Shown: positions 1 through 64,000 of the stretch, piece after piece
How positions within the stretch are numbered: position 1 is the first letter of the stretch
How the letters are laid out: every line of letters starts with the position of its first letter
NCBI RefSeq assembly: GCF_900103285.1
Contig: NZ_FNGS01000006.1
Coordinates: 248,001 to 312,000, forward strand
DNA: 64,000 nt
Reading direction: 5' to 3'
DNA from: Siphonobacter aquaeclarae
GTDB taxonomy: Bacteria > Bacteroidota > Bacteroidia > Cytophagales > Spirosomataceae
Position numbers and translations under genes: made by a program
Notes under the pieces: model-generated
The model's database searches: none
Seen by the model: only the letters and a program-made list of their open reading frames with translations
Told to the model about the DNA's origin: nothing

Positions 1-228
1 CAGTTCTCTTCTCGCTCATGGTTCAATAATTAACAACCGTTCAAATTATTTGACGGGTTAACGGAAATACTTGTCAGCTAGAAAATTGGTTTCGGGCGGG
101 CGACGATGAAGACAGATACTTTCCTGAGTAGTGACGGTAAGGCTTAATATTCATCACTCAAAACCAGCTCGAATATCGTAAGAATTTTAATAAGAACTTT
201 GCGGCAACTTGCAAAAAATTTCAAATCG
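1..228. other. Intergenic region at left edge
   Basis: No gene is supported here. A minus-strand ATG at 19-17 (reading MSEKRT before the edge) could be the start of a gene that lies outside the window, but six codons prove nothing. Around 37-56 there is a near-palindrome, CCGT-t-CAAAT followed by ATTTGACGG, which could be a regulator site for a divergent gene pair. Confidence 0.3.
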
Positions 229-585
229 ATGAAAACAGTCGTTATAGGAGCTTCCACCAACCCCGCCCGATACGCTTTTCTGGCTGCTAATCGTCTTTTA
301 CAGCACGGCCACGAGGTTGAACTCGTTGGAAAAGAGCAAGGTGAGGTCGCCGGTATTCCGATTCAAACAGGTCAACCGGCCCTGAAAAACATAGATACAA
401 TTACTCTGTATCTGAACCCCGTTCGCCAGCAGCCGGTCTATGACTATCTGCTCAGCCTGCATCCGCGCCGGATCATCTTCAACCCGGGTACGGAGAATCC
501 CGAACTCGCCCGTCTTGCCGAAGCGCAGGGCATTGAAACAACGGAAGCCTGTACGCTGGTATTGCTCGCGACCGGCCAGTACTGA
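229..585 (+). CDS. CoA-binding domain protein (YccU-like)
   Basis: A 118-residue single-domain Rossmann protein of the CoA-binding family. The N-terminus MKTVVIGASTNPARYA is the family's nucleotide-binding strand-loop, and the C-terminal half carries the conserved FNPGTENPE segment and ends in a short ECTLVLLATG stretch. I place the start at the ATG at 229; a TTG ten codons upstream is also in frame but adds residues the family lacks. The cellular role of these stand-alone domains is not well established; binding of CoA or a related nucleotide is inferred from the family. It converges with fabH, and both share the hairpin at 671-718. Confidence 0.85.
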   Translation: MKTVVIGASTNPARYAFLAANRLLQHGHEVELVGKEQGEVAGIPIQTGQPALKNIDTITLYLNPVRQQPVYDYLLSLHPRRIIFNPGTENPELARLAEAQGIETTEACTLVLLATGQY

Positions 586-670
586 TTACGCGGTCGTACC
601 TGTTCATACGACGGACGTCATTGTATTTAGACGCGGCATGTAGGTCTTTGGTAAAATCGCCGGAATAAAC

Positions 671-718
671 CTGGTAAACGAAAAGGGAGCGCAACAGCGC
701 TCCCTTTTCGTTTACCAG
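671..718. terminator. Perfect 22-bp hairpin, bidirectional terminator
   Basis: Two 22-nt arms (671-692 and 697-718) are perfect reverse complements around a 4-nt loop (AACA). The GC-rich core GGGAGCGC is flanked by A4 and T4 runs, as expected for a terminator working on both strands. It lies between the convergent genes at 229-585 and 712-1713, and its right arm includes the fabH stop codon. Confidence 0.85.
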
Positions 719-1713
719 CGGATCAGGGCCGAGCCCCAGGTAAAACCGCTTCCGAAGGCTGCCAGGCAGATTAGCTGCCCCGGCTGCACCCGTCCGGATT
801 CCCAGGCTTCGGTCAGCGCGATCGGGATCGAGGCCGCCGTGGTATTTCCGTATTTCTGAATATTATTGAAGACCTTCTCAGGCGCCAGCCCCATCGATTG
901 CCGGACATATTCCGAAATCCGCAGGTTGGCCTGATGCGGTACCAGCAGGTCTACGTCCTCCGGCGTCAGCCCGTTTTTGTCGAGCGCTTCGCGGATGACT
1001 TCCGGAAATCGCACCACCGCGTGCTTGAAAACGGCGTTGCCCTGCATCAGTACTTCCATTTCGGACGGATCTTCCATGGCGGTACTGAACCAGCGGCCCG
1101 GGCGACTGCTTCCCGGCCCTTTGACAAACAATTCTTCGGCGTATTGCCCGTCGGCATGCAGGTGCGTTGACAGTATCCGGTGCGCCGGATCTTCAGTAGC
1201 CTGTACGACTGCTGCGCCGGCGCCGTCTCCGAAGATGACGGCAACGCCGCGTCCTTCGGTACTGGGGTTCAGAAAAGACGACTGAATTTCGGCTCCCACA
1301 ACGAGTATATTGCGGTACATGCCGGAACGGATGTACTGATCGGCTACTGACAGCGCATACACAAACCCGGAACACTGATCCCGGATATCCAGCACGCCGA
1401 TCCCGGAGATACCCAGTTCGCGCTGCATGGCGAAGCCGGGGCCGGGAAAGTAATAGTCAGGGGTGATCGTCGCATAGACGATAAAATCGACATCCTGAGG
1501 CGCCAGCCCGGCGCGTTCCAGCGCCGTACGCGACGCCTGCGCAGCCATGCTGGCGTTGGTATCCTTGCCGGGCGTAAAGTACCGCCGTTCGCGGATACCG
1601 GTGCGTTCGACAATCCACGCGTCCGACGTATCAAAACGCTGTTCAAGATCCTGATTGGTAATCCTGTTTTCGGGGACGTAGTAACCCAGTCCCGTTATCT
1701 GAGAATAAGGCAT
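712..1713 (-). CDS. fabH: 3-oxoacyl-ACP synthase III (KAS III)
   Basis: Condenses acetyl-CoA (or another short acyl-CoA) with malonyl-ACP to start fatty acid synthesis. The 333-residue length matches the family. The triad is complete: Cys114 in RDQCSGF, His260 in VPHQANLR and Asn290 in KYGNTTAASIP. The thiolase-fold glycine-rich GDGAGAAVV is also present. I choose the ATG at 1713 (MPYSQITGLGYYVPE), because an in-frame ATG five codons upstream adds a non-conserved MLALH and would sit almost on the transcription start predicted from the -7 box at 1734-1741. Many Bacteroidota carry more than one FabH-type enzyme, so it could instead be a specialised KAS III paralogue; the acyl preference cannot be read from the sequence. 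Confidence 0.93.
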   Translation of the reverse strand: MPYSQITGLGYYVPENRITNQDLEQRFDTSDAWIVERTGIRERRYFTPGKDTNASMAAQASRTALERAGLAPQDVDFIVYATITPDYYFPGPGFAMQRELGISGIGVLDIRDQCSGFVYALSVADQYIRSGMYRNILVVGAEIQSSFLNPSTEGRGVAVIFGDGAGAAVVQATEDPAHRILSTHLHADGQYAEELFVKGPGSSRPGRWFSTAMEDPSEMEVLMQGNAVFKHAVVRFPEVIREALDKNGLTPEDVDLLVPHQANLRISEYVRQSMGLAPEKVFNNIQKYGNTTAASIPIALTEAWESGRVQPGQLICLAAFGSGFTWGSALIRW

Positions 1714-1733
1714 GTGCAAAGCTAGCAAGACCG

Positions 1734-1741
1734 CAAAAATA
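1734..1741 (-). promoter_or_regulatory. -7 box for fabH
   Basis: On the minus strand this reads TATTTTTG, an exact match to the Bacteroidota -7 consensus TAnnTTTG. It lies about 20 bases upstream of the chosen fabH start. No clear -33 TTG was found at the expected spacing. Confidence 0.5.
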
Positions 1742-1888
1742 GGACTATTTCCTTTTTTATTGGATTGAAAAGCGGCGAAATGGCTGACTTATCTCAAGCA
1801 GAAAGTATAAATGCCTGAATAACAGTCAATTGTAAGGGGAATAGCGGAAGTCCCCTGCGCCGGCGGAAGGAGGGAAGTACCGGCAGGA

Positions 1889-1917
1889 AGAAAAAAGCCC
1901 GGCATTACCGGGCTTTC
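1889..1917 (-). terminator. Terminator after purS
   Basis: On the minus strand, AAAGCCCGG, loop TAATG, CCGGGCTTT followed by a run of T (from the A tract at 1891-1896). It lies just downstream of the purS stop and closes the five-gene operon that starts at 5078. Confidence 0.85.
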
Positions 1918-1924
1918 GGGAGAA

Positions 1925-2176
1925 TTACAGCGGCTTGACGACGAAATCGAACGATTCCATAATCAGGTTGGCGAGGAGCTTTTCGCAGGCTGTTTTAACC
2001 TGAGCCTCGGCGGCTTCCTGCGAATCGGCTTCGACTTCCAGCGTGATGCGTTTTCCGATTCGCACGTTATCGATGGCATCCATGCCCAGGTTGTGAAGAC
2101 CGAGCTTCACGGCTTTGCCCTGGGGGTCGAGAATTTCTTTCTGCGGGAGAACGTTGATTTCGGCGAAGAATTTCAT
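1925..2176 (-). CDS. purS: Phosphoribosylformylglycinamidine synthase subunit PurS
   Basis: An 83-residue small subunit of the three-part FGAM synthase (PurS with PurL and PurQ) of purine synthesis. It matches PurS throughout: an N-terminal MKFFAEINVLPQKEILDPQG strand and loop, a central helix containing VRIGKRITLEVEA, and a C-terminal ACEKLLANLIMESF helix. PurS is a structural subunit with no catalytic residues of its own. The purL and purQ genes are not in the window, so the complex is split across the genome. It is the last gene of an operon, 46 bp after pssA, and is followed by a terminator. Confidence 0.93.
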   Translation of the reverse strand: MKFFAEINVLPQKEILDPQGKAVKLGLHNLGMDAIDNVRIGKRITLEVEADSQEAAEAQVKTACEKLLANLIMESFDFVVKPL

Positions 2177-2222
2177 TGGGAAATATACCGGACAGGCCGG
2201 CAGGTATTGTGAACAAATGATT

Positions 2223-2933
2223 TCAAACGTGCGCCTTGCCGCGGTTGTTGACCAGGGAAAGGAGAATATACAGCACCACGATCAATGGAACGGCTGCAAA
2301 GTTCAGCAAAATCAGCAAAAGGGCCGAAGCAATTATGAAAATATACTTGATCTCGTTGCCTTTCCAGCCAAACCCTTTGAATTTAAGCGCAAAAAGCGGC
2401 ACCTCCATCACCAGCAGAAAAGACATGACAAAGCTGAAAACGATCAGGTAGTTGGTCTGGAGAATAACGGGTGCCCAGTCCTCATGCTGGCGCAAAATGA
2501 CCGGAATAGAAGCGATCAGCAAGGCATTGGCCGGCGTCGGCAGGCCGATGAAGCCGAGGGTCTGCCGCTCGTCGATATTGAACTTGGCCAGGCGCAGGGC
2601 GGAAAATACCGCAATGACGAACGCCAGGTAGCATTTCCAGACGCCGTTCAGGTCCGGAACGCTTTCCATGATCAGGTGGTAGACGATAAACGAGGGAAGT
2701 ACGCCGAACGTCACCATATCTGCCAGGGAATCAAGCTGTTTGCCGAGTTCGGAATTGGCTTTGACGAGACGGGCGACAAATCCGTCGAAAAAATCAAAAA
2801 TGCCGGCCAGCACGATCAGGTAGCTGGCCAGGAGAAGATCGTTGTTGAATGTCGCCGAAATCCCCACACATCCGCACAGGAGGTTGCCGCAGGTCAGCAC
2901 ATTCGGCAATGATTTTTTGAAGGAAGTCCACAT
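2223..2933 (-). CDS. pssA: CDP-diacylglycerol-serine O-phosphatidyltransferase
   Basis: Integral membrane enzyme that makes phosphatidylserine, the precursor of phosphatidylethanolamine, from CDP-diacylglycerol and serine. The CDP-alcohol phosphatidyltransferase signature DG-x2-AR-x8-G-x3-D-x3-D is visible from DFFDGFVAR to LDSLAD, about residues 47-72. About seven hydrophobic segments follow the usual type-II PssA layout, and the 236-residue length is typical. It starts 5 bp after the MBL hydrolase gene ends, so it is co-transcribed. CdsA, which supplies its substrate, is encoded at 23.1 kb in this window. Confidence 0.9.
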   Translation of the reverse strand: MWTSFKKSLPNVLTCGNLLCGCVGISATFNNDLLLASYLIVLAGIFDFFDGFVARLVKANSELGKQLDSLADMVTFGVLPSFIVYHLIMESVPDLNGVWKCYLAFVIAVFSALRLAKFNIDERQTLGFIGLPTPANALLIASIPVILRQHEDWAPVILQTNYLIVFSFVMSFLLVMEVPLFALKFKGFGWKGNEIKYIFIIASALLLILLNFAAVPLIVVLYILLSLVNNRGKAHV

Positions 2934-2938
2934 AAGGA

Positions 2939-3595
2939 TCAGGCGTATTGTCCGTTGGCGCCAACATAAGGATTCTCCAGCCGCTCCCGGCCGATGGTCG
3001 TACTCGGTCCGTGTCCCGGGAAAACCTCCATTTCATCCCCCAGCGGAAACAGCTTGTTTTTAATGCTGCTGATGAGGTCGTCGAAGTTGCAGAACGGAAA
3101 ATCCCACCGCCCGATACTTCCATAGAAAAGCACGTCTCCACTGATACACAGGTTCGATTCACGGTTGACGAACGCCACGTGTCCGGGGGCGTGGCCGGGT
3201 ACGTGAAGCACTTCCAGCGTTGTTTCTCCGAACGTTACCGGCGTTCCTTCTTCCAGCCATTCGTCGGGCTCGGCTTCTTCGTAATCAAAAATCCGGAAAG
3301 AAGGCGCGCGGACCGCTACTGACTTCAACACCGGGAGGTCCAGGCGGTGCAGGTATAAGGGCGCTCCCCAGGTCCGTTTGGCGAAGGCATTACCCAGTAC
3401 GTGATCAACGTGCGCATGGGTATTGAGGATCTTGACCACCTTCAGGTCTTCGTCGTCGATGAATTCTTTCAACTCTTCGCGCTCCTGGCGGTCGGAGCAT
3501 CCGGGATCGATGATGACGGCTTCGCGGGTGTCATCCCACAGGACATAAGTGTTTTCCTGAAAGCCGTTAAAGGTAAAAACCTGCAGATACAGCAT
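2939..3595 (-). CDS. MBL-fold metallo-hydrolase (glyoxalase II-like)
   Basis: A 218-residue metallo-beta-lactamase-fold hydrolase. The metal motif HxHxDH is intact (His60, His62, Asp64, His65 in NTHAHVDHVLGN). Further metal ligands appear in VPGHAPGHV, SGDVLFYGSIGR and FPGHGPST. This is the glyoxalase-II-like hydroxyacylglutathione hydrolase subgroup common in Bacteroidota, where the true substrate is often another thioester. The ATG at 3595 is favoured; an in-frame TTG at 3607 would overlap the upstream rsmI-like gene. It sits between the methyltransferase and pssA within one operon. Confidence 0.85.
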   Translation of the reverse strand: MLYLQVFTFNGFQENTYVLWDDTREAVIIDPGCSDRQEREELKEFIDDEDLKVVKILNTHAHVDHVLGNAFAKRTWGAPLYLHRLDLPVLKSVAVRAPSFRIFDYEEAEPDEWLEEGTPVTFGETTLEVLHVPGHAPGHVAFVNRESNLCISGDVLFYGSIGRWDFPFCNFDDLISSIKNKLFPLGDEMEVFPGHGPSTTIGRERLENPYVGANGQYA

Positions 3596-3603
3596 GGTAT
3601 TGG

Positions 3604-4311
3604 TCAAAAAGTTCCTAAAGCAAAGATGGTGGGTTTTTTATGCAAATCGGGGCGGCTGTTGCGCCATTGTGCGATTCGCTGCGTCGAAACAAACTCGTCC
3701 GGAGCGGTAAGCTGGCTGCCGATGCACAGCAGGGTAGTCGGCTGGCATACGTTCACGAGGTCTTCCAGCAGGGCATTATTCCGGTACGGCGTTTCCATAA
3801 ATACCTGTGTCTGACCGGATAGTGCCTTTTTCTCCAGTTGACGGATGGCGGTTGCCCGCTCGTTCCGGTCGATCGGCAGATACCCCGAAAAAGCGAACGA
3901 CTGCCCGTTGAAACCGGAGCCCATCAGCGTCAACAGTATGGACGAAGGACCGGAAAGCGGCGCTACCTGCATACCCGCCTCATGCGCAAGCCGGGCTGCT
4001 ACGGCTCCCGGATCGGCGATACCCGGGCAGCCGGCTTCGGAAATAACGCCTGCGTCCCGGCCGGACTGTTTCAGCTCGGCGATCTGCCGGCGGGTGTCGG
4101 CGACGGGCGTATCCTTATGCAGTTCGAAGAAGGTGAGGTCTTCTATCTTCCGGCCGGTTTTCAGCTCGGAGATAAACCGCCGCGTGGTGCGGAGGTTTTC
4201 GGCAAAGAATACGTCCGTCCGCGAAATGACATCGCGTACCTGCGGCGACAGCACCGAAAACGCTGTTTCCGGCGCCAGGACGGTCGGAATGAGAAATAAC
4301 GTCGGCATCAT
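3604..4311 (-). CDS. RsmI-like SAM-dependent methyltransferase
   Basis: A 235-residue tetrapyrrole-methylase-fold protein of the RsmI (16S rRNA C1402 2'-O-methyltransferase) family. Recognisable blocks are the N-terminal PTVLAPETAFSVLSP, then FFAENLRTTRRFI, then VISEAGCPGIADPG, and PLSGPSSILLTLMGSGF. Bacteroidota often have such a shorter relative lacking the C-terminal domain of E. coli RsmI (about 286 residues), so rRNA methylation is a family inference. Its start codon overlaps the stop of the alpha/beta hydrolase gene by one base (TGATG), which suggests translational coupling. Confidence 0.8.
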   Translation of the reverse strand: MMPTLFLIPTVLAPETAFSVLSPQVRDVISRTDVFFAENLRTTRRFISELKTGRKIEDLTFFELHKDTPVADTRRQIAELKQSGRDAGVISEAGCPGIADPGAVAARLAHEAGMQVAPLSGPSSILLTLMGSGFNGQSFAFSGYLPIDRNERATAIRQLEKKALSGQTQVFMETPYRNNALLEDLVNVCQPTTLLCIGSQLTAPDEFVSTQRIAQWRNSRPDLHKKPTIFALGTF

Positions 4312-5078
4312 CAGGACAGAAATCGCAGCACGGCTTCGGTAAAGGCGGCGGGCTGATCGGCCTGCACCCAGTGTCCGGCTCCGGCAATGGTCTCGATCGT
4401 CGCGTGGCGGAATATCCGGTGAATCTCCGCTTCGTCTTCCGGCGTGATGTACGTGGATTTCTCACCGCGGAGGAAAAGTACCGGCTTGTCTGTCGGCCGG
4501 ATACCGATAAGTTCTCCGCCGACGGTTCCGATTTCCTTCGTCAGCACCGGCAGATTGAGCCGCCAGGCGAAGCCGCCGCCGTCGGCGCGGGCCAGGTTTT
4601 TGAGGATGAAAGCCCGGGTACCCGGGTTGTCCTCGTACCGGGCGAAGAAATCTTCGGCTTCCTGGCGCGTCCGGATGGTATCGAGCGGCATGAGGTTCAT
4701 GCCCTTCAGAATGCCATCGTGGTGGATGGGGTAAAAGCGCGGAGCAATGTCAACGACCACCATTTTTTTCCAGGCGTCGGGGTAGCTCATGGCATATTGC
4801 ATCACGGATTTGCCGCCCATCGAGTGGCCGATGAGGATGGGATCGGTGATCTGCTGATCTTCCAGAAATTCATGGAGATCGGCTGCCATTTCGAGGTAGC
4901 CGAAATCATCGCTCCAGGGAGAGCGGCCGTGGTTGCGCTGGTCGAGCATGAAGACCCGGTAGCCTTTGTCGGCGATTTGTTTGCTGACAGTCAGCCAGTT
5001 GTCGGCTGAGCCGAATACGCCGTGGAGAATCACAATGGCCGGTCCGGTTTCCCCGGCCTGCCGGTAAAATAGTTTCAT
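4311..5078 (-). CDS. Alpha/beta-fold hydrolase
   Basis: A 255-residue alpha/beta hydrolase resembling the YbfF esterase group. The oxyanion strand is VILHGVFGSADNW, the nucleophile elbow is GHSMGG (serine near residue 100), an acid lies near VLFLRGEKSTYI, and the catalytic histidine is in AGAGHWVQADQP. The ATG at 5078 gives MKLFYRQAGETGPA, the normal start of this family; the reading frame is open further upstream but that stretch is low-complexity intergenic sequence. It heads the five-gene minus-strand operon ending with purS. Substrate is unknown. Confidence 0.85.
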   Translation of the reverse strand: MKLFYRQAGETGPAIVILHGVFGSADNWLTVSKQIADKGYRVFMLDQRNHGRSPWSDDFGYLEMAADLHEFLEDQQITDPILIGHSMGGKSVMQYAMSYPDAWKKMVVVDIAPRFYPIHHDGILKGMNLMPLDTIRTRQEAEDFFARYEDNPGTRAFILKNLARADGGGFAWRLNLPVLTKEIGTVGGELIGIRPTDKPVLFLRGEKSTYITPEDEAEIHRIFRHATIETIAGAGHWVQADQPAAFTEAVLRFLS

Positions 5079-5155
5079 GCGTCGCTGAGTACGGATTTTC
5101 GGCTCGCGGACAGGCCGGAGCAGGTAGAAAAGTGCAACTATAGAACTTTTGCAGG

Positions 5156-5163
5156 CAAAGTTA
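5156..5163 (-). promoter_or_regulatory. -7 box for the hydrolase-rsmI-pssA-purS operon
   Basis: The minus strand reads TAACTTTG, an exact TAnnTTTG match, about 78 bases upstream of the hydrolase start. No convincing -33 TTG at 17-23 bases was found. Confidence 0.4.
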
Positions 5164-5278
5164 TCTACACAACGGCAAACCTTCGTAAAATTGCCGCTGA
5201 TTAGCATGGTCAGTGCGTACCGAACCGATAGCTGGACCATTCATTGTTCACACGTTAGCCGGGCACTGATCTCTTCCG

Positions 5279-6253
5279 ATGAGTCTTTCCATACAGCAAA
5301 TTCAGGCCCCGATCAATGCCGAAATGAAGGCGTTCGAGGGTAAATTCAGGGCGTTCATGAAAAGCGACGTGATGTTGCTGGACCAGATCATGAACTACAT
5401 CGTCCGGAGAAAAGGCAAGCAGATCCGACCCATGTTCGTGTTTTTATCGGCGGGTACGTGCGGGACGATCAACGAGTCGACCTACCGCGGCGCTTCCCTG
5501 ATCGAACTCGTGCACACCGCTTCGCTGGTGCACGACGATGTGGTGGACGATTCCAACTACCGCCGAGGATTTTTCTCCGTTAATGCCCTCTGGAAGAATA
5601 AGATAGCTGTGCTGGTGGGAGATTACCTGTTGTCGCGCAGCCTTTTTCTGGCGGTCGACAACGAAGACTTCGACTTCCTGAAACTCATCAACCGGGCCGT
5701 CAAGGAAATGTCGGAAGGAGAACTGATGCAGATCGAAAAGGCCCGCCGGCTCGATATTACAGAAGACGTGTATTTCGAGATTATCCGGCAGAAAACAGCG
5801 ACGCTCATTGCCGCCTGCTGCGCCACCGGCGCCCGCTCGGTAGGCATGACCGCCGAACTGGTCGAACGCATGCGTCTTTTCGGTGAAAAAGTAGGAATTG
5901 CCTTTCAGATCAAGGACGATTTGTTTGACTACGGCGACGCCGAAATCGGCAAGCCCGTCGGCATCGATATCAAGGAAAAGAAAATGACCCTGCCGCTGAT
6001 TTATGCCCTGCAGCAGGCCGACTGGATGACGAAACGAAAAGTCATCCGTACCATCAAAAACGACTCCGAAAACCCGAAAAAAGTAGGAGAGGTAATCGAT
6101 TTTGTGAAACAGTCGGGTGGTATTCAGTACGCCACGCAGGTGATGAAACGCTACGTCGACGAAGCCCTGCACATTCTCACCGACTTTCCTGCCAGCGCCT
6201 ACCGCGAGTCATTGCTGAATCTGGTGAAATTTACGATTGAACGAACGAAGTAA
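5279..6253 (+). CDS. Trans-isoprenyl diphosphate synthase (long-chain)
   Basis: A 324-residue polyprenyl synthetase that elongates prenyl diphosphates with isopentenyl diphosphate, most likely to the menaquinone side chain. The first aspartate-rich motif is in LVHTASLVHDDVVDDSNYRRG and the second in FQIKDDLFDYGD. The residues before the first Asp motif (HTASLVHDD) lack bulky aromatic blockers near the chain tunnel, which fits a long-chain product of the IspB/HepT type. The exact chain length cannot be decided here. It is transcribed alone, divergent from the hydrolase operon. Confidence 0.9.
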   Translation: MSLSIQQIQAPINAEMKAFEGKFRAFMKSDVMLLDQIMNYIVRRKGKQIRPMFVFLSAGTCGTINESTYRGASLIELVHTASLVHDDVVDDSNYRRGFFSVNALWKNKIAVLVGDYLLSRSLFLAVDNEDFDFLKLINRAVKEMSEGELMQIEKARRLDITEDVYFEIIRQKTATLIAACCATGARSVGMTAELVERMRLFGEKVGIAFQIKDDLFDYGDAEIGKPVGIDIKEKKMTLPLIYALQQADWMTKRKVIRTIKNDSENPKKVGEVIDFVKQSGGIQYATQVMKRYVDEALHILTDFPASAYRESLLNLVKFTIERTK

Positions 6254-6302
6254 GAAGCAGTTAGGTATAGCAGACCTAAAGCAGTAAGCTACCCTCTGCA
6301 AC

Positions 6303-6348
6303 GACCCCGAAGGGGTCAAACGCCAATAACCCGGGGCGCAGCCCCGGG
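6303..6348. repeat. 46-nt double-hairpin repeat, copy 1
   Basis: GACCCC-GAA-GGGGTC, a 12-nt linker, then a second hairpin with CCCGGGGC and GCCCCGGG arms. Two further copies of the same length and layout lie at 45997-46042 and (inverted) 46054-46099. It sits between the convergent prenyl synthase and lipoprotein genes and may also act as a terminator for both. Confidence 0.75.
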
Positions 6349-6368
6349 CAGATGAGCTTAATAATGCG

Positions 6369-6944
6369 TCAATCCGGAACAAACGTAAAATCCGGATATC
6401 CCGAAATAGCATTGGTAATCAGTTCATTAGACGGAAACTTCGGTGTTTCCGACGAGAGAGACATATTCCCTTTCTTCAACAGCAGGATATTGCCCTGCGC
6501 TGCGGGCATGAGAGTAGCGCTTCCGGTCAGGTAATAGTATTTCTTCGGTACTCCTGCGGAATAGTTGTTCATGCTGATGACGTATTGTTTCGTCTTGTCA
6601 GTAATAACAAGGGGATCGATCGACAGGAATACCTGCTTTTCAGGCGTGCCGATTTCGATTGCCTTCTGCCGGAGAACGGTTTTGGTCGCCGCATCCCACA
6701 GCGTGACATTATACGTGCCGACTTCCGGCATTTTTGCTCCCAGCTGCGTAATTTTTCCGGGTTTTGATACGGTAAAGTATACGCCCGTTTCCCAGCCTCC
6801 GCCGCTGAGCGTCTGGCTGGAGAGCGTCACGCTGGAAATGAGCGAGCTGACGGGTGTTTCTCCCGGGTTGGCTTCGTCTCCTTTTTTACAGGCAGCGGCT
6901 GCTAATGCGACGATCAAGAGTGAGTAGTGAATAACACGTTTCAT
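6369..6944 (-). CDS. Lipoprotein with DUF4082-like domain
   Basis: A 191-residue exported lipoprotein. The start at 6944 gives MKRVIHYSLLIVALAAAAC with a lipobox at Cys19, followed by a charged KKGDE tether. The mature part is one beta-rich domain resembling DUF4082: GGGWETGVYFTVSKPGKITQLG, then YNVTLWDAATKTVL, then YVISMNNYSAG. That domain occurs in secreted Bacteroidota and actinobacterial proteins, where carbohydrate or surface binding is suspected but not proven. The gene stands alone between intergenic repeats and the osmC gene. Confidence 0.7.
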   Translation of the reverse strand: MKRVIHYSLLIVALAAAACKKGDEANPGETPVSSLISSVTLSSQTLSGGGWETGVYFTVSKPGKITQLGAKMPEVGTYNVTLWDAATKTVLRQKAIEIGTPEKQVFLSIDPLVITDKTKQYVISMNNYSAGVPKKYYYLTGSATLMPAAQGNILLLKKGNMSLSSETPKFPSNELITNAISGYPDFTFVPD

Positions 6945-7136
6945 GTTTGTGAAGGTTTTTGGTTCGAAATCCTTCGACAAAACTCAGGTAAAAAAGAATG
7001 GCAGTACATCCCATAATCAAGGGATACCGCCTGCTTGGCCGGACAATAATTTAGCAGTCGGTTCACAGGCAACAGGCCACTGAAACCGTTTTTCCGCGTA
7101 TATTTCGCCGTTTCTCAAGCTAAACTCATTCAAGCT

Positions 7137-7556
7137 ATGATCAAGCGTAACGCGACCGCCGTCTGGAACGGATCAGGTAAAGAAGGTGCGGGCCACCTCA
7201 CCACTGCCAGTACTGTCCTGAACGAAACCCAGTATTCGTTCAACACCCGTTTCGCCGACGGCGTCGGAACCAACCCGGAAGAACTCATCGCTGCCGCGCA
7301 CGCCGGCTGCTTCGCCATGAAACTCAGCTTCGACCTGAATGCTGCCGGTTTCACTGCCGATGAAATCAACGCGAAGGCGACCGTCGTCCTCGATCCCTCA
7401 AAAGGCGAAGTAACCGAGTCGAACCTCGTCGTAACGGCGAAAGTACCGGGTCTTTCTGCTGAACAATTCGCGGAAATTGCCGCCGGCGCCAAGGCCAATT
7501 GCCCCATCTCCAAGCTCCTCAACGCTGCCATTTCACTGGACGCGACCCTGGCCTGA
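7137..7556 (+). CDS. OsmC-family peroxiredoxin
   Basis: A 139-residue OsmC protein, a thiol peroxidase that reduces organic hydroperoxides in the cytoplasm. Both redox cysteines are present, in AAAHAGCFAM and AKANCPISKLL, at the usual positions. The N-terminus MIKRNATAVWNGSGKEGAGHLTT is typical of the OsmC (rather than Ohr) branch. It is monocistronic or lightly coupled to the gene at 7632. Confidence 0.9.
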   Translation: MIKRNATAVWNGSGKEGAGHLTTASTVLNETQYSFNTRFADGVGTNPEELIAAAHAGCFAMKLSFDLNAAGFTADEINAKATVVLDPSKGEVTESNLVVTAKVPGLSAEQFAEIAAGAKANCPISKLLNAAISLDATLA

Positions 7557-7631
7557 TCGGGAAAAGATTGCGGATGTCCCTGTTCTTGTATTTTTTCGCT
7601 GTACGGAACACCATCCGCAATCTTACTCAAC

Positions 7632-8771
7632 ATGGTCCACTCTCAGGAATTACACATCCTCATCGGCTGCGCCGACGCCCGGGATCTCAGCCAGATCCAG
7701 CTCGACGCCGTCAGTGAAACCGCCGCGCGCTTCAAGGACGACTACGGCATCGAAATCGATGTCCAGGTAATCCGCGCCGCCGGCTCCTTCGTCACACCCG
7801 ACGTCTTCATGGATGTGAAGCGGATCGTCGAACACCACCTCCGGACGGCCCGTTTCGATGTCCCCACGCGCTATTTCGTGCATATCCAGTCGCACGGACA
7901 GCTCACGCCCGATTCCTCGCATGAGCACGTCGCGCACGTGCACGACCTGCACATCGTTGACGGCTCTCCGCTCAACTGCGGGATGCTCGGGGCTTCAGGG
8001 GTAGCGGTCGAGATCGAACAGATGCTTATGACCGAGCAGCCGACGATCACCGTACACGGCAAGAGCCGAACCATTACCAATGAGGAAGATATCCGCTGGA
8101 TGCTCCGGGAAGTATATGCATATGAAGGGTACCTGGCGGGCGACTGGATCCGCAGCATTGACCTGCTACGTACCCACCCGCGGAAACAACGGCGCATTCT
8201 GGAGGACGCGCTGGATAACGATCCGGACCTGACAGGCCTGAACATTCAGATCACGGCCGGTATCCTCGACTATTCCGTGCACTGGCTCATCCGGGTAGAC
8301 GGCGGCGAGCCCGGTGTGCCGTATTGGGACGAAGTACAAGCTGAAATCCGCCGGAAGGTAGGGGACGACCATTACCGCCAAACCATTCTTTCCCACCAGG
8401 CTACCCGGCAAAGCCCGCTGGCGGGGCTGATTTCCATGCCCGACCCGCGCCGTTCCAACCGGGAAGCGGCGGCCAACTGGTACCTGCGCCACAAACAGCA
8501 GGAGCCGGGCGAATACTACCTGCCGAATACCCTCTTTAACATGACCGGCAGCTCGTTTGACATGCCCGGAACCCCGTTTGGCCCCTATGTCATCGCCGGG
8601 TTTTATTACTCCGTCGCCTCGCTGAAACTCACCGACCAGATTGTACTGGGAGAAAACGAGTTCCAGACCCAGCGGATGATGCACAAGATTCAAAATGACC
8701 CGATTATGGGCCTCATTGTCCGGAAATACGGTGTGAACCTGATTCCGGTCAACAACGAGGATATTATCTGA
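7632..8771 (+). CDS. Beta-carbonic-anhydrase-like protein, incomplete zinc site
   Basis: A 379-residue cytoplasmic protein. Residues about 8-135 resemble beta-carbonic anhydrase: the C-x-D-x-R motif (IGCADARD, Cys13, Asp15, Arg17), an R-x-AG-x3-T-x-D block (VIRAAGSFVTPD, residues 47-57) and a CGM motif (LNCGMLGASG, Cys116). The histidine that normally precedes the second cysteine by three residues is absent (Pro113 instead), although several histidines lie between residues 84 and 107. The C-terminal 240 residues match nothing I recognise. Catalytic carbonic anhydrase activity is therefore doubtful; a divergent metal or anion site is possible. A terminator follows at 8789-8824. Confidence 0.5.
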   Translation: MVHSQELHILIGCADARDLSQIQLDAVSETAARFKDDYGIEIDVQVIRAAGSFVTPDVFMDVKRIVEHHLRTARFDVPTRYFVHIQSHGQLTPDSSHEHVAHVHDLHIVDGSPLNCGMLGASGVAVEIEQMLMTEQPTITVHGKSRTITNEEDIRWMLREVYAYEGYLAGDWIRSIDLLRTHPRKQRRILEDALDNDPDLTGLNIQITAGILDYSVHWLIRVDGGEPGVPYWDEVQAEIRRKVGDDHYRQTILSHQATRQSPLAGLISMPDPRRSNREAAANWYLRHKQQEPGEYYLPNTLFNMTGSSFDMPGTPFGPYVIAGFYYSVASLKLTDQIVLGENEFQTQRMMHKIQNDPIMGLIVRKYGVNLIPVNNEDII

Positions 8772-8788
8772 CCGATACCGATTTTTCG

Positions 8789-8824
8789 ATACCCTTCCGG
8801 TCCCGGCCGGAAGGTATTTTTTTT
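8789..8824 (+). terminator. Terminator directly before the next start codon
   Basis: Stem ATACC(C)TTCCGG with CCGGAAGGTAT, then a T9 tract ending at 8824. The next gene's ATG is at 8829, so the hairpin lies wholly in its leader. It terminates the carbonic-anhydrase-like gene and could act as an attenuator for the downstream one. Confidence 0.8.
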
Positions 8825-8828
8825 GATT

Positions 8829-9377
8829 ATGGCACTGGATAAATCGCTGAAGGAGGCCGTTTTACGGCTTTCGAAAGAAGAAAAGGACAAGATGCTGCTG
8901 CGTCTGATCGGCAAGCACAAAGACCTGCAGGAGCAGTTGTATTTTCAGCTGATCGAGGACGGAGATACCCTCCCCGAGCGCCGGGAGCATTTGCATGCGG
9001 AAATCGACCGGCTGTATGCGGGCGACTACGGCTCGGCGGTATGGCTGCTCGGCGCCGTCCGGAAAATGCACGCGGCGATAGCCTACCACGTCAAGATTAC
9101 CAAGGATAAATATGGGGAAGTGGAGCTGGTGATCTACCTGCTCAACCAGTGCTTTGTCCGTCAGGCAAAATACACCGATACTCATTCGGCGCGGTCGGAA
9201 GCCCTTGCCGAGTACCTGGTCAAGCGGACCGACGCCGTCCTCAAAAAATGGGGTAAACTCCACCCCGATATCCGCTTCGAATTTCAGGAAGAAATGAACA
9301 ACCTCCTCGCCCGCTGCCATACCTGGTCTGCGGAGCATTATGCGAAGCAGTGGGGAGTGCCAGGGAAAGTGGAATAG
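8829..9377 (+). CDS. Conserved-looking cytoplasmic protein, function unknown
   Basis: A 182-residue soluble, mostly helical protein with no signal peptide or membrane segment. I do not recognise its family. It begins MALDKSLKEAVLRLSKEEKDKMLLRLIGKHKD, a strongly charged helix, and has a central helical segment around VELVIYLLNQCFVRQ and an aromatic C-terminus (RCHTWSAEHYAKQWGVPG). The ATG at 8829 is used; a TTG two codons upstream is also in frame. It lies five bases after a terminator T tract, so it needs read-through or its own promoter. Confidence 0.65.
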   Translation: MALDKSLKEAVLRLSKEEKDKMLLRLIGKHKDLQEQLYFQLIEDGDTLPERREHLHAEIDRLYAGDYGSAVWLLGAVRKMHAAIAYHVKITKDKYGEVELVIYLLNQCFVRQAKYTDTHSARSEALAEYLVKRTDAVLKKWGKLHPDIRFEFQEEMNNLLARCHTWSAEHYAKQWGVPGKVE

Positions 9378-9390
9378 CCGGTTCGGACGG

Positions 9391-9483
9391 GGTTTTCAGT
9401 TTTCGGTTTCGAACGGCTAGGGGCCCGGCAGCCCTGTTTCCGGGCGAGGTCAACCGAAAACAAAAAACTGAAAACTGAAAACC
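9391..9483. repeat. Inverted TTTTCRG-type repeat
   Basis: The left arm GGTTTTCAGTTTTCGG (9391-9406) is repeated in reverse complement as CTGAAAACTGAAAACC (9468-9483), 15 of 16 matching. The arms are built from 8-mer units of the form GTTTTCRG. A related pair of units occurs at 28144-28170. Confidence 0.6.
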
Positions 9484-9533
9484 GTAAGAAAGCAGAAGGC
9501 CAGGGCGACAGCCCCGGCCTTCCACTTTCTTAC
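9484..9533. terminator. Bidirectional terminator between convergent genes
   Basis: Arms 9484-9506 and 9511-9533 are reverse complements with three mismatches around a 4-nt loop (GACA). It separates the gene at 8829-9377 from the convergent ppx/gppA gene, and includes the stop codon of the latter. Confidence 0.75.
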
Positions 9534-10441
9534 GATATCCCATCCTCCTTCCTCCTCTTCCTGTTCAGCCATTTTTCATATACCAGCTGAATAATACCAT
9601 CTTTCAGGCCAAGGTGGGGAACGTGTATTTCGGTGGCGCCGGCCCAGCGCATGGCCGACAGGTAGATTCCGGCGGCGGGGACGATGACGTCGGCACGGTC
9701 GGCGTTGAGTTGCAGTTTGTTGATCCGGTCTTCCAGCGAAAAGGTAGATACGTATTGCTGGATACGGGCCAGTTCGTCAATACTGATGGCATCCGGCCCG
9801 ACTTTCGTCTCCGCGATGTTGAGCAGCTTGCTGATGTTACCGCCGGTACCGACGGCCTGAATCGAGGTATCACCGGGGTTGACGTACTCCTGAATCCAGC
9901 GTTGCATCTTCACCCAGTCTCCCTTTTGCTCGCGTCCTTCCAGGAGGCGGACCGAACCTATTTTAAACGACCGGCTCGCTACTTTCTGCCGGCGGACGTA
10001 CAGGTTAAGCTCCGTCGAACCGCCGCCTACGTCAATGTGGAGGTAATTGCGGTCGGGTTCCAGTGACTGTACGACTACGTTGTTGATAAGCTCCGCTTCC
10101 TTGGCGCCTTCGATGATGTGAATCTTCATGTCGAGCTGCCCTTCGATGCGCGTGGCGATATCTGTTGAGTTGGTTGCTTCCCGCATGGCCGACGTCGCGC
10201 AGATCATGTAATCCTTGCATTCGTGCAGTTCGATGAGCAACCGGAAGGAATGCAGCATTTTGAACAGCCGGACTTCGCCTTCCGGGCTGATGGAGCCGGA
10301 GTTGAAAACGTCCATCCCCAATCGCAACGGAAAGCGGACATACTCCACTTTCTTGAACGAAATCACCCCGTCGTTTTCCAACACCCTGGAAATCTGGAGA
10401 CGGGCGGCGTTAGAGCCGATATCAATAGCTGCCAGCTTCAT
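9530..10441 (-). CDS. Ppx/GppA family phosphatase
   Basis: A 303-residue ASKHA-fold exopolyphosphatase or guanosine pentaphosphatase. The first phosphate loop is AAIDIGSNAARLQI at the N-terminus and the second is HIDVGGGSTELNLY (about residues 138-151), with AVGTGGNISKL as the adenosine-type motif. It has only the two N-terminal domains, like the short Bacteroidota and Aquifex-type enzymes, and lacks the HD-type C-terminal domain of E. coli Ppx. It is probably involved in polyphosphate or (p)ppGpp turnover. It is the last minus-strand gene after the glycosylation locus, 71 bp below it. Confidence 0.88.
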   Translation of the reverse strand: MKLAAIDIGSNAARLQISRVLENDGVISFKKVEYVRFPLRLGMDVFNSGSISPEGEVRLFKMLHSFRLLIELHECKDYMICATSAMREATNSTDIATRIEGQLDMKIHIIEGAKEAELINNVVVQSLEPDRNYLHIDVGGGSTELNLYVRRQKVASRSFKIGSVRLLEGREQKGDWVKMQRWIQEYVNPGDTSIQAVGTGGNISKLLNIAETKVGPDAISIDELARIQQYVSTFSLEDRINKLQLNADRADVIVPAAGIYLSAMRWAGATEIHVPHLGLKDGIIQLVYEKWLNRKRRKEDGIS

Positions 10442-10512
10442 GCAAAATACTGTTTGAGTCCTCTAAAAAATCGGTTTTCGCGTGAATGACAAAGCCCCGA
10501 CGGGGAAAATCC

Positions 10513-12144
10513 TCAACGAATACCCAGCCGCAGGAGGTAGCGGCGCTCGCACGCGAGAAGACGGGTAGCCGGATTCAGGAATTCTCCGCTGAGTACCGAG
10601 ACGTGAAAATGAGGATGTGACTGAATCTGATCAATCCGGATACCGGCCTTCCGGATCAGTGAGAGCCCCGTGGAATCGGTTAATACCCAGGGCGTGGAAG
10701 GCAGCACTCCCTCCGGAAGGGGAGGATGCAGTTTCTTTGTATAAAAATCAAACGTATAGCTATAGCTGTGGAATTGACTTAAGGGCTCGTCTGCGGGGCG
10801 TTTGTTCCAGTCCCGCGCGAAAGTATACCCCGAGTCAAATTCCGCGAAATGCGGATAGACATTGGCACTTAGTGAGAAAAAGACCAGCGCGAGGCTACCG
10901 ACTGACACGGCCAGGATGCGGGGCAGACCCGCTGCCTGCCGGAAGCACAAAAAGAGAACTACCCCTGCAATACCGATCGCCACCGCCTGATTGAGCCGTC
11001 CCGGAATGGGTTGTATATACAGGTTGAGGTATAACCCGAAAGCGACCAGAATAACCGCTACGCCGGTTTGCACCCACGAAATCGTGCGGACCGTTTTCTC
11101 TCCGGCGGCGGTCAGCCGGCCACTGACAAGAATCGCCATATAGGGAAACAGGATATTGAGGTAATGCGGGAGTTTGTATTGGGCAAAGGACAGTACCACC
11201 AGCATCAGGGTACAGATTCCGATTGTCAGAAATTCACCTTTCCGGTCGATCAGTCCGCGGATCCATCCCCAGTAAAACAACAGGCTCCAGGGAAGAAAAG
11301 CCCATAACAGGGTATGGAAAAAGAAGAAGTAGTCGGTCGATCCGGAACTCCCCCAGGCTTCCCCCTGAAACCGCTCCACGCTTTGGCCCAGGAGGATAAA
11401 GCGGATGCCGGAGAGGCCGGTCATCCCCCGTATTTCTTTTTCGGGATGAAGATCGAACTGCACGTAGTAGGCGTAGAGTACAGGAGCGACGAATACCAGA
11501 AACGAAACGCCGACGAGTACCCAATGCCAGCGCAGCAACGCCCGCAGGTTCCTTTCAAAAACAAGCTGAATACCCACCGCGAGTACCGGTACGGCCACGC
11601 CGATTCCGCCTTTTGTCGCGAAACCCAGCGCCAGGCCGAGTGCACCTCCGAGCGCATATTTCCGCTTGCTGGTGCGCGCGAGCGCAAGGAGCATCCAGGT
11701 CGAGAAAATGAGGAAGGCCGTCAGCATCGCGTCCATCCGGACGTCCTGATTCGCCAGCAGCTGGGCGCAGGCCGCTCCGTGGATCAATGCGGCTACGCGG
11801 CCGGTTAGCTCGTCATAAAGGAGTTTCCCAAGTCGGTAAGTCGAATAGAACCCAAATACCGAAGCCAGCAGGGAAGGAAATTTGAACGCAAACGTATTGA
11901 TTCCGAAGACTTTATACGACAACGCCGCCGTCCAGAACAGGAGGTGTGGCTTATCGAGGTAGTCCATACCCCGGTCGACGAGGCTGACGTAATCGCCGGA
12001 TTCCAGAAAGTGAAGCGCAATCAGTGCGTGGTGGGAGGCGTCGCTGTCGAGCAGGGGAACGAAAAGTCCGATGCCGTAAACCGCAGCGAGGCCCAGCCAC
12101 AAAATCCAATAGAGCGGGCCGGATAGTAGTCGGTTATTCTGCAT
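10513..12144 (-). CDS. ArnT/PMT-like glycosyltransferase (GT39/GT83 type)
   Basis: A 543-residue integral membrane glycosyltransferase with about ten to twelve membrane spans. These enzymes move a sugar from a polyprenyl phosphate carrier onto lipid A, protein or another envelope acceptor. The first periplasmic loop carries the acidic motif (PLLDSDASHHALIALHFL), followed by the family's DKPHLLFW segment (D/RKPP-like) near residue 64. The C-terminal periplasmic part is soluble. It ends the locus that also holds an ArnC/DPM1-like enzyme able to make its donor. A weak CCCCGTCGGGG hairpin lies about 10 bases beyond its stop. The acceptor is unknown. Confidence 0.85.
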   Translation of the reverse strand: MQNNRLLSGPLYWILWLGLAAVYGIGLFVPLLDSDASHHALIALHFLESGDYVSLVDRGMDYLDKPHLLFWTAALSYKVFGINTFAFKFPSLLASVFGFYSTYRLGKLLYDELTGRVAALIHGAACAQLLANQDVRMDAMLTAFLIFSTWMLLALARTSKRKYALGGALGLALGFATKGGIGVAVPVLAVGIQLVFERNLRALLRWHWVLVGVSFLVFVAPVLYAYYVQFDLHPEKEIRGMTGLSGIRFILLGQSVERFQGEAWGSSGSTDYFFFFHTLLWAFLPWSLLFYWGWIRGLIDRKGEFLTIGICTLMLVVLSFAQYKLPHYLNILFPYMAILVSGRLTAAGEKTVRTISWVQTGVAVILVAFGLYLNLYIQPIPGRLNQAVAIGIAGVVLFLCFRQAAGLPRILAVSVGSLALVFFSLSANVYPHFAEFDSGYTFARDWNKRPADEPLSQFHSYSYTFDFYTKKLHPPLPEGVLPSTPWVLTDSTGLSLIRKAGIRIDQIQSHPHFHVSVLSGEFLNPATRLLACERRYLLRLGIR

Positions 12145-12200
12145 TCAAATGGGCGTTAGCAACGGATTTGCGGGCGGCATCCGTCGCACAAAAATACGCG

Positions 12201-13085
12201 TCAATCCGGATCTTCCCCCTTCGGCTGCGCCGGAAGGTCGATCGCCGCGCCAAGTAAGGAGCTCACCGCGTTCACCAGAAAGAACAATAACGTCGCCAGA
12301 ACCGCGTGTTCCGGAAGAATAGGCAGGTAGGCCGCAGCCGACAGAAATACGAATTCCCGGATGCCGATACCCCCGACCGTCAGCGGCAGTACCGACGCCA
12401 GAGAGGAAAACAAAAATACCAGCGCGTATTCAAGCCAGGCGTCGCTGACGCCAACCGAACGGAGAAGCAGAAGTATCGCGCCGACCTGCGCCCCCTGGAT
12501 CAGGAGAGACAACGCCAGCGTCGGCACAAAGGCGCTCCGGAACGTGGGAAAAACAAAGCGGTAAATCGCCCAGCCGCCCGCGACAGTCAGCAACACCAGG
12601 CCTGTGTCTATGAACACGCCGGCCCGGATACGATCAGCTACCCAGTTGCTCTGACCGGCCAGCAATACGAGTAGCAGCACGATCGCCAGGAGACCGCTGC
12701 CACGGTCGAGCAGGGTGGCCGATATCAGTGTTTTATACCGCGTTTTGTGCCGCTGACGCAGCATCCAGACTTTGTACCCGTCTCCGCCGATACCTCCGGG
12801 CAGAAACAGGTTGAAAAACATCGACCGGTAATACAGTTTCAGGAGAAAAGGAAACCCGTCCTGAATCGGGACAGGGGCCAGGTGGGATTGGAGGCGACGG
12901 GCGCTGATGACCTGAGAAACGTTGTAAAGGACAAACGCAGCCAGAATCAGCCCCCAGTCGGCCCGCCGGAGCAACGGTAGTACCTGCGCCCAGTCGATCT
13001 GCCGGTACAGCCACCACAGCGCCGCACAGGTTAGAATAAACTTGAAGGCCGACCGGATACCCCGGGATTCCCATAGTCCTCTCAC
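12201..13085 (-). CDS. LPG-synthase/AglD-type transmembrane protein (UPF0104)
   Basis: A 294-residue polytopic protein of the lysylphosphatidylglycerol synthase transmembrane family (AglD C-terminal type). The family's FFNLFLPGGIGGDGYKVWML segment, ATLLDRGSGLLAIV, and the LTVGGIGIREFVFL block are all clear. Such proteins without the LPG synthase catalytic domain are commonly found beside glycosyltransferases and are suspected flippases. Its start overlaps the end of the GT2 gene by four bases, so the two are translationally coupled, which supports a role in moving a polyprenyl-phosphate sugar across the membrane. Confidence 0.85.
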   Translation of the reverse strand: MRGLWESRGIRSAFKFILTCAALWWLYRQIDWAQVLPLLRRADWGLILAAFVLYNVSQVISARRLQSHLAPVPIQDGFPFLLKLYYRSMFFNLFLPGGIGGDGYKVWMLRQRHKTRYKTLISATLLDRGSGLLAIVLLLVLLAGQSNWVADRIRAGVFIDTGLVLLTVAGGWAIYRFVFPTFRSAFVPTLALSLLIQGAQVGAILLLLRSVGVSDAWLEYALVFLFSSLASVLPLTVGGIGIREFVFLSAAAYLPILPEHAVLATLLFFLVNAVSSLLGAAIDLPAQPKGEDPD

Positions 13086-14026
13086 GATTTCTGATAGATT
13101 TCCCGAACAAGATACGTGGATTTGGTACCCGTTTCGTAATATGTCCGCATCATGATTTCAGCCATGAAACCAAATGTAACAATCTGTAAACCACCTAATA
13201 ACAGAATGACAGCCAGCGTGAGCAGGGGGCGGTTTCCGATGGATTCACCGGTTAGTTTCAGGCCGAGCAGATACAGGCCGATCAGCCCGCCGCTGAGGAA
13301 TGTGAGAATACCCACCGGACCGAAAAGGTGCATCGGCCGGCGGAAGTACTTCTGGAAGAAAACCATCAGCAACAGATCGGACATGACCTTGAACGTCCGT
13401 CCCAGCCCGTATTTCGACTGACCGAACTGCCGGGCGTGGTGACGAACGGGCATTTCCGTCATCCGCGCGCCCTGCATCGCTGCCAGAACCGGAATAAACC
13501 GGTGCAGCTCACCGTAAAGACCAAGATTCTGCGCGATCTGCGCCCGGAACAGCTTCAGGGTACAGCCGTAATCGTGAAGGTATACCCCTGTCATCCGGCG
13601 TATCAGGGCGTTGGCAATTTTGCTGGGTATTTTCCGTAGAAAAACACCGTCCTGCCGCTTGGCCCGTACACCGGCTACAACGTCCCAGCCTTCCCGTTCG
13701 AGCTTTTCGAGCATGACGGGAATATCCGCCGGGTCATTCTGGAGATCGCCGTCGAGCGTCACGATATAAGGTGCTTTGGCTTCCGCAATACCGGCCGACA
13801 TGGCCGTAGTCTGTCCGTAGTTTTTATTGAGAATGACAAGGCGGACGGTTTCATCGGCCAGCTCGCGGATGCGGGTGACGGTCTGGTCGGTCGACCCGTC
13901 GTCTACCAGAATAACTTCATACGAATACCCCTGCATCGCCTCGCGGATGCGGGTGAGCAGGGGGGCAATATTATCTTCTTCGTTGAGGAGGGTAATAACG
14001 AGGGAAAGAAGGGGATTGGCAGGCAT
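13082..14026 (-). CDS. GT2 polyprenyl-phosphate glycosyltransferase (ArnC/DPM1-like)
   Basis: A 314-residue inner-membrane glycosyltransferase that loads a sugar from an NDP donor onto undecaprenyl phosphate. The GT-A core is complete: SLVITLLNEEDNI, ILVDDGSTDQT, and the metal-binding DGDLQNDPADIP near residue 95. The DYGCTLKLFRAQI segment is typical of the ArnC/GtrB/DPM1 group. Two C-terminal membrane helices follow (about 230-255 and 268-292). Its product is the likely donor for the two ArnT-like enzymes in the same locus. The sugar cannot be deduced. It overlaps the next gene by four bases and follows the epimerase by three. Confidence 0.9.
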   Translation of the reverse strand: MPANPLLSLVITLLNEEDNIAPLLTRIREAMQGYSYEVILVDDGSTDQTVTRIRELADETVRLVILNKNYGQTTAMSAGIAEAKAPYIVTLDGDLQNDPADIPVMLEKLEREGWDVVAGVRAKRQDGVFLRKIPSKIANALIRRMTGVYLHDYGCTLKLFRAQIAQNLGLYGELHRFIPVLAAMQGARMTEMPVRHHARQFGQSKYGLGRTFKVMSDLLLMVFFQKYFRRPMHLFGPVGILTFLSGGLIGLYLLGLKLTGESIGNRPLLTLAVILLLGGLQIVTFGFMAEIMMRTYYETGTKSTYLVREIYQKS

Positions 14027-14029
14027 ACG

Positions 14030-14998
14030 TCACAAAATTAGTTCAGGAAGGGCCGTTTTCCAGCGGACAAACTCCCGGAGGCCTTCCTCCAGGGAAATCA
14101 CCGGCTGATAGCCCAGCCGCTCGCGGGAGCGGCTCAGGTCGGCATAGGTTTGGGAGACGTCTCCCGGTTGTTCCGGCAGGTACTCGATCCGGGCTTTGCG
14201 GCCGAGTACTTTTTCCAGCGTAGCGACGAGCGTCGCCAGCGTCACCGGATTGCCCGAACCCAGGTTGAAGGCATCAAACCCTCTGTGCTTGTAGCCGATG
14301 GCAAGGCAGATTCCCCGGACAATGTCGCTGACATGCGTGTAATCCCGGCGCGTACTGCCGTCTCCGTACAGGTAAATCGGCTGCCCTTCCGAAATCAGCC
14401 GTGCAAATTTATGTATAGCCAGATCCGGACGCTGCCGTGAGCCGAATACCGTAAAAAACCGGAGAGCTACAAAGTCGATTCCGTGCAGGTGCGCATAGGT
14501 ACGGCCGAGCATTTCACCGGAAATCTTCGACGATGCATAGGGGCTGATCGGCAGCAGGTTGGTATCTTCTTCGCTCCACGGTACGTTCGGGTTTTCGCCG
14601 TAGACAGAGGAGGAGGAGGCGAAAACGAACTTCCGGCACTTCAGCTGCCGGGCGATTTCCAGCAAAGACAGCGTCCCCATGACGTTCGATTCGTAATAGG
14701 GCCGCGTCGATTCAATACTTTTCCGGACCCCGGCCTTGGCTGCCAGGTGAATAATGGCGTCGAACGATTGCCCGTCCAGCAGATCGAGCAGTCGTTCCTG
14801 ATGTGTAATATCTTCTTCGATGAACCGGAAACGGGGGTTCAGAAGAAGGGAATGAAGGTTGTTACGCTTTTGTTCGACATCGTAAAAATCATCGAAATTG
14901 TCGATACACGTAACCGTTGTTTCAGGGGAAGAAAGAAGCTTCTCGGCCAGGTGACTCCCGATAAAGCCTGCACCACCCGTAATCAGGTAATGGTTCAT
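14030..14998 (-). CDS. NAD-dependent NDP-sugar epimerase
   Basis: A 322-residue extended SDR enzyme. The NAD motif is ITGGAGFIGSHLAEKLL, the active site has SSSVYG and the YASSK catalytic pair (YxxxK, near residue 155), and RFFTVFGSRQRPDLAI matches the UDP-glucuronate/UDP-glucose 4-epimerase group. It probably supplies the nucleotide sugar used by the adjacent ArnC-like enzyme, since the two genes are three bases apart. UDP-glucuronate 4-epimerase is the closest fit in motif pattern, but UDP-glucose 4-epimerase or a dehydratase-like role is possible. Confidence 0.85.
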   Translation of the reverse strand: MNHYLITGGAGFIGSHLAEKLLSSPETTVTCIDNFDDFYDVEQKRNNLHSLLLNPRFRFIEEDITHQERLLDLLDGQSFDAIIHLAAKAGVRKSIESTRPYYESNVMGTLSLLEIARQLKCRKFVFASSSSVYGENPNVPWSEEDTNLLPISPYASSKISGEMLGRTYAHLHGIDFVALRFFTVFGSRQRPDLAIHKFARLISEGQPIYLYGDGSTRRDYTHVSDIVRGICLAIGYKHRGFDAFNLGSGNPVTLATLVATLEKVLGRKARIEYLPEQPGDVSQTYADLSRSRERLGYQPVISLEEGLREFVRWKTALPELIL

Positions 14999-15134
14999 GG
15001 CGCTTTTCTGTTTGGCGGATAGCTGATTTTCCGAAGCCGGGAAAGCAGCGTACCTGCAAGTTATGAATTCCGGAAAGGTTCCGGGTACATAGAGCGTTCT
15101 ATTTCAGGCCGAAGGCATTGAATACTGACGTGGG

Positions 15135-16742
15135 TCAGAGGGCCGCGGTGGCGCTCTGCTTGGTCAGGACGACCGTCGTCGGGGTTTCAAACAGGTCACG
15201 GCGGCGGGCTATTTCACGCAGCGGGACCACCGGCGTCAACTCCGGCAGGTATTCTGCCCGGGATAGAACGATGACGCTTTCCGGACCGCGGAGCGCATTC
15301 CGCAGCTCTTCCGGCGTCTGAAATACCTCAACCGATTTGTCCAGGTAGAAGACATACGCAGGATTGAACTGCTTGTAGGCTATCACCCGCTGATCGGGAT
15401 GAATATGAGCGAGTGTCTGGCTGACGGGATTTTCGCGGTCGATGACCGGGTATGCCAACTGAAAAAACAACACCGCGGTCACGATAAACGAAGCGGAGAG
15501 CGCCAGAATCGTGCGGTTAAGCTGTTCGTGCCGGAAGCGGTACCAGGCCGCCGCTGCGCCAAGCGGGAATGTCAGGAAAATAAACGCCCACCCCGACAGG
15601 TGTGACACCGCCGGGTCCAGCCGCAGACCGAAAAAGAACGCCAGCGGAAGGAGCGTTGCCAGAATACCATATACAATCAGCGCCGGTCGCAGGTTTTTCC
15701 AGGAGGCGTGATCCGCCGACAGCATCCGGTCCAGGAAATACCCCGTCAGGACAGCGAGGAAAGGATACGAAGGCACGGTATAGTTCGGAAGCTTCGTCCC
15801 CGAAAAGCTGAAAAACACAATGACTACCGCAGCGATGCAGAGGGCAAAAAGCAGCGGCGCTTCGGTCTTGCGGCTCAGCCAAGCCTGTCTCAGCGCCTGC
15901 GGCAGGAAGATGGAAAAAGGCAGCAACCCGACCAGTACATAAACCGGTGTCAGCAGGAAAATACCGCCGTGGCCCTCCATCGGTGCCATGTAGCGGCTCA
16001 GGTTATGCTGGAAGAAAAAACCTTCCGTCCATGCACCGCCGGTCGCCTCGTGCACCGCGACATACCAGGGTAGTGCAATCAGGAAGATGATCTGAACGCC
16101 CCAGATAACCTGCATGTGCGGAATAAGGCGAAGCTCCTTCCGCATGATGAGAAACAGCAGAATCGACAGACCGGTCAGTACCAGCGCGATCGGTCCCTTC
16201 GCGAGGAGGGCAAAGCCCAGTGCCGCGTAGAAAACCCAGATCCAGTTGCTGATCGGACCGTCGTCCTTCGCGACGGAATACCATTCATAAAAGGAAACCC
16301 AGGCGAGGGTCAGGAGGAAGATCAGGTACGGATCGGGTACCGCCATCCGGAATTGCACGCCTACGTGCAGGGACGCGAGCAGGACCAGCGCGCTGGCCCA
16401 GGCAGCCCGGCGGTTGACATGCCGGAAAGTAAAAAAGAAGGTCAGCAATATTGTACCGACACCGCTGAGTACCGAGCCCCAGCGGGCCGCGAACTCATTG
16501 ATGCCGAACAGGCGGTAGCTACCCATCATGGCCCAATAGTGGAGCGGGGGCTTGTCGGTCCGCAGCTCTCCGTTGAACGTCGGTACGACCCAGTCGCTCC
16601 GCTCGAACATTTCCCGGGCACATTCGGCGTTTTTGGCTTCGTCGAGCGAGTACAGCATCAGCTTGTTCGTGCCCAGAGACAGGAACAGCAGGCTGAACAG
16701 GCCCAACAGAAGAAGTGATTTCGATATGGATAAGTGTTTCAT
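15135..16742 (-). CDS. ArnT-like glycosyltransferase (GT39/GT83 type)
   Basis: A 535-residue polytopic glycosyltransferase, a paralogue of the one at 10513-12144. The N-terminal periplasmic loop has the acidic YSLDEAKNAECAREMFERSDW segment and the RTDKPPLHYW motif that closely matches ArnT (DKPP). About eleven hydrophobic segments follow, then a soluble periplasmic C-terminus from about residue 440. It uses a polyprenyl-phosphate sugar as donor by family analogy. Two such enzymes with one ArnC-like loader suggest that one sugar is transferred to two positions or acceptors. Confidence 0.87.
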   Translation of the reverse strand: MKHLSISKSLLLLGLFSLLFLSLGTNKLMLYSLDEAKNAECAREMFERSDWVVPTFNGELRTDKPPLHYWAMMGSYRLFGINEFAARWGSVLSGVGTILLTFFFTFRHVNRRAAWASALVLLASLHVGVQFRMAVPDPYLIFLLTLAWVSFYEWYSVAKDDGPISNWIWVFYAALGFALLAKGPIALVLTGLSILLFLIMRKELRLIPHMQVIWGVQIIFLIALPWYVAVHEATGGAWTEGFFFQHNLSRYMAPMEGHGGIFLLTPVYVLVGLLPFSIFLPQALRQAWLSRKTEAPLLFALCIAAVVIVFFSFSGTKLPNYTVPSYPFLAVLTGYFLDRMLSADHASWKNLRPALIVYGILATLLPLAFFFGLRLDPAVSHLSGWAFIFLTFPLGAAAAWYRFRHEQLNRTILALSASFIVTAVLFFQLAYPVIDRENPVSQTLAHIHPDQRVIAYKQFNPAYVFYLDKSVEVFQTPEELRNALRGPESVIVLSRAEYLPELTPVVPLREIARRRDLFETPTTVVLTKQSATAAL

Positions 16743-16774
16743 GGCAGCGGGAAGAAAAAAGAACTTGAAATCGG

Positions 16775-17077
16775 TCAGCCCAGGGCAGCCTGGTACGACC
16801 GGGGATTAGCAGGCATCTGTTTCTGGAACTCGCGGACGAGGTCTCCGACGGTTTGCACGCGGGAGAGATCGGCTGACGCGACATCCAGACCGGTGACGTC
16901 TTCGAGATCATTGGTCAGCTCGCAGATTTCTGCATAGGTCAGACCGAAATCGGTGGCGAGTGAATGGCTCAGGCGCAGGTGGCCCGGGACGTAGGCATAG
17001 AAGCGTTTCCGCAGAATCATCCGGATGGACGGAACCAACGCCGAGAGGCGGCTGTGGGGAGTAGGAATGATTTTCAT
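16775..17077 (-). CDS. Acyl-carrier-like protein without the attachment serine
   Basis: A 100-residue protein with an ACP-like fold pattern in its central part: a helix, then DFGLTYAEICELTNDLEDV, then GLDVASADLSRVQTVGDLVREF. In a true carrier the loop reads LGLDSLDL, with serine carrying phosphopantetheine; here Tyr48 occupies that position, so it cannot be modified in the usual way. The ATG at 17077 is preferred. It is the first gene of the glycosylation locus, 32 bases upstream of an ArnT-like gene. It may be a non-acylated scaffold or regulatory relative. The ACP assignment rests on pattern only. Confidence 0.55.
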   Translation of the reverse strand: MKIIPTPHSRLSALVPSIRMILRKRFYAYVPGHLRLSHSLATDFGLTYAEICELTNDLEDVTGLDVASADLSRVQTVGDLVREFQKQMPANPRSYQAALG

Positions 17078-17564
17078 GGCTTCAATCGGGAAAAAACAAG
17101 GTAGAAGAGAAACTGGACCGCTGCAGGGCACCGGCCCAGTTGTTCAACCTTCAACCTATCTTGTGGCCGCAAAAAGAACAGGTCTCTTCCGGCTATTCTG
17201 TGACAAATAAACCTTGGAAACTTTGAAATAATTTCCAGTTTCCAGTCTTTTTTTTCTGTCGGCCGGAAAATACTCCGGATCGGATGAGCGTTTTCGCGAC
17301 CGCGTGAAAGAAAAGGGAAGAAAGACCGTGTCCTGATCGACGAAGTAAAGCTGCAAAACCGTGACCGGAGCTGCACGCAAAATCAGATGAAGGCAGATTT
17401 CGGGGGGATGAAGGTGGGTTTTGGAGGAGTGAGGCGCCGGGGCATAGGGCAAGGGGCATAGAGCATGGGGAAATGTCGCGGAGACGGAGGCTTCTCCCCG
17501 GTGGTTTCGACGCAGCTCAACCACCGGCTATGGCGTAGAGAATAGCGAGTATGAATACCCTACG

Positions 17565-17633
17565 TCTGTGTATTCTGTGAAGTCTGTGAGAACATGGTAT
17601 TTATTTTCTCACAGACTTCACAGAATACACAGA
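17565..17633. repeat. Perfect 28-bp inverted repeat
   Basis: The left arm (17565-17592) starts TCTGTGTATTCTGTGAAG and the right arm (17606-17633) is its exact reverse complement, around a 13-nt AT-rich loop. Within each arm the unit TTCTGTG/GTCTGTG recurs. It lies 58 bases beyond the frr stop, after a separate conventional terminator. Confidence 0.85.
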
Positions 17634-17670
17634 AAACAAAAATGGCCGCCTCGTACAGAAGCAGCCATTT
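17634..17670 (-). terminator. Terminator after frr
   Basis: On the minus strand AAATGGCTGC pairs with GCGGCCATTT and is followed by TTTGTTTT. It lies 20 bases past the frr stop. Confidence 0.75.
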
Positions 17671-17690
17671 CATATAAAGAAAAGCGCAGA

Positions 17691-18251
17691 TTATACCGAC
17701 ATGATATCAGCCTCTTTCGCTCCGAAAATCTGATCTATTTTCACGACGAAGGAATCGGTCAGTTTCTGCACACGTTCTTCGCCCTGCTTGACTGCGTCTT
17801 CCGACACGCCGTCTTTCGTCAGTTTCTTGATGCTGTTATTGGCATCCTGACGGGCATTGCGGATGTTGATTTTGGCCGTTTCGATTTCGCCTTTGACACG
17901 CTTGACCAGGTCCCGGCGGCGTTCTTCGGTGAGCGGCGGAATGGTAATCCGGAGTTGCTCGCCGTCGTTGGCAGGTGAAAAGCCGAGGTTCGCATTCCGG
18001 ATGGCCCGGTCGATCTCGTTCACCATTTTCTTTTCAAACGGTTTGACGGTAATGGTACGCGCGTCGGGTGTGGTGATCGATGCGACGTTCTGAATCGGGC
18101 TGGGAACACCGTAGTATTCCACCATGACGCCTTCCAGCATAGCCGGGGAAGCTTTCCCTGCCCGGATTTTGCTTAACTCGATATTCAGGTGCTTGATGGC
18201 ACCATCCATCGTTTCCTTGGCTGCGTCAAGATAAAACTCTATTTCGTCCAT
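17691..18251 (-). CDS. frr: Ribosome recycling factor
   Basis: Splits post-termination ribosomes together with EF-G. The ATG at 18251 gives the family's 186 residues; an upstream start would add twelve poorly conserved residues. Conserved blocks are LSKIRAGKASPAMLEGVMVEYYG, the PIQNVASITTPDARTITVKPFEKK domain-II region, and LTEERRRDLVKRVKGEIE. It follows pyrH by 86 bases on the same strand, the classic pyrH-frr pair. Confidence 0.97.
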   Translation of the reverse strand: MDEIEFYLDAAKETMDGAIKHLNIELSKIRAGKASPAMLEGVMVEYYGVPSPIQNVASITTPDARTITVKPFEKKMVNEIDRAIRNANLGFSPANDGEQLRITIPPLTEERRRDLVKRVKGEIETAKINIRNARQDANNSIKKLTKDGVSEDAVKQGEERVQKLTDSFVVKIDQIFGAKEADIMSV

Positions 18252-18337
18252 TGCGGAGATAAATGATTGACTTTCAGAAGTTGACAAAAATCGTCGAAAA
18301 ATTCAGGCCCCGAAAATCAGGAAACTATCTGAGATTG

Positions 18338-19057
18338 TCAAGCGATAAGCGTGCCTACTTCATGGCCCATGACCAGATTATAGAGATTTCCGGACTTGTT
18401 CATATCAAAGACAACAATGGGCAACTTGTTCTCCCGGCAAAGGGCAAAGGCGGCAAGGTCCATCACTTTCAGGTCTTTGGCAATGACTTCATCAAAGGAA
18501 ACCGTCGAGTAGCGTACCGCGTTGGGATCTTTCTCCGGATCGGCTGTGTAAACGCCGTCTACACGGGTGCCTTTCAGAACGACGTCGGCCTTCATCTCAA
18601 TCGCACGGAGGCTGGCAGCAGAGTCGGTCGTGAAATAAGGGTTACCGGTACCGGCCCCGAAAATAACAATGCGGCCCTTTTCAAGGTGCCGCATCGCCCG
18701 CCGACGGATCAACGGTTCACAAATCTGCTCCATCTTCACAGCTGAAACAAGCCGGGTAAACAGACCTTCTTTCTCCAGCGCTGCCTGAATGGCCATGCCG
18801 TTGATGACGGTCGCGAGCATACCCATGTAGTCGCCCTGTACCCGGTCCAGGCCGGTCGCTTCGAGCTCCTTTCCCCGGAAAATGTTGCCGCCGCCGATGA
18901 CGATTGCTACCTCAACGCCGAGGTCAGCCACGCGTTTTACCTCCTTTGCGTATTGCTCGAGAATGGCCGCATCAATGATCTTGTCGGATTTCTTTTCTCC
19001 GCTGAGAGCCTCTCCACTGAGTTTGAGTAAAATGCGCTTGTATTTCGGCGTTTCCAT
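18338..19057 (-). CDS. pyrH: UMP kinase
   Basis: Phosphorylates UMP to UDP in pyrimidine synthesis; amino-acid-kinase fold, active as a hexamer. The motifs are [12 protein letters not shown] (phosphate loop), [10 protein letters not shown], the UMP site [15 protein letters not shown] and the [20 protein letters not shown] loop. At 239 residues the length is normal. It is upstream of frr, and the two are probably co-transcribed. Confidence 0.97.
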
Positions 19058-19221
19058 AAAGATGTTTTTGAGTGACGAAGTTAAGAAACTGGATGCCAGT
19101 CAGGCAAGGACAGTAGTACTATTCGATGGGTGGATGAAAAAGGAAAATGCGCACAAAAATCTGACAATGAATGGATTATGTATTCATTGTTGCGGGTAAA
19201 TATTATCCAATGATTGGATAT

Positions 19222-19719
19222 TTACGATGAACGGAACTGAATCAGAACCTGATTCTTGTCGACATTCCGGCCGGGCACGGCCAGAACCGGACCGATTGTC
19301 ACATCCGCCGGAGCTTTCAGTACGTTCTCCATTTTCATCGCCTCAAGAATGAGGAGGGAATCGCCTTTCTGTACCTGCCGCCCTTCTTCCACCAGCACCG
19401 ACACGATTTTTCCCGGCATCGGTGCCTTCAGATCCGCTGCCTGCGACGAAGCCGCCGCCTTCATACCGAGGCGGTCGAGCAACAGGTCAAACCGGTCTTT
19501 GAGCGCAACCTGAAAGACCTGCCGGTTGAGGCGAAGGGTGACGGATTTTGAGACCGGATCATTTCCCAGCCATTCGGCCGTGTAGGATTTATTTTTCCAG
19601 AGTAGGTGAACGAAACCGTCCTTCAACGGAACAATATCCGCGTCGAGGACGTCTCCGCCGAGGGTTTGTGCCGAGGGATCAACATCGAGCAGGCGGTCGC
19701 CAACAGTGGCCTGGTACAT
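19222..19719 (-). CDS. Biotinyl-lipoyl carrier protein (carboxylase BCCP type)
   Basis: A 165-residue protein whose C-terminal 70 residues form a biotinyl domain with the biotinylation motif EAMKM (Lys129). It starts with KAPMPGKIVSVLVEEGRQVQKGD, typical of acyl-CoA carboxylase and pyruvate carboxylase carriers. The N-terminal 90 residues form a separate beta-rich piece, as in small stand-alone carriers of propionyl-CoA or methylcrotonyl-CoA carboxylases. No carboxylase subunit is nearby, so the partner enzyme cannot be named. Confidence 0.85.
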   Translation of the reverse strand: MYQATVGDRLLDVDPSAQTLGGDVLDADIVPLKDGFVHLLWKNKSYTAEWLGNDPVSKSVTLRLNRQVFQVALKDRFDLLLDRLGMKAAASSQAADLKAPMPGKIVSVLVEEGRQVQKGDSLLILEAMKMENVLKAPADVTIGPVLAVPGRNVDKNQVLIQFRSS

Positions 19720-19767
19720 CAGCGTGTCCTGGTTTTAGGGTTTGAGCGCCAAAGTAAGGAGTTCCGC

Positions 19768-20694
19768 TCAGATTCCCTCGTCCGGTGCCACTTTCACCTC
19801 AGAAGCGACCTGTTTCTTCGGCGGCGCATAGTTGACGAGGTAAACGCCTACCAGAATGATCGCCATGCCCACAAAATGCTGAACCTGAATTTGTTCGTGA
19901 TCCAGTACGCCCCAGCCCACGGCGATAATCGGTATCAGGTACGTGACCGAACTGACAAATACCGGTCCGGTAATCTGAAGAAGGTGGTTGTAGAAAATCA
20001 TCGCGATGCCCGAGCCAACGAGCCCGAGTGTCACCGCCGCTGCAAGCGACCAGAACGCGCCCTCCGTCTGCATGCGGTCCACGAAATCTGTCTGAAAAAG
20101 GAAAACTGCCGCCAGGGGAGCAATCGTGACAAAAGTCGCGCCCGTCAGCACCAGTGGTTTCAGGCCTGACAGGTACTTCCGGAGCAAAAAGGGATTCAGG
20201 CCGTAGAGGATCGTTGCCAATACCACCAGCAGCGAATAGCTGTTAAAGGTCAGTTGCCCTTGTAACCCGCTGAGGGTGATCATAATACAGCCCGCCAGTC
20301 CGAGGAAAAGGCCGCCCAGTTGCCGACGGCTGATCCGCTGACGGAAAAACAGGTATCCGATTACGAGGACAAACAGCGGCGTAAAGGAGTTCATAATTCC
20401 CACCAGCGAACTGTCCATGTGCATCACTGCATAGGAAAACAGGTAAGCCGGAAAGAAGCTGCCGACCATCCCGCAGACAAAACTCCAGCCCCATTCAGTA
20501 CGGTTCGGCAGGTATGCACGCTGTGCAATGAGGAGGGGAACGAAAAAGGCTCCGGCGGCCAGCAATCGGAACGAGGCGATCTGAATACCCGAAAAAGCGT
20601 GCAGCGCCTGCTTCATCAGAATGAACGAACTGCCCCAGGTCAAAGCGAGGCCAAACAGAATAATCCAGGCGGAAAGGGAAGTAGACTTTTGCAT
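19768..20694 (-). CDS. EamA-family (DMT) transporter
   Basis: A 308-residue inner-membrane protein with ten hydrophobic segments arranged as two EamA repeats. The first repeat begins ALTWGSSFILMKQALHAFSG, which is typical (W-G-S-x-F). I use the ATG at 20694 (MQKSTSLSAW); a GTG 18 codons upstream is less likely. Members export amino acids, metabolites or drugs; the substrate is unknown. It begins 49 bases after the biotinyl carrier gene ends in genome coordinates and could be co-transcribed with it. Confidence 0.85.
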   Translation of the reverse strand: MQKSTSLSAWIILFGLALTWGSSFILMKQALHAFSGIQIASFRLLAAGAFFVPLLIAQRAYLPNRTEWGWSFVCGMVGSFFPAYLFSYAVMHMDSSLVGIMNSFTPLFVLVIGYLFFRQRISRRQLGGLFLGLAGCIMITLSGLQGQLTFNSYSLLVVLATILYGLNPFLLRKYLSGLKPLVLTGATFVTIAPLAAVFLFQTDFVDRMQTEGAFWSLAAAVTLGLVGSGIAMIFYNHLLQITGPVFVSSVTYLIPIIAVGWGVLDHEQIQVQHFVGMAIILVGVYLVNYAPPKKQVASEVKVAPDEGI

Positions 20695-20762
20695 GAGAAG
20701 TGTATCGAAGGTATTGACAGAACCCGAAAAAGGACCGGAGAATTCCACACGATCCCAACAAA

Positions 20763-20790
20763 AAAAGACAGGACACAGGCCCTGTCTTTT
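20763..20790 (-). terminator. Terminator after dusB
   Basis: AAAAGACAGG and CCTGTCTTTT around an 8-nt loop, with a T-rich tail on the minus strand. It lies 20 bases past the dusB stop and upstream of the EamA gene. Confidence 0.8.
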
Positions 20791-20810
20791 CGAAGCGGAA
20801 AAGCAACCGG

Positions 20811-21800
20811 TTAAGCCGGCACGGCGTCGTAAGTCGCTGCTATTTCCTGTAAAATCTCTTCTACTTCCGAGAGGGTAGGAACCTGTACCAGGCGATTCCG
20901 GAAGGCCTTCGCGCCGTCAATTCCCTTGAAATAACTGGCATAATGCCGGCGCATTTCGACTATTCCAAGACGTTCGCCTTTCCAGCGCACGGAAAACTCG
21001 ACGTGTTTCCGGCAGACATCCACGCGGTCGGCAATGGTTGGCGCCTCCAGCTTTTCTCCCGTTTTCAGGAAGTGCTTGATTTCGTTGAAGATCCACGGAT
21101 ACCCGATCGACGCCCGGCCGATCATGATTCCGTCGACACCGTAGCGGTTTTTATATTCCAGCGCCTTTTCCGGAGAATCAATATCTCCATTTCCGAAAAT
21201 CGGAATACGAATCCGCGGATTATCCTTGATTTTGCCGATGAGGTTCCAGTCGGCATCACCCTTGTACATCTGTACCCGCGTCCGCCCGTGAATGGTGAGC
21301 GCTTCAATGCCGATGTCCTGCAGGCGTTCGGCGACTTCCTCCACGTTTCTGGTGGAATCGTCCCAGCCCAGGCGGGTTTTGACGGTGACAGGCAGGTGTG
21401 TGGCTTTGACGACGGCTTCGGTCATCTTCACCATCTTCGGAATGTCCTGAAGAAGCGCGGCGCCCGCACCGCGGCAGGCTACCTGTTTAACGGGGCAGCC
21501 GTAATTGATATCGATCAGATCGGGGGAGACGGCAGACGTGATTCTGGCGCATTCGGCCATGGTTTCAATGTCCGAACCGAAAAGCTGAATGCCGATCGGG
21601 CGCTCGTATTCAAAGATATCCAGCTTCTGCCGGCTCTTGAACGCATCCCGGATCAATCCCTCGCTTGACACAAATTCCGTGTACATGAGGTCGGCGCCTC
21701 CCGCCTTGCATACAGCCCGGAAAGGAGGGTCGCTGACGTCCTCCATCGGCGCAAGCAACAGCGGAAACTCACCCAATTCTATATCTTTGATCTTTGTCAT
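20811..21800 (-). CDS. dusB: tRNA-dihydrouridine synthase
   Basis: A 329-residue FMN-dependent enzyme that reduces uridine to dihydrouridine in tRNA D-loops. The TIM-barrel start LLLAPMEDVSDPPFRAVC, the catalytic cysteine loop INYGCPVKQVACRGAGAALL, the FMN-binding HGRTRVQMYKGDADW and the phosphate-binding FGNGDIDSPEKAL/GIMIGRASIGYPWIF are all present. The order and length fit DusB best. The ATG at 21800 (MTKIKDIELG) is preferred over one 12 codons upstream. Confidence 0.93.
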   Translation of the reverse strand: MTKIKDIELGEFPLLLAPMEDVSDPPFRAVCKAGGADLMYTEFVSSEGLIRDAFKSRQKLDIFEYERPIGIQLFGSDIETMAECARITSAVSPDLIDINYGCPVKQVACRGAGAALLQDIPKMVKMTEAVVKATHLPVTVKTRLGWDDSTRNVEEVAERLQDIGIEALTIHGRTRVQMYKGDADWNLIGKIKDNPRIRIPIFGNGDIDSPEKALEYKNRYGVDGIMIGRASIGYPWIFNEIKHFLKTGEKLEAPTIADRVDVCRKHVEFSVRWKGERLGIVEMRRHYASYFKGIDGAKAFRNRLVQVPTLSEVEEILQEIAATYDAVPA

Positions 21801-21848
21801 GCCTTTTCTCCTCGTCGCCCGGCCCGCGCAAAACACGGCGGCGATTGC

Positions 21849-21856
21849 TAATTTTG
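21849..21856 (+). promoter_or_regulatory. -7 box for the CPBP protease gene
   Basis: TAATTTTG is an exact match to TAnnTTTG, 18 bases upstream of the ATG at 21874. This leaves a very short leader. Confidence 0.5.
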
Positions 21857-21873
21857 TACAAAAATAACCGATA

Positions 21874-22761
21874 ATGACGGAAACTACCTACCCGCCTTCG
21901 GGAAGATTGTCCCCCCTGGCGAGTATCCTGATTGTATTTGGTCTGGTGCTGGTACTGAGTTCGGTTGCTCAGCTGGCCCTGGCCCTTCCCCTGATTCAAT
22001 GGCTTACGGGCTCGGGCGATCTGGTTGGCTTTTCAACCAACCCCGGGCACTATCCCAACGGCTGGTTGGCGACGATGCTCGTTCAGGCACTTGCCTCTCT
22101 TTTCAGTTATGCGTTCAGCGCCTGGGTTTTTATCCGGTTGATTGAGAAGAGGAACCCGTTTCCGGCGGTAAAAAGTTCGCCGCTCTTCTGGATTCTGACG
22201 CCGGTAGTAGTCATCGCATTTATTCCGTTCAACGGCCTCGTTTTTGAGTGGAACCAGCTACTGCCCATGCCGCAATGGATGCTCGACATGGAGCAGAAAC
22301 TCAAGGCGCTCACCGAATACCTGACCGATTTCCGGACGCCGGCGCATTTTCTGCTGGGGTTACTCGTCATTGGCGTGATACCGGCGCTGGGCGAGGAAAT
22401 GCTGTTTCGCGGCACGCTCCAGCCGATTTTCCAGCGCTGGTCGGGCAGTACGCATGTCGGAATCTTGGTAGCGGCGGCTGTTTTCAGTGCGATTCACGTG
22501 CAGTTCATGGGCTTTTTTCCGCGGATGCTGTTGGGCGCGCTTTTCGGGTATTTGTATGTCTGGTCGGGGAATCTCTGGGTACCGGTCTGGGCACACTTTG
22601 TCAACAACGGTTTCACCGTCACGATGATGCACCTGAAAAAGCAGGGAGTGACGGATGTCAACCCCGACGAAAACGTCCCGCTCGCCATCGCGGCCGTATC
22701 GCTGGCGGCGACGATCGGCATCCTGATTCCGCTGTACCGCAACCGGAAAGTCATCCGCTGA
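21874..22761 (+). CDS. CPBP/Abi-family membrane protease
   Basis: A 295-residue polytopic membrane protein of the CPBP (CAAX protease and bacteriocin-processing) family. All motif residues are present: EExxxR (Glu174, Glu175, Arg179 in GEEMLFRG), FxxxH (FSAIH, His208) and HxxxN (His241 and Asn245 in AHFVNNG). About seven hydrophobic segments are seen. Bacterial members have roles in peptide processing or bacteriocin self-immunity, but most are uncharacterised and no candidate substrate lies nearby. Confidence 0.88.
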   Translation: MTETTYPPSGRLSPLASILIVFGLVLVLSSVAQLALALPLIQWLTGSGDLVGFSTNPGHYPNGWLATMLVQALASLFSYAFSAWVFIRLIEKRNPFPAVKSSPLFWILTPVVVIAFIPFNGLVFEWNQLLPMPQWMLDMEQKLKALTEYLTDFRTPAHFLLGLLVIGVIPALGEEMLFRGTLQPIFQRWSGSTHVGILVAAAVFSAIHVQFMGFFPRMLLGALFGYLYVWSGNLWVPVWAHFVNNGFTVTMMHLKKQGVTDVNPDENVPLAIAAVSLAATIGILIPLYRNRKVIR

Positions 22762-22840
22762 AAACTTCGTTCCCTCCGCAAAATTCTCCGGTCTGTCGTT
22801 GTTTTGCGGCGCAGGCTGTCGGATAGCAGGGCAGGGAGCA

Positions 22841-22848
22841 TACTTTTG
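22841..22848 (+). promoter_or_regulatory. -7 box upstream of DUF2007-cdsA
   Basis: TACTTTTG is an exact TAnnTTTG match, about 109 bases upstream of the DUF2007 start, and probably drives the DUF2007-cdsA-HEAT unit. Confidence 0.4.
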
Positions 22849-22956
22849 CGTCCTTGGATATATGAAAAGTAACCGGCATCTTCGCCGGATAGGCATGGCC
22901 CGTTTCCGACGTCCCTGCCAACCCTTTCCTGAACCAAACAATCCGAAATCAAACCA

Positions 22957-23178
22957 TTGGAAGGCTGGGTCAAAGTGTACGAATCGATGCTGCCACACCG
23001 CGCAGAATTGCTGCGGGGCTGGCTGGCTCACGAGTATGAAATTGACGCCGTGGTCCTGAGCAAACAGGATAGTGCGTACCTCTGGGGTCATCATGAAATC
23101 CATGTGCCTGTCAAAGACGCAGTCTTCGCCGAATGGGTATTACGAAATGAAGAAACGAATACAGACGAGACTGAGTAG
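22957..23178 (+). CDS. DUF2007 small protein, TTG start
   Basis: A 73-residue DUF2007 protein (putative signal-transducing protein family). The pattern WVKVYESMLPHRAELLRGWL, then EIDAVVLSKQDSAYLWG and HEIHVPVKD, follows the family closely. There is no in-frame ATG between the upstream stop at 22930 and codon 11, so TTG at 22957 (giving MEGWVKVYES) is the best start. The 3' end overlaps cdsA by 32 bases, so the two genes are coupled. Its molecular role is unknown. Confidence 0.8.
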   Translation: MEGWVKVYESMLPHRAELLRGWLAHEYEIDAVVLSKQDSAYLWGHHEIHVPVKDAVFAEWVLRNEETNTDETE

Positions 23179-23989
23179 CTATTCGAATCTGGTACAGCGG
23201 GTTATCGCCGCCGTTATCGGAGCCGCCCTGATTATCTTTTCCCTTTACTGGAGCGAATGGACGTTCCTGATTCTGTTTTCGCTTATCGGCGGACTGGCTC
23301 AGCTGGAATTTTACAAACTCGTCGGCCTCGACGACATCACGCCTCTGAAGTATTATGGTACGGGCGTTGGGGTTTTTATGAATATCCTGACCTTTCTGAT
23401 CGAAAAGCACTACCTGCATTTCGAACTGTACTTCCTGCTTTCGCCGCTTTTTACGCTGATATTCTTCATCAAGCTGTACAAAAAAAACGAAGTCAAGCCG
23501 TTTACAAGCATTGCCTATACCTTCCTGGGGATTATCTACGTAGCCCTTCCGTTTGCGCTGATTACCGTGATCGCGCTGCTCGGAGGGGAGTATAGCTACC
23601 AGCGGGTACTCGGCTGCCTTTTCCTGCTGTGGGCGAGCGACTCGGGCGCATACTTCGCCGGAACCAAATTCGGCCGTACCAAACTCTTTGAACGGGTATC
23701 TCCCAAAAAATCCTGGGAGGGAAGTATCGGCGGGGCCGCGACCGCGATGTTTGTCGCTTACCTGCTTTCACAGTTCTTTACCGATCTCAGTCCCTGGCAA
23801 TGGTACGGTATCGGCGGGGTGATTGTGGTGGCGGGAACCTATGGCGACCTTGTTGAATCCCTCTTCAAACGCAGTATCCAGATCAAGGATTCCGGTTCGG
23901 TTATTCCCGGGCATGGCGGATTTCTGGACCGGTTCGACGGCCTGCTGCTTTCTGCTCCCTTCATCGTAACCTTTCTCAAAGTGTTCTGA
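23147..23989 (+). CDS. cdsA: Phosphatidate cytidylyltransferase
   Basis: Makes CDP-diacylglycerol from phosphatidic acid and CTP, feeding PssA. The 280-residue membrane protein starts at the ATG at 23147 (MKKRIQTRLSSY). The signature SLFKRSIQIKDSGSVIPGHG followed by GFLDRFD near the C-terminus is complete, and about eight membrane spans precede it. The gene overlaps DUF2007 on its 5' side and shares one base (TGATG) with the next gene. Confidence 0.95.
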   Translation: MKKRIQTRLSSYSNLVQRVIAAVIGAALIIFSLYWSEWTFLILFSLIGGLAQLEFYKLVGLDDITPLKYYGTGVGVFMNILTFLIEKHYLHFELYFLLSPLFTLIFFIKLYKKNEVKPFTSIAYTFLGIIYVALPFALITVIALLGGEYSYQRVLGCLFLLWASDSGAYFAGTKFGRTKLFERVSPKKSWEGSIGGAATAMFVAYLLSQFFTDLSPWQWYGIGGVIVVAGTYGDLVESLFKRSIQIKDSGSVIPGHGGFLDRFDGLLLSAPFIVTFLKVF

Positions 23990-24504
23990 TGGACCTGCTG
24001 GACGAACTCCGGAAAGAGCATTCCGCAGCGCAGACCAGGCGACTGATCGCGTATGTCGGAGCCGATCCGGAGCGTTTTTCCAGGCTTTTTCACTTGTTTT
24101 CGGGAGACGAGCCCCGCATTGCCCAGCGCGCCAGCCGGGTGGTCGACGGGGTAGTAGAGACGTTTCCGTTTTTACTGAATCCGCATTTTCCGGTCTTTTT
24201 GCATAACCTGTCTCGAAAGGACCTTCCCGACGCTGTTCGCCGGAATTCCGTCCGTATGCTTCAGTTTATCGCACTGCCGGAAGAGTACCACGGCGAGGTT
24301 GCGCGTATTTGCTTTGATTTTCTCCGCGATCCGGGCCAGCCGGTAGCAGTAAAGGCTTTTTCGATGACGGTCCTGCATCGTCTGACGGAAACATACCCCG
24401 AGTTGGGGCCGGAGCTCGCTTTCATACTCCAGGAACGACTGGAGCTGGAAAAGCCGGCGTACCGGTCGCGGGCAGTCAAAATTCTTCGTCACCTGAACCA
24501 GTAG
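23989..24504 (+). CDS. HEAT-like helical repeat protein, function unknown
   Basis: A 171-residue soluble all-helical protein. Helix pairs repeat with a spacing of 35-40 residues (RIAQRASRVVDGVVE, DAVRRNSVRMLQFI, QPVAVKAFSMTVLHRL, PAYRSRAVKILRHL), a HEAT/armadillo-type pattern with conserved RxA/V turns. Such folds usually mediate protein contacts. Start and cdsA stop overlap by one base, so it is translated with cdsA, which suggests a link with the membrane lipid enzyme, though the partner is not known. Confidence 0.65.
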   Translation: MDLLDELRKEHSAAQTRRLIAYVGADPERFSRLFHLFSGDEPRIAQRASRVVDGVVETFPFLLNPHFPVFLHNLSRKDLPDAVRRNSVRMLQFIALPEEYHGEVARICFDFLRDPGQPVAVKAFSMTVLHRLTETYPELGPELAFILQERLELEKPAYRSRAVKILRHLNQ

Positions 24505-24510
24505 ACCGCT

Positions 24511-25161
24511 ATGCCTGTCACCTTCGCCGTGCTGCATTTTTCGCCCCGTCACCGCTGGTGGGCGTTCGGGCAGATGGGCCTGGCAGGCAGTGTGCTGCGG
24601 CAGGTTCCGGGACTTCTCTTTTTCCGGTGGATGGGAACCGGGCAGGGAAGGGTATTCAGCCTCCGTCCGGATTTTTCCAGGTATGCCTTTCTGGCGGTCT
24701 GGTCGGATACTACCGCCGCCGGGGATTTTTTTACAACCTCTTCTTTCTGGAAAAACGTCAGGGACCGCTGCTCGAAAACGGAATTTTTCCGGCTTCAGAC
24801 AACCCGCAGCCACGGAACCTGGGACGGTATCCAGCCTTTTTCGCCGGAAACAACGGAAGAAGAACAGAGACCGCTGGCCGTTCTTACCCGGGCTACCGTG
24901 CGCCTGTCTGCATTACCTGCTTTCTGGAAAAATGCGCGTCTCGCAGCCGACAGTCTCGCAGCAGCGGACGGACTGGTGTATTCTGTCGGAATGGGAGAGC
25001 TGCCCTGGATCCGGCAGGCTACCTTCAGCATCTGGACCAGCCAGGAAGCGATGAAGAACTATGCATATGGTTTGTCGGAACACCGGCAGGTTATCCGCCG
25101 GAAAGAGGCAGGAAAATGGTATTCTGAAGAGCTCTTTGCCCGGTTTCAGCTTGGCCCGTGA
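24511..25161 (+). CDS. Spheroidene-monooxygenase (CrtA)-family protein
   Basis: A 216-residue protein matching the CrtA family in its spaced motifs: FLAVWSD, the SHGTWDGIQPF block, LAVLTRATVRLSALPAFWKN, the MGELPWIRQATFSIW block and the C-terminal WYSEELFARF. CrtA is a heme-containing ketolase of carotenoids in purple bacteria. Bacteroidota carry relatives outside carotenoid clusters, and none of the other crt genes is nearby here, so the substrate is uncertain. It starts six bases after the HEAT-like gene. Confidence 0.75.
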   Translation: MPVTFAVLHFSPRHRWWAFGQMGLAGSVLRQVPGLLFFRWMGTGQGRVFSLRPDFSRYAFLAVWSDTTAAGDFFTTSSFWKNVRDRCSKTEFFRLQTTRSHGTWDGIQPFSPETTEEEQRPLAVLTRATVRLSALPAFWKNARLAADSLAAADGLVYSVGMGELPWIRQATFSIWTSQEAMKNYAYGLSEHRQVIRRKEAGKWYSEELFARFQLGP

Positions 25162-25343
25162 AAGCGGGCGGACCGCTCATCCGCCCGCTCCCGAAATTCA
25201 AAAGTCAAAACGGGTACCTTATCCCGGTTTTTTCCCGTTAATCCAAAACTGCCGCTCCGCGTCCGGACCCCTTACCTATATTCGGTTTGACAGGGTCGGC
25301 GGACCGGAACGGATCGCTGAGCAGAACCGCCGGCCAACGAGAT

Positions 25344-26408
25344 ATGAACGATAAACAGAAGATATACTGGTTTTTTCAATGGGTAGGCTGGTCGCTCTGG
25401 TTGTTTAACGACCTGCTGACCTATTCCCTTGAGTTCGAGGATACGGAGATATGGATTCACGTCCTCGTATACTGTTTCAATGTAGTACTGTGTATTCTGC
25501 TGACGCACCTGTACCGGAACTACGTCAAGAAGCATAAACAAGTCTTTCTTGATTACAAACGGGCGATTCCGCAGGTATTGCTGACGGCGACGCTGATGGC
25601 GGTCATCATGACGGCGCTGAATATCCGCCTCGATGCCTTTACCCTGAAAATCGACTCGCCAAGCAGCCATTTTCTGAGTTATCTCTTTTTCTGGGGGAAA
25701 CCCATGCTCATCTGGCTGATCCTCTACCACGTTTTTCAGTACCTGGAAAGCACGCGGGAAATCGCCGTGGAAAAGGTCAAACTGGAATCGCTGGCCCGGG
25801 AAACGGAAGCCAAGGTACTCCGGGCACAGCTCAATCCGCACTTCATGTTCAACGCCCTGAACAGCATCCGGGCCTTGATTCTGGAAGATCCGGACCGCGC
25901 GCAGAAAGGGATCACTCAGCTATCCAATATCCTGAGAAGTAGCCTGCTGGCCGACCGCCGGCAAACCGTTACACTTGGCGAGGAAATGCGAACGGTAGAC
26001 GATTACCTCGCCCTGGAAAAGATTCGCTACGAGGAGCGCCTGGAAGTACGCCGGAATGTCTATCCGGAAACCATGAACTGCCTCGTACCGCCGATGATGT
26101 TGCAGACGCTCGTCGAAAATGCGATCAAACACGGCGTATCCAAACCCATCAAAGGGGGTTTTGTAAGCATCGAATCCCGGATACACCAGAATTCACTGGA
26201 CATCCGGATCTCCAATACCGGCGTGCTGCAGGGCACGGATTCCGGAGGCTTCGGCCTGAAGAATACCGAACGCCGCCTCAAACTGCTGTTTGGTGACGAG
26301 GCCGAATTCAAAATTTACCAGTCGGCCAAAGACGTTGTCTGCGCCGAAATCATGATACCGCTGGAGAATCCGAAACCCAAGGAAACGCCGGTGGTGGTCA
26401 ATGTTTAA
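25344..26408 (+). CDS. LytS/YehU-type sensor histidine kinase
   Basis: A 354-residue membrane histidine kinase of the His_kinase (LytS) class. Four hydrophobic segments (about residues 8-28, 40-58, 75-95 and 110-130) are followed by a short coiled linker and the kinase core: RAQLNPHFMFNALNSIRALI (phospho-acceptor His166), then LQTLVENAIKHGVSKP (N box), then SGGFGLKNTERRL (G box). The ATG at 25344 gives MNDKQKIYWFFQWVG. The LytTR regulator starts 39 bases later and is its obvious partner. No periplasmic sensing domain is present, so the signal is probably sensed in the membrane. Confidence 0.93.
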   Translation: MNDKQKIYWFFQWVGWSLWLFNDLLTYSLEFEDTEIWIHVLVYCFNVVLCILLTHLYRNYVKKHKQVFLDYKRAIPQVLLTATLMAVIMTALNIRLDAFTLKIDSPSSHFLSYLFFWGKPMLIWLILYHVFQYLESTREIAVEKVKLESLARETEAKVLRAQLNPHFMFNALNSIRALILEDPDRAQKGITQLSNILRSSLLADRRQTVTLGEEMRTVDDYLALEKIRYEERLEVRRNVYPETMNCLVPPMMLQTLVENAIKHGVSKPIKGGFVSIESRIHQNSLDIRISNTGVLQGTDSGGFGLKNTERRLKLLFGDEAEFKIYQSAKDVVCAEIMIPLENPKPKETPVVVNV

Positions 26409-26447
26409 CCGTTCCATAACGGCCGGGAGGCCGGATTACCAATCCTT

Positions 26448-27197
26448 ATGAAAGCACTGATAGTCGACGACGAACGCCTCGCCCGCAATGAACTGAAGCG
26501 GTTGCTGGAGAATTTTCCCAAAGTCCACATCGTCGGAGAAGCCGCCAATGCAGATGAAGCCATTCAGCTGATCGACGAGCTCAAACCGGACCTTCTTTTC
26601 CTCGATATTCAGATGCCGGGAAAAAACGGCTTTGAACTGCTGCAAAGCCTCGAGGGAGACGTTCCGGAAGTTATCTTTACCACCGCGTACGACGAATACG
26701 CCATCAAGGCATTCGAACAGAACGCGTTGGATTACCTGCTGAAACCTGTCGAGCTCTCCCGCCTGACAGAAGCCATTCAGCGGGCGGAGGAAGAAATTCA
26801 TCATCACGAGCTGGAGCAGCAGGGCCGTACCGACGGCACGGCGAAGGTGCTGACTGAAAACGACCAGATTTTTATCAAGGACGGAGAGAAATGCTGGTTT
26901 GTACGCCTCGGGAAAGTTCGGCTCTTCGAAAGCATGGGCAACTATGTCCGCCTGCATTTCGACGATCAGAAACCCCTGGTACTCAAATCGCTCAACGCCC
27001 TGGAAGACCGCCTCGACAGCAAGACCTACTTCCGGGCCAACCGCAAGCACATCATCAACCTGAATTATATCGACAAAATTGAACCCTGGTTCTCGGGCGG
27101 CTTGCTGGCTACCTTGCGCAGTACAGCCGAGAAACCGGAAAAAATCGAAATCTCCCGGAGGCAGGCCATCCGTTTCAAGGAGCTACTGAGTTTGTAA
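26448..27197 (+). CDS. LytTR-family response regulator
   Basis: A 249-residue regulator. The receiver domain is at residues 1-120 with Asp53 (LFLDIQMPG) as phospho-acceptor, acidic pocket VDDER at 7-9 and Lys in LLKPVE. A LytTR DNA-binding domain follows from about residue 140 to 245 (FIKDGEKCWFVRLGKVRLFE, then YFRANRKHIINL). It is paired with the LytS-type kinase upstream and followed after two bases by galM, so the regulon may include sugar metabolism. Confidence 0.95.
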   Translation: MKALIVDDERLARNELKRLLENFPKVHIVGEAANADEAIQLIDELKPDLLFLDIQMPGKNGFELLQSLEGDVPEVIFTTAYDEYAIKAFEQNALDYLLKPVELSRLTEAIQRAEEEIHHHELEQQGRTDGTAKVLTENDQIFIKDGEKCWFVRLGKVRLFESMGNYVRLHFDDQKPLVLKSLNALEDRLDSKTYFRANRKHIINLNYIDKIEPWFSGGLLATLRSTAEKPEKIEISRRQAIRFKELLSL

Positions 27198-27199
27198 GA

Positions 27200-28144
27200 A
27201 TGGACATTCGTACCACCGACTACGGTTCTTATTCCGAGTACCAACTGGTCAATCCCGAAACGGGCGACCGCGTACACATTCTGCCCGGTTTGGGTGGTAT
27301 CATCCGCCGGCTGACGCTGTCGAACGACGGGCAGCGGTTTACCGTCCTCGACAGTCCCGACGATCCGGCGCTGTTTGGCGACAATCCCGATTACGCCGGA
27401 ACGTTTATGTTTCCCTGGCCGAGCCGCATCAAAGACGGCGTCTATGCCTTTCAGGGAGAGACGTATCAGCTTCCGGTCAACGAACCGGCGCGGAATACGG
27501 CCATCCACGGCATCGTACACCATGAGCCGTTTGAGGTGGCGGGAGAGTGGGCGTCGACCGGCGTTTCGGCTGGTTTGCGGCTGACTTACCGGCACGACGG
27601 CTCCTATCCGGGCTATCCTTTTCCGTTTGATTTTGAGATCCGGTACGAGCTGCTGGTAGACGGGAAGCTCGAAATCGAGATCAGCGCGACCAATACCGGC
27701 GCAGAAACCATGCCGGTAGCCCTCGGGTGGCATCCGTATTTCCAGTTGCCGGGCGGTACGGTAGACGACTGGACCATCTTCTTCCCATCTGACCATCAGA
27801 TACTTCTGGACGACAAGCAGATGATGCCCGGGGATACCGTGCCATTCGAAGCAGGCGAAGGGTACTCTCTTAATGGAAATTCCCTCGATGCCATTTTCGC
27901 CCTGAAGCCGACCGGCAACGAAGCCCGTCTGGTTTCTCCCGTTCAAAACGTCACGCTGCACATGGCGTACGAACGCGGCCCGGGTAAGACGGAGTACCAG
28001 GTCGTCTATACCTTCCCCGATCGCAAACGCGTAGCCATCGAGCCGCTCACGGCCAATGTCGACGCGTTTAACAACGGCGAAGGCCTGTATGCGCTGAAAG
28101 CCGGAGAGGTGTTCCGGAACCGGTTTAGTGTGTACCTGGATTAG
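27200..28144 (+). CDS. galM: Aldose 1-epimerase (mutarotase)
   Basis: Interconverts alpha and beta anomers of galactose or glucose-type sugars. The 314-residue beta-sandwich has His103 (AIHGIVHHEPF), His178 (GWHPYF) and the catalytic base Glu281 (VAIEPLTANVDAF), matching the GalM acid-base pair. No signal peptide is seen, so it is cytoplasmic. The gene starts three bases after the LytTR gene stop and ends before a strong terminator, so it is the third gene of the LytS/LytTR operon. The precise sugar is not evident. Confidence 0.9.
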   Translation: MDIRTTDYGSYSEYQLVNPETGDRVHILPGLGGIIRRLTLSNDGQRFTVLDSPDDPALFGDNPDYAGTFMFPWPSRIKDGVYAFQGETYQLPVNEPARNTAIHGIVHHEPFEVAGEWASTGVSAGLRLTYRHDGSYPGYPFPFDFEIRYELLVDGKLEIEISATNTGAETMPVALGWHPYFQLPGGTVDDWTIFFPSDHQILLDDKQMMPGDTVPFEAGEGYSLNGNSLDAIFALKPTGNEARLVSPVQNVTLHMAYERGPGKTEYQVVYTFPDRKRVAIEPLTANVDAFNNGEGLYALKAGEVFRNRFSVYLD

Positions 28145-28170
28145 TTTTCGGTTGACGGTTTTCGGTTTGA
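28144..28170. repeat. Two TTTTCGG units downstream of galM
   Basis: GTTTTCGGTT occurs twice in 28 bases (28145 and 28158 regions), the same unit as in the inverted repeat at 9391-9483. Confidence 0.4.
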
Positions 28171-28177
28171 TAAAAGG

Positions 28178-28212
28178 AAGGCCCCGGTTTTAGCGGGGCC
28201 TTTGTTGTTTTC
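28178..28212. terminator. Terminator after galM, also facing the T9SS gene
   Basis: AAGGCCCCG, loop GTTTTAG, CGGGGCCTT followed by TGTTGTTTT. It ends the plus-strand operon, and the minus-strand gene at 28211-29902 also runs into it. Confidence 0.85.
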
Positions 28213-29902
28213 AGGGGATTTTGACGAGACGTCTGGAAGCGGTGTTCCCATGCCCGTCTTCGAAGCGGACGACATAGGTTCCGGCCGGGCATCGGTTGCC
28301 GTCGGGAGTAGTACCCGGCCAATCTAACCGGCCTTGCCGCAGATCGGTGCCGGTATAGGTGTTGATCAGATTACCCCGCAAATCGTAGATCCGGATAGCG
28401 CCGGTTTCCGTTCTCGGAAAGGTAAAGGTTGTGCCGCTCGGTGTTGGATTAGGAAATGCATTGAATTCGGGATAGTTACCTGTGAAAATACCGTCTTCGG
28501 ATTGTGAGTAGTATGTCTTGTAGAAAGTAATCCGCTTTCCATAGGATTTCAGCGGAGGGCGGATTTCAAACTCAAGACGCAAGCCCACGCCGAGGGCCTT
28601 GGTATCTACTTCTTTTCCGAGGCAGTTGTCATATCCGCGGTAGGAGAAATCGGTTTCCGGTACCCGTGCCAGGTCAAAAAACGCCGGACTTCCGGTAGGA
28701 TATACGACCGCTGCCTGAGAAGATATCAGCGTCATCGGTATATCCGGATTGACCGCCAGTTCGATAGCCGGCAACCGGCGGGCAGTATAGTTGTCGGTAA
28801 TTTGTTTGTCTTTCTGCGGGCAAAACTGGGTTCGCGTCTGCCGGGAGCTGATCCAGTCCAGGGTGTTCTTGACGTTGAAAATTCCCCAGGAAACGGGCTG
28901 GAGCAATGGATACGCGTCGGGACGTGTATCCGTTCCCAGGGCAAAACGATAAGAGGCAAGCGGTACGATCTGAGCGCCGAGAACAACAAGAGGAGGCTGA
29001 TTTTTGAATGAAACCGGCTGGTATCCGCTGAACCCGTCCTGCCCGGAAATGAGGTAGTCTATACCGGCAGCGTCACCGATGGAGAGCCATTTCTCCAGCG
29101 TCGAATACATATCGGTTCGTCCGAGAAAAGATGACACTGCGTCGGGAGAAGAGAAGGATTTATACCCGTTCCGGATCGCCGCCGGAAAGTCATCGTCCGG
29201 CAATGATCCGCCTGCGCCTGCGCCGGAGAGAGTTCTTTCCCAGGCCGGGTCCCCCTGTCCGGCATACCATTGTCCGACGGCGTCGACATCCAGCCGGAGC
29301 GTGGACCCGGAAGCGAGATCCGGAACGTACCCCGTCATCAGAAAGTCTCCGCAGATCCAGCCCTGGCCCTGAGAAGCCTGTGTGACCACCATTTGCCGCG
29401 CTCCTGAGTCATAGGATTCCAGGGACTGATACCGTCCCCGTTTCTCGGTAAACGTAAACAAAGCGGCGGGAGATTGACTGAAGGAAAGCGTCAGCCTGAA
29501 ATACGAAGCCAGCACGGCACGGGCGTTGTAAACCATTACCCGAAAGGTACCCTTGTAGCGATTATAGAGGACGAAGAACGGAAAAGGGGGCGCTTTCTCC
29601 GCCGTTCCGAAATCTTTGTAGGCCAGTATCCAGCCGTCTTCGGGCCACATGTCTTTTTGTTCGTTGGAGTAGGCCTCAACGAGCCAATGGCCGGAGGAAT
29701 AAAAGGGAAGCTGAACGGCTGTAAGTTTTGTCGGTTTTTCGCCATTGCGTGAAGCGTACATGGTATGACCGGAACAGCAGGCCGTCCAGTCCCAGGCGAC
29801 TTCAGCGTTTTTGGAGGAATCCGGTAAAAAAGAGGCGTATGCTGTAAGCGCGGAAAAACAGAAAAGCACCGGCAGCAGAAGGCGGAAGTAGGTGTGTTTC
29901 AT
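28211..29902 (-). CDS. T9SS-exported protein with C-terminal sorting domain
   Basis: A 563-residue secreted protein. The signal peptide MKHTYFRLLLPVLFCFSALTAYA is followed by about 450 residues that I cannot assign, and then a T9SS type A sorting domain (about 480-563: FNAFPNPTPSGTTFTFP, IRIYDLRGNLI, GTYVVRF, ending RRLVKIP). The sorting domain predicts transport across the outer membrane by type IX secretion and attachment or release at the cell surface. The long middle is beta-rich, with cysteines (CCSG, CPQK, NCLG) that could form disulfides. It is monocistronic. Confidence 0.85.
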   Translation of the reverse strand: MKHTYFRLLLPVLFCFSALTAYASFLPDSSKNAEVAWDWTACCSGHTMYASRNGEKPTKLTAVQLPFYSSGHWLVEAYSNEQKDMWPEDGWILAYKDFGTAEKAPPFPFFVLYNRYKGTFRVMVYNARAVLASYFRLTLSFSQSPAALFTFTEKRGRYQSLESYDSGARQMVVTQASQGQGWICGDFLMTGYVPDLASGSTLRLDVDAVGQWYAGQGDPAWERTLSGAGAGGSLPDDDFPAAIRNGYKSFSSPDAVSSFLGRTDMYSTLEKWLSIGDAAGIDYLISGQDGFSGYQPVSFKNQPPLVVLGAQIVPLASYRFALGTDTRPDAYPLLQPVSWGIFNVKNTLDWISSRQTRTQFCPQKDKQITDNYTARRLPAIELAVNPDIPMTLISSQAAVVYPTGSPAFFDLARVPETDFSYRGYDNCLGKEVDTKALGVGLRLEFEIRPPLKSYGKRITFYKTYYSQSEDGIFTGNYPEFNAFPNPTPSGTTFTFPRTETGAIRIYDLRGNLINTYTGTDLRQGRLDWPGTTPDGNRCPAGTYVVRFEDGHGNTASRRLVKIP

Positions 29903-30000
29903 GGGCTTGGTTGGAATGGATGCTTCAAATTAGCTCTGCCGGGAGGCAGAATCAAGATAGCCCGGCGTTAAATTTTCTTAACAAAAACACTTGTTCGGAA

Positions 30001-30035
30001 ACAAAAAACTCCGGCGACCCGAAGGCCGCCGGAGT
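30001..30035 (-). terminator. Terminator after first Oar-like receptor
   Basis: On the minus strand ACTCCGGCG pairs with CGCCGGAGT and is followed by a T6 tract. It lies about 25 bases past the stop of the gene at 30058. Confidence 0.8.
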
Positions 30036-30057
30036 GGTATTGAAAACGTCCGGTAGA

Positions 30058-33000
30058 CTAGTTAAAAATATACCGTACCCCCAACTGTACCTGATACACG
30101 TCGTCAATCGTCGCTGACTTGACAAACGAGTCTTTCAGCAGTACGTTTTTGCTGTCAACCAGCTGGGTATTCATCCGGTAGGTCGGTACGCCGGCAGCGG
30201 TGACGCCCGTGAGTACGAGCGGTGCGGATGCCGGTGAGTTGATCGACAACGGAGCCGTCCGGACATTGCCGACACCCCAGGAATTGTTCAGCATGTTGCC
30301 GAAGTTGTAGATATCCGCGCGGAGCTGAAGGGTATGCTTCTTGCCCTTTGCCGGCTTGATGTAAAACTCCTGCACAACGGCCAGGTCAAAGCGGGTTAAC
30401 CAGGGAAAAGCGCCGCCGTTTCGCTCGGCATACTTGCCGCGACGGGTTTTCAGGTAAGGGTTGTTGTCGATGTACTGATCGAACGCCGCTGCCTGCTGTT
30501 CGGGCGTGTACGTGACGCCGCTCGCGGTGTAGGACGTAAAGGTCAGATCAGAGCCCTTGTTCGGCACATAAATCAGATCGTTCGTTTGTCCGTCGCCGTT
30601 CATGTCGCTGGAGTATACATAGGAAAGCTTCGAGCCGCTGGCCGACGTTCCGCCGAGTGTAACCGTTGTCGAACCGCCAAATTCCCCGCCATACAGGAAA
30701 CGGTAGCTGACGTAGCCGACAAACCGGTGACGGAGGTCGTTGTTCGACCAGGCTTCCGACAGGTAGTTCACTCCGCCGGTAGTCGGCGTAGTAGCGTCCA
30801 CCGTCGAGCCTACGCTTGCCATATCCTTCGCAACCGCATAGGTGTAGCCGATCATCCCGCCCAGTCCTTTCATCGCCGGTTTTTCGATTTTTCCGGTGAT
30901 GGATGCGGAGTAGCCTTTGTTGGTATTCGTCAGGATGTACGAGTTTCCAATCGTCGTGTTGACAAACGTAGAGGCGTTGTTGACGCTCTTCGGGTACCGG
31001 GCGCGGGTATCTATGCCGGTGAAGTTGGCGGACGCCGACTTCAGGTTGACATCAATATACTGCAGCGAGTTGTAGGCCTTGTTGTAAATGACTTCCGCAG
31101 TGGCAATCAGACCGCCGGGCAACTTCTGGTCGATGGCCAGGTTGGTTTTCCAGATCTGCGGGAAGCGCAGGTTGGGATCGTTGGCATTGATGTTGTAGCC
31201 GGTGATCTTGGACAGATCTGTTGTGGGCGGTGTGTACTTGCTCGGGTCCAGCGTGAAGGGGTAGTTGTTTGCATTGGTGGACGTCGACTGCGTCGCATTC
31301 ACGAGGCCAATGTTCACGCCGTTGTTACCGAGCTGGTTGGAAATAAGTACATAGGGGATTCGGCTGAGGAACAGACCGGTACCGCCGCGGATTTGCGTCG
31401 TTTTATCTCCTTTAACATCCCAGTTGAAGCCCAGACGCGGAGACAGGTATACCTTCGATTTCGGGAAAGCACCTGTATTGACCTTGTAGTCGCTGCCATC
31501 CGGCGCTTTGAAGGTCATGGCGCCTACAATGGGGTTTTCATAGTCTTTCGACGTATTGCCGATCGCAACGATATCCCCCCGTACGCCGAGCGTGAGCTTG
31601 AAGTCTTTCGTGGCCTGGAATTCATCCTGGGCATAGGCGCTGTAGGTAGATACCTTCAGCGTTTGCCAGGGGAGAGCATTGTTGGGGAGCAGGGAATAGC
31701 GGTAGTTAAACCGAACGATGTTGACCGGAGAAACCGTCAGGTTCGGATCGGCGAGGTAGGCCAGGGCTGCTTTCTTGAAATCGTCGATGGAATTAAACGT
31801 CCATACCCCGTTCGACGCGTAGAAGAACAGGTTATTCGACTTGAAGTGTTCATATGCCGCGCCGAAAGTCAGGGTATGCTTGCCGGCGTAGTAGGTCAGG
31901 TTGTCCGTCAGGTTGAACGTCGAGTAGTCCAGCCGGTTGTTCGGCGTAAACGGATCAAAACCGATGGAGGTATAGGTCGTCGTACCGGTTGTCGTTGCCG
32001 TTCCGTCGAGGATATCGATGGTCGGGAATACGCCCGTGCGGTACTTCCGGTCTTCGATCTGCTTGTTGAACGTTCCGATGAGGTTGTTCGACAGCTTCGA
32101 GCTGATGGTGGAGTTCCACTCGGCTACAAACGAACGGGTATTGTCCATGATTTTGTACCCGGTATTCTGCGCCGAAATCGCGGAAAGCAGGTTGTTCCGG
32201 CTGCCGGAACCAGCGGTGCTCGAACTGTTGGAGTTGCTGACGATCTGGTCCGACTCCGAATCGTGGTGCGAGTAGCGAAGGGTCAGTTTGTTTTTGTCGT
32301 TCAGGTTGTAGTCCAGGCGAACGAGGAATTTCTTGCTCTCGATCTCGTTGTTGTACTGGTCGATCGCTCCGATGTCGTAGTTGAAGTTCTGCTTCATGAA
32401 CGCGGAGAGATCCTGCAGGTCTGCGGCAGAGGTCCTGGAAACGTTCGTTTGTCCGGTCTGACCGCGGTTGGCGACGAAGTCGAGCGCCGGCGCCGAGCGG
32501 TTCACCATTTCCCCGTTGACAAAGAAGAACAGTTTGTCCTTGATAATCGGACCACCCAGGCGGAAACCATAGGTCTTTTCGTTGAACTTGACGGAAACCT
32601 TCTGTCCGTCGGCTTTCTTCCCGATCAGCCCGTCATTCTTGAAAAAATGATAGGCTGAACCCGTAAACTCGTTGGTACCGGATCGCGTCACGGCGTTGAT
32701 ACCTGCGCCGGCAAAACCCGATTGCCGGATGTCATACGGCGCGATGTTGATCTGTACTTCTTCGAGGGCATCGAGGGAAATAGCCGAGGTACCTGTCCGT
32801 CCGCCGGCAGAGGCGTCTGTTCCGAGGCCGAACCCGTTGTTGAAAACGGAGCCGTCGATCGTGAAGTTGTTAAACCGGCTGTCCTGCCCGCCGAACGACC
32901 GCCCGTTGCTGTAGGCGTTGTACTTCGTGAGGTCGTTGAGCGTACGCCCGATCGTCGGGAGTTTGTTGAGCGCATCGCGGCCGAGGGTTGTTGCCGCACC

Positions 33001-33426
33001 GGTCCGGTTGGAGCTGAAGATCCCGCTGTTGGTAGCAGAAATCACCACTTCGGAGAGTTGCTGGCTGTCGTCCGTCAGGGTGACGTCAATGTTTGTCGCC
33101 GTACCCAGGCTCGTGTAAATTTCCTCTTCCGTTTTTTCCCTGAAGCCGACGAAGGTAACCGTGATTTTGTACGGCCCGCCGACCCGTACGCCCGGGATGG
33201 CATACCGGCCGGTGTTGTTGGTGACAGTCCCATACCGCGTACCGGACGGGACGTGGACGGCAACGACAGTTGCGCCTGGCAGGCCGGTGCCTTTGCTATC
33301 CGTCACAAAGCCCGAGAGGGAGGAAGAAGTTACCTGCGCGGAAGCGCCGCAGGCGGCCAGCAGAAGGATGAAGAGCGTCCCCCAAAGCCGGGAGAGCCTC
33401 AAATTTGGTAAAAGTAGAAATTTCAC
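30058..33426 (-). CDS. Oar-like TonB-dependent receptor
   Basis: A 1122-residue outer-membrane TonB-dependent transporter. Domains in order: signal sequence to about residue 31; a carboxypeptidase-regulatory-like (CarboxypepD_reg) domain (about 32-115, [20 protein letters not shown]); a plug (about 125-260) with [14 protein letters not shown] and [17 protein letters not shown], a glycine-rich stretch typical of Oar proteins; then a large barrel ending in the aromatic strand [10 protein letters not shown]. The start is GTG at 33426, since no ATG exists before the signal sequence. The signal ends AACGASA-Q: either SPase I cuts after ASA, or the LAAC is a lipobox. A SusD partner is absent, as is usual for Oar types. 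It is a paralogue of the next gene. Confidence 0.88.
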
Positions 33427-33511
33427 AGGTTTTGATTTGGTTTTTTTAGGAGATAAGGGAAGATAATTCGGGGCAGAGTTGGAATGCTAAAATAAAAGCT
33501 TGTTGTCAACT

Positions 33512-33552
33512 AAAAAAGCCCAACCCTTTCAGAAGAAAGAGTCGGGCTTTTG
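33512..33552 (-). terminator. Terminator after second Oar-like receptor
   Basis: AAAAGCCC-CCTTTC with GAAAG-GGGCTTTT around an AGAA loop (imperfect centre). It separates the two receptor genes, so each is probably its own transcription unit. Confidence 0.75.
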
Positions 33553-33568
33553 GCATTCATGAACCGGA

Positions 33569-36500
33569 TCAGAAAGAATACCGGGCACCGAGTTGGGAGT
33601 TCCAGCGGGAAGCGAAATCGCTCACCGTGTAAGGCCGGAACGTACCTTCGATGTTGTTCATGTTGTTGATGTTGAACTGAAGGGCCGGCTTGGCAGCAGT
33701 CGGCGTGAAGGCCGTACCGTTCTGCTTCTGGTTGCCGGAGGTCAGTACGGAGAACAGGTTAACCGACTGGTTGGTGAGTGCATAGGCACGTCCCCAATCC
33801 TTGTTCAGGAGATTTCCGACGTTGAGTACATCGAAGAAGACCTGAAGTTTGTGCTGGCCGAAGACGAAGTCCTGCGCGATGCGGAGATCGAAGTGGTTTT
33901 CCCAGGGCAGGCGGTCACCGTTGCGGACAGAGTTCTTACCCATGTTGTCCTTGATGTACTTGTTGGCGTTGGCAAACTTCTGGAAATCGTCCCACTGCTG
34001 AGCTGCCGTAGCACCGCCGCTGATGTCAGCGAAGTTGGCTTCTGCCGCGCTGGCGGGCAGGTAGGCCATCGTGTTGGAGGTCAGACCGGTGATGTCGTCA
34101 CCCGTGATCGTACGGTTGTACAGGTAGGACATCCGTTGGCCGGACTGGCCGGTGTAAATCAGCGTGATGATGGTTGCAAGGTTCTTGGACCACTTAAACT
34201 CCTTGCTGATGTTACCGATGATCCGGGAACCCATGTCGAAGTTTGAGTTGGCGAGATCCAGGCGGTTGAGACCGTTCGTCGCATAAGCAAAACGCCAGTT
34301 AGAGTAAGCTACGGAACTCGTCAGGTCGGTGAGAGACTTCGTGCCGCCGTAGGTATAAGCAAGCATACCTGACCAACCACGGTCATACGGCTTCTGAAGT
34401 TGTGCTGTGAAGCTGTAGCTGTAACCCTTGTCGGTATTCTTCAGACGGATAACATCCGTGAAGGCCGTCGTTACACGCTTCGTCCAGAGCGGGCGGGAGG
34501 TGGGGCCGAGGGCAACCGTACTTTCGCCGTTGGCGCTCAGGTTGAGGTTTTCGTAGTTGGCGTTGTTGAGCGTCTTGGTGTAGATCGCCTCGAGCGTTCC
34601 GACGAGACCCCAGATACCCAGTTTGCGGTCAACAGCGAGGTTGGCACGGAATACCTGCGGGAACTTGAAGTTTTTGTCGATAACGTTGATCACCGGAGGA
34701 GCAGCCGTTACGCTGGTCGGGATATAAGCACCGGCGTGTGCATCGTTCGGGTCGAAGTTGTACTTGATGTTCGGAATACCGTTGGCATTCGAAACAGAGT
34801 AGTTGATGTTCGTTACACCCGTGTTGGACATCTGGTTGGAAATCCAAACAAACGGAACACGACCCGTGAACAGACCGGCGCCACCGCGGAGCTGGGTGAC
34901 GGCATCGCCGTTTACATCCCAGTTGAAACCTACACGGGGGGAGAACAGCGGACGGGCTTTCGGCATCTGGTTCGTGGCATAACCCGGGAAGGCAGCCGCT
35001 ACGGCCGGGTTTTCAGCCGGCTTGTTGAAGAATACCGGCATGTCGATGCGGAGACCGAGCGTTACTTTCAGGCGGTTGGTCGCAGACCATACATCCTGAC
35101 CATAAACGCTGAACTGAGCGGCATTCAACTTAGCAGCAGCCTTGTCAGACGGATCGGAGCTCGTTGAGTAGCCGACGTTGTAGGAGGTCAGACCGGTGTT
35201 AGCCATGAAGTTGGCAATACCCAGCGGGCTGTTTGTATTGGCCGCGTTGTAGGTATAGTTACCGTAGTATCCCTGGAGGAAAACGTTCTTGCTATTGAAG
35301 AATTCGTTGTTCGTTCCGAAGGTAAAGGTATGCTTGCCGGAATAGACGGTGAAGTTATCTGTAATCGTGAAGATGTCCTGATCGAGGCTGTTGGCCTGTG
35401 AAGAGTTCTCTGAACCCAGGTTGTAAGTAATCGAAGCCTTGGACAGGGTGTCGTAGCTGTTGATCGTCAGGCCGGGGAAGAACTTACTGGCGCGTTTGTC
35501 GCGGATCTGGTTGTAAGTCAGACGGAATACGTTCGAGAACTTCGAAGAAATGTTGCTGTTCAATTCAACGACCGTCGAGTTGCTCTTGCTGAAGAAGCGG
35601 TAACCGGTGTTCGAGAACGGTACAGAAGTAGCCGTCCGGCTGAGTACATCGTTGCTTCCGTCCACGTAGTTGTGACGGATCGTCAGGGTATTCTTCTCGT
35701 TGATGTTCCAGTCGATACGCGCAAAAACAGACGTGGATTTGTTTTCGTTGTTGATGGCGCCATATGAACCCGGATCGTATTTCCAGGTATTGATCATGAA
35801 CTGGCGGAGCGTTTCCAGCGTCGCGGGATTTACCTTGGAGCCTGAACCGGCAACCGTCGGGTCAAAAGCCAGCGGGGTGGATTTTTCAAAGCGTTCGGCG
35901 TTGACATAGAAGAACAGTTTGTTCTTGATGATCGCGCCGCCGAGGCTTGCACCGTAAGTTTTGTTCTTGAAAGCCGGATATGCATTCCGGGTTACAACGT
36001 CGTTATACTTCTGGCTCTTTCCGACGAAGTTTTCGTTCTGGAACTGGCCATAGGCCGAGCCGTGGAATTTATTCGTACCGCTCTTCGTAACGGCGTTGAT
36101 ACCGCCGCCGGTGAAACCGCCCTGAGTGACGTCGTACGGAGACAGTACCACCTGCATTTCCTGGATCGTTTCGATGGAGATCGGGTTCACGTTCGCCTGG
36201 CCGCCGTTGGTGCCGCTGGCCGTCAGGCCGAAACCGTCGCTGGCGTTGGCGCCGTCGATCGTGAACTGGTTGTACCGGTTATTCTGACCGCCGAAGGATA
36301 CGCCGTTACCTGCCGTGTTCGCCTGCGGAGTCATCCGGACAAAATCCTGCACACTCCGGTTGATGGTCGGCAGAGCCTGCATCTGGCGCAGTGAGATAAA
36401 GGTAGAAGCACCGTTGCGAAGTGAACTGATCACGCCGCCTTTTTCAGCCGTTACTGTTACTTCCTGCAGGTTGGCTGCATTGTTTTCAAGGGCAACGTTG

Positions 36501-36835
36501 AGGGAGAGGGGCGTACCGAGGGTAACCACCAGATCCGTCAGTTTTTTGGGGGTCATTCCGACGTACGAGATCGTGACGGAATAAGGGCCACCTACTCTCA
36601 GGTTAGGTAACGTGTACTGACCATTGTCGCGGGTAACGGTACCGTACACGGTTCCCGTCGGTTCGTGAATGGCCTTGACGGTAGCACCCGGCAAAGCCTC
36701 GCCCTTGGTGTCCGTGATACGGCCCACGATGGACGATGTCGTAACCTGCGCATCCGCCCGGTAGCCGACACAGGCCAGTGCCAGCACCAGCGCAATACCC
36801 AGTACACGCGTGATTGGTAAAATTTGCCTCATCAT
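33569..36835 (-). CDS. Oar-like TonB-dependent receptor
   Basis: A 1088-residue outer-membrane receptor, tandem paralogue of the gene at 30058. Signal peptide MMRQILPITRVLGIALVLALACVGYRADA-Q, then a CarboxypepD_reg domain (about 32-115, SSIVGRITDTKGEALPGATVKAI), a plug with NQFTIDGANASDGFG and QGGFTGGGINAVTKSGTNKF, and a barrel ending SQLGARYSF with the terminal aromatic needed by the BAM complex. Two consecutive ATGs open the gene. The region upstream contains a promoter-like pair at 36897-36927. The transported substrate is unknown; Oar in Myxococcus is linked to signalling, and Bacteroidota homologues are often abundant surface proteins. Confidence 0.9.
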   Translation of the reverse strand: MMRQILPITRVLGIALVLALACVGYRADAQVTTSSIVGRITDTKGEALPGATVKAIHEPTGTVYGTVTRDNGQYTLPNLRVGGPYSVTISYVGMTPKKLTDLVVTLGTPLSLNVALENNAANLQEVTVTAEKGGVISSLRNGASTFISLRQMQALPTINRSVQDFVRMTPQANTAGNGVSFGGQNNRYNQFTIDGANASDGFGLTASGTNGGQANVNPISIETIQEMQVVLSPYDVTQGGFTGGGINAVTKSGTNKFHGSAYGQFQNENFVGKSQKYNDVVTRNAYPAFKNKTYGASLGGAIIKNKLFFYVNAERFEKSTPLAFDPTVAGSGSKVNPATLETLRQFMINTWKYDPGSYGAINNENKSTSVFARIDWNINEKNTLTIRHNYVDGSNDVLSRTATSVPFSNTGYRFFSKSNSTVVELNSNISSKFSNVFRLTYNQIRDKRASKFFPGLTINSYDTLSKASITYNLGSENSSQANSLDQDIFTITDNFTVYSGKHTFTFGTNNEFFNSKNVFLQGYYGNYTYNAANTNSPLGIANFMANTGLTSYNVGYSTSSDPSDKAAAKLNAAQFSVYGQDVWSATNRLKVTLGLRIDMPVFFNKPAENPAVAAAFPGYATNQMPKARPLFSPRVGFNWDVNGDAVTQLRGGAGLFTGRVPFVWISNQMSNTGVTNINYSVSNANGIPNIKYNFDPNDAHAGAYIPTSVTAAPPVINVIDKNFKFPQVFRANLAVDRKLGIWGLVGTLEAIYTKTLNNANYENLNLSANGESTVALGPTSRPLWTKRVTTAFTDVIRLKNTDKGYSYSFTAQLQKPYDRGWSGMLAYTYGGTKSLTDLTSSVAYSNWRFAYATNGLNRLDLANSNFDMGSRIIGNISKEFKWSKNLATIITLIYTGQSGQRMSYLYNRTITGDDITGLTSNTMAYLPASAAEANFADISGGATAAQQWDDFQKFANANKYIKDNMGKNSVRNGDRLPWENHFDLRIAQDFVFGQHKLQVFFDVLNVGNLLNKDWGRAYALTNQSVNLFSVLTSGNQKQNGTAFTPTAAKPALQFNINNMNNIEGTFRPYTVSDFASRWNSQLGARYSF

Positions 36836-37312
36836 AAAGTTTGGAATTTAGTTTGAAATTGAACTTTGGCGTTACACCTCCGTAAAAATTCTGCCGCAAA
36901 GAAACAGAGGATTTTGACTTCTGCCAAGCTGTATGTTACGACATCTATTCTAAAATAATTCAGTAATTACCTGATTTATAGAAAAAGCCTTGTTTTGTAT
37001 TGAAATAGAACAATTTGGGGTATGTTAAATAATCGTTAACTCACATAGGTCTATTCGATTGTACTATTTTGATACAGCCTGAAAAATTATCCCCGTGCCT
37101 GCCATTACTTTTGAAAGATTCTGAAAAAGTATTTTCCGACATAGGTCTGCTGCTTCCGGATGCAGGCAGTCATTAACCTTTAGCCGATATTCCCTATAAA
37201 ATAAATGGACCAGCGGAGCCGGGAAGAACGTTGCGGCCTCCATCGTCCGGGCTTTTTCAGTCCTTGCGAAAAGCTATTTCCCCGCTATCTTGCGAAACGA
37301 ACAGTCAGGATT
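36836..37312. other. AT-rich divergent promoter region
   Basis: A 477-base intergenic region between the divergent receptor and patatin genes, clearly more AT-rich than the surrounding genes. It holds the receptor promoter candidate (36897-36927). Nothing else resembles a gene; the reading frame extending the patatin gene upstream to 37205 has non-family residues. Confidence 0.6.
36897..36927 (-). promoter_or_regulatory. Promoter candidate for the Oar-like receptor
   Basis: On the minus strand a TTG (36927-36925) is followed after 20 bases by TTTCTTTG (36904-36897), one mismatch from TAnnTTTG, at the spacing expected for the Bacteroidota -33/-7 promoter. It would give a leader of about 55 bases. 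Confidence 0.45.
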
Positions 37313-38254
37313 ATGAAGAAAATACTCGTGCTGGCAGGAGGGTCTGTCAAAGGTGCTTTCCAGGCCGGCGCCATCCGGGCCGTTTTCGAGTCGGGTTTCG
37401 CCCCCGACGCCGTTTACGGAATCTCGGCAGGCGCCATGAACGCGGCCTACCTCGTCAACGAGTTCGGACGGCATTACCGGGACGCCGGAAAAATCAACTT
37501 CCCCGCCGCCGCCAACGCCCTCTGTGACTTCTGGCGCGAACACATCAGCATGCCGGAAAGCCTCGCCGTACGCCGGGGTACCTACGAACTGGGGCTGAGT
37601 GCCATTCGCCGTAATTTTGACGGACTGCTTGATACTTCGCCGCTCCGGGATTTGCTTTACGCCAGTATTTCCCTCCGAAACCTGCAAAACAGCCCGGTAG
37701 ACCTCCGCGTCGGCGCTGTTGATATTACCGACGGCCGTATTGTCTATGCCGACCCGAACTTTCCACATTTTTTCGATTATGTACTCGCCAGCAGCGCGAT
37801 CCCCATCCTGATGCCAGTTGTCAAAATCGGTGGAAATGAAAAGCTGCCGTACCTCGATGGCGGCCTGCGGGAAGTTGCGCCGCTGCGCAGGGCTATTGCT
37901 GATGGCGCCACCGAAATCGTCTGCATAGCCTGCCATCCGAAAGATCTGGACGGTCAGTCGTTTCACTATGGAAACCTGCTGGCGCTGGTCGACCGCGTCA
38001 TGGACATCGCCGTCAACGAAACCCTCAACAGCGACCTGGACTGGGCTGAACTCATCAACGAAATGGCACCGGAAGACGGCAGCCCCATCGCCTTCGGACC
38101 ACTTAAGGGCAAACGCCGGATGAAGCTCACGATCATCCGTCCGCAAAACCCGCTGGCGATTGATATTCAGGAGTTTGATACGGACGATATTATCCGTCTC
38201 ACAACAGTAGGTTACCAGCGGGGCCGGGAAGTACTCACACCGCTGACGGTGTAA
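37313..38254 (+). CDS. Patatin-like phospholipase
   Basis: A 313-residue patatin-fold lipid acyl hydrolase. The oxyanion loop is GGSVKGAFQAGA (GGGxxG-like), the nucleophile Ser38 sits in GISAG (G-x-S-x-G), and Asp182 in LDGG completes the Ser-Asp dyad. The ATG at 37313 gives MKKILVLAGGSVKG. No signal peptide is present, so it is cytoplasmic or loosely membrane-bound. It starts an apparently short plus-strand group with the cysteine desulfurase, which has its own promoter. Substrate unknown. Confidence 0.9.
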   Translation: MKKILVLAGGSVKGAFQAGAIRAVFESGFAPDAVYGISAGAMNAAYLVNEFGRHYRDAGKINFPAAANALCDFWREHISMPESLAVRRGTYELGLSAIRRNFDGLLDTSPLRDLLYASISLRNLQNSPVDLRVGAVDITDGRIVYADPNFPHFFDYVLASSAIPILMPVVKIGGNEKLPYLDGGLREVAPLRRAIADGATEIVCIACHPKDLDGQSFHYGNLLALVDRVMDIAVNETLNSDLDWAELINEMAPEDGSPIAFGPLKGKRRMKLTIIRPQNPLAIDIQEFDTDDIIRLTTVGYQRGREVLTPLTV

Positions 38255-38300
38255 GTAGGTACTCGCCATCTGTCACCCCGTAAAAACGCCGGAAAACCGC

Positions 38301-38308
38301 TATCTTTG
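38301..38308 (+). promoter_or_regulatory. -7 box for the cysteine desulfurase gene
   Basis: TATCTTTG is an exact TAnnTTTG match 36 bases upstream of the ATG at 38345. No clear -33 TTG was seen. Confidence 0.5.
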
Positions 38309-38344
38309 CACTTTATCAGCAAACATTCTTTCCGGGGAGACCTT

Positions 38345-39487
38345 ATGAAACGAATTTATCTCGACAACGCTGCCACGACACCATTGGACCCCCAGGTGCT
38401 CGAGGAAATGCTTCCGTTGATGCGGGAGCAGTTCGGGAACCCTTCCTCTATTCACGGCCACGGCCGTGTAGTCCGTTCGGCGATCGAAAAGGCCCGTAAG
38501 AAAGTGGCCGAATTACTGAATACGTCTCCCTCCGAGATTTTCTTTACCTCAGGAGGTACCGAGGCCGACAATACGGTTCTGACAAATTCGGTACTTGCCA
38601 AAGGGGTTACGCATATCATTACGTCTCCGCTGGAACACCACGCGGTACTCCACACGGCAGAATCGCTGGAGAAACGCGGGCTGGTGAAGGTATCCCTCGT
38701 CGAACTCGATGAAAAGGGATTTGTGAATTACGCGCACCTTGAAGAGCTGCTGCGTAACAACCCGAATACCCTGATTTCGCTGATGCACGGGAATAATGAA
38801 ATCGCTAACCTGCTCGACCTCGAGCGGGTCGGTCACCTGGCCGCCGAGCACGGCGCGCTGTTTCATTCGGATACCGTCCAGACGATGGGCCACTACCGGC
38901 ATGATCTTCAGCATCTGAAAACGCATTTCATTGTGGGTGCGGCGCATAAATTCCACGGTCCGAAGGGCGTAGGATTCATGTACCTGCAGGCTGGAACGCG
39001 GATTCCGCCATTCATCCACGGCGGCGCGCAGGAGCGGAACATGCGCGGCGGAACGGAAAACGTTTACGGCATCGTCGGCCTGGCCAAAGCGCTCGAAATC
39101 GCCTATTCAGAAATGGACGAGCACCAGCGCTACATCAAGGGCCTCAAAACCCGCATGATCGAACGCCTGAAGGAAGCCATTCCGGACGTACGTTTCAACG
39201 GTGATTCTGAAAACGTCGAAGGAAGCCTGTATACGGTACTGAATGTGAGCTTCCCGCCATCAGCCGACAGCGAAATGCTGCTTTTCAACCTGGATATCGA
39301 AGGGGTATCAGCCTCCGGCGGTTCGGCGTGCAGCAGCGGTTCGGATGTAGGTTCGCATGTGCTGACGGCATTGAAGGCGGATCCGTCCCGGCCATCGGCG
39401 CGGTTCTCATTCTCCAAATACAATACTGCAGAAGAAATCGACGAAGTGGTTGCGAAGCTGACGACAATCGTCGGCGCCGTTGTCTGA
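38345..39487 (+). CDS. Cysteine desulfurase (NifS/IscS class)
   Basis: A 380-residue PLP enzyme that takes sulfur from cysteine as a persulfide for Fe-S clusters and thiolated tRNA. The PLP lysine is Lys202 in GAAHKFHGPKG, histidine 98-99 lies in SPLEHHAV, and the persulfide cysteine is Cys329 in GGSACSSGSD on a long loop, typical of class I (IscS/NifS). No IscU, IscA or suf gene is adjacent, so the partner system cannot be named. A strong terminator follows. Confidence 0.92.
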   Translation: MKRIYLDNAATTPLDPQVLEEMLPLMREQFGNPSSIHGHGRVVRSAIEKARKKVAELLNTSPSEIFFTSGGTEADNTVLTNSVLAKGVTHIITSPLEHHAVLHTAESLEKRGLVKVSLVELDEKGFVNYAHLEELLRNNPNTLISLMHGNNEIANLLDLERVGHLAAEHGALFHSDTVQTMGHYRHDLQHLKTHFIVGAAHKFHGPKGVGFMYLQAGTRIPPFIHGGAQERNMRGGTENVYGIVGLAKALEIAYSEMDEHQRYIKGLKTRMIERLKEAIPDVRFNGDSENVEGSLYTVLNVSFPPSADSEMLLFNLDIEGVSASGGSACSSGSDVGSHVLTALKADPSRPSARFSFSKYNTAEEIDEVVAKLTTIVGAVV

Positions 39488-39515
39488 CGTTCGTCTCTAT
39501 ACGCATTTAGTCCGG

Positions 39516-39548
39516 CAGCCTTTCCCGAAATGGAAAGGCTGTTTTTTT
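39516..39548 (+). terminator. Terminator after cysteine desulfurase
   Basis: CAGCCTTTCC, loop CGAAAT, GGAAAGGCTG followed by T7. Confidence 0.85.
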
Positions 39549-39687
39549 ATGTCTTCCGGTAAAAGAACCGTTGAAATATTTTCCCAAACGAAAGAAAAGC
39601 TTCCGGATCATTGGCTGGAACGGCCCAATTCCCAAATGTCTCCAAAATTGACTACGTGTTTTGTAGCCGTCGATCGAAAACCGACGG

Positions 39688-41085
39688 ATGCGTATGAGAT
39701 TGATTTCAGGAAACAGATCACCCAAAGTAGTCGTAGCGCTGATGCTGCTGGGGGCGCCGGGCTACGCCCAGGTGCAAAATCTCCAGCAGGTATTGGAACA
39801 GGGAACGACGCGCTTTCCCTTTTTGAAATCCAAGCAATCCGAAATCCGGAGTGCGCAGGAACGCTTGTCGGCTGCCGAAACCGAGCGGCTCCCGGTTATC
39901 ACGTTCCAGCATCAGTATAATTACGCTACGAACAACAGCATTACCGGTTCCGTCTTCAATTCGGAGGGAACCAACATCGCCATTTCCGGCGGAGTACGCC
40001 CCGATAACAATTACGACGGGGTCTTCGGAAGCTTCACCTCGGCGGTTGCCGAATGGCGCGTCTTCAACTTCGGCCGGGTCCGGACAGCGGTAAAAGCCGC
40101 CGAAGCCGATATCCGCCGCAGCGAAGAAGACTACGCCAACGAACTCTTTCAGCACCGGGTACGCATCGTTGATGCTTACCTCACCCTGCTCATCAACCAG
40201 AAACTGACTGAGTTGCAGCAACGGAACCTGGACCGTGCCCTGACATTCAAGCAGGTGGTCGATTCGGGCGTCCGTTCGGGTATGCGGCCGGGGGTAGACA
40301 GCTCCCTGGCAGCGGCAGAAGCTTCCCGGGCGCGGATTCTGCTGGCCGACAGCCGTCAGCGCGAGCAGGTACAGCGCCTTCGGCTCTCGGAACTGACCGG
40401 CGTAGTCCGGGATAACCTGGGAGTAGACAGCCTCCGGTTTTACACTTCCCTGCCGGTATCGCCGTCGTCGCCGGACAGTGCCTTTCTGCGGCACCCGACG
40501 CTGGCGTTTTTCCGGAGCCAGGTCGACTGGGCCACAGCCCGGAGCAGCGCTGTCCAGCATTCTGCCCGTCCGATCATCGCGCTGGTGGGCGCAGGGTGGG
40601 CAAGAGGCTCCGGCGTGCAGAACAATGGGGACGTGTACCATACCGACCTCTCGTCAGGTATCAAATACCAGGTTGGCAACTACCTTTTCGGTGTTGCGGC
40701 CCGCTGGAATCTGACGACGGCCCTGCGAATCCGGAGAGAATATCATAGTGAACTTGCTCAGGCTGAGCGTTTTCAATTTTTGGTGAACGACCAGCAAAAC
40801 CGCATCCAGCGTCAGCACAAGGAAGCCGAAGCCCAGTTTTCGGCTGCGTTGGAACAGGCCCAGCAGGCGCCGGTTCAGTTGCAGGCGGCGCGTCAGGCGT
40901 ATAACCAGGCGCGCTCCCGGTACCAGAACGGCCTTGCCGATCTGCCGACGCTCATTCAGAGTCTGCTGACGCTCAACCGGGCAGAGATCGACAGCTACGT
41001 CGCCAACAGCAATGCCTGGCGGTCGCTGCTGGCTATCGCTGCCGCTGAAGGCGACCTGTCCCTTTTTCTCCGTCAGACACCGTAA
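39688..41085 (+). CDS. TolC-family outer-membrane efflux protein
   Basis: A 465-residue outer-membrane channel of a tripartite efflux pump. The signal peptide ends LMLLGAPGYA-Q, and the mature part has two repeated OEP halves with long amphipathic helices (AERLSAAETERLP, QRNLDRALTFKQVVDSGVRSG, QARSRYQNGLADLPTLIQSL). A second ATG two codons downstream (39694) is an equally good start. It is the first gene of the efflux operon and is followed after 15 bases by the RND permease. Confidence 0.9.
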   Translation: MRMRLISGNRSPKVVVALMLLGAPGYAQVQNLQQVLEQGTTRFPFLKSKQSEIRSAQERLSAAETERLPVITFQHQYNYATNNSITGSVFNSEGTNIAISGGVRPDNNYDGVFGSFTSAVAEWRVFNFGRVRTAVKAAEADIRRSEEDYANELFQHRVRIVDAYLTLLINQKLTELQQRNLDRALTFKQVVDSGVRSGMRPGVDSSLAAAEASRARILLADSRQREQVQRLRLSELTGVVRDNLGVDSLRFYTSLPVSPSSPDSAFLRHPTLAFFRSQVDWATARSSAVQHSARPIIALVGAGWARGSGVQNNGDVYHTDLSSGIKYQVGNYLFGVAARWNLTTALRIRREYHSELAQAERFQFLVNDQQNRIQRQHKEAEAQFSAALEQAQQAPVQLQAARQAYNQARSRYQNGLADLPTLIQSLLTLNRAEIDSYVANSNAWRSLLAIAAAEGDLSLFLRQTP

Positions 41086-41100
41086 TCGCCCGAATCCGCT

Positions 41101-44100
41101 ATGTACAATATCATTCGATCTGCCCTACGGAAGCCGATTTCGATTGTCGTCGTTGTCGTGGGTATCCTTTTCTTTTCGGTTCTGTCGCTGCGAACCATCC
41201 CGGTTGATATCTTCCCGAACCTCGACCTGCCGACGATCTACGTTGTGCAGCCGTACGGGGGGATGGCGCCCGACCAAATGGACGGCTTCATCGCTACGCG
41301 GTACCAGGACCACTTTCTGTACGTATCCGGTATACGGGACGTAGAAGTCAAGACCATTCAGGGGCTTTCTCTGATCAAGCTTCAGTTTTATCCGGGAACG
41401 GACATGGCGCAGGCGGCCGCGGAGGTCGCCAACAACGTGTCCCGTGCCAAGGCGTATATGCCTGAGGGGACGGTACCGCCGCAGGTAGTCCGGTTCGACG
41501 CCAGCTCGGTACCGGTAGGTCAGCTGGTTTTTGAAAGCGCTACCCGTTCGCTGAACGAAATTCAGGATTATGCCTCGTCGCGGGTACGGCCGATGTTCTC
41601 CCGGATTGAAGGGGTATCGAGCCCGCCGCCTTTCGGAGGAAACCAGCGGACGATCGTCGTGCGTGTCGACCCGAAACTGGTCCGCAGCTATCAGCTGACA
41701 CCGGAGGAAGTCATCAAGGCTATTGTGGCGAATAACCAGCCGTCGCCGGCAGGTAATATCCGTGTGGGAGACAAGGCGGTGATGACGCCTGTCAATTCCC
41801 TCGTCAAAAAGCCGGAAGACTTCCTGAATATTCCGATCCGGACCGGGCACGGGCCGACGGTTTTTGTCCGCGACATCGGAACGGTGGAAGACGGCGCCGA
41901 TATTACCGTGAGCTATGCGCTGGTAAACGGTCGACGGGCGGTCTATATCCCCGTCGTCAAAAAATCCGACGCGTCTACGCTGGAAGTAGTAAGCAACCTG
42001 AAAAAGGCGCTTCCTGAAATCCAGAATGCGGTACCGGAAGATGTCAGGATTTCATACGAGTTTGACCAGTCTGTGTATGTCACCAACGCCCTCAAAAGCC
42101 TCGTAACGGAAGGTATCCTCGGTGCATTGCTGACCGGTTTGATGGTACTGCTCTTTTTGAGGGACTGGCGCAGCGTGATCATCGTGGTACTGACGATTCC
42201 GATTTCGGTACTTTCTGCGGTCATTCTGCTTCAGTTATTCGGACAGACGATCAATACCATGACGTTGTCCGGACTGGCGCTGGCGGTGGGGATTCTGGTC
42301 GACCAGGCCACGGTAACCATCGAAAACATCCACCAGCACCTGGAAATGGGGAAACCCAAAGCCCAGGCGATCTGGGAAGCGTGCAAGGAAATAGTCTTCC
42401 CGGAATTCCTGATTCTCCTCGCGATTCTGGCGGTATTTGCCCCGGCGTTTGTGATGACGGGAGTACCGAAGTCAATGTTTCTGCCGCTGTCGCTGTCAGT
42501 AGGTTTTGCGATGATCGCTTCCTTCCTGCTGTCTCAGACGCTGGTACCGGTATTGTCGAACTGGCTGCTGAAATCGCACCCGGAACACGAGGCGCCTACG
42601 CTGGCGCTCGACAGCGAGGAGATTCATGCCGTGGTTGATGAAGACGAACATCCGCATCAGCCGGAGGGAGGTTTTGAGCGCTTCAAGCACCGGTATACCC
42701 GTTTCCTCGAAAAGCTGGTAGCCCGCCGGAAGATGGTGGTATCGGTCTACCTCGTGGTGAGCGTGCTGATCATTGTTGCGGCTTTCCGGTTTATCGGGAC
42801 AGATATTCTTCCGCATGCCAATAGTCACCAGTTTCAGCTTCGGTTACGGACGCCGGACGGTACCCGGGTAGAGCGGACGGAAACGGCAACGCTGAAAGTC
42901 CTCGATATTATCAAGGAGGCGGTTGGTCCGGAGAATCTGGAGATATCCTCGGCGTATGTCGGTACGGTACCGTCGAGCTACGGAACGTCCAACATCTTCG
43001 TCTTCAACTCCGGTCCGCACGAGGCCGTGATGCAGGTATCACTGAAGGAGGATTACCATGTGAAGATGGATAACCTGAAGGAAGAACTGCGTCGCCGGAT
43101 AGCGGAAAAACTGCCTGATACCCGGATTTCCTTCGAACCGATGGAGCTCACCGACAAGATGATGAGCCAGGGATCGGCGACGCCCATTGAAGTGACGGTA
43201 GCGGCGAAAGATCTGAAGGAAGCCGGCCGTTTCGCCACCCTTATCAAAGACAAAATGCAGGCGCTGCCTTTCCTCCGGGATGTGCAGATCGCTCAGCCGT
43301 TGAAGTATCCGGTACTGCGGGTGACGATGGACCGTGAGCGGGCGGGCCAGCTCGGCGTGACGTCCACGCAGGTAGCCCGATCGATGGTAGCGGCGACGTC
43401 TTCCAGCCGGTTTACAGACAAAAACCTCTGGCTTGACGATGCCAAAGGACTGGCCTATCAGGTTCAGGTACAGATTCCGGAATACCTCATGACCTCGGCA
43501 GACGACATCGGGAATATTCCGTTGCGGCCGGGTGAAATGCGGCCAGTATTGTCGGATGTTGCTCATTTCTCGGAAGAATATGCGCCGGGAGAGTATGATC
43601 GTGCCGGTCCGAACCGCCTCGTTACCATCAACGCCAACCTCCATAATACCGATCTGGGTACGGCGCAAAAGGCTGTTGAACAGGTTATTAAAGAAGCGGG
43701 GACACCTCCCCGCGGCGTGATCGTCGAAATGCGCGGACAAACCCGGCTCCTGGCCGATACGCTGGGCGGGCTTCAAACCGGCCTGATTGTCGCAATTGTC
43801 ATCATCTACCTGCTGCTGAGCGCGAACTACCAGTCGCTGAAGCTGTCGCTCGTGATTCTGTCTGCCGTACCTGCGGTAGTAGCCGGTTCGCTGATGCTGC
43901 TGCTGGCCTGCGGGGCGACGCTCAACCTGCAATCCTACATGGGTCTGATCATGTCGGTAGGGGTGTCGGTTGCGAATGCGATTCTGATGGTGACAAACGC
44001 GGAGAACCTGCGGTTGTCGCTCGGAAAAGCGAGAAAAGCCGTACTCCTAGCGGCCGGCAGCCGGATTCGCCCGATCCTGATGACGAGTATCGCTATGGTG

Positions 44101-44331
44101 GCCGGTATGCTCCCCATGGCCTCCGGCCTGGGCGAGGGAGGCGACCAGATTTCCCCGCTGGGGCAGGCGGTCATCGGCGGGCTGATCTTCTCGACGCTCG
44201 CGGCGCTGCTCATCCTGCCCTGCGTCTTTGCCTGGGTACAGGAGAAGGCTTCGCTGCAATCCGTCTCCCTCGATCCCGAAGATCCCGAAAGCAACTATTA
44301 CACCAAACGAACTGTATTGGAAGAAGCATGA
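41101..44331 (+). CDS. RND efflux permease (AcrB/HAE-type)
   Basis: A 1076-residue inner-membrane proton-driven pump with twelve membrane spans and two large periplasmic loops. The start MYNIIRSALRKPISIVVVVVG, the SGLALAVGILVDQATVTIEN helix 4 and the GVSVANAILMV helix 10 place it in the HAE group. Helix 4 has D401-Q402 where AcrB has Asp407-Asp408, and helix 10 has Ala958 where AcrB has Lys940, so the proton-relay residues differ. A 32-residue Glu/Asp/His-rich insertion (about 493-524) lies in the cytoplasmic loop between helices 6 and 7. Its last bases overlap the adaptor gene (ATGA). The substrate is unknown. Confidence 0.92.
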   Translation: MYNIIRSALRKPISIVVVVVGILFFSVLSLRTIPVDIFPNLDLPTIYVVQPYGGMAPDQMDGFIATRYQDHFLYVSGIRDVEVKTIQGLSLIKLQFYPGTDMAQAAAEVANNVSRAKAYMPEGTVPPQVVRFDASSVPVGQLVFESATRSLNEIQDYASSRVRPMFSRIEGVSSPPPFGGNQRTIVVRVDPKLVRSYQLTPEEVIKAIVANNQPSPAGNIRVGDKAVMTPVNSLVKKPEDFLNIPIRTGHGPTVFVRDIGTVEDGADITVSYALVNGRRAVYIPVVKKSDASTLEVVSNLKKALPEIQNAVPEDVRISYEFDQSVYVTNALKSLVTEGILGALLTGLMVLLFLRDWRSVIIVVLTIPISVLSAVILLQLFGQTINTMTLSGLALAVGILVDQATVTIENIHQHLEMGKPKAQAIWEACKEIVFPEFLILLAILAVFAPAFVMTGVPKSMFLPLSLSVGFAMIASFLLSQTLVPVLSNWLLKSHPEHEAPTLALDSEEIHAVVDEDEHPHQPEGGFERFKHRYTRFLEKLVARRKMVVSVYLVVSVLIIVAAFRFIGTDILPHANSHQFQLRLRTPDGTRVERTETATLKVLDIIKEAVGPENLEISSAYVGTVPSSYGTSNIFVFNSGPHEAVMQVSLKEDYHVKMDNLKEELRRRIAEKLPDTRISFEPMELTDKMMSQGSATPIEVTVAAKDLKEAGRFATLIKDKMQALPFLRDVQIAQPLKYPVLRVTMDRERAGQLGVTSTQVARSMVAATSSSRFTDKNLWLDDAKGLAYQVQVQIPEYLMTSADDIGNIPLRPGEMRPVLSDVAHFSEEYAPGEYDRAGPNRLVTINANLHNTDLGTAQKAVEQVIKEAGTPPRGVIVEMRGQTRLLADTLGGLQTGLIVAIVIIYLLLSANYQSLKLSLVILSAVPAVVAGSLMLLLACGATLNLQSYMGLIMSVGVSVANAILMVTNAENLRLSLGKARKAVLLAAGSRIRPILMTSIAMVAGMLPMASGLGEGGDQISPLGQAVIGGLIFSTLAALLILPCVFAWVQEKASLQSVSLDPEDPESNYYTKRTVLEEA

Positions 44332-45464
44332 AACGGTCCCTTTCCCTTCACTGGCTGATGGTACCGGCTCTGGCCGGGCTGAATGCCTGCACGACGGCTG
44401 TGAGTGAACAACAGCCCAAGAAAGAAGCCGCCGCCCCGCAAGTGGAGGTCGCGGAAATCCAGGCGCTCCAGCCCAGCCGCGAGGTTTCGCTGCCGGGGGA
44501 ACTACTGCCCTGGAACAAAGTCAATCTGTTTGCCAAAGTGAAAGGCTTTGCGCGGGCGGTGAAAGTAGACCGCGGCTCCTTTGTCCGCAAAGGTCAGGTA
44601 CTGATCGAGCTGGATGCGCCGGAAGTACTTTCAGAAGTCAACCAGGCGCAGGCGCAGGTACAGGCCCAGCAGGCCAACCTGATCCAGCAGCAGGCGAAGT
44701 ACAGAGCCAGCCGGCTGACCTACCGTCGCCTGGTGGAAACGAACCGGATGGAAGGCGCTGTGTCGGCGAATGAAATCGACCAGGCGCTTTCGCGGATGGA
44801 TTCCGACAGCGCGCTCGTTGTCGTCGCCAGAGAAAGTGTCGAAGCGGCCCGCGCCAACCTCCGCACCCGGCAGGATCTGAAACAATACCTCACGATTACG
44901 GCGCCGTTTGACGGCATGATCGTCGACCGGAATATCAGCCCCGGCGCGCTCGTCGGACCGGGTGACGGCAACCTGCCGTTGCTGGTATTGCAGGATAACC
45001 GGACGCTCCGTCTGACGGTGGCGATTCCGGAAGTATATGCCAATCAGTTGTCGGGAAAAAGTACGGTGGGCTTTACGGTCAATGCCATTCCGGAGAAGGT
45101 CTTTCACGGAAAATTCTCACGCAGCGCCCAGAGCCTGATCGAAGCAAAACGCTCGATGATGGCGGAATTTGACATCGACAACCGTTCCGGCGAACTCAAA
45201 GCCGGCATGTATGCCCAGGTGACGCTGCCGGTAGAACGTACACAGAAAACGCTGTTTGTACCGAAGAGCGCTGTGGTGACGTCGAGCGAAAAAGTATTCG
45301 TCATCAAAGTAAACGGCGACAAGGCTCAGTGGGTACCCGTTGAAACCGGCAATCCCGCAGACAGCCTGATGGAAGTATTCGGCGATGTGAAAGCCGGTGA
45401 AATCCTCGTAAAGAAGGCCTCCGAAGAAATCCGGGACGGCCAGACCATCCAACGCAAAAAGTAA
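44328..45464 (+). CDS. RND efflux periplasmic adaptor lipoprotein
   Basis: A 378-residue membrane-fusion (HlyD/AcrA-type) subunit. The signal ends in a lipobox (LNAC, Cys21), so it is probably inner-membrane anchored by lipid. A biotinyl-lipoyl-like half domain (VKGFARAVKVDRGSFVRKGQVLIELDAPE), a helical hairpin with a Q-rich coiled coil (QAQAQVQAQQANLIQQQAKY), the second half (LTITAPFDGMIVDRNISPGALVG) and a beta-barrel domain follow in order. It overlaps the permease by four bases. In the canonical pump it docks to the TolC homologue encoded upstream. Confidence 0.92.
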   Translation: MKRSLSLHWLMVPALAGLNACTTAVSEQQPKKEAAAPQVEVAEIQALQPSREVSLPGELLPWNKVNLFAKVKGFARAVKVDRGSFVRKGQVLIELDAPEVLSEVNQAQAQVQAQQANLIQQQAKYRASRLTYRRLVETNRMEGAVSANEIDQALSRMDSDSALVVVARESVEAARANLRTRQDLKQYLTITAPFDGMIVDRNISPGALVGPGDGNLPLLVLQDNRTLRLTVAIPEVYANQLSGKSTVGFTVNAIPEKVFHGKFSRSAQSLIEAKRSMMAEFDIDNRSGELKAGMYAQVTLPVERTQKTLFVPKSAVVTSSEKVFVIKVNGDKAQWVPVETGNPADSLMEVFGDVKAGEILVKKASEEIRDGQTIQRKK

Positions 45465-45469
45465 AAGCT

Positions 45470-45982
45470 ATGAAAGGCCGCATCCTCTTTCTGATTGCCG
45501 CCTGCCTGGCCGGGTGTTCGCCCCGGCAGACATTGACGCTCATTCCATCTGACTCACGTGATAGCGGACCGGAGGGCCATTACCGTTCGGTCGACGTAAA
45601 AATGAATCCCTATCAGGTTAAGCTGGTGACGGTTTCCGGTAAAAAGGAAACCCGGCCTGCCAATGAAGTCTGGGGCTACAAAGACGCCAAAGGACACCGT
45701 TACCGGCTTTACCGGGGAGTCATTTACGAAGTATTGCAGGAGAAGCAGGTCACGATCTACCGGGAAAGTTCTTTCGGTGAGGTATGGCGGAACAACTACT
45801 ACTACAGCCTGACGCCGGAAGGAGAGTTGTTTTACCTCAACCGGAAGAACCTCGGTATCAGTTTCGCCGGCAATGCCTGTGTGCAGAAGCTACTGGAAGA
45901 AATGCCCTCGCGAAGCTGGCTGGAAGTGACCGGTAGCGGTAACTACCGGCTGGTGGATGCGTGTGAGGGATGCGGGAAGTGA
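45470..45982 (+). CDS. Small lipoprotein downstream of the efflux operon
   Basis: A 170-residue lipoprotein (lipobox LAGC, Cys16). The mature part begins SPRQTLTLIPSDS and has mixed strands, with cysteines near the end (NACVQKLLEE, DACEGCGK). I do not recognise the family. It starts five bases after the adaptor stop, so it is co-transcribed with the pump, and it could be an auxiliary factor or a bystander. Confidence 0.65.
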   Translation: MKGRILFLIAACLAGCSPRQTLTLIPSDSRDSGPEGHYRSVDVKMNPYQVKLVTVSGKKETRPANEVWGYKDAKGHRYRLYRGVIYEVLQEKQVTIYRESSFGEVWRNNYYYSLTPEGELFYLNRKNLGISFAGNACVQKLLEEMPSRSWLEVTGSGNYRLVDACEGCGK

Positions 45983-45996
45983 GGGTATAGGCGCCT

Positions 45997-46042
45997 GATC
46001 CCGGAGGGGTCTAATGCTATTGACCCGGGGCGGAGTCCCGGG
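45997..46042. repeat. 46-nt double-hairpin repeat, copy 2 (forward)
   Basis: Same length and layout as copy 1 at 6303-6348: GATCCCGGAGGGGTC, a 12-nt linker, then CCCGGGGCGGAGTCCCGGG. Confidence 0.75.
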
Positions 46043-46053
46043 ATTACACATAG

Positions 46054-46099
46054 CCCCGGGCATTTGCCCGAGGCTATTCGCGTTCGACCCCTTTGGGGG
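46054..46099. repeat. 46-nt double-hairpin repeat, copy 3 (inverted)
   Basis: On the minus strand it reads CCCCCAAAGGGGTC, a 12-nt linker, then a CGGGCAAATGCCCG hairpin. It faces copy 2 from 11 bases away. The pair together separates the convergent lipoprotein genes. Confidence 0.7.
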
Positions 46100-46117
46100 C
46101 AGTGAGACGTCTGCGCA

Positions 46118-47692
46118 TTACCTGCAAAACCCGTCATACTCTATATCCAACTTAAAAAACGTCTGCTTCAGCGTTGTATCGGACTGGACAAAAGGCCAGC
46201 CCACGGCCGGGTTCGGCGTGGCCCGGAAGGCATAACGTTTACCGAGCTCGAGGCGGTTGGACGCTACTTTCCGTACCTCGCGGGTCATCGTGATCAGGTC
46301 GACCCAGGTATTGGTTCCCGAAAATTTATACTGTACAAACAGCTGCGCGGGAAGCAGGTTTTCGTCTACCTGCTTGCCGGCGGGGCATTTGATGTTCAGT
46401 TCGACGGATACCTTCGGCGGCGGCGTCGTGAATTTGATGGTGGCGACGATGGTTTTGCCGTCGCACAAGTCCACCGGGTCAGATTGATAGATGGGCGTCG
46501 TGCGGTCGCCGCCATAATAATCATTGGCTTTGAATACCTGCAGGCGTACCGTCCGCCGGATCATCCCGGAAAAATTGCGGGACGCGCCGTTATTAAGGTT
46601 GAGGAAGGTCTCGTAAACAACCTGTCCGGTGGTAGCGTCAATCAGTCGACCGTAATAGTTGATATCCACCCCCGAAATATCCGTATTGAATTTGAACGTC
46701 GGTCCGTTTTCGCAAATTGGCTGGGTGTCGGCAAGCGCATAAAAGCTGAGCGTTGCTACCTGCGTGCTGAACGACAGCTTTCCCTGGCTGTTTTTCTGAA
46801 GTTTCTGGTCGGCCAGTTGCTCCCAGCGCTTCTGAACCGGATCATACCCCCAGAACGGAATCAATTCCCCTTCTTTCAGGAATGTTCCGTCGGGATGGCG
46901 CATGCCGTCCGGGATGACGACCGTCAGCGGAAGCGGCGACCCCGCACCGGTCAGGATCTGTCCGTTCGTCGTAAAGGCCTCTAACTGGACGAACGCATAT
47001 CCCTGAAAGAGAAAAGGAGACAGCTTATTATTGTTGCGGTCTACCGCATTGTAAATCGACTGGGTATACCCCGGCAGGAAACTCGTCGCCATCCCTCCTG
47101 TAAATGTATACAGCGAAATACGGGTTTCGCCGGAAGCGGCGGCGTTGTCGGCTGCCCGCAGCGCCGTCCCCTTCGGTAGCTGGCAGCGGGCGCTGACAGA
47201 ACCGGTGGTGCTGAGCGTCAGGTCGTCAGACGATTTCACGTCCTCCTGTACGGCGGTCACCCCCGCGGGCAGGTCGGTCGGACTGAAAAGCGGAATCCAC
47301 TGGCCGATTTTTCCGTCATTGGTCAGCGTGTAGTTCGACAGCCTGCTGTAGTACCCCGGCGCATCGGAAAGAACGGAGACCGTCACCGGATCATTCGCCG
47401 TCGGAAGCGCATTCGGATCGACGGCCAGCCCAAGCAGGCCTTCCTGGCTGGGCTTGATAAGCGTGCCGCCGGTCAGGTTGCGGATACGTCCGGCATCCGG
47501 GCCTACGAGCTTGATCGTCAGTCCTTTCGGGGATTTTTCTTTCGACGCCTGGTTGGCGTTGTAGTACTGGAGGGCGACAGTCGCCTTGGTCAGCGGATCT
47601 TTGAACTGAAAAACGACGTCTTTGAACGGGTTTTCACAGGCAAAAAACCACACGCCGAGGACGATAAGAATGGCTGGGAAGAGTTTTTTCAT
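46118..47692 (-). CDS. Large lipoprotein, function unknown
   Basis: A 524-residue lipoprotein (MKKLFPAILIVLGVWFFAC, lipobox FFAC at Cys19). The mature part is beta-rich with several segments that look like repeated immunoglobulin-like or carboxypeptidase-regulatory-like modules (VALQYYNANQASKEKSPKG, LTIKLVGPDAGRI, VVYETFLNLNNGA, VRLQVFKANDYYGG). No family is recognised with certainty. It is convergent with the efflux operon's lipoprotein gene and separated from it by the repeat pair. Confidence 0.65.
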   Translation of the reverse strand: MKKLFPAILIVLGVWFFACENPFKDVVFQFKDPLTKATVALQYYNANQASKEKSPKGLTIKLVGPDAGRIRNLTGGTLIKPSQEGLLGLAVDPNALPTANDPVTVSVLSDAPGYYSRLSNYTLTNDGKIGQWIPLFSPTDLPAGVTAVQEDVKSSDDLTLSTTGSVSARCQLPKGTALRAADNAAASGETRISLYTFTGGMATSFLPGYTQSIYNAVDRNNNKLSPFLFQGYAFVQLEAFTTNGQILTGAGSPLPLTVVIPDGMRHPDGTFLKEGELIPFWGYDPVQKRWEQLADQKLQKNSQGKLSFSTQVATLSFYALADTQPICENGPTFKFNTDISGVDINYYGRLIDATTGQVVYETFLNLNNGASRNFSGMIRRTVRLQVFKANDYYGGDRTTPIYQSDPVDLCDGKTIVATIKFTTPPPKVSVELNIKCPAGKQVDENLLPAQLFVQYKFSGTNTWVDLITMTREVRKVASNRLELGKRYAFRATPNPAVGWPFVQSDTTLKQTFFKLDIEYDGFCR

Positions 47693-47876
47693 CGGTCAGA
47701 TCGTTTGGCGGAACATCTGGCTGCCGAAATATACGGAAGAGGCGGGGGATTGGAGGTGAGAAAAGATTTATACCGGAGGCGATTTGAACAAATGATAAAT
47801 TCCTGACGGACAGTCATATCGATTTCAGACAAATTTATCTGCGGAATTTAACAGACGCCCGAGAGCGGAAAGACGA

Positions 47877-48410
47877 CTAGTCACACGAGCAGTAAATCCG
47901 GTCTACATAACTCTTATTGCCGTTTAAATTGAGGTAGTAGCAGCCGCCTTTCGGGCCCGTAAACAGGGTATGGCCGTTGTATATGCCGCATTGCCACTCG
48001 TCGGGCTCATACACCGTCTGGCTAGCGGAGGTGGCTTTGGCAGAGTAGGAAATTTTGACCGTTGCCCGTGGGCTGCCGCTCTGACTGACGGCGATCGACC
48101 GGTCGTTTTTCCGAAGCTCAGCCCAGACAGAGCCTGCTACTTTCTCGTTCCGGACCATAAACTCCAGTTTGTTGCACTGGTTGTTGGACAGGAGCAATTT
48201 ATACGGAAGGGAGGTGCGGATAATACTGTCGGGTTTGCAGTTGGCGTCGGTGAAATAGATCGAAACCTGATGGGACGTGCCCGTTACCGTAAATTCGAAT
48301 AAGTCACCGTCGGTTTTGGTAATAATCTCTTTCCCGCTGTCACAAGAGAGGAAGAAAACGGCGACGGTAAACAGGACACACGCAGCCGCATAGGTAGAGA
48401 GTCGATTCAT
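47877..48410 (-). CDS. Cysteine-rich lipoprotein with PBCV-adaptor-like tail
   Basis: A 177-residue lipoprotein with a signal peptide ending FFLSC (Cys23). The mature part has seven more cysteines, and the C-terminus TGPKGGCYYLNLNGNKSYVD then RIYCSCD resembles the short GPRGG-x-YY-x-GKKTYV module (PBCV basic adaptor type) seen in several surface and nuclease proteins. The middle part is beta-rich and unfamiliar. The reading MNRLSTYAAACVLFTVAVFF is a good membrane-targeting start. No co-transcribed partner is evident. Confidence 0.6.
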   Translation of the reverse strand: MNRLSTYAAACVLFTVAVFFLSCDSGKEIITKTDGDLFEFTVTGTSHQVSIYFTDANCKPDSIIRTSLPYKLLLSNNQCNKLEFMVRNEKVAGSVWAELRKNDRSIAVSQSGSPRATVKISYSAKATSASQTVYEPDEWQCGIYNGHTLFTGPKGGCYYLNLNGNKSYVDRIYCSCD

Positions 48411-48642
48411 AATGATGGACAGGATAATGGGTTTTCGGACTGGAGCAGACGCGCGATCCTCTGCTCACGGAAGGCCGAAGCTAGCGGAAAACAGGAGCGG
48501 CCGTCAACTGTATAATAGGGGGTTGGCAGGAAAGGTTATCGGCAGACGGAGCGCGGAGAAATAATTACGAGAGAGTAAACAGAATAACGCCCGGCTACAG
48601 AAGACTGACAGGCAGTCTTCCATAGTCGGACGTTACGTTTTC

Positions 48643-48673
48643 AAAAACCCGGTCAAAGGCGGCCGGACCGGGT
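48643..48673 (-). terminator. Terminator after TMEM175-family gene
   Basis: ACCCGGTC and GACCGGGT around an 11-nt loop, then a T5 tract on the minus strand. It lies about 33 bases past the stop of the gene at 48706. Confidence 0.75.
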
Positions 48674-48705
48674 GATTATCTGACTAAAAAATCGAAATAA
48701 TCCGG

Positions 48706-49323
48706 CTACTTGAACGAAATGAAAGCGAAAGCATAATTGAGCTGTATCGCGATAATCACACTGATACTCAAATAAGGGCTGATGAAGCATAACAGGGCTC
48801 CGAATAAATAGAGCGATTGGGCAATCAGGATCCGTCGTTTGATCGGCTCGTAAACAATATCCCGGGTGTCTTCGGCGATAAAGCCATGCTTATACGCATA
48901 ATTCCAGCTGATATACAGGCCCATTCCCATAAAAAAGATATTGAGCCAATACAAAAAGATGGAGAACTTATATTCGATATGGCTGCCCAGGAAAGACGTT
49001 GAAAAAGGCAGCGTGGAGACGAACAACAGCAGGAACAAATTGATCCAGGTCAGGTTCCGGTCGCTTTTTTCAATGTTCCGGAACTGCGCTGACTGGCCGG
49101 CCCAGAAAATTCCGGCTGTCATAAAACTCAGAAAATACACCAGGAACTTCGGCACCAGGGTAAGAAAAGCCTGTATCAGTTTTTCTTCGGTAACATCCCC
49201 CTCAATCTCCGGTACTTCTATTTCGAGCACGAGCAGCGTCATTGCGACGCCAAATACCGCGTCGCTGATCGCATTGATACGCTCCGAACTCTGACCAGCC
49301 AGTTGGTTATAGGTAGTCTTCAT
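48706..49323 (-). CDS. TMEM175-family (DUF1211) potassium channel-like protein
   Basis: A 205-residue membrane protein with six hydrophobic segments. The first helix carries the family hallmark RINAISDAVFGVAMTLLVLE: Arg15 and the FSD-like ISD at 19-21 that line the pore in TMEM175. Prokaryotic relatives form tetrameric potassium channels. The second half contains SLYLFGALLCFIS. The gene begins 13 bases after the upstream barrel protein gene ends, so the two are co-transcribed. Confidence 0.85.
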   Translation of the reverse strand: MKTTYNQLAGQSSERINAISDAVFGVAMTLLVLEIEVPEIEGDVTEEKLIQAFLTLVPKFLVYFLSFMTAGIFWAGQSAQFRNIEKSDRNLTWINLFLLLFVSTLPFSTSFLGSHIEYKFSIFLYWLNIFFMGMGLYISWNYAYKHGFIAEDTRDIVYEPIKRRILIAQSLYLFGALLCFISPYLSISVIIAIQLNYAFAFISFK

Positions 49324-49336
49324 GTGTGGATTTCCG

Positions 49337-49978
49337 TTAGAAATTTACCCGTACAAAGGGGCCGATGTTGAAATGGGTTTGGGTATGATCGTGCTCTTCT
49401 TCGGTTTCGGCTTCCAGGCCGACACCGAAACCTATTTTCTCATTGTATTGCGCGCCAAGTTTTAACTGCTGGGTACTGAAGGCATGTCCGTGCTGATAGT
49501 TGACGGCCGTCCGGGCTTCAAGCCGGGAGACAAAACGCCATTTCTCGGTTATTTTCGGGAGGTACCCGAGTACAAGGAGCAGTTGCGCGTCGGGATCGCT
49601 CGTCACGGCCGACGAAACATTGGCATATACCAGCCATTCTTCGTTTTCTTTCAGGTATTGCAAACCCAGTCGGGCGCTGAACGGATAGTGTGAAGAAGCA
49701 TATGTACCGGCGACAATCCCGAAGTGATTTTTAACCGTGTAGGAGAAGAAATTGTAGTTTACGAAAGACGGGTGGTTTCGGTCGTATTCCGTCAGGTGCA
49801 GCTCGCTCCGTGAGATGATATTCCACTTTCCTTTTTGGTCGATCGGTTCCAGGAAAAAGAACTCGGAAGTAAGGCCCCTGTGGCCCGCCAGTACGTCCAC
49901 GTATACCTGCGATTGCGCCCGCACCGCCGTTTTGGCGGCAACACACAGGAAGAGAAACGTCAGTAATTTTCTGATCAT
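49337..49978 (-). CDS. Outer-membrane beta-barrel protein
   Basis: A 213-residue exported protein. The signal MIRKLLTFLFLCVAAKTAVRA-Q starts at the ATG at 49978. The rest is alternating amphipathic strands, with several segments such as FVNYNFFSYTVKNHFGIVAG and ARLGLQYLKENEEWLVYANV, ending in the barrel-closing pattern NIGPFVRVNF. A short acidic, histidine-rich stretch (ETEEEHDHTQTHF) lies just before the last strand. It is co-transcribed with the TMEM175-like gene; function unknown. Confidence 0.75.
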   Translation of the reverse strand: MIRKLLTFLFLCVAAKTAVRAQSQVYVDVLAGHRGLTSEFFFLEPIDQKGKWNIISRSELHLTEYDRNHPSFVNYNFFSYTVKNHFGIVAGTYASSHYPFSARLGLQYLKENEEWLVYANVSSAVTSDPDAQLLLVLGYLPKITEKWRFVSRLEARTAVNYQHGHAFSTQQLKLGAQYNEKIGFGVGLEAETEEEHDHTQTHFNIGPFVRVNF

Positions 49979-50593
49979 AAGGATATGGTTAGGTGATGGG
50001 TAAAGGATACCAGCCCGCCGGAAAGCGGAAGGAAAGGGAATAGAATAGTTTTCGGGGTATTGGGCCTTGCGGGCAGTTTCGGTGGAATCGGTAAAGGGGC
50101 TGAACCTGTGTTTAGGTAAGGTGCTATAGGTATTTCTGGGCGGTGTATAAACGGGTTTGCAAGTATACCTGACCCAACAGAAAGACATGGGTGATAGTTT
50201 TGTCAATCTTGGGTGTTTTTCTTGTCAATTAGGCTTAGTTGAGATGTATTTGATATGAAAGAATGCTTATGTATTGTACTTTTTGAAAGAGTGTTAAGTG
50301 CGGAAGAGCGGAATCAGGTCCGGTTTTCCGTACATTGAAAAGGACCAATACGGATCATAAAATGTCGGATCCAATGAAAAGAAAAGGATCATTGATGGGC
50401 TTCGACTACTTATTTACAAGGAGAATATATGCCTCAAACCCCGAATGCAGAGAATAGCACCCGATTTGATGGTTTTCGATGACGGTGTCACAAAAAAATC
50501 AATTTTTTTATTAAATATTTTATACGTTATTAGCCTCAATTCCAATGCACGAAGACAGACAAGTTCTGTAAATTCAGTTGAACCTATAGAAAA
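49979..50593. other. Long AT-rich intergenic region
   Basis: About 615 bases between divergent genes, low in GC at its right half (a run of A7/T7 and TTTATTAAATATTTTATA near 50495-50525). It contains a 17-codon reading frame at 50429-50482 preceded by AAGGAG, which is too short to call. I see no complete gene. Confidence 0.5.
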
Positions 50594-53110
50594 ATGGCTT
50601 TCCGTGATCTAGTGGGGTCTGGTTGCTGCAAATCTGACCTGTATGACGCGTACCCGGTCAGGCCTTCGCTTTGTTTCAAAGAAGGAAACAAAACAGCCTT
50701 ATTTCAATTGCCTGTGCAGGGCCGCATATGGCTTCGTCTGTTTTTTATTTTGATATGGATCTCTCCGTGTCGGTCGATAGGCCAGATCAGCGGAAAGGTA
50801 TCCTATTGGACAGGTTCGGACCGGGCGGCGCCGGGCGCAGGCTCCCAGCGAATTGCCGCATACGTACGGTCACAGACCGGTGACTACGAACTAATTGCAC
50901 AGACAACGAGCCACCCGTCCGGTAGTTATGTCCTGGATGTTCCGGAAGGCCAATACGTGAAACTGGTTTTCGGAAACGAATCCGGAAAATGGCAAAGCAG
51001 CGGACGTACGCCAGCCGTTCGTTTCGTGAAAAGCCCTGCCACGGACGTAAACTGGGCCTGGTATTTGCCGGAACATTACGTATCACCGCAATCGTTTCTG
51101 GTGTCTGCTGTTTACATCAATGGCAGTGGCAACGACAGTCCGTCGGCATTGACAGCCCTGTCCATGGCAGATACCGCTGTTATTAAGCTGGCTACCTCAA
51201 GTCAGGTGGGATCGCTATGGGGAGTGGCTTACAATCCGGTCACCCGGCATTTGTATACTGCTGCGCTGGCCAAACGACACGTTGGCTATGGTCCTTTGGG
51301 AACCGGAGGAATTTATCGCACCGATTGGCCTGCCCGCCATACAACCGGCTGGCTGAATCTCAAAACGCTTGGTGTGCCAACCGGCGAGGATCACCACGAA
51401 GGATTAAGACGGGCCGTCGACAGCAGCAGCATCGATGGCAAATTCATGGCAGACGTAGGCCGCCTAAGCTTGGGAGGAATGGATATCTCGCCGGACGGCC
51501 GGTTTCTCTATGTCATGAATCTGCAGGATCAAACCCTGTACGCCGTCAAACTTCCCGCGGATACGGCAGCAAGACCTCTTGCGACCGACCTTACGTCATT
51601 TAAGATTCCCACAGCCGGATGCGCCGGAGGGACGAGCCGGCCCTTTGCCGTAAAGGCTGAGGGTAATTACGTATATGTAGGAACGGTATGTGATGCCGGG
51701 CACTCCCAATCAGTCTCCGATTTAAAGGCGATCGTATATGCGCTGAACCCGGTGACGAAGAGATTTCAGGAAGTTTTTGCTACGCCGCTGAATTACCCCA
51801 GAGGCACTTCGCCAGCTGATTCGGTAGTGAAAAGCTGGAATCCGTGGACGGACGATTTTACCAAAGCGTTACACAGCGAATTGCCTTCTACGGCCACCAG
51901 ACCTCAACCGATTCTGTCTTCGATCGCTTTTGATCCGCAGGGAGCGATGATATTGGGTTTTATGGATCGGTTTGGTCACCAGTCGGGTACCGGCCAGCCT
52001 GATCCGTCAGGGAAGGCGAGCTATACGGCTGTCGCGTCCGGCGATATTCTCCGCGTATTTCCGCGCAGACCCGGCAGCCTCAACGCCCGCTTTATGCTGG
52101 AAAACAATGCGGCTGCCGGCGATTTTTCGACCGAAGGGAAAGACAATGCCCAGGGACCTAAAGGAGGAGAATTTTTCTTCCAGGACGATTTTGTGTTCTA
52201 TGACGGACGCCACAGCAGGCGCGTCATCCACCAGGAAACCGGCGCCGGCGGGGTATTGGCGTTGCCGTCGACCGGAGAGATCCTGATGACAGCCCACGAA
52301 CCGACCCGAGAGTTCAATTCGGGTGGAATTAAGTCGTTTTTCAATCAGGATGGTAAGACCAGTCGTGCCTGGCTGCTTTATGGGAACGCACAGCCGGGGA
52401 CTTTCGGCAAGGCAAACGGGGTGGGGGGACTGGCGTTGATTACCGGCCAGGCGCCGGTAGCGGCCGGCAACCGCGTGTGGTCTGACACCAATCGCGACGG
52501 CATCCAGGATCCTGACGAGCCCTCTCTTGCCGGAATACGCCTCGAATTGTACGAGGCCGGATCCAGAATAGCGACCACACGTTCAGATGCAGACGGAATG
52601 TATCTTTTTGACGAGAAGAATGTACGGGGCGGGCTCAAGCCGGAGACGGCCTACGAGATACGCATTCGCCTGGACGAACAAAAGCTGAGACCGACCCTTG
52701 TGAAGCAAAAAGGGGACAGCGAAACCGATAGCGACGCCGGAATGGTGGACAATTATGCGGTGATCGCCTTCCGGACAGGCGCTGCCGGCGTGAACAGACA
52801 TGACCTTGATTTTGGGTTCTTACCCGAAAAAGGAAAATCCATGGCAGAATCGGAGGCGGGAAAACTGATGGTCTATCCCAATCCGGCAGTAAGTCACGTG
52901 GAAGTGAAAGCAAAGGCGAACGGAAAGACAGCAACGCTACGGATTCTTGACGCGTCTGGCAGACCGCTGCAAACCCAACAGCTTGAGGCAAAGGGAGGTA
53001 GTTACAAAACCGGACTGAATTTGACAGGTCTCAGCGCCGGCAGCTATGTCGTAAGCCTGGACGAGGGCGGGACAGTCAGAAGTACCGTCGTGGTGAAACG
53101 ATCCGAATAA
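50594..53110 (+). CDS. T9SS-exported protein with SdrD B-like domain
   Basis: A secreted protein of up to 838 residues. A hydrophobic signal (WLRLFFILIWISP) lies at residues 46-58, unusually far from the ATG at 50594; a GTG at 50714 or TTG at 50708 would place it normally, and there is no other ATG in between. Domains: a short CarboxypepD-like N-part, a long beta-propeller-like part (VAYNPVTRHLYTAAL, MDISPDGRFLYVMNLQDQTL), a Cna/SdrD B-like domain (about 625-693, GNRVWSDTNRDGIQDPDEPS) and a T9SS type A sorting domain (about 757-838, KLMVYPNPAVSHVEV). Surface localisation is well supported; the role is unknown. Confidence 0.85.
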   Translation: MAFRDLVGSGCCKSDLYDAYPVRPSLCFKEGNKTALFQLPVQGRIWLRLFFILIWISPCRSIGQISGKVSYWTGSDRAAPGAGSQRIAAYVRSQTGDYELIAQTTSHPSGSYVLDVPEGQYVKLVFGNESGKWQSSGRTPAVRFVKSPATDVNWAWYLPEHYVSPQSFLVSAVYINGSGNDSPSALTALSMADTAVIKLATSSQVGSLWGVAYNPVTRHLYTAALAKRHVGYGPLGTGGIYRTDWPARHTTGWLNLKTLGVPTGEDHHEGLRRAVDSSSIDGKFMADVGRLSLGGMDISPDGRFLYVMNLQDQTLYAVKLPADTAARPLATDLTSFKIPTAGCAGGTSRPFAVKAEGNYVYVGTVCDAGHSQSVSDLKAIVYALNPVTKRFQEVFATPLNYPRGTSPADSVVKSWNPWTDDFTKALHSELPSTATRPQPILSSIAFDPQGAMILGFMDRFGHQSGTGQPDPSGKASYTAVASGDILRVFPRRPGSLNARFMLENNAAAGDFSTEGKDNAQGPKGGEFFFQDDFVFYDGRHSRRVIHQETGAGGVLALPSTGEILMTAHEPTREFNSGGIKSFFNQDGKTSRAWLLYGNAQPGTFGKANGVGGLALITGQAPVAAGNRVWSDTNRDGIQDPDEPSLAGIRLELYEAGSRIATTRSDADGMYLFDEKNVRGGLKPETAYEIRIRLDEQKLRPTLVKQKGDSETDSDAGMVDNYAVIAFRTGAAGVNRHDLDFGFLPEKGKSMAESEAGKLMVYPNPAVSHVEVKAKANGKTATLRILDASGRPLQTQQLEAKGGSYKTGLNLTGLSAGSYVVSLDEGGTVRSTVVVKRSE

Positions 53111-53402
53111 CCGGGGTTCAGATGGGCAAGACTGACAAGAAAACAGGTAGTGGAATCCGGGGCGGCTGCACGGGTACCGCTGAATCTGGCATATGCGTAC
53201 CGGTTCTTGAAAACGGGAGACGATGTCATTCCTGATATCACCATACCATGATCCGTCTTCAGTCAAAAAGCGGCCGATCGGGATTTTAGAAAGTTTGCCG
53301 ATTGCCTCCAGGGCTTCCCGGGAGCGAAAAAAATACAACAAAAGAGAGGCCCCGCCATGTCAGCGGCTTGCCTGACGCCAACCCTATCTTTCAACGATCT
53401 TG

Positions 53403-56400
53403 ATGGCTACGTTAGCGATTTTCAACCCCGTTAAGAAACAGTTTCTCATGACAGTTTTCAACGCTGCTGTTCTGTTTTGTTTGACAGCAGGGGCGACAGC
53501 CCTTGGCCAAACGACGAATAGTTACATCCCCAAGATCGTGCCTCCTTCCCCTCAGGCAGCGACGCTGACCCGGTATGTGGATATACCGGTTAGCTATTAT
53601 ACGGGCACTGCAGATATATCCATTCCCGTCTACACAATTCAGGAAGGCAAACTAAGCCTGCCAGTATCAATCAGCTATCACCCTTCAGGAATCAAAGTGG
53701 CCGACGAAGCCGGCCAGGTGGGCCTGGGCTGGGCGCTGAATGCCGGCGGAGTCGTTGCAAGAACGGTGATGGGGGAAGATGACTTCAGCCTCGGTAGATA
53801 TTTTTCCAATCAGGATAATTTGCCCGCAAACACGTTCCCGAAGACCCAAATGCAAATGGGAGCTAAGGTAACCGGCGACCCGAGCAAATTCAGTTTTGAT
53901 TTTTACGCCCAGCAGGGCGGTGGTTCGACGTCGCTGCAGCTCAAGGCAGAGGACGGCATGGCCAACGAATACGAGCCGGACATTTACAATTTCAACTTTG
54001 CCGGCTATTCCGGCAAGTTTATCATCAGCCGGACGAGAGAGATCATCATGAATGAGAAGAGCGATATTCAGATCAGGATGATTGAATCAGGTAATCCGGT
54101 TACTGTTTCCTGGGAAATAAAAACACCTGACGGGACTGCCTATCTGTTCAACGAAAGGGAGACCTTTCGTTCGCCTGGCGGGGCGGCTTCGGTTTCCTCG
54201 TGGTATCTCTCTCAGATAACCTCGCCGGAGGGAGCGCAGATTACGCTTAGTTACAACACCATCGTCGATGCCAAAAATTATCCGCAGGGGGCTATTACCG
54301 AAACCATGGGAGTTGGAACGATTGGAGACGTCTGTATCAGTGGCGGCAGTCCGGTCTATAGTGCTTCCCATACGATCGAGCGCATGCCGGCCAGGTACAT
54401 GTCTACGGTGTACTTAAACGAGATCACCTTCCAGAATGGCTCCGTCAGGTTTGTCTTCGAGAGCAGGGAGGATTTGCCGTATGATAAGAAGCTCAAAACC
54501 ATTGAAATATACAGCAAGGCGGGTGGAGTGAAAACCCTTTTGAAAGCATACGATTTCAGCTATTCTTATTTTGACGGGAGTGCCGATGCCGATGTGGCAG
54601 CCACAGGCGATGGGTCAGTATCCAAAAGACTGAAACTGCTTTCATTGACCGAGAAATCCGCTGGCGGGAGTACTTTGCCCCCTCACACTTTTACTTATTT
54701 CGAAGGAGGAAATTATGATTTACCTGCGAAAACTTCGTTCGCTCAGGACCATTGGGGATACTTTAATGGCAAACTGAGCAATCAAAGCCTGATTCCCACT
54801 TTCACCGCATTCAGTGGGATGGATGCAACCAAATCTCTTTTCGGTAAAATGACCGGGACTGAAAGGGATGCAGGCCCGGATTACAGCAAAGCGTTCAGTC
54901 TGAAAAGAATTACCTATCCCACCGGCGGATATACCGAATTTGATTACGAAGCCCATGATTACGACGTTAATAAATCCGATCTAAATGATTACTCCTATGC
55001 GGGAGGGCTTGGGACAACGCTGGCGGAAAAAGTGGTTCCTTTCCTGTATAACAATGGTCAAAAGGATGTGCCTCAGGATTTTGAATTCGACCTTTCCCGC
55101 GCAGCTACAGGACCGGGCGGCCTGACAACCAATTTGAAACTCGAGGCCTTTGTCAGGTTTAATGATGTGACGGAATGCAACATATTGTCGGGACAGACGC
55201 GTAAGGTATTCTTCGAATTGATCGAAAAGGCTTCCGGCCTTTCCATAGGAGTTTACGACATGCTTGCCATGCAGGAGTGTACAGACAATGTCAATGGACT
55301 GCCCTCTCCCTGTATCAACAAAGGATGCTATTCACTGAACGGCAAATCGGTCAGCGGGGGTTTCAAACATACCAATACCTTTTTCGATATCATGCCGGGC
55401 AAATACATCTGGCGCGCCACAGCCGGTGACGGAACCGGGTTCGGACTCGGCAATTTTACCGTTAAATTATCCTGGTATGAACCGGCGGAGCAGACTCCCG
55501 GCGCCATGAAAACGGGCGGTGGTCTTCGGGTAAAATCCATTACTGCCAACGACGGAGTAAAAAGCAACATCAGGACATTTACCTACAGGCTTACCGAGAC
55601 TTCGACTGACGGCCAAAGCATTACAAAGTCGTCGGGAAGGTTGATGACAAAACCGCAATACACCTATGCGGAAGACAGGGTATGCGTTCAAAGCAACGGA
55701 GGGGCCAATTATGATTACAAGTATTACCGACCCGTATTCCGTACTTCAAACAGCGTTATTCCGCTGAGTACTTCCGCTTCAGGGTCTGTGGTGGGCTACG
55801 ATCAGGTGACGGTCGCCTACGGCGCAAACGGGGAATACGGGCAATCTGTTTTTTACTATGATAACCAGTCGGATGTGGTCAATAATTTCGGCTATTTCCG
55901 GCCTCCGCTTCTGTCCAGCAAGCCCTTTAAATCAAACGGCAATTTGTTAAGACAGGAAGATTTCGTCAAATCAGGCACCGGTTTAGTCAAGGTAAAAGAG
56001 CTGGAAAACGAGTACTACCTGAGTACGCCTGTTTATCAATATGCAGCCGAATTGAGAAGCATCTCCGAGCCCTTTGCCGGCGGGGCTATCGTCACCTTGA
56101 AGAAGCACGGATTCTTTTACCCGGCGATGATAAAGAACTGGAATTATCTCAAAAGCGAGAAGACCAGAGTATACGACCAGGGTTCTGCGAGTGCATTCGT
56201 GGAAACCCGCAAAGAGTATTTCTATACGAACACAATTTATACCCAGCTCAGTCAAATCAGGACGTCCGACAGCCGGGGGCGCAACGTCGTTACAGACTAC
56301 AAATATCCCTTTGACTTTTCTAGCGGCGTATATCCCGCCATGGTAACCCGGAATATGGTTAGTCCCGTTATTGAAGAAACAACCAGCCTGGAGAATGGCG

Positions 56401-59400
56401 CAGTTTTGAATTGGATTAACACCGAATATTCCAACCCGGGCAGCGGTTTGTATTTGCCAAAGAAGGTGCAACGAAAGATCGGGCAGGGAGCGGCATTCAC
56501 CGTGGCAGAGTTCTTAACTTATGACGGCCGTGGAAACCTTCTCACCTACAAGGAAAAAGACGGGGCTACTACGAAACTGGAATATTACGGGACCAACGAT
56601 GAAGGCAAGATCGACCTGCTCAAATCAAAAACTGACGCCGACGGAACGACCGCGTCGTCCAGAACATCCTACAATTACAAACCCCTTGTCGGTATTCAGT
56701 CAGTCAGAGGTCCTTCCGGCAAGGTCACCTGGTATAACTACGACGTTTTTGGCCGTCTTTCTGACATCCGCGAGGATACCAGCACCGGCAACCTGATCAA
56801 AAGTTTCCACTACAATTATGCCGGCCAGGGAGGCTGGAGTAACGGAATTGTCGACGATCCGGGAGTAGATACCCTGTCTACCCTGGGTCTCATCTCTGTG
56901 GCCGGCTGCAATTTCAACATTGCGCTCTCAGCCAGCCCTGCCAACCCCAATACGGGTCAGTCGGTAACCCTGACGGCGGCCTGCGCCGGTACAGACTGCA
57001 ACAACCTGACCTATAGCTGGACCGGGCAGGGCGTGACCGGCACCGCTTCAACCACGACATTCGGCGCTCCGGCTGCTGCGGGCAGCTACAATTATTCGGT
57101 TAGTGTGGCCCGGACGGGGTGCAGTACACCTAAAATCGCCAGCCTGCCACTGCCCGTTGGACCCACCGGGGAGGCTTGTTACGTTCTGGCACCGGCCAGC
57201 TATCCCGACAGACGGCTTTCCAACCACAATGGTCTATTGAAAGTAAAAGCCCAGGATGGCACAGCCTCCCAGATATGGGAATTGAGCAGCCAGGGGACAG
57301 GCTTTTCAAAGATCATTTCGAAAGGAAGTACCAATGGTGCCGGTATCGGCAGCGTGCTGGGCGTGGCCAGTCAGGGCAACGCTGAAGGCAATCCGGTGGA
57401 ATTGCAAACCAGCGCCACGGGTGACCACCAGTTATGGGAGATCAGTGCAATGACCGGATCAGATCAGGGCCGGGACAAGTTTGTCCGGAAAGGAACCACG
57501 TTGCGCATCGGAAGCCGGTTCAACTGGGGAGCTGGCTCTGATAATTTGGACGATCCCGCCAGCGATCTGGCACTCGCCAATGACCCGAACAACGATTTCG
57601 GCGGCAATAAATGGATTAAAACGTCGGTAGGATGCCCGACAGGTCCGTGTACGCCGCCCGCCAAACCGGTGATCAGCCTGGCTACAGGCAGCGGCAGCAC
57701 CGTTTGCGCTGCAACCAACCAGAAGGTAACCCTGAAAACGAACGGCAGCGGGACGATCAAGTGGTATAAAGACGGGGTATTAATTGCAGGAGCGGCAGGA
57801 ACAACCTACGAAGTGACCGTGGCAGGCAGCTACACAACGACGACAACTTCTACCGGCACTCCGACCTGCACCAGTACAGTTTCGGACGCGTACAATGTTT
57901 TGCAAACGACCGGTTGTGCGTTATCCGGAGATGACCGGTGCATCGTGACACAGGTATGGCTGCTATGGCGGGATGCGGACCACCAACGGTTGAAAAAGGC
58001 GACGATCCAGGGATCGGACGATGGCGTGAACTGGACAACGGTACACACCTTCGATGCGAATGCGACAGCGGGTTGGAATATCGCACCGATTGCGAGTCCG
58101 AGAAAGTTCCAGCACATCCGGTACGCGGCCAACCCGACCGACGGAGTGGGGGATCTCAAGGAAATCCGCTTCTACCACGACAATTCTATTCTGACAGGAA
58201 CCGGATTCGGTTCCGAACCGAACATAAATGGTCTGGGCTGGGCGAACGCCCTGGACGGGAACGAAGCTAACGCGTGGCATGCAGCCTACAATACTGAAGG
58301 GGCGCATCCGGGCAATACAAACTTTGTCGGGCTGACTCTTCCCTGTGCGACGACCTGTATCAAACCGACGATTTACAAGACGACAGCCGGCAACCTGGTT
58401 TGCCCCGGGAGTAAATCAGCGACGCTTATAGCTTCCGGGTTTACAGGTAGCCTGCGCTGGTACAAAGATGGTGTTCTGATCTCCGGGCAGACTGAGAAGA
58501 CTCTGATAACGAGCGGCGCAGGGGCATATAAAGCATTATCGACAAACGGGACGTGCACCAGCGGTGTCTCCAATGAGATTGTCCTGCAACAGGATCCGGG
58601 CTGCATGCCATCCGGAGACGACCGGTGCATCGTGACGCGGGTGCAGCTGCTGTGGCGGGATGCGGACCACCAACGGTTGAAAAAGGCGACGATCCAGGGA
58701 TCGGACGACGGCGTAAACTGGACAACGGTACACACCTTCGAGGCGAATGCGACGGTGGGTTGGAATATTGCGCCGATCGCGAGCCCGAGAAAGTTCCAGC
58801 ACATCCGGTACGCGGCCAATCCGACCGACGGAGTGGGGGATCTCAAGGAAATCCGTTTTTACCACGACGATTATATTCTGACAGGAATCGGATTTGGTTC
58901 CGAACCGAATATAAGCGGACTGGGCTGGGCGAACGCGCTGGACGGGAATGAAGGTAATGCGTGGCATGCGGCCTACAATACGCAAGGGGCGCATCCGGGC
59001 AACACGAACTTTGTCGGGCTGACGCTCCCCTGTGCGACTACCTGTGTCAAACCGACGATTTATAAAACGGGCGGATCAGAAGTGTGCGCCGCTTCGAATA
59101 AGACCGTTACCCTGATTGCTTCCGGTTGTACGGCGGATGTCAGCTGGTTCCGCGATGGCGTATCGACAGGTACCGGACTGACCCATACGACCAGTTCGCC
59201 GGGAACGTATACGGCAAAATGTTCTTCCGGAGGCCGGATCAGCGAAGCATCCCCGGCTATTTCCGTTGCCCAGTCATCCGATTGTGGCGGCACGACGTGT
59301 ATTCCTCCCGGCAAGCCGACCATCAGCCTTTCGGGCAGCAACACGACGGTATGTTTCGCAAAGAGTCAGCGTGTTACGCTAAGTACCAACGCCACCGGAA

Positions 59401-60149
59401 CAATTCAATGGTATAAGGAAGGTGTAGCCATTAGTAGCGCCACCGGCTCGACATATGAAGCGACTGTCGCCGGCAATTATACCGTGACCTCAACGGTCAA
59501 TTGCATGAGCCCTGCCTCAAATGTATTTGCCGTGCCGCAGGCCGGTTGTGCAGAAGGATGTAACCAAACGGTTACGGTAAACATCCTCCATTGCATAGAT
59601 GCAGAAGTGTCTGAAAATGCCCCGGGAATGAACTACGGTTCAATAAGCGAGTTCGCTCTCAGTACTTCCGGTACGATACAATCGTCAAAAACTACCCGGG
59701 CATTTATCAATTCCGAAGAGTTTCAGAATATACCCCAGGGAGCCATAATTACCTCTGCAACCCTGGATCTGTATGGAATAGATGCGGCCGGTGCAATACA
59801 TACCTCCGGCAACACCGGCCTGGCCTGGGGTGGCAGCCCCGCCCCATTCCTGATACAACGGGTAACAGGAGCGTGGCAGGAGTTGCAGGTGAACTGGGGG
59901 AATCAACCTCTGACAAGCCCCGATAATCAGGTGGAATGTGCCGCTCCAAGCACTCAGTGGAATTACAACACGACAGAGAATGTCACCCAGCTCATACAGG
60001 ACATGATCAACCAGCCGAAAGCCTCCCGTTACGGTCTGGCGCTCAGACTGCTATCGGAATTGCCAGGCCGATCAGTTGTGTTTGCGTCAACGGATGCAAT
60101 TCCGGGCCGTCGTCCCAAATTAACGATCACCTACAAGACCTGTCCGTAA
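53403..60149 (+). CDS. Giant multidomain surface protein, SpvB/YD-like with lectin modules
   Basis: A 2248-residue exported protein. The ATG at 53403 follows a TTG; the signal (residues 1-36) ends ATALGQ. The N-terminal half has SpvB-like features (GTADISIPVYTIQEGKLSLP, and GQVGLGWALNAGGVVARTV) and YD repeats (about 1033-1143). A PKD-like domain (1169-1256), a ricin-type trefoil (1258-1416), Ig-like domain (1418-1506), discoidin-like domain A (1508-1650), Ig (1651-1735), discoidin-like B (1737-1880), two Ig domains (1881-2051) and a C-terminal DNRLRE domain (2053-2248) follow. Copies A and B are a recent duplication. No T9SS sorting domain was seen. It is followed after 63 bases by the RHS gene and is likely co-transcribed. 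Confidence 0.85.
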   Translation: MATLAIFNPVKKQFLMTVFNAAVLFCLTAGATALGQTTNSYIPKIVPPSPQAATLTRYVDIPVSYYTGTADISIPVYTIQEGKLSLPVSISYHPSGIKVADEAGQVGLGWALNAGGVVARTVMGEDDFSLGRYFSNQDNLPANTFPKTQMQMGAKVTGDPSKFSFDFYAQQGGGSTSLQLKAEDGMANEYEPDIYNFNFAGYSGKFIISRTREIIMNEKSDIQIRMIESGNPVTVSWEIKTPDGTAYLFNERETFRSPGGAASVSSWYLSQITSPEGAQITLSYNTIVDAKNYPQGAITETMGVGTIGDVCISGGSPVYSASHTIERMPARYMSTVYLNEITFQNGSVRFVFESREDLPYDKKLKTIEIYSKAGGVKTLLKAYDFSYSYFDGSADADVAATGDGSVSKRLKLLSLTEKSAGGSTLPPHTFTYFEGGNYDLPAKTSFAQDHWGYFNGKLSNQSLIPTFTAFSGMDATKSLFGKMTGTERDAGPDYSKAFSLKRITYPTGGYTEFDYEAHDYDVNKSDLNDYSYAGGLGTTLAEKVVPFLYNNGQKDVPQDFEFDLSRAATGPGGLTTNLKLEAFVRFNDVTECNILSGQTRKVFFELIEKASGLSIGVYDMLAMQECTDNVNGLPSPCINKGCYSLNGKSVSGGFKHTNTFFDIMPGKYIWRATAGDGTGFGLGNFTVKLSWYEPAEQTPGAMKTGGGLRVKSITANDGVKSNIRTFTYRLTETSTDGQSITKSSGRLMTKPQYTYAEDRVCVQSNGGANYDYKYYRPVFRTSNSVIPLSTSASGSVVGYDQVTVAYGANGEYGQSVFYYDNQSDVVNNFGYFRPPLLSSKPFKSNGNLLRQEDFVKSGTGLVKVKELENEYYLSTPVYQYAAELRSISEPFAGGAIVTLKKHGFFYPAMIKNWNYLKSEKTRVYDQGSASAFVETRKEYFYTNTIYTQLSQIRTSDSRGRNVVTDYKYPFDFSSGVYPAMVTRNMVSPVIEETTSLENGAVLNWINTEYSNPGSGLYLPKKVQRKIGQGAAFTVAEFLTYDGRGNLLTYKEKDGATTKLEYYGTNDEGKIDLLKSKTDADGTTASSRTSYNYKPLVGIQSVRGPSGKVTWYNYDVFGRLSDIREDTSTGNLIKSFHYNYAGQGGWSNGIVDDPGVDTLSTLGLISVAGCNFNIALSASPANPNTGQSVTLTAACAGTDCNNLTYSWTGQGVTGTASTTTFGAPAAAGSYNYSVSVARTGCSTPKIASLPLPVGPTGEACYVLAPASYPDRRLSNHNGLLKVKAQDGTASQIWELSSQGTGFSKIISKGSTNGAGIGSVLGVASQGNAEGNPVELQTSATGDHQLWEISAMTGSDQGRDKFVRKGTTLRIGSRFNWGAGSDNLDDPASDLALANDPNNDFGGNKWIKTSVGCPTGPCTPPAKPVISLATGSGSTVCAATNQKVTLKTNGSGTIKWYKDGVLIAGAAGTTYEVTVAGSYTTTTTSTGTPTCTSTVSDAYNVLQTTGCALSGDDRCIVTQVWLLWRDADHQRLKKATIQGSDDGVNWTTVHTFDANATAGWNIAPIASPRKFQHIRYAANPTDGVGDLKEIRFYHDNSILTGTGFGSEPNINGLGWANALDGNEANAWHAAYNTEGAHPGNTNFVGLTLPCATTCIKPTIYKTTAGNLVCPGSKSATLIASGFTGSLRWYKDGVLISGQTEKTLITSGAGAYKALSTNGTCTSGVSNEIVLQQDPGCMPSGDDRCIVTRVQLLWRDADHQRLKKATIQGSDDGVNWTTVHTFEANATVGWNIAPIASPRKFQHIRYAANPTDGVGDLKEIRFYHDDYILTGIGFGSEPNISGLGWANALDGNEGNAWHAAYNTQGAHPGNTNFVGLTLPCATTCVKPTIYKTGGSEVCAASNKTVTLIASGCTADVSWFRDGVSTGTGLTHTTSSPGTYTAKCSSGGRISEASPAISVAQSSDCGGTTCIPPGKPTISLSGSNTTVCFAKSQRVTLSTNATGTIQWYKEGVAISSATGSTYEATVAGNYTVTSTVNCMSPASNVFAVPQAGCAEGCNQTVTVNILHCIDAEVSENAPGMNYGSISEFALSTSGTIQSSKTTRAFINSEEFQNIPQGAIITSATLDLYGIDAAGAIHTSGNTGLAWGGSPAPFLIQRVTGAWQELQVNWGNQPLTSPDNQVECAAPSTQWNYNTTENVTQLIQDMINQPKASRYGLALRLLSELPGRSVVFASTDAIPGRRPKLTITYKTCP
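57924..59069 (+). repeat. 687-bp tandem duplication inside the giant gene
   Basis: Positions 57924-58382 recur at 58611-59069, offset 687 bases (229 codons, in frame). Differences between the copies are scattered single bases, many of them synonymous. The unit starts at SGDDRCIVT and covers the discoidin-like domain; the Ig-like domain between the copies is more divergent. Confidence 0.9.
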
Positions 60150-60212
60150 TGGATAGTTGGCCGGCCTCGTTTATGTCATCTTTTTAAAAAGGATAAATCT
60201 TTTCTGATAGCA

Positions 60213-63200
60213 ATGATCGCATCGCCTACCTGTTTTCGGCTTCTGCTCCTGGTTGCAATTCTCGGCAGCCGGAGCCTTTTCGGACAAAGCACCGGGAAGA
60301 ACTTCGTGTTGGAACGTACTTACAAAGGGCCTCGCACCGCTGTCAGCGGGAACGTCAGGGATGCGGTCCAGCAGGTAAGCTATTTTGATGGTCTGGGCCG
60401 GCCTTTGCAGTCGATCAATGCCCAGGCAAGCCCCCTGCTTACAGGAAGTCGCCCGGCAGACCTGGTCAGCCACACCGAATACGATGCGGCGGGCCGGGTT
60501 TCGAAAGTATACGCGCCCTACCCGCAGGCGTATCAGGCTGCCAGCGCATTCGGAAACGGAAGGTATGTCAATGCGGACAGCGCCGTAGCTAAATCGGTGG
60601 CATTTTATAACACGACAGCCAATTTCGATCAGAACAATAACCGGGGATATACGCTGACCGAATACGAGGCGTCGCCGCTCAGCCGTGTAACGAAGCAGTT
60701 TTCAGTGGGTTCCGACCGCGCTGTAACCACCTCCTACGGCTCCAATGCGGCCAGCGAAGTCAATCGGTATGATGTTTCCGGAGATAATCCGGTGCGTAAC
60801 GGGTACTACGGGGCCGGGCAGTTGGTTAAAACCAGCGTAACCGATGAAAATGGGAATGTGTCCGTAGAATTTAAAGACAAAAGCGGGTTGACCCTGCTAA
60901 GATCTGTTCAGGCATCGTCTTCCACGTGGTTGAACACGTATTATGTCTACGATGATCTTTCCCAGCTCCGGTTTGTGTTACAGCCTGAATACCAGAATGA
61001 AGGCAGCGTCTCTAAATATGCCTTTAAATATACGTACAACGATCGGGGGCTGGTGAGCAGCAAATATGTGCCGGGCGGGGGGACAACCGAGATGTGGTAC
61101 GACAATCGCGACCGGCTGATTGAAAGCAAGGACGGCAACGGGAAATACACCTATTTTAAATACGATGAGTTAAACAGGGTAATTGAAACAGGGGAAAAGG
61201 CTGGCACAACCTACCGGGCACTGGTAAAAACACATTATGATACGTATTCGCCTCCGTTTAGCGGAGTGCAGACGTTTGTCAGCGGCTATGGCAATGGGTA
61301 TCCCGCTGCCCGCAGCATGAATGTGAATGGTCAGGTAACCGTAACCGCCGCACGCGTATTAAACCCGAATGGCGAATACGACGACGCGAAAGACGTCTGG
61401 CTTTGTACCACCATCTATTACGACGATCGCTTCAACGTCATCCAGACAATCCGAAACCTTTTTGATTTGGGAGGTAACAATAACAACTACGAATATGTAG
61501 TAAAGCAGATCCGTTTCGATGGTCGCGTCGAAAAAGAGCTTATCGAGCAAAAGGTGAGTACAGGAGAGCATTTTGTTGAGAAGCAATACACCTATGACCA
61601 TGCTGACCGGCTGCTGTCTGTCAGATATGTGGTGAAAAAAGACGGCGCGGAGAAGAAGAACATCGTGGTAAGTGCAAGCCGCTACGATGCCCTCGGGCAG
61701 TTGAAAAAGAAGTTTCTCCATTCTGCCGACAGCCGGAGTTTCCGGGAACAGCTCGATTACAGCTATGTTCCCAGAAGCTGGATGAGCAAAGTAACAGGTA
61801 AGACAGGAGCCGGGGAGAACTTTGGAATCGAACTCAAATATGCCAATGCAACTACTCCCCAATACAACGGGAATATCGGAGAAATGCTCTGGCGGCAGGC
61901 TGGCTCCGCGACCTGGCCAGGGTATAAGTTCACGTACGACGGCGCCAACCGTCTGTCCAAAGGAGAAGGCTCCGGCTATGATTACAGCGAAACGGTTTCG
62001 CTCTATGATCTGAACGGAAACATCCGAAAATTGCAACGGAAGAAGCTGACGGCTACCTGGGATGATCTGACCTACACCTACCTCGACGGCAACCGCCTCA
62101 CAAAGGTGACGGATGCAGGCACGGCCGAGGGTTTTAACAACGGAGCTTCCGCCGACAGCACAGACTACAACTACGACGGTAACGGGAACATGACCCGGGA
62201 CAAAAACCGGGGAATAGCAGACGGCGGCATCCGATACAATATCCTGAACCTACCCAGGGAAGTGGCGATCAATAACCTCACCATGAAATACCATTACGAT
62301 GCCGCGGGCACGAAGGTTCGGATGGAAAGAGGAACAGAAAACACCAAGTACGCCGGTTTCTTTGAGTACAACAGCAGTAACTACCTGACCCGGATCGGCA
62401 TAGAGGAAGGGCAGATTACGATCACCAATAACGGCGCAGGTATCAACGACTATTCGGTTGACTATTACCTGAAAGACCACCTGGGCAATGTACGCCAGGT
62501 CATTAACGAAGCGGGAATGCTTTTACAGGAAACGGAGTATTTTCCGTTTGGATTGGCAATTCCACGGACGGCCGGAACGAACAAATACCTTTATAACGGC
62601 AAGGAAAAGCAACCGGAGACGGGCTGGCTGGATTACGGGGCAAGAATGTATGATCCGACGGTTGGACGATGGATGGCTGTCGATCCATTGTCAGAAAAGT
62701 CAAGACGTTGGAGCCCGTACAATTATGGTGAAGATGATCCCATGGGAAAAGTAGATCCTGATGGCATGGAAGCAGGCCCCGGGGGGCAGGTCATCGGAAA
62801 TCCTAAAATTCTGGTCGCCGAAGGCTTCAGGCAATACCTGCAAGCTGCCGGCTCTTTTATTGATAGATTTTTTGTAAGCTCGCAAACGGCAGGAGATACA
62901 AAAATAAGCGATGCGAAAACCGGAGGTTCTGAGGTGCTCAAGGTAGCATCCTCGGTGAATGTCACTTATACGACGACTGTTTCAACTAATTTGGCGGGGC
63001 TCATGAAGATGAATAGCGAAAATAAACCAAAGGGACCGCTGCTGAATGTTACCAATACAATGGTTACCAGCCAGCAAACAGAGGTTGAAGGAAGTGCGAC
63101 AATTCGGGGGGCGGATGTCAAGGTGACCAACACAACCAATATTTCCAGCGATAAAGTGTCGAATACAACTGAATTTTCCGTTGGCAAAACGATTACAGTC

Positions 63201-63407
63201 AACGATAAATTGAGTGCCGGAGCAGCGGCATACATATCTCAGGAACGCACATCCAGTAGGGGAACTCTTAGCTCGCAAACGGACATAGGTCTCAAGGCGA
63301 GCGTCACGTATACACCGACAACCGCGACCAATCCAACGTATAATCGGGCGGCCGGTTCAACTGTTACCCAAACGTTTAAAATAGGGTTTATCGTGGATAA
63401 ACGCTGA
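60213..63407 (+). CDS. RHS-repeat protein with DUF6443 N-terminus and novel tail
   Basis: A 1064-residue exported RHS protein. The signal MIASPTCFRLLLLVAILGSRSLFG is followed by a DUF6443 region (about 30-190, VQQVSYFDGLGRPLQSIN), many YD repeats (240-740) and the RHS-associated core (about 755-850, DHLGNVRQVINE to YNYGEDDPMGKVDPDGM). After the core comes a tail of about 212 residues with no recognised toxin motif. It is Thr/Ser/Asn-rich, beta-predicted and looks like a barrel or coil (VNVTYTTTVSTNLAGLM, KASVTYTPTTATNPTYN). Base composition of the tail is more AT-rich than the core, which fits a swapped or acquired end. It follows the giant gene by 63 bases. Confidence 0.88.
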   Translation: MIASPTCFRLLLLVAILGSRSLFGQSTGKNFVLERTYKGPRTAVSGNVRDAVQQVSYFDGLGRPLQSINAQASPLLTGSRPADLVSHTEYDAAGRVSKVYAPYPQAYQAASAFGNGRYVNADSAVAKSVAFYNTTANFDQNNNRGYTLTEYEASPLSRVTKQFSVGSDRAVTTSYGSNAASEVNRYDVSGDNPVRNGYYGAGQLVKTSVTDENGNVSVEFKDKSGLTLLRSVQASSSTWLNTYYVYDDLSQLRFVLQPEYQNEGSVSKYAFKYTYNDRGLVSSKYVPGGGTTEMWYDNRDRLIESKDGNGKYTYFKYDELNRVIETGEKAGTTYRALVKTHYDTYSPPFSGVQTFVSGYGNGYPAARSMNVNGQVTVTAARVLNPNGEYDDAKDVWLCTTIYYDDRFNVIQTIRNLFDLGGNNNNYEYVVKQIRFDGRVEKELIEQKVSTGEHFVEKQYTYDHADRLLSVRYVVKKDGAEKKNIVVSASRYDALGQLKKKFLHSADSRSFREQLDYSYVPRSWMSKVTGKTGAGENFGIELKYANATTPQYNGNIGEMLWRQAGSATWPGYKFTYDGANRLSKGEGSGYDYSETVSLYDLNGNIRKLQRKKLTATWDDLTYTYLDGNRLTKVTDAGTAEGFNNGASADSTDYNYDGNGNMTRDKNRGIADGGIRYNILNLPREVAINNLTMKYHYDAAGTKVRMERGTENTKYAGFFEYNSSNYLTRIGIEEGQITITNNGAGINDYSVDYYLKDHLGNVRQVINEAGMLLQETEYFPFGLAIPRTAGTNKYLYNGKEKQPETGWLDYGARMYDPTVGRWMAVDPLSEKSRRWSPYNYGEDDPMGKVDPDGMEAGPGGQVIGNPKILVAEGFRQYLQAAGSFIDRFFVSSQTAGDTKISDAKTGGSEVLKVASSVNVTYTTTVSTNLAGLMKMNSENKPKGPLLNVTNTMVTSQQTEVEGSATIRGADVKVTNTTNISSDKVSNTTEFSVGKTITVNDKLSAGAAAYISQERTSSRGTLSSQTDIGLKASVTYTPTTATNPTYNRAAGSTVTQTFKIGFIVDKR

Positions 63408-63440
63408 GAAAAGGTTACTAACCGGATCGCCGCTCTTCAT

Positions 63441-63473
63441 GCTCTTCGAGATGTTCCGCAGGACATCTCGAAG
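63441..63473. repeat. 33-nt palindromic element, left copy
   Basis: GCTCTTCGAGATGTTCCGCA and 13 further bases ending CTCGAAG; CTTCGAGATGT pairs with ACATCTCGAAG. The right copy at 63585-63617 is its exact reverse complement. Confidence 0.85.
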
Positions 63474-63557
63474 CCAGATAAAAGAAGATATCTTATCTTC
63501 AAAACCTGGTGTTCACCAGTGAGGCGCCTTCGGAAGTAATTAGGGGGTGATGATGTT

Positions 63558-63575
63558 TCCAGATTTAAATCTGGA
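63558..63575. repeat. 18-bp perfect palindrome
   Basis: TCCAGATTTAAATCTGGA, located between the two 33-nt elements. Confidence 0.6.
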
Positions 63576-63584
63576 TTATCTGGA

Positions 63585-63617
63585 CTTCGAGATGTCCTGC
63601 GGAACATCTCGAAGAGC
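63585..63617. repeat. 33-nt palindromic element, right copy (inverted)
   Basis: Exact reverse complement of 63441-63473 over all 33 bases. Confidence 0.85.
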
Positions 63618-63689
63618 GGGTGGGTATATTTGCCGGATATTCGAAATCCCGGCTATTATAGCTCTAATGATCCAATGGTCGAAAGATTC

Positions 63690-63709
63690 ATTGTGGAGTA
63701 TTCTACAAA
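63690..63709. promoter_or_regulatory. Operator-like palindrome, site 1
   Basis: ATTGTGGAGTATTCTACAAA, matching 17 of 20 bases of the perfect palindrome at 63950-63969. It covers the -33 TTG (63691-63693) of the promoter of the small gene. Confidence 0.7.
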
Positions 63710-63720
63710 ACCTATATTTG
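63691..63720 (+). promoter_or_regulatory. Bacteroidota promoter for the small gene
   Basis: TTG at 63691-63693, a 19-base spacer and TATATTTG at 63713-63720, an exact TAnnTTTG. The ATG at 63725 lies only four bases past the -7 box, so the transcript would be leaderless or nearly so. Confidence 0.65.
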
Positions 63721-63724
63721 TGAT

Positions 63725-63934
63725 ATGAAGACGTTCGCCAGTATTGAAGAAGCCTTCCAATGGTGGCTGGAAAACATTTATCCGTCATTACCGCCCGATG
63801 TGAAAAAGGGCAAACCCGTTTCCGCCTGGCGGGATTACAAACACGGCGGCGGTGTCTCTGAAAAGCGTATGAAGGAGATCCTGACGGAATTCGGCCCGTT
63901 TGAAATTCAAACGATTATCACATACAAGACGTAA
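63725..63934 (+). CDS. Small helical protein, unknown function
   Basis: A 69-residue soluble protein without a signal peptide, beginning MKTFASIEEAFQWWLENIYP. It has an N-terminal helix, a basic middle (DVKKGKPVSAWRDYKHGGG), and a helix VSEKRMKEILTEFG that could belong to a helix-turn-helix. A strand-like end FEIQTIITYKT follows. I do not recognise a family. A promoter with an operator palindrome precedes it and the same palindrome precedes the next gene, so it may be an autoregulator or half of a two-gene unit. It could also be an immunity partner of the RHS tail, but nothing in the sequence shows this. Confidence 0.5.
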   Translation: MKTFASIEEAFQWWLENIYPSLPPDVKKGKPVSAWRDYKHGGGVSEKRMKEILTEFGPFEIQTIITYKT

Positions 63935-63949
63935 TTTTTTTATTTCAAT

Positions 63950-63969
63950 TTTGTAGAATATTCTACAAA
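63950..63969. promoter_or_regulatory. Operator-like perfect palindrome, site 2
   Basis: TTTGTAGAATATTCTACAAA is a perfect 20-bp palindrome. It directly abuts, and by one base overlaps, the ATG at 63969. A CAATTTTG box at 63946-63953 (one mismatch from TAnnTTTG) is embedded at its left edge. Confidence 0.75.
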
Positions 63970-64000
63970 TGAGTAACAGAGAAAAACCCGACAGGTACGT
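63969..64000 (+). CDS. Start of a gene cut by the window edge
   Basis: Only MSNREKPDRY is visible, beginning at the ATG at 63969, 34 bases after the small gene's stop. The upstream operator palindrome ends on its first base. The product cannot be identified, and this start is the likeliest but not certain. Confidence 0.35.
   Translation, partial: MSNREKPDRY

Follow-up and report, generated by a model that had tools for sequence, protein, structure and literature searches.

The window analysed here, 64,000 nucleotides of the Siphonobacter aquaeclarae genome, closes on a pair of similar palindromes, and the question raised by this locus is which genes the two sites serve and which protein reads them. 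A sequence-only reading had placed each site before a gene of its own and taken the whole for a compact, autoregulated unit directly after an RHS locus. Both palindromes are present as then described: TTTGTAGAATATTCTACAAA at 63950-63969 is a perfect 20-bp palindrome, and the stretch at 63690-63709 is a 17/20 copy of it. They are the only 2 matches in the window at up to 3 mismatches, and none of 100 shuffles contained any. The features of the region are as follows.

63690..63709, no strand: operator 1, ATTGTGGAGTATTCTACAAA, overlapping the gene A promoter at its -33 region
63691..63693, + strand: TTG of the -33 element, located by sequence inside operator 1
63713..63720, + strand: -7 box TATATTTG, an exact match to TAnnTTTG that stops 4 nt short of the ATG
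63725..63934, + strand: gene A (P0001), 69 codons, with a predicted three-helix core; likely autorepressor
63950..63969, no strand: operator 2, TTTGTAGAATATTCTACAAA, 15 nt past the gene A stop codon
63978..64000, + strand: start of a CCCG...CGGG hairpin element that extends to 64036, past the window end
63969..64049, + strand: the 'last gene' of the sequence-only reading, a 26-codon frame overlapping the hairpin element; judged not to be a gene

The two sites flank one gene rather than precede two, since the frame from the ATG at 63969 stops after 26 codons. That start codon does adjoin operator 2, as had been noticed, but the frame was rejected as a gene because of its early stop and its overlap with the conserved hairpin element. 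The promoter supposed to lie at operator 2 fares no better, a TAnnTT[TC]G box following operator 2 in 1/92 copies of gene A among the relatives described below. The next longer frame on the same strand encodes 81 aa and starts at window coordinate 64063, outside the window. Between the operators the strand of gene A carries nothing but the 69-codon gene, and between the RHS gene and operator 1 the window has short frames only (by the frame list). The RHS gene, which had been offered as relevant context, is incidental; relatives of gene A have other neighbours.

At the upstream end of the unit a palindromic site lies over the gene's own promoter. The TTG at 63691-63693 is inside operator 1 and 19 nt before the -7 box TATATTTG, and the end of this box 4 nt before the ATG predicts a leaderless start; the earlier proposals of a covered -33 element, an exact promoter match and a leaderless start thus agree with the sequence. 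According to the literature, the -33 consensus is TTTG and could not be identified in Flavobacterium johnsoniae (PMC7366714), and the -7 box occupies positions -12 to -5 (PMC9723704), which would put the transcription start on the A of the gene A ATG. The arrangement recurs in relatives, where a TAnnTT[TC]G box is found in the last 24 nt before the ATG in 80/92 copies (1.7 expected from shuffles). The box ends 1-5 nt before the ATG across the box-bearing copies, and in 30 of them the interval is only 1-3 nt, placing the predicted start just inside the gene. Operator 1 starts 22-27 nt before the start of the -7 box in 78 of the 80 box-bearing copies.

The product of gene A had been called an unrecognised small protein, and it matches no profile of Pfam, NCBIfam or PHROGs. 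Two relatives that were scanned as well gave weak matches (phrog_28306, E 0.012; Pfam, E 0.13 and 0.18, the Pfam matches being below the cut-off). The family is undescribed, in that it is absent from the family libraries searched (Pfam, NCBIfam, PHROGs). The AF2 model of A, built from a 95-row alignment, has a mean pLDDT of 92.9 and a pTM of 0.79, with helices at residues 7-17, 30-40 and 46-56 and no strand. By helix order only, the predicted fold is helix-turn-helix-like. In the structure prediction that had been proposed as a check, three helices in a suitable order are predicted, but no significant structural relative of the model was found in the PDB or among viral models, which counts against reading A as a DNA-binder.

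A scan of contigs for relatives of A gave 11 loci, 10 from Dyadobacter and 1 from Rhabdobacter. Within its bacterial family, a profile search found A in 39/222 genomes and 5/36 genera, the richest genome having 12 matches, 9 of them intact. At the level of the order it was found in 22/390 sampled genomes, including a distant clade (3 genomes, 19 copies) and one further weak match, and in a phylum-wide sample of 395 genomes it was confined to the window's own genome and one weak fragment. Viral contigs searched with the A profile gave no match, nor did plasmids and phages searched with the window's A protein. From 140 matches, 107 distinct full-length copies were analysed. One locus (L051, G134:C14) holds a natural fusion, with two different A proteins in one uninterrupted open frame.

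The operator of the window is private within its own genome. Within 3 mismatches, the whole genome has a single additional place (C15:227715, TTCGAAGAATATTCTAAAAA), which is without TGTAG half-sites, adjoins the end of an unrelated 422-aa ORF and is apparently degenerate. In the relatives the usual layout is one palindrome over the promoter and one past the stop codon. Classes of operator vary among copies (TGTAGA..TCTACA, TGTTGGA..TCCAACA, GTCGGA..TCCGAC, TGTGGA..TCCCAC, TTTACGGAG and others), and within a copy the pair matches. The best 20-bp match between the upstream and downstream stretches averages 16.35 within copies against 13.58 between copies (107 copies); none of 10,000 permutations reached the observed mean, the highest giving 14.18. 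At least 16 of 20 bases match in 74/107 own pairs, compared with 926/11,342 between-copy comparisons. Where the operators are asymmetric, both direct and inverted pairs occur, as judged by eye. Looping between the two sites finds no support in their spacing, which is without special helical phasing. The sequence TTTGTAGANTANTCTACAAA occurs at up to 2 mismatches in 90/222 genomes, mostly 1-3 times per genome and also in genera without A; at 0 or 1 mismatch, 6/8 places among the matches listed are at A genes. The palindrome pattern is not scattered, as it might have been had it no relation to these genes.

As for homologous loci, most carry matched palindromes of their own at the same two places, but the distant homologues (19 copies in 3 genomes) do not have the operator pair, which counts against an autorepressor. 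A further 14 copies without a clear pair show no convincing operator of their own class upstream and are mostly the first genes of tandem clusters. In six such clusters (L012, L069, L013, L009, L039 and L070) two or three A genes stand together and a clear operator pair is seen at the last only; in L012 the first A gene directly follows a gene that is HigA-like by eye.

The score by which operators were placed rewards similarity of the four half-sites to each other and a TTTGT start, and likeness inside a locus is therefore partly built in. The score is not discriminating, its cut-off being passed by 92/107 own pairs and by 121/150 mismatched upstream and downstream stretches, so that the claim of paired operators rests on the match between the upstream and downstream stretches, on the position over the promoter and on the tracking of the protein. 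The 92-copy set (15 dropped) was used for the residue columns, residue tables, clusters, flank test, box counts and block comparison. In a strict set of 72 copies the box and flank tests give the same picture (61/72 copies have a TAnnTT[TC]G box before the ATG), the residue tables being those of the 92-copy set.

The sequence of the site co-varies with the protein. Lysine at residue 36 of A accompanies C at base 6 of the half-site in 51/56 half-sites, against 26/276 for arginine. Counted by clusters, the figures are 8/9 for K and 4/42 for R at 90% identity and 4/5 and 3/23 at 80% identity (30 clusters); at 70% identity there are 9 clusters only, none of them K-led at this residue. Alanine or proline at residue 31 goes with 20-bp sites in 9/9 clusters, and leucine or tyrosine with 21-bp sites in 18/21 (80% identity). 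The single columns that best account for the operator are 35, 36, 39, 23, 42, 15 and 33, five of the seven being in predicted helix 2 or the following turn and two elsewhere. However, 13 preselected specificity residues explain the operators less well than the rest of A (partial correlation 0.195 vs 0.319), and 727 of 3000 random column sets were as good or better.

Loci that share a common upstream flank of at least 500 bp (same-locus pairs; 105 pairs, not independent and with at least one pair inside a single genome) separate the protein from its surroundings. Where A is less than 70% identical the operator distance is 2.06 (n=49, flank identity 77.4%), and where A is at least 85% identical it is 0.40 (n=39, flank identity 82.0%); pairs without a common flank but with A at least 85% identical give 0.55 (n=40). 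Over the 105 pairs the Spearman correlation with operator distance is -0.65 for A identity and -0.31 for flank identity, A and flank identity being themselves correlated at 0.41. The strict set (85 pairs) gives distances of 2.00 (n=38) and 0.38 (n=32) at low and high A identity, with correlations of -0.64 for A and -0.24 for the flank. With the flank in common, likeness of operators goes more closely with likeness of A than with that of the flank. Many A loci are common to several genomes with conserved flanks, and among 14 groups of common loci, 9 include clearly different recognition classes by the author's reading, or 11 if every label difference is counted.

Differences between such loci come as a block. 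A tandem duplication within one genome (L064) has copies whose upstream flanks are 94.5% identical over 511 bp and whose small downstream proteins (B, see below) are 94% identical, whereas identity between the A proteins is 54% and their operators fall into different classes. Outside the block identity is 85-97% (mostly 90-97%), and from near operator 1 to just past operator 2 it is about 60%. One copy of the upstream gene is both shortened and interrupted there. The same divergence of the block is seen between genomes when L007 is compared with L092 and L026. As the groups for this comparison were formed by operator distance, the operator identities in it are built in. In at least one case the operator-A-operator block appears to have been exchanged as a unit rather than to have diverged in place. 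Going further, the block may be a portable specificity cassette, a self-contained regulator whose class is swapped as a unit at fixed chromosomal loci. Selection against cross-reaction among the many copies of a genome, or else a conflict of the immunity kind, would drive the swapping, and it would make no difference to the downstream gene which class is present; we put this forward tentatively, as a little less than an even chance.

The reading best suited to these results is that A, a member of an undescribed family, binds DNA sequence-specifically and represses its own gene, through operators on both sides of it that are private to the locus and switch quickly in sequence; we hold this to be probable. 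A, probably as a dimer, would recognise the 20- or 21-bp palindromes that flank its own gene. Bound to operator 1, over the -33 element, it would obstruct the promoter, so that by negative autoregulation the leaderless A transcript stays at a low level. Operator 2 may be an auxiliary site, as a roadblock or a partner, for transcription into the hairpin and the small downstream gene. Each copy reading its own operator sequence, the several copies in a genome (up to 9 intact) would stay insulated from each other, and the operator-A-operator block would change as a unit. The earlier suggestion that a DNA-binding protein from either gene could repress both is retained for A, a likely DNA-binder, in respect of its own gene, but not for the second frame, which is judged not to be a gene; that of a compact, probably autoregulated unit, with a site over the -33 region and a predicted leaderless start, is supported. 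The finding is larger than then described, the putative autoregulators making up a family of small proteins with private operators on either side of the gene, which vary in concert with the protein.

The hairpin and the gene beyond it bear on the question of a second partner. A CCCGG...CCGGG hairpin lies between operator 2 and the downstream gene in 34/107 copies by a loose pattern. In an alignment of 33 elements, which includes that of the window and leaves out a doubtful one (L097), the stem has 5 bp and one pair is changed on both sides (GC to AU) in 3/33. The exact pattern has 10 matches in 7 genomes, each of them immediately past an A gene; these 10 do not include the element of the window, which has diverged. 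A small helical protein, B, follows A in 69/107 contexts. Among 99 sampled relatives, 3 genomes had B, at 6 places in all, and the 5 outside the window's genome are all directly after A; the sixth, in the window's own genome, is circular as evidence, and only 2 Dyadobacter genomes of the sample had B. The window's own downstream protein, P0002, scored -0.8 bits against a B profile built without it and was set aside as not detectably related to B. Among 36 members of the B-position alignment, no family was matched by more than 3 (best E 0.0067 in Pfam and 0.0053 in NCBIfam), and PADLOC, run on P0002 and one B, found nothing in either.

These genes invite the explanation that A and B form a module akin to toxin-antitoxin pairs, A being the autoregulating antitoxin. 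The frequency of B after A, and directly after it at the five sampled places, would fit, as would neighbours of the HigB, SocA/Panacea and PIN kinds at some loci, and antitoxins are described as acting on promoter inverted repeats to repress the operon that encodes them (PMC3874152). Like the autoregulating type II antitoxins, A has a palindrome in its promoter and often a second small gene downstream. However, B is without a toxin family match or any consistent one, is replaced by other genes at some loci and has no match in P0002, and at L064 the class of A changes while B stays 94% identical; the module is unlikely, though B may be a toxin of an undescribed kind. Ten neighbouring proteins were scanned in all, one member for each family, and the contexts overlap. 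A HigA-like gene lies within 3 kb in 18/107 contexts (16/19 members upstream), and HigB-like genes recur in 5 contexts, DUF6169-like in 10, SocA/Panacea in 7 and PIN in 8. The HigA-like member matched HTH_19 (E 0.018) and the DUF6169-like member its family (E 4.5e-5), both below the cut-off, and the HigB-like member matched HigB_toxin (E 7.4e-31). No toxin-antitoxin genes were recognised in the window. At two loci other proteins stand in B's place: an S24-peptidase-like one (L101:3309-3701, Pfam E 2.1e-5) and one of similar appearance with no Pfam match (L106:3344-3949).

Other parallels are PaaR (paaA-parE) and Omega (epsilon-zeta), which PMC3874152 describes as small, separate, DNA-binding strict repressors, Omega binding within its own promoter. 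A resembles them in having toxin-antitoxin genes near some copies, but in most contexts no such pair is beside it. It differs also in its second operator past its own stop codon, and in that they are ribbon-helix-helix proteins (PMC3874152) whereas A is predicted to be three-helical without a strand. The C proteins of restriction-modification systems are, in the same text, helix-turn-helix autoregulators with operator-specificity (incompatibility) groups, to which A may be likened; unlike them A has no Pfam helix-turn-helix match and has paired upstream and downstream operators, and the recurring neighbours (ten proteins scanned) included no recognisable restriction-modification genes. A would be a putative counterpart of the toxin-antitoxin and restriction-modification autorepressors of that text (PMC3874152), but one that meets no family profile.

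C proteins are reported there to be activators as well as repressors, and A might likewise activate its own promoter. Against this, operator 1 overlies the -33 element itself and reaches to within a few bases of the -7 box, and we regard activation as quite unlikely. Such a position is a usual one for a repressor site.

Alternatively, the palindromes could bound a mobile or exchangeable cassette in the manner of terminal repeats or recombination sites, with A helping to move it, and their overlap with the promoter would be secondary. As in mobile elements with terminal repeats, two matched palindromes bound a unit that is apparently exchanged, the block differing between closely alike flanks at L064 and between genomes at one locus. 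At three loci of the window's genus (L021, L022 and L024) the gene after A is integrase-like, a tyrosine recombinase by Pfam in L021 and, by eye, similar in the others. Nevertheless, one site is locked to the promoter, operator 1 standing at a narrow distance from the -7 box; asymmetric pairs are of mixed orientation (by eye), many loci are common to genomes with conserved flanks, the unit has no transposase or recombinase, the 69-codon gene being alone in it, and the inspected alignments (L064; L007 vs L092/L026) showed no evident target-site duplication. Such a cassette is very unlikely. It is barely credible that another DNA-binder, a neighbouring HigA-like antitoxin or a host regulator, reads the palindromes, as might be thought from the 18/107 contexts with a HigA-like gene and the 5 with a HigB-like one, for even at conserved upstream flanks the operator varies with A, the HigA-like gene is absent from most contexts and the window has short frames only between the RHS gene and operator 1.

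With A as an autorepressor of its own operators, the family would offer an unusually clean data set on change of DNA-binding specificity and on the insulation of copies within a genome, comprising seventy-odd natural pairs of a protein and its well-matched operator (the strict set has 72), with 40 combinations of the tabulated residues in a protein of about 70 residues. The rules that it suggests, lysine 36 with C at base 6 and alanine or proline at residue 31 with 20-bp sites, are directly testable.

Two further observations concern the surroundings of the window's locus. Just past the RHS gene lie two exact copies, oppositely oriented, of a REP-like 30-bp imperfect palindrome, CTTCGAGATGTTCCGCAGGACATCTCGAAG (63444-63473 and 63585-63614), and by eye there are pieces resembling it further downstream (L004, at about 7350 and 10060). 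Beyond the window, L004:12754-19718 encodes a 456-aa protein without a PHROG match, a single-strand DNA-binding protein (phrog_44, E 1.7e-20) and, judged by eye, several apparent membrane proteins, all in a row, and is possibly an integrated phage-like element.
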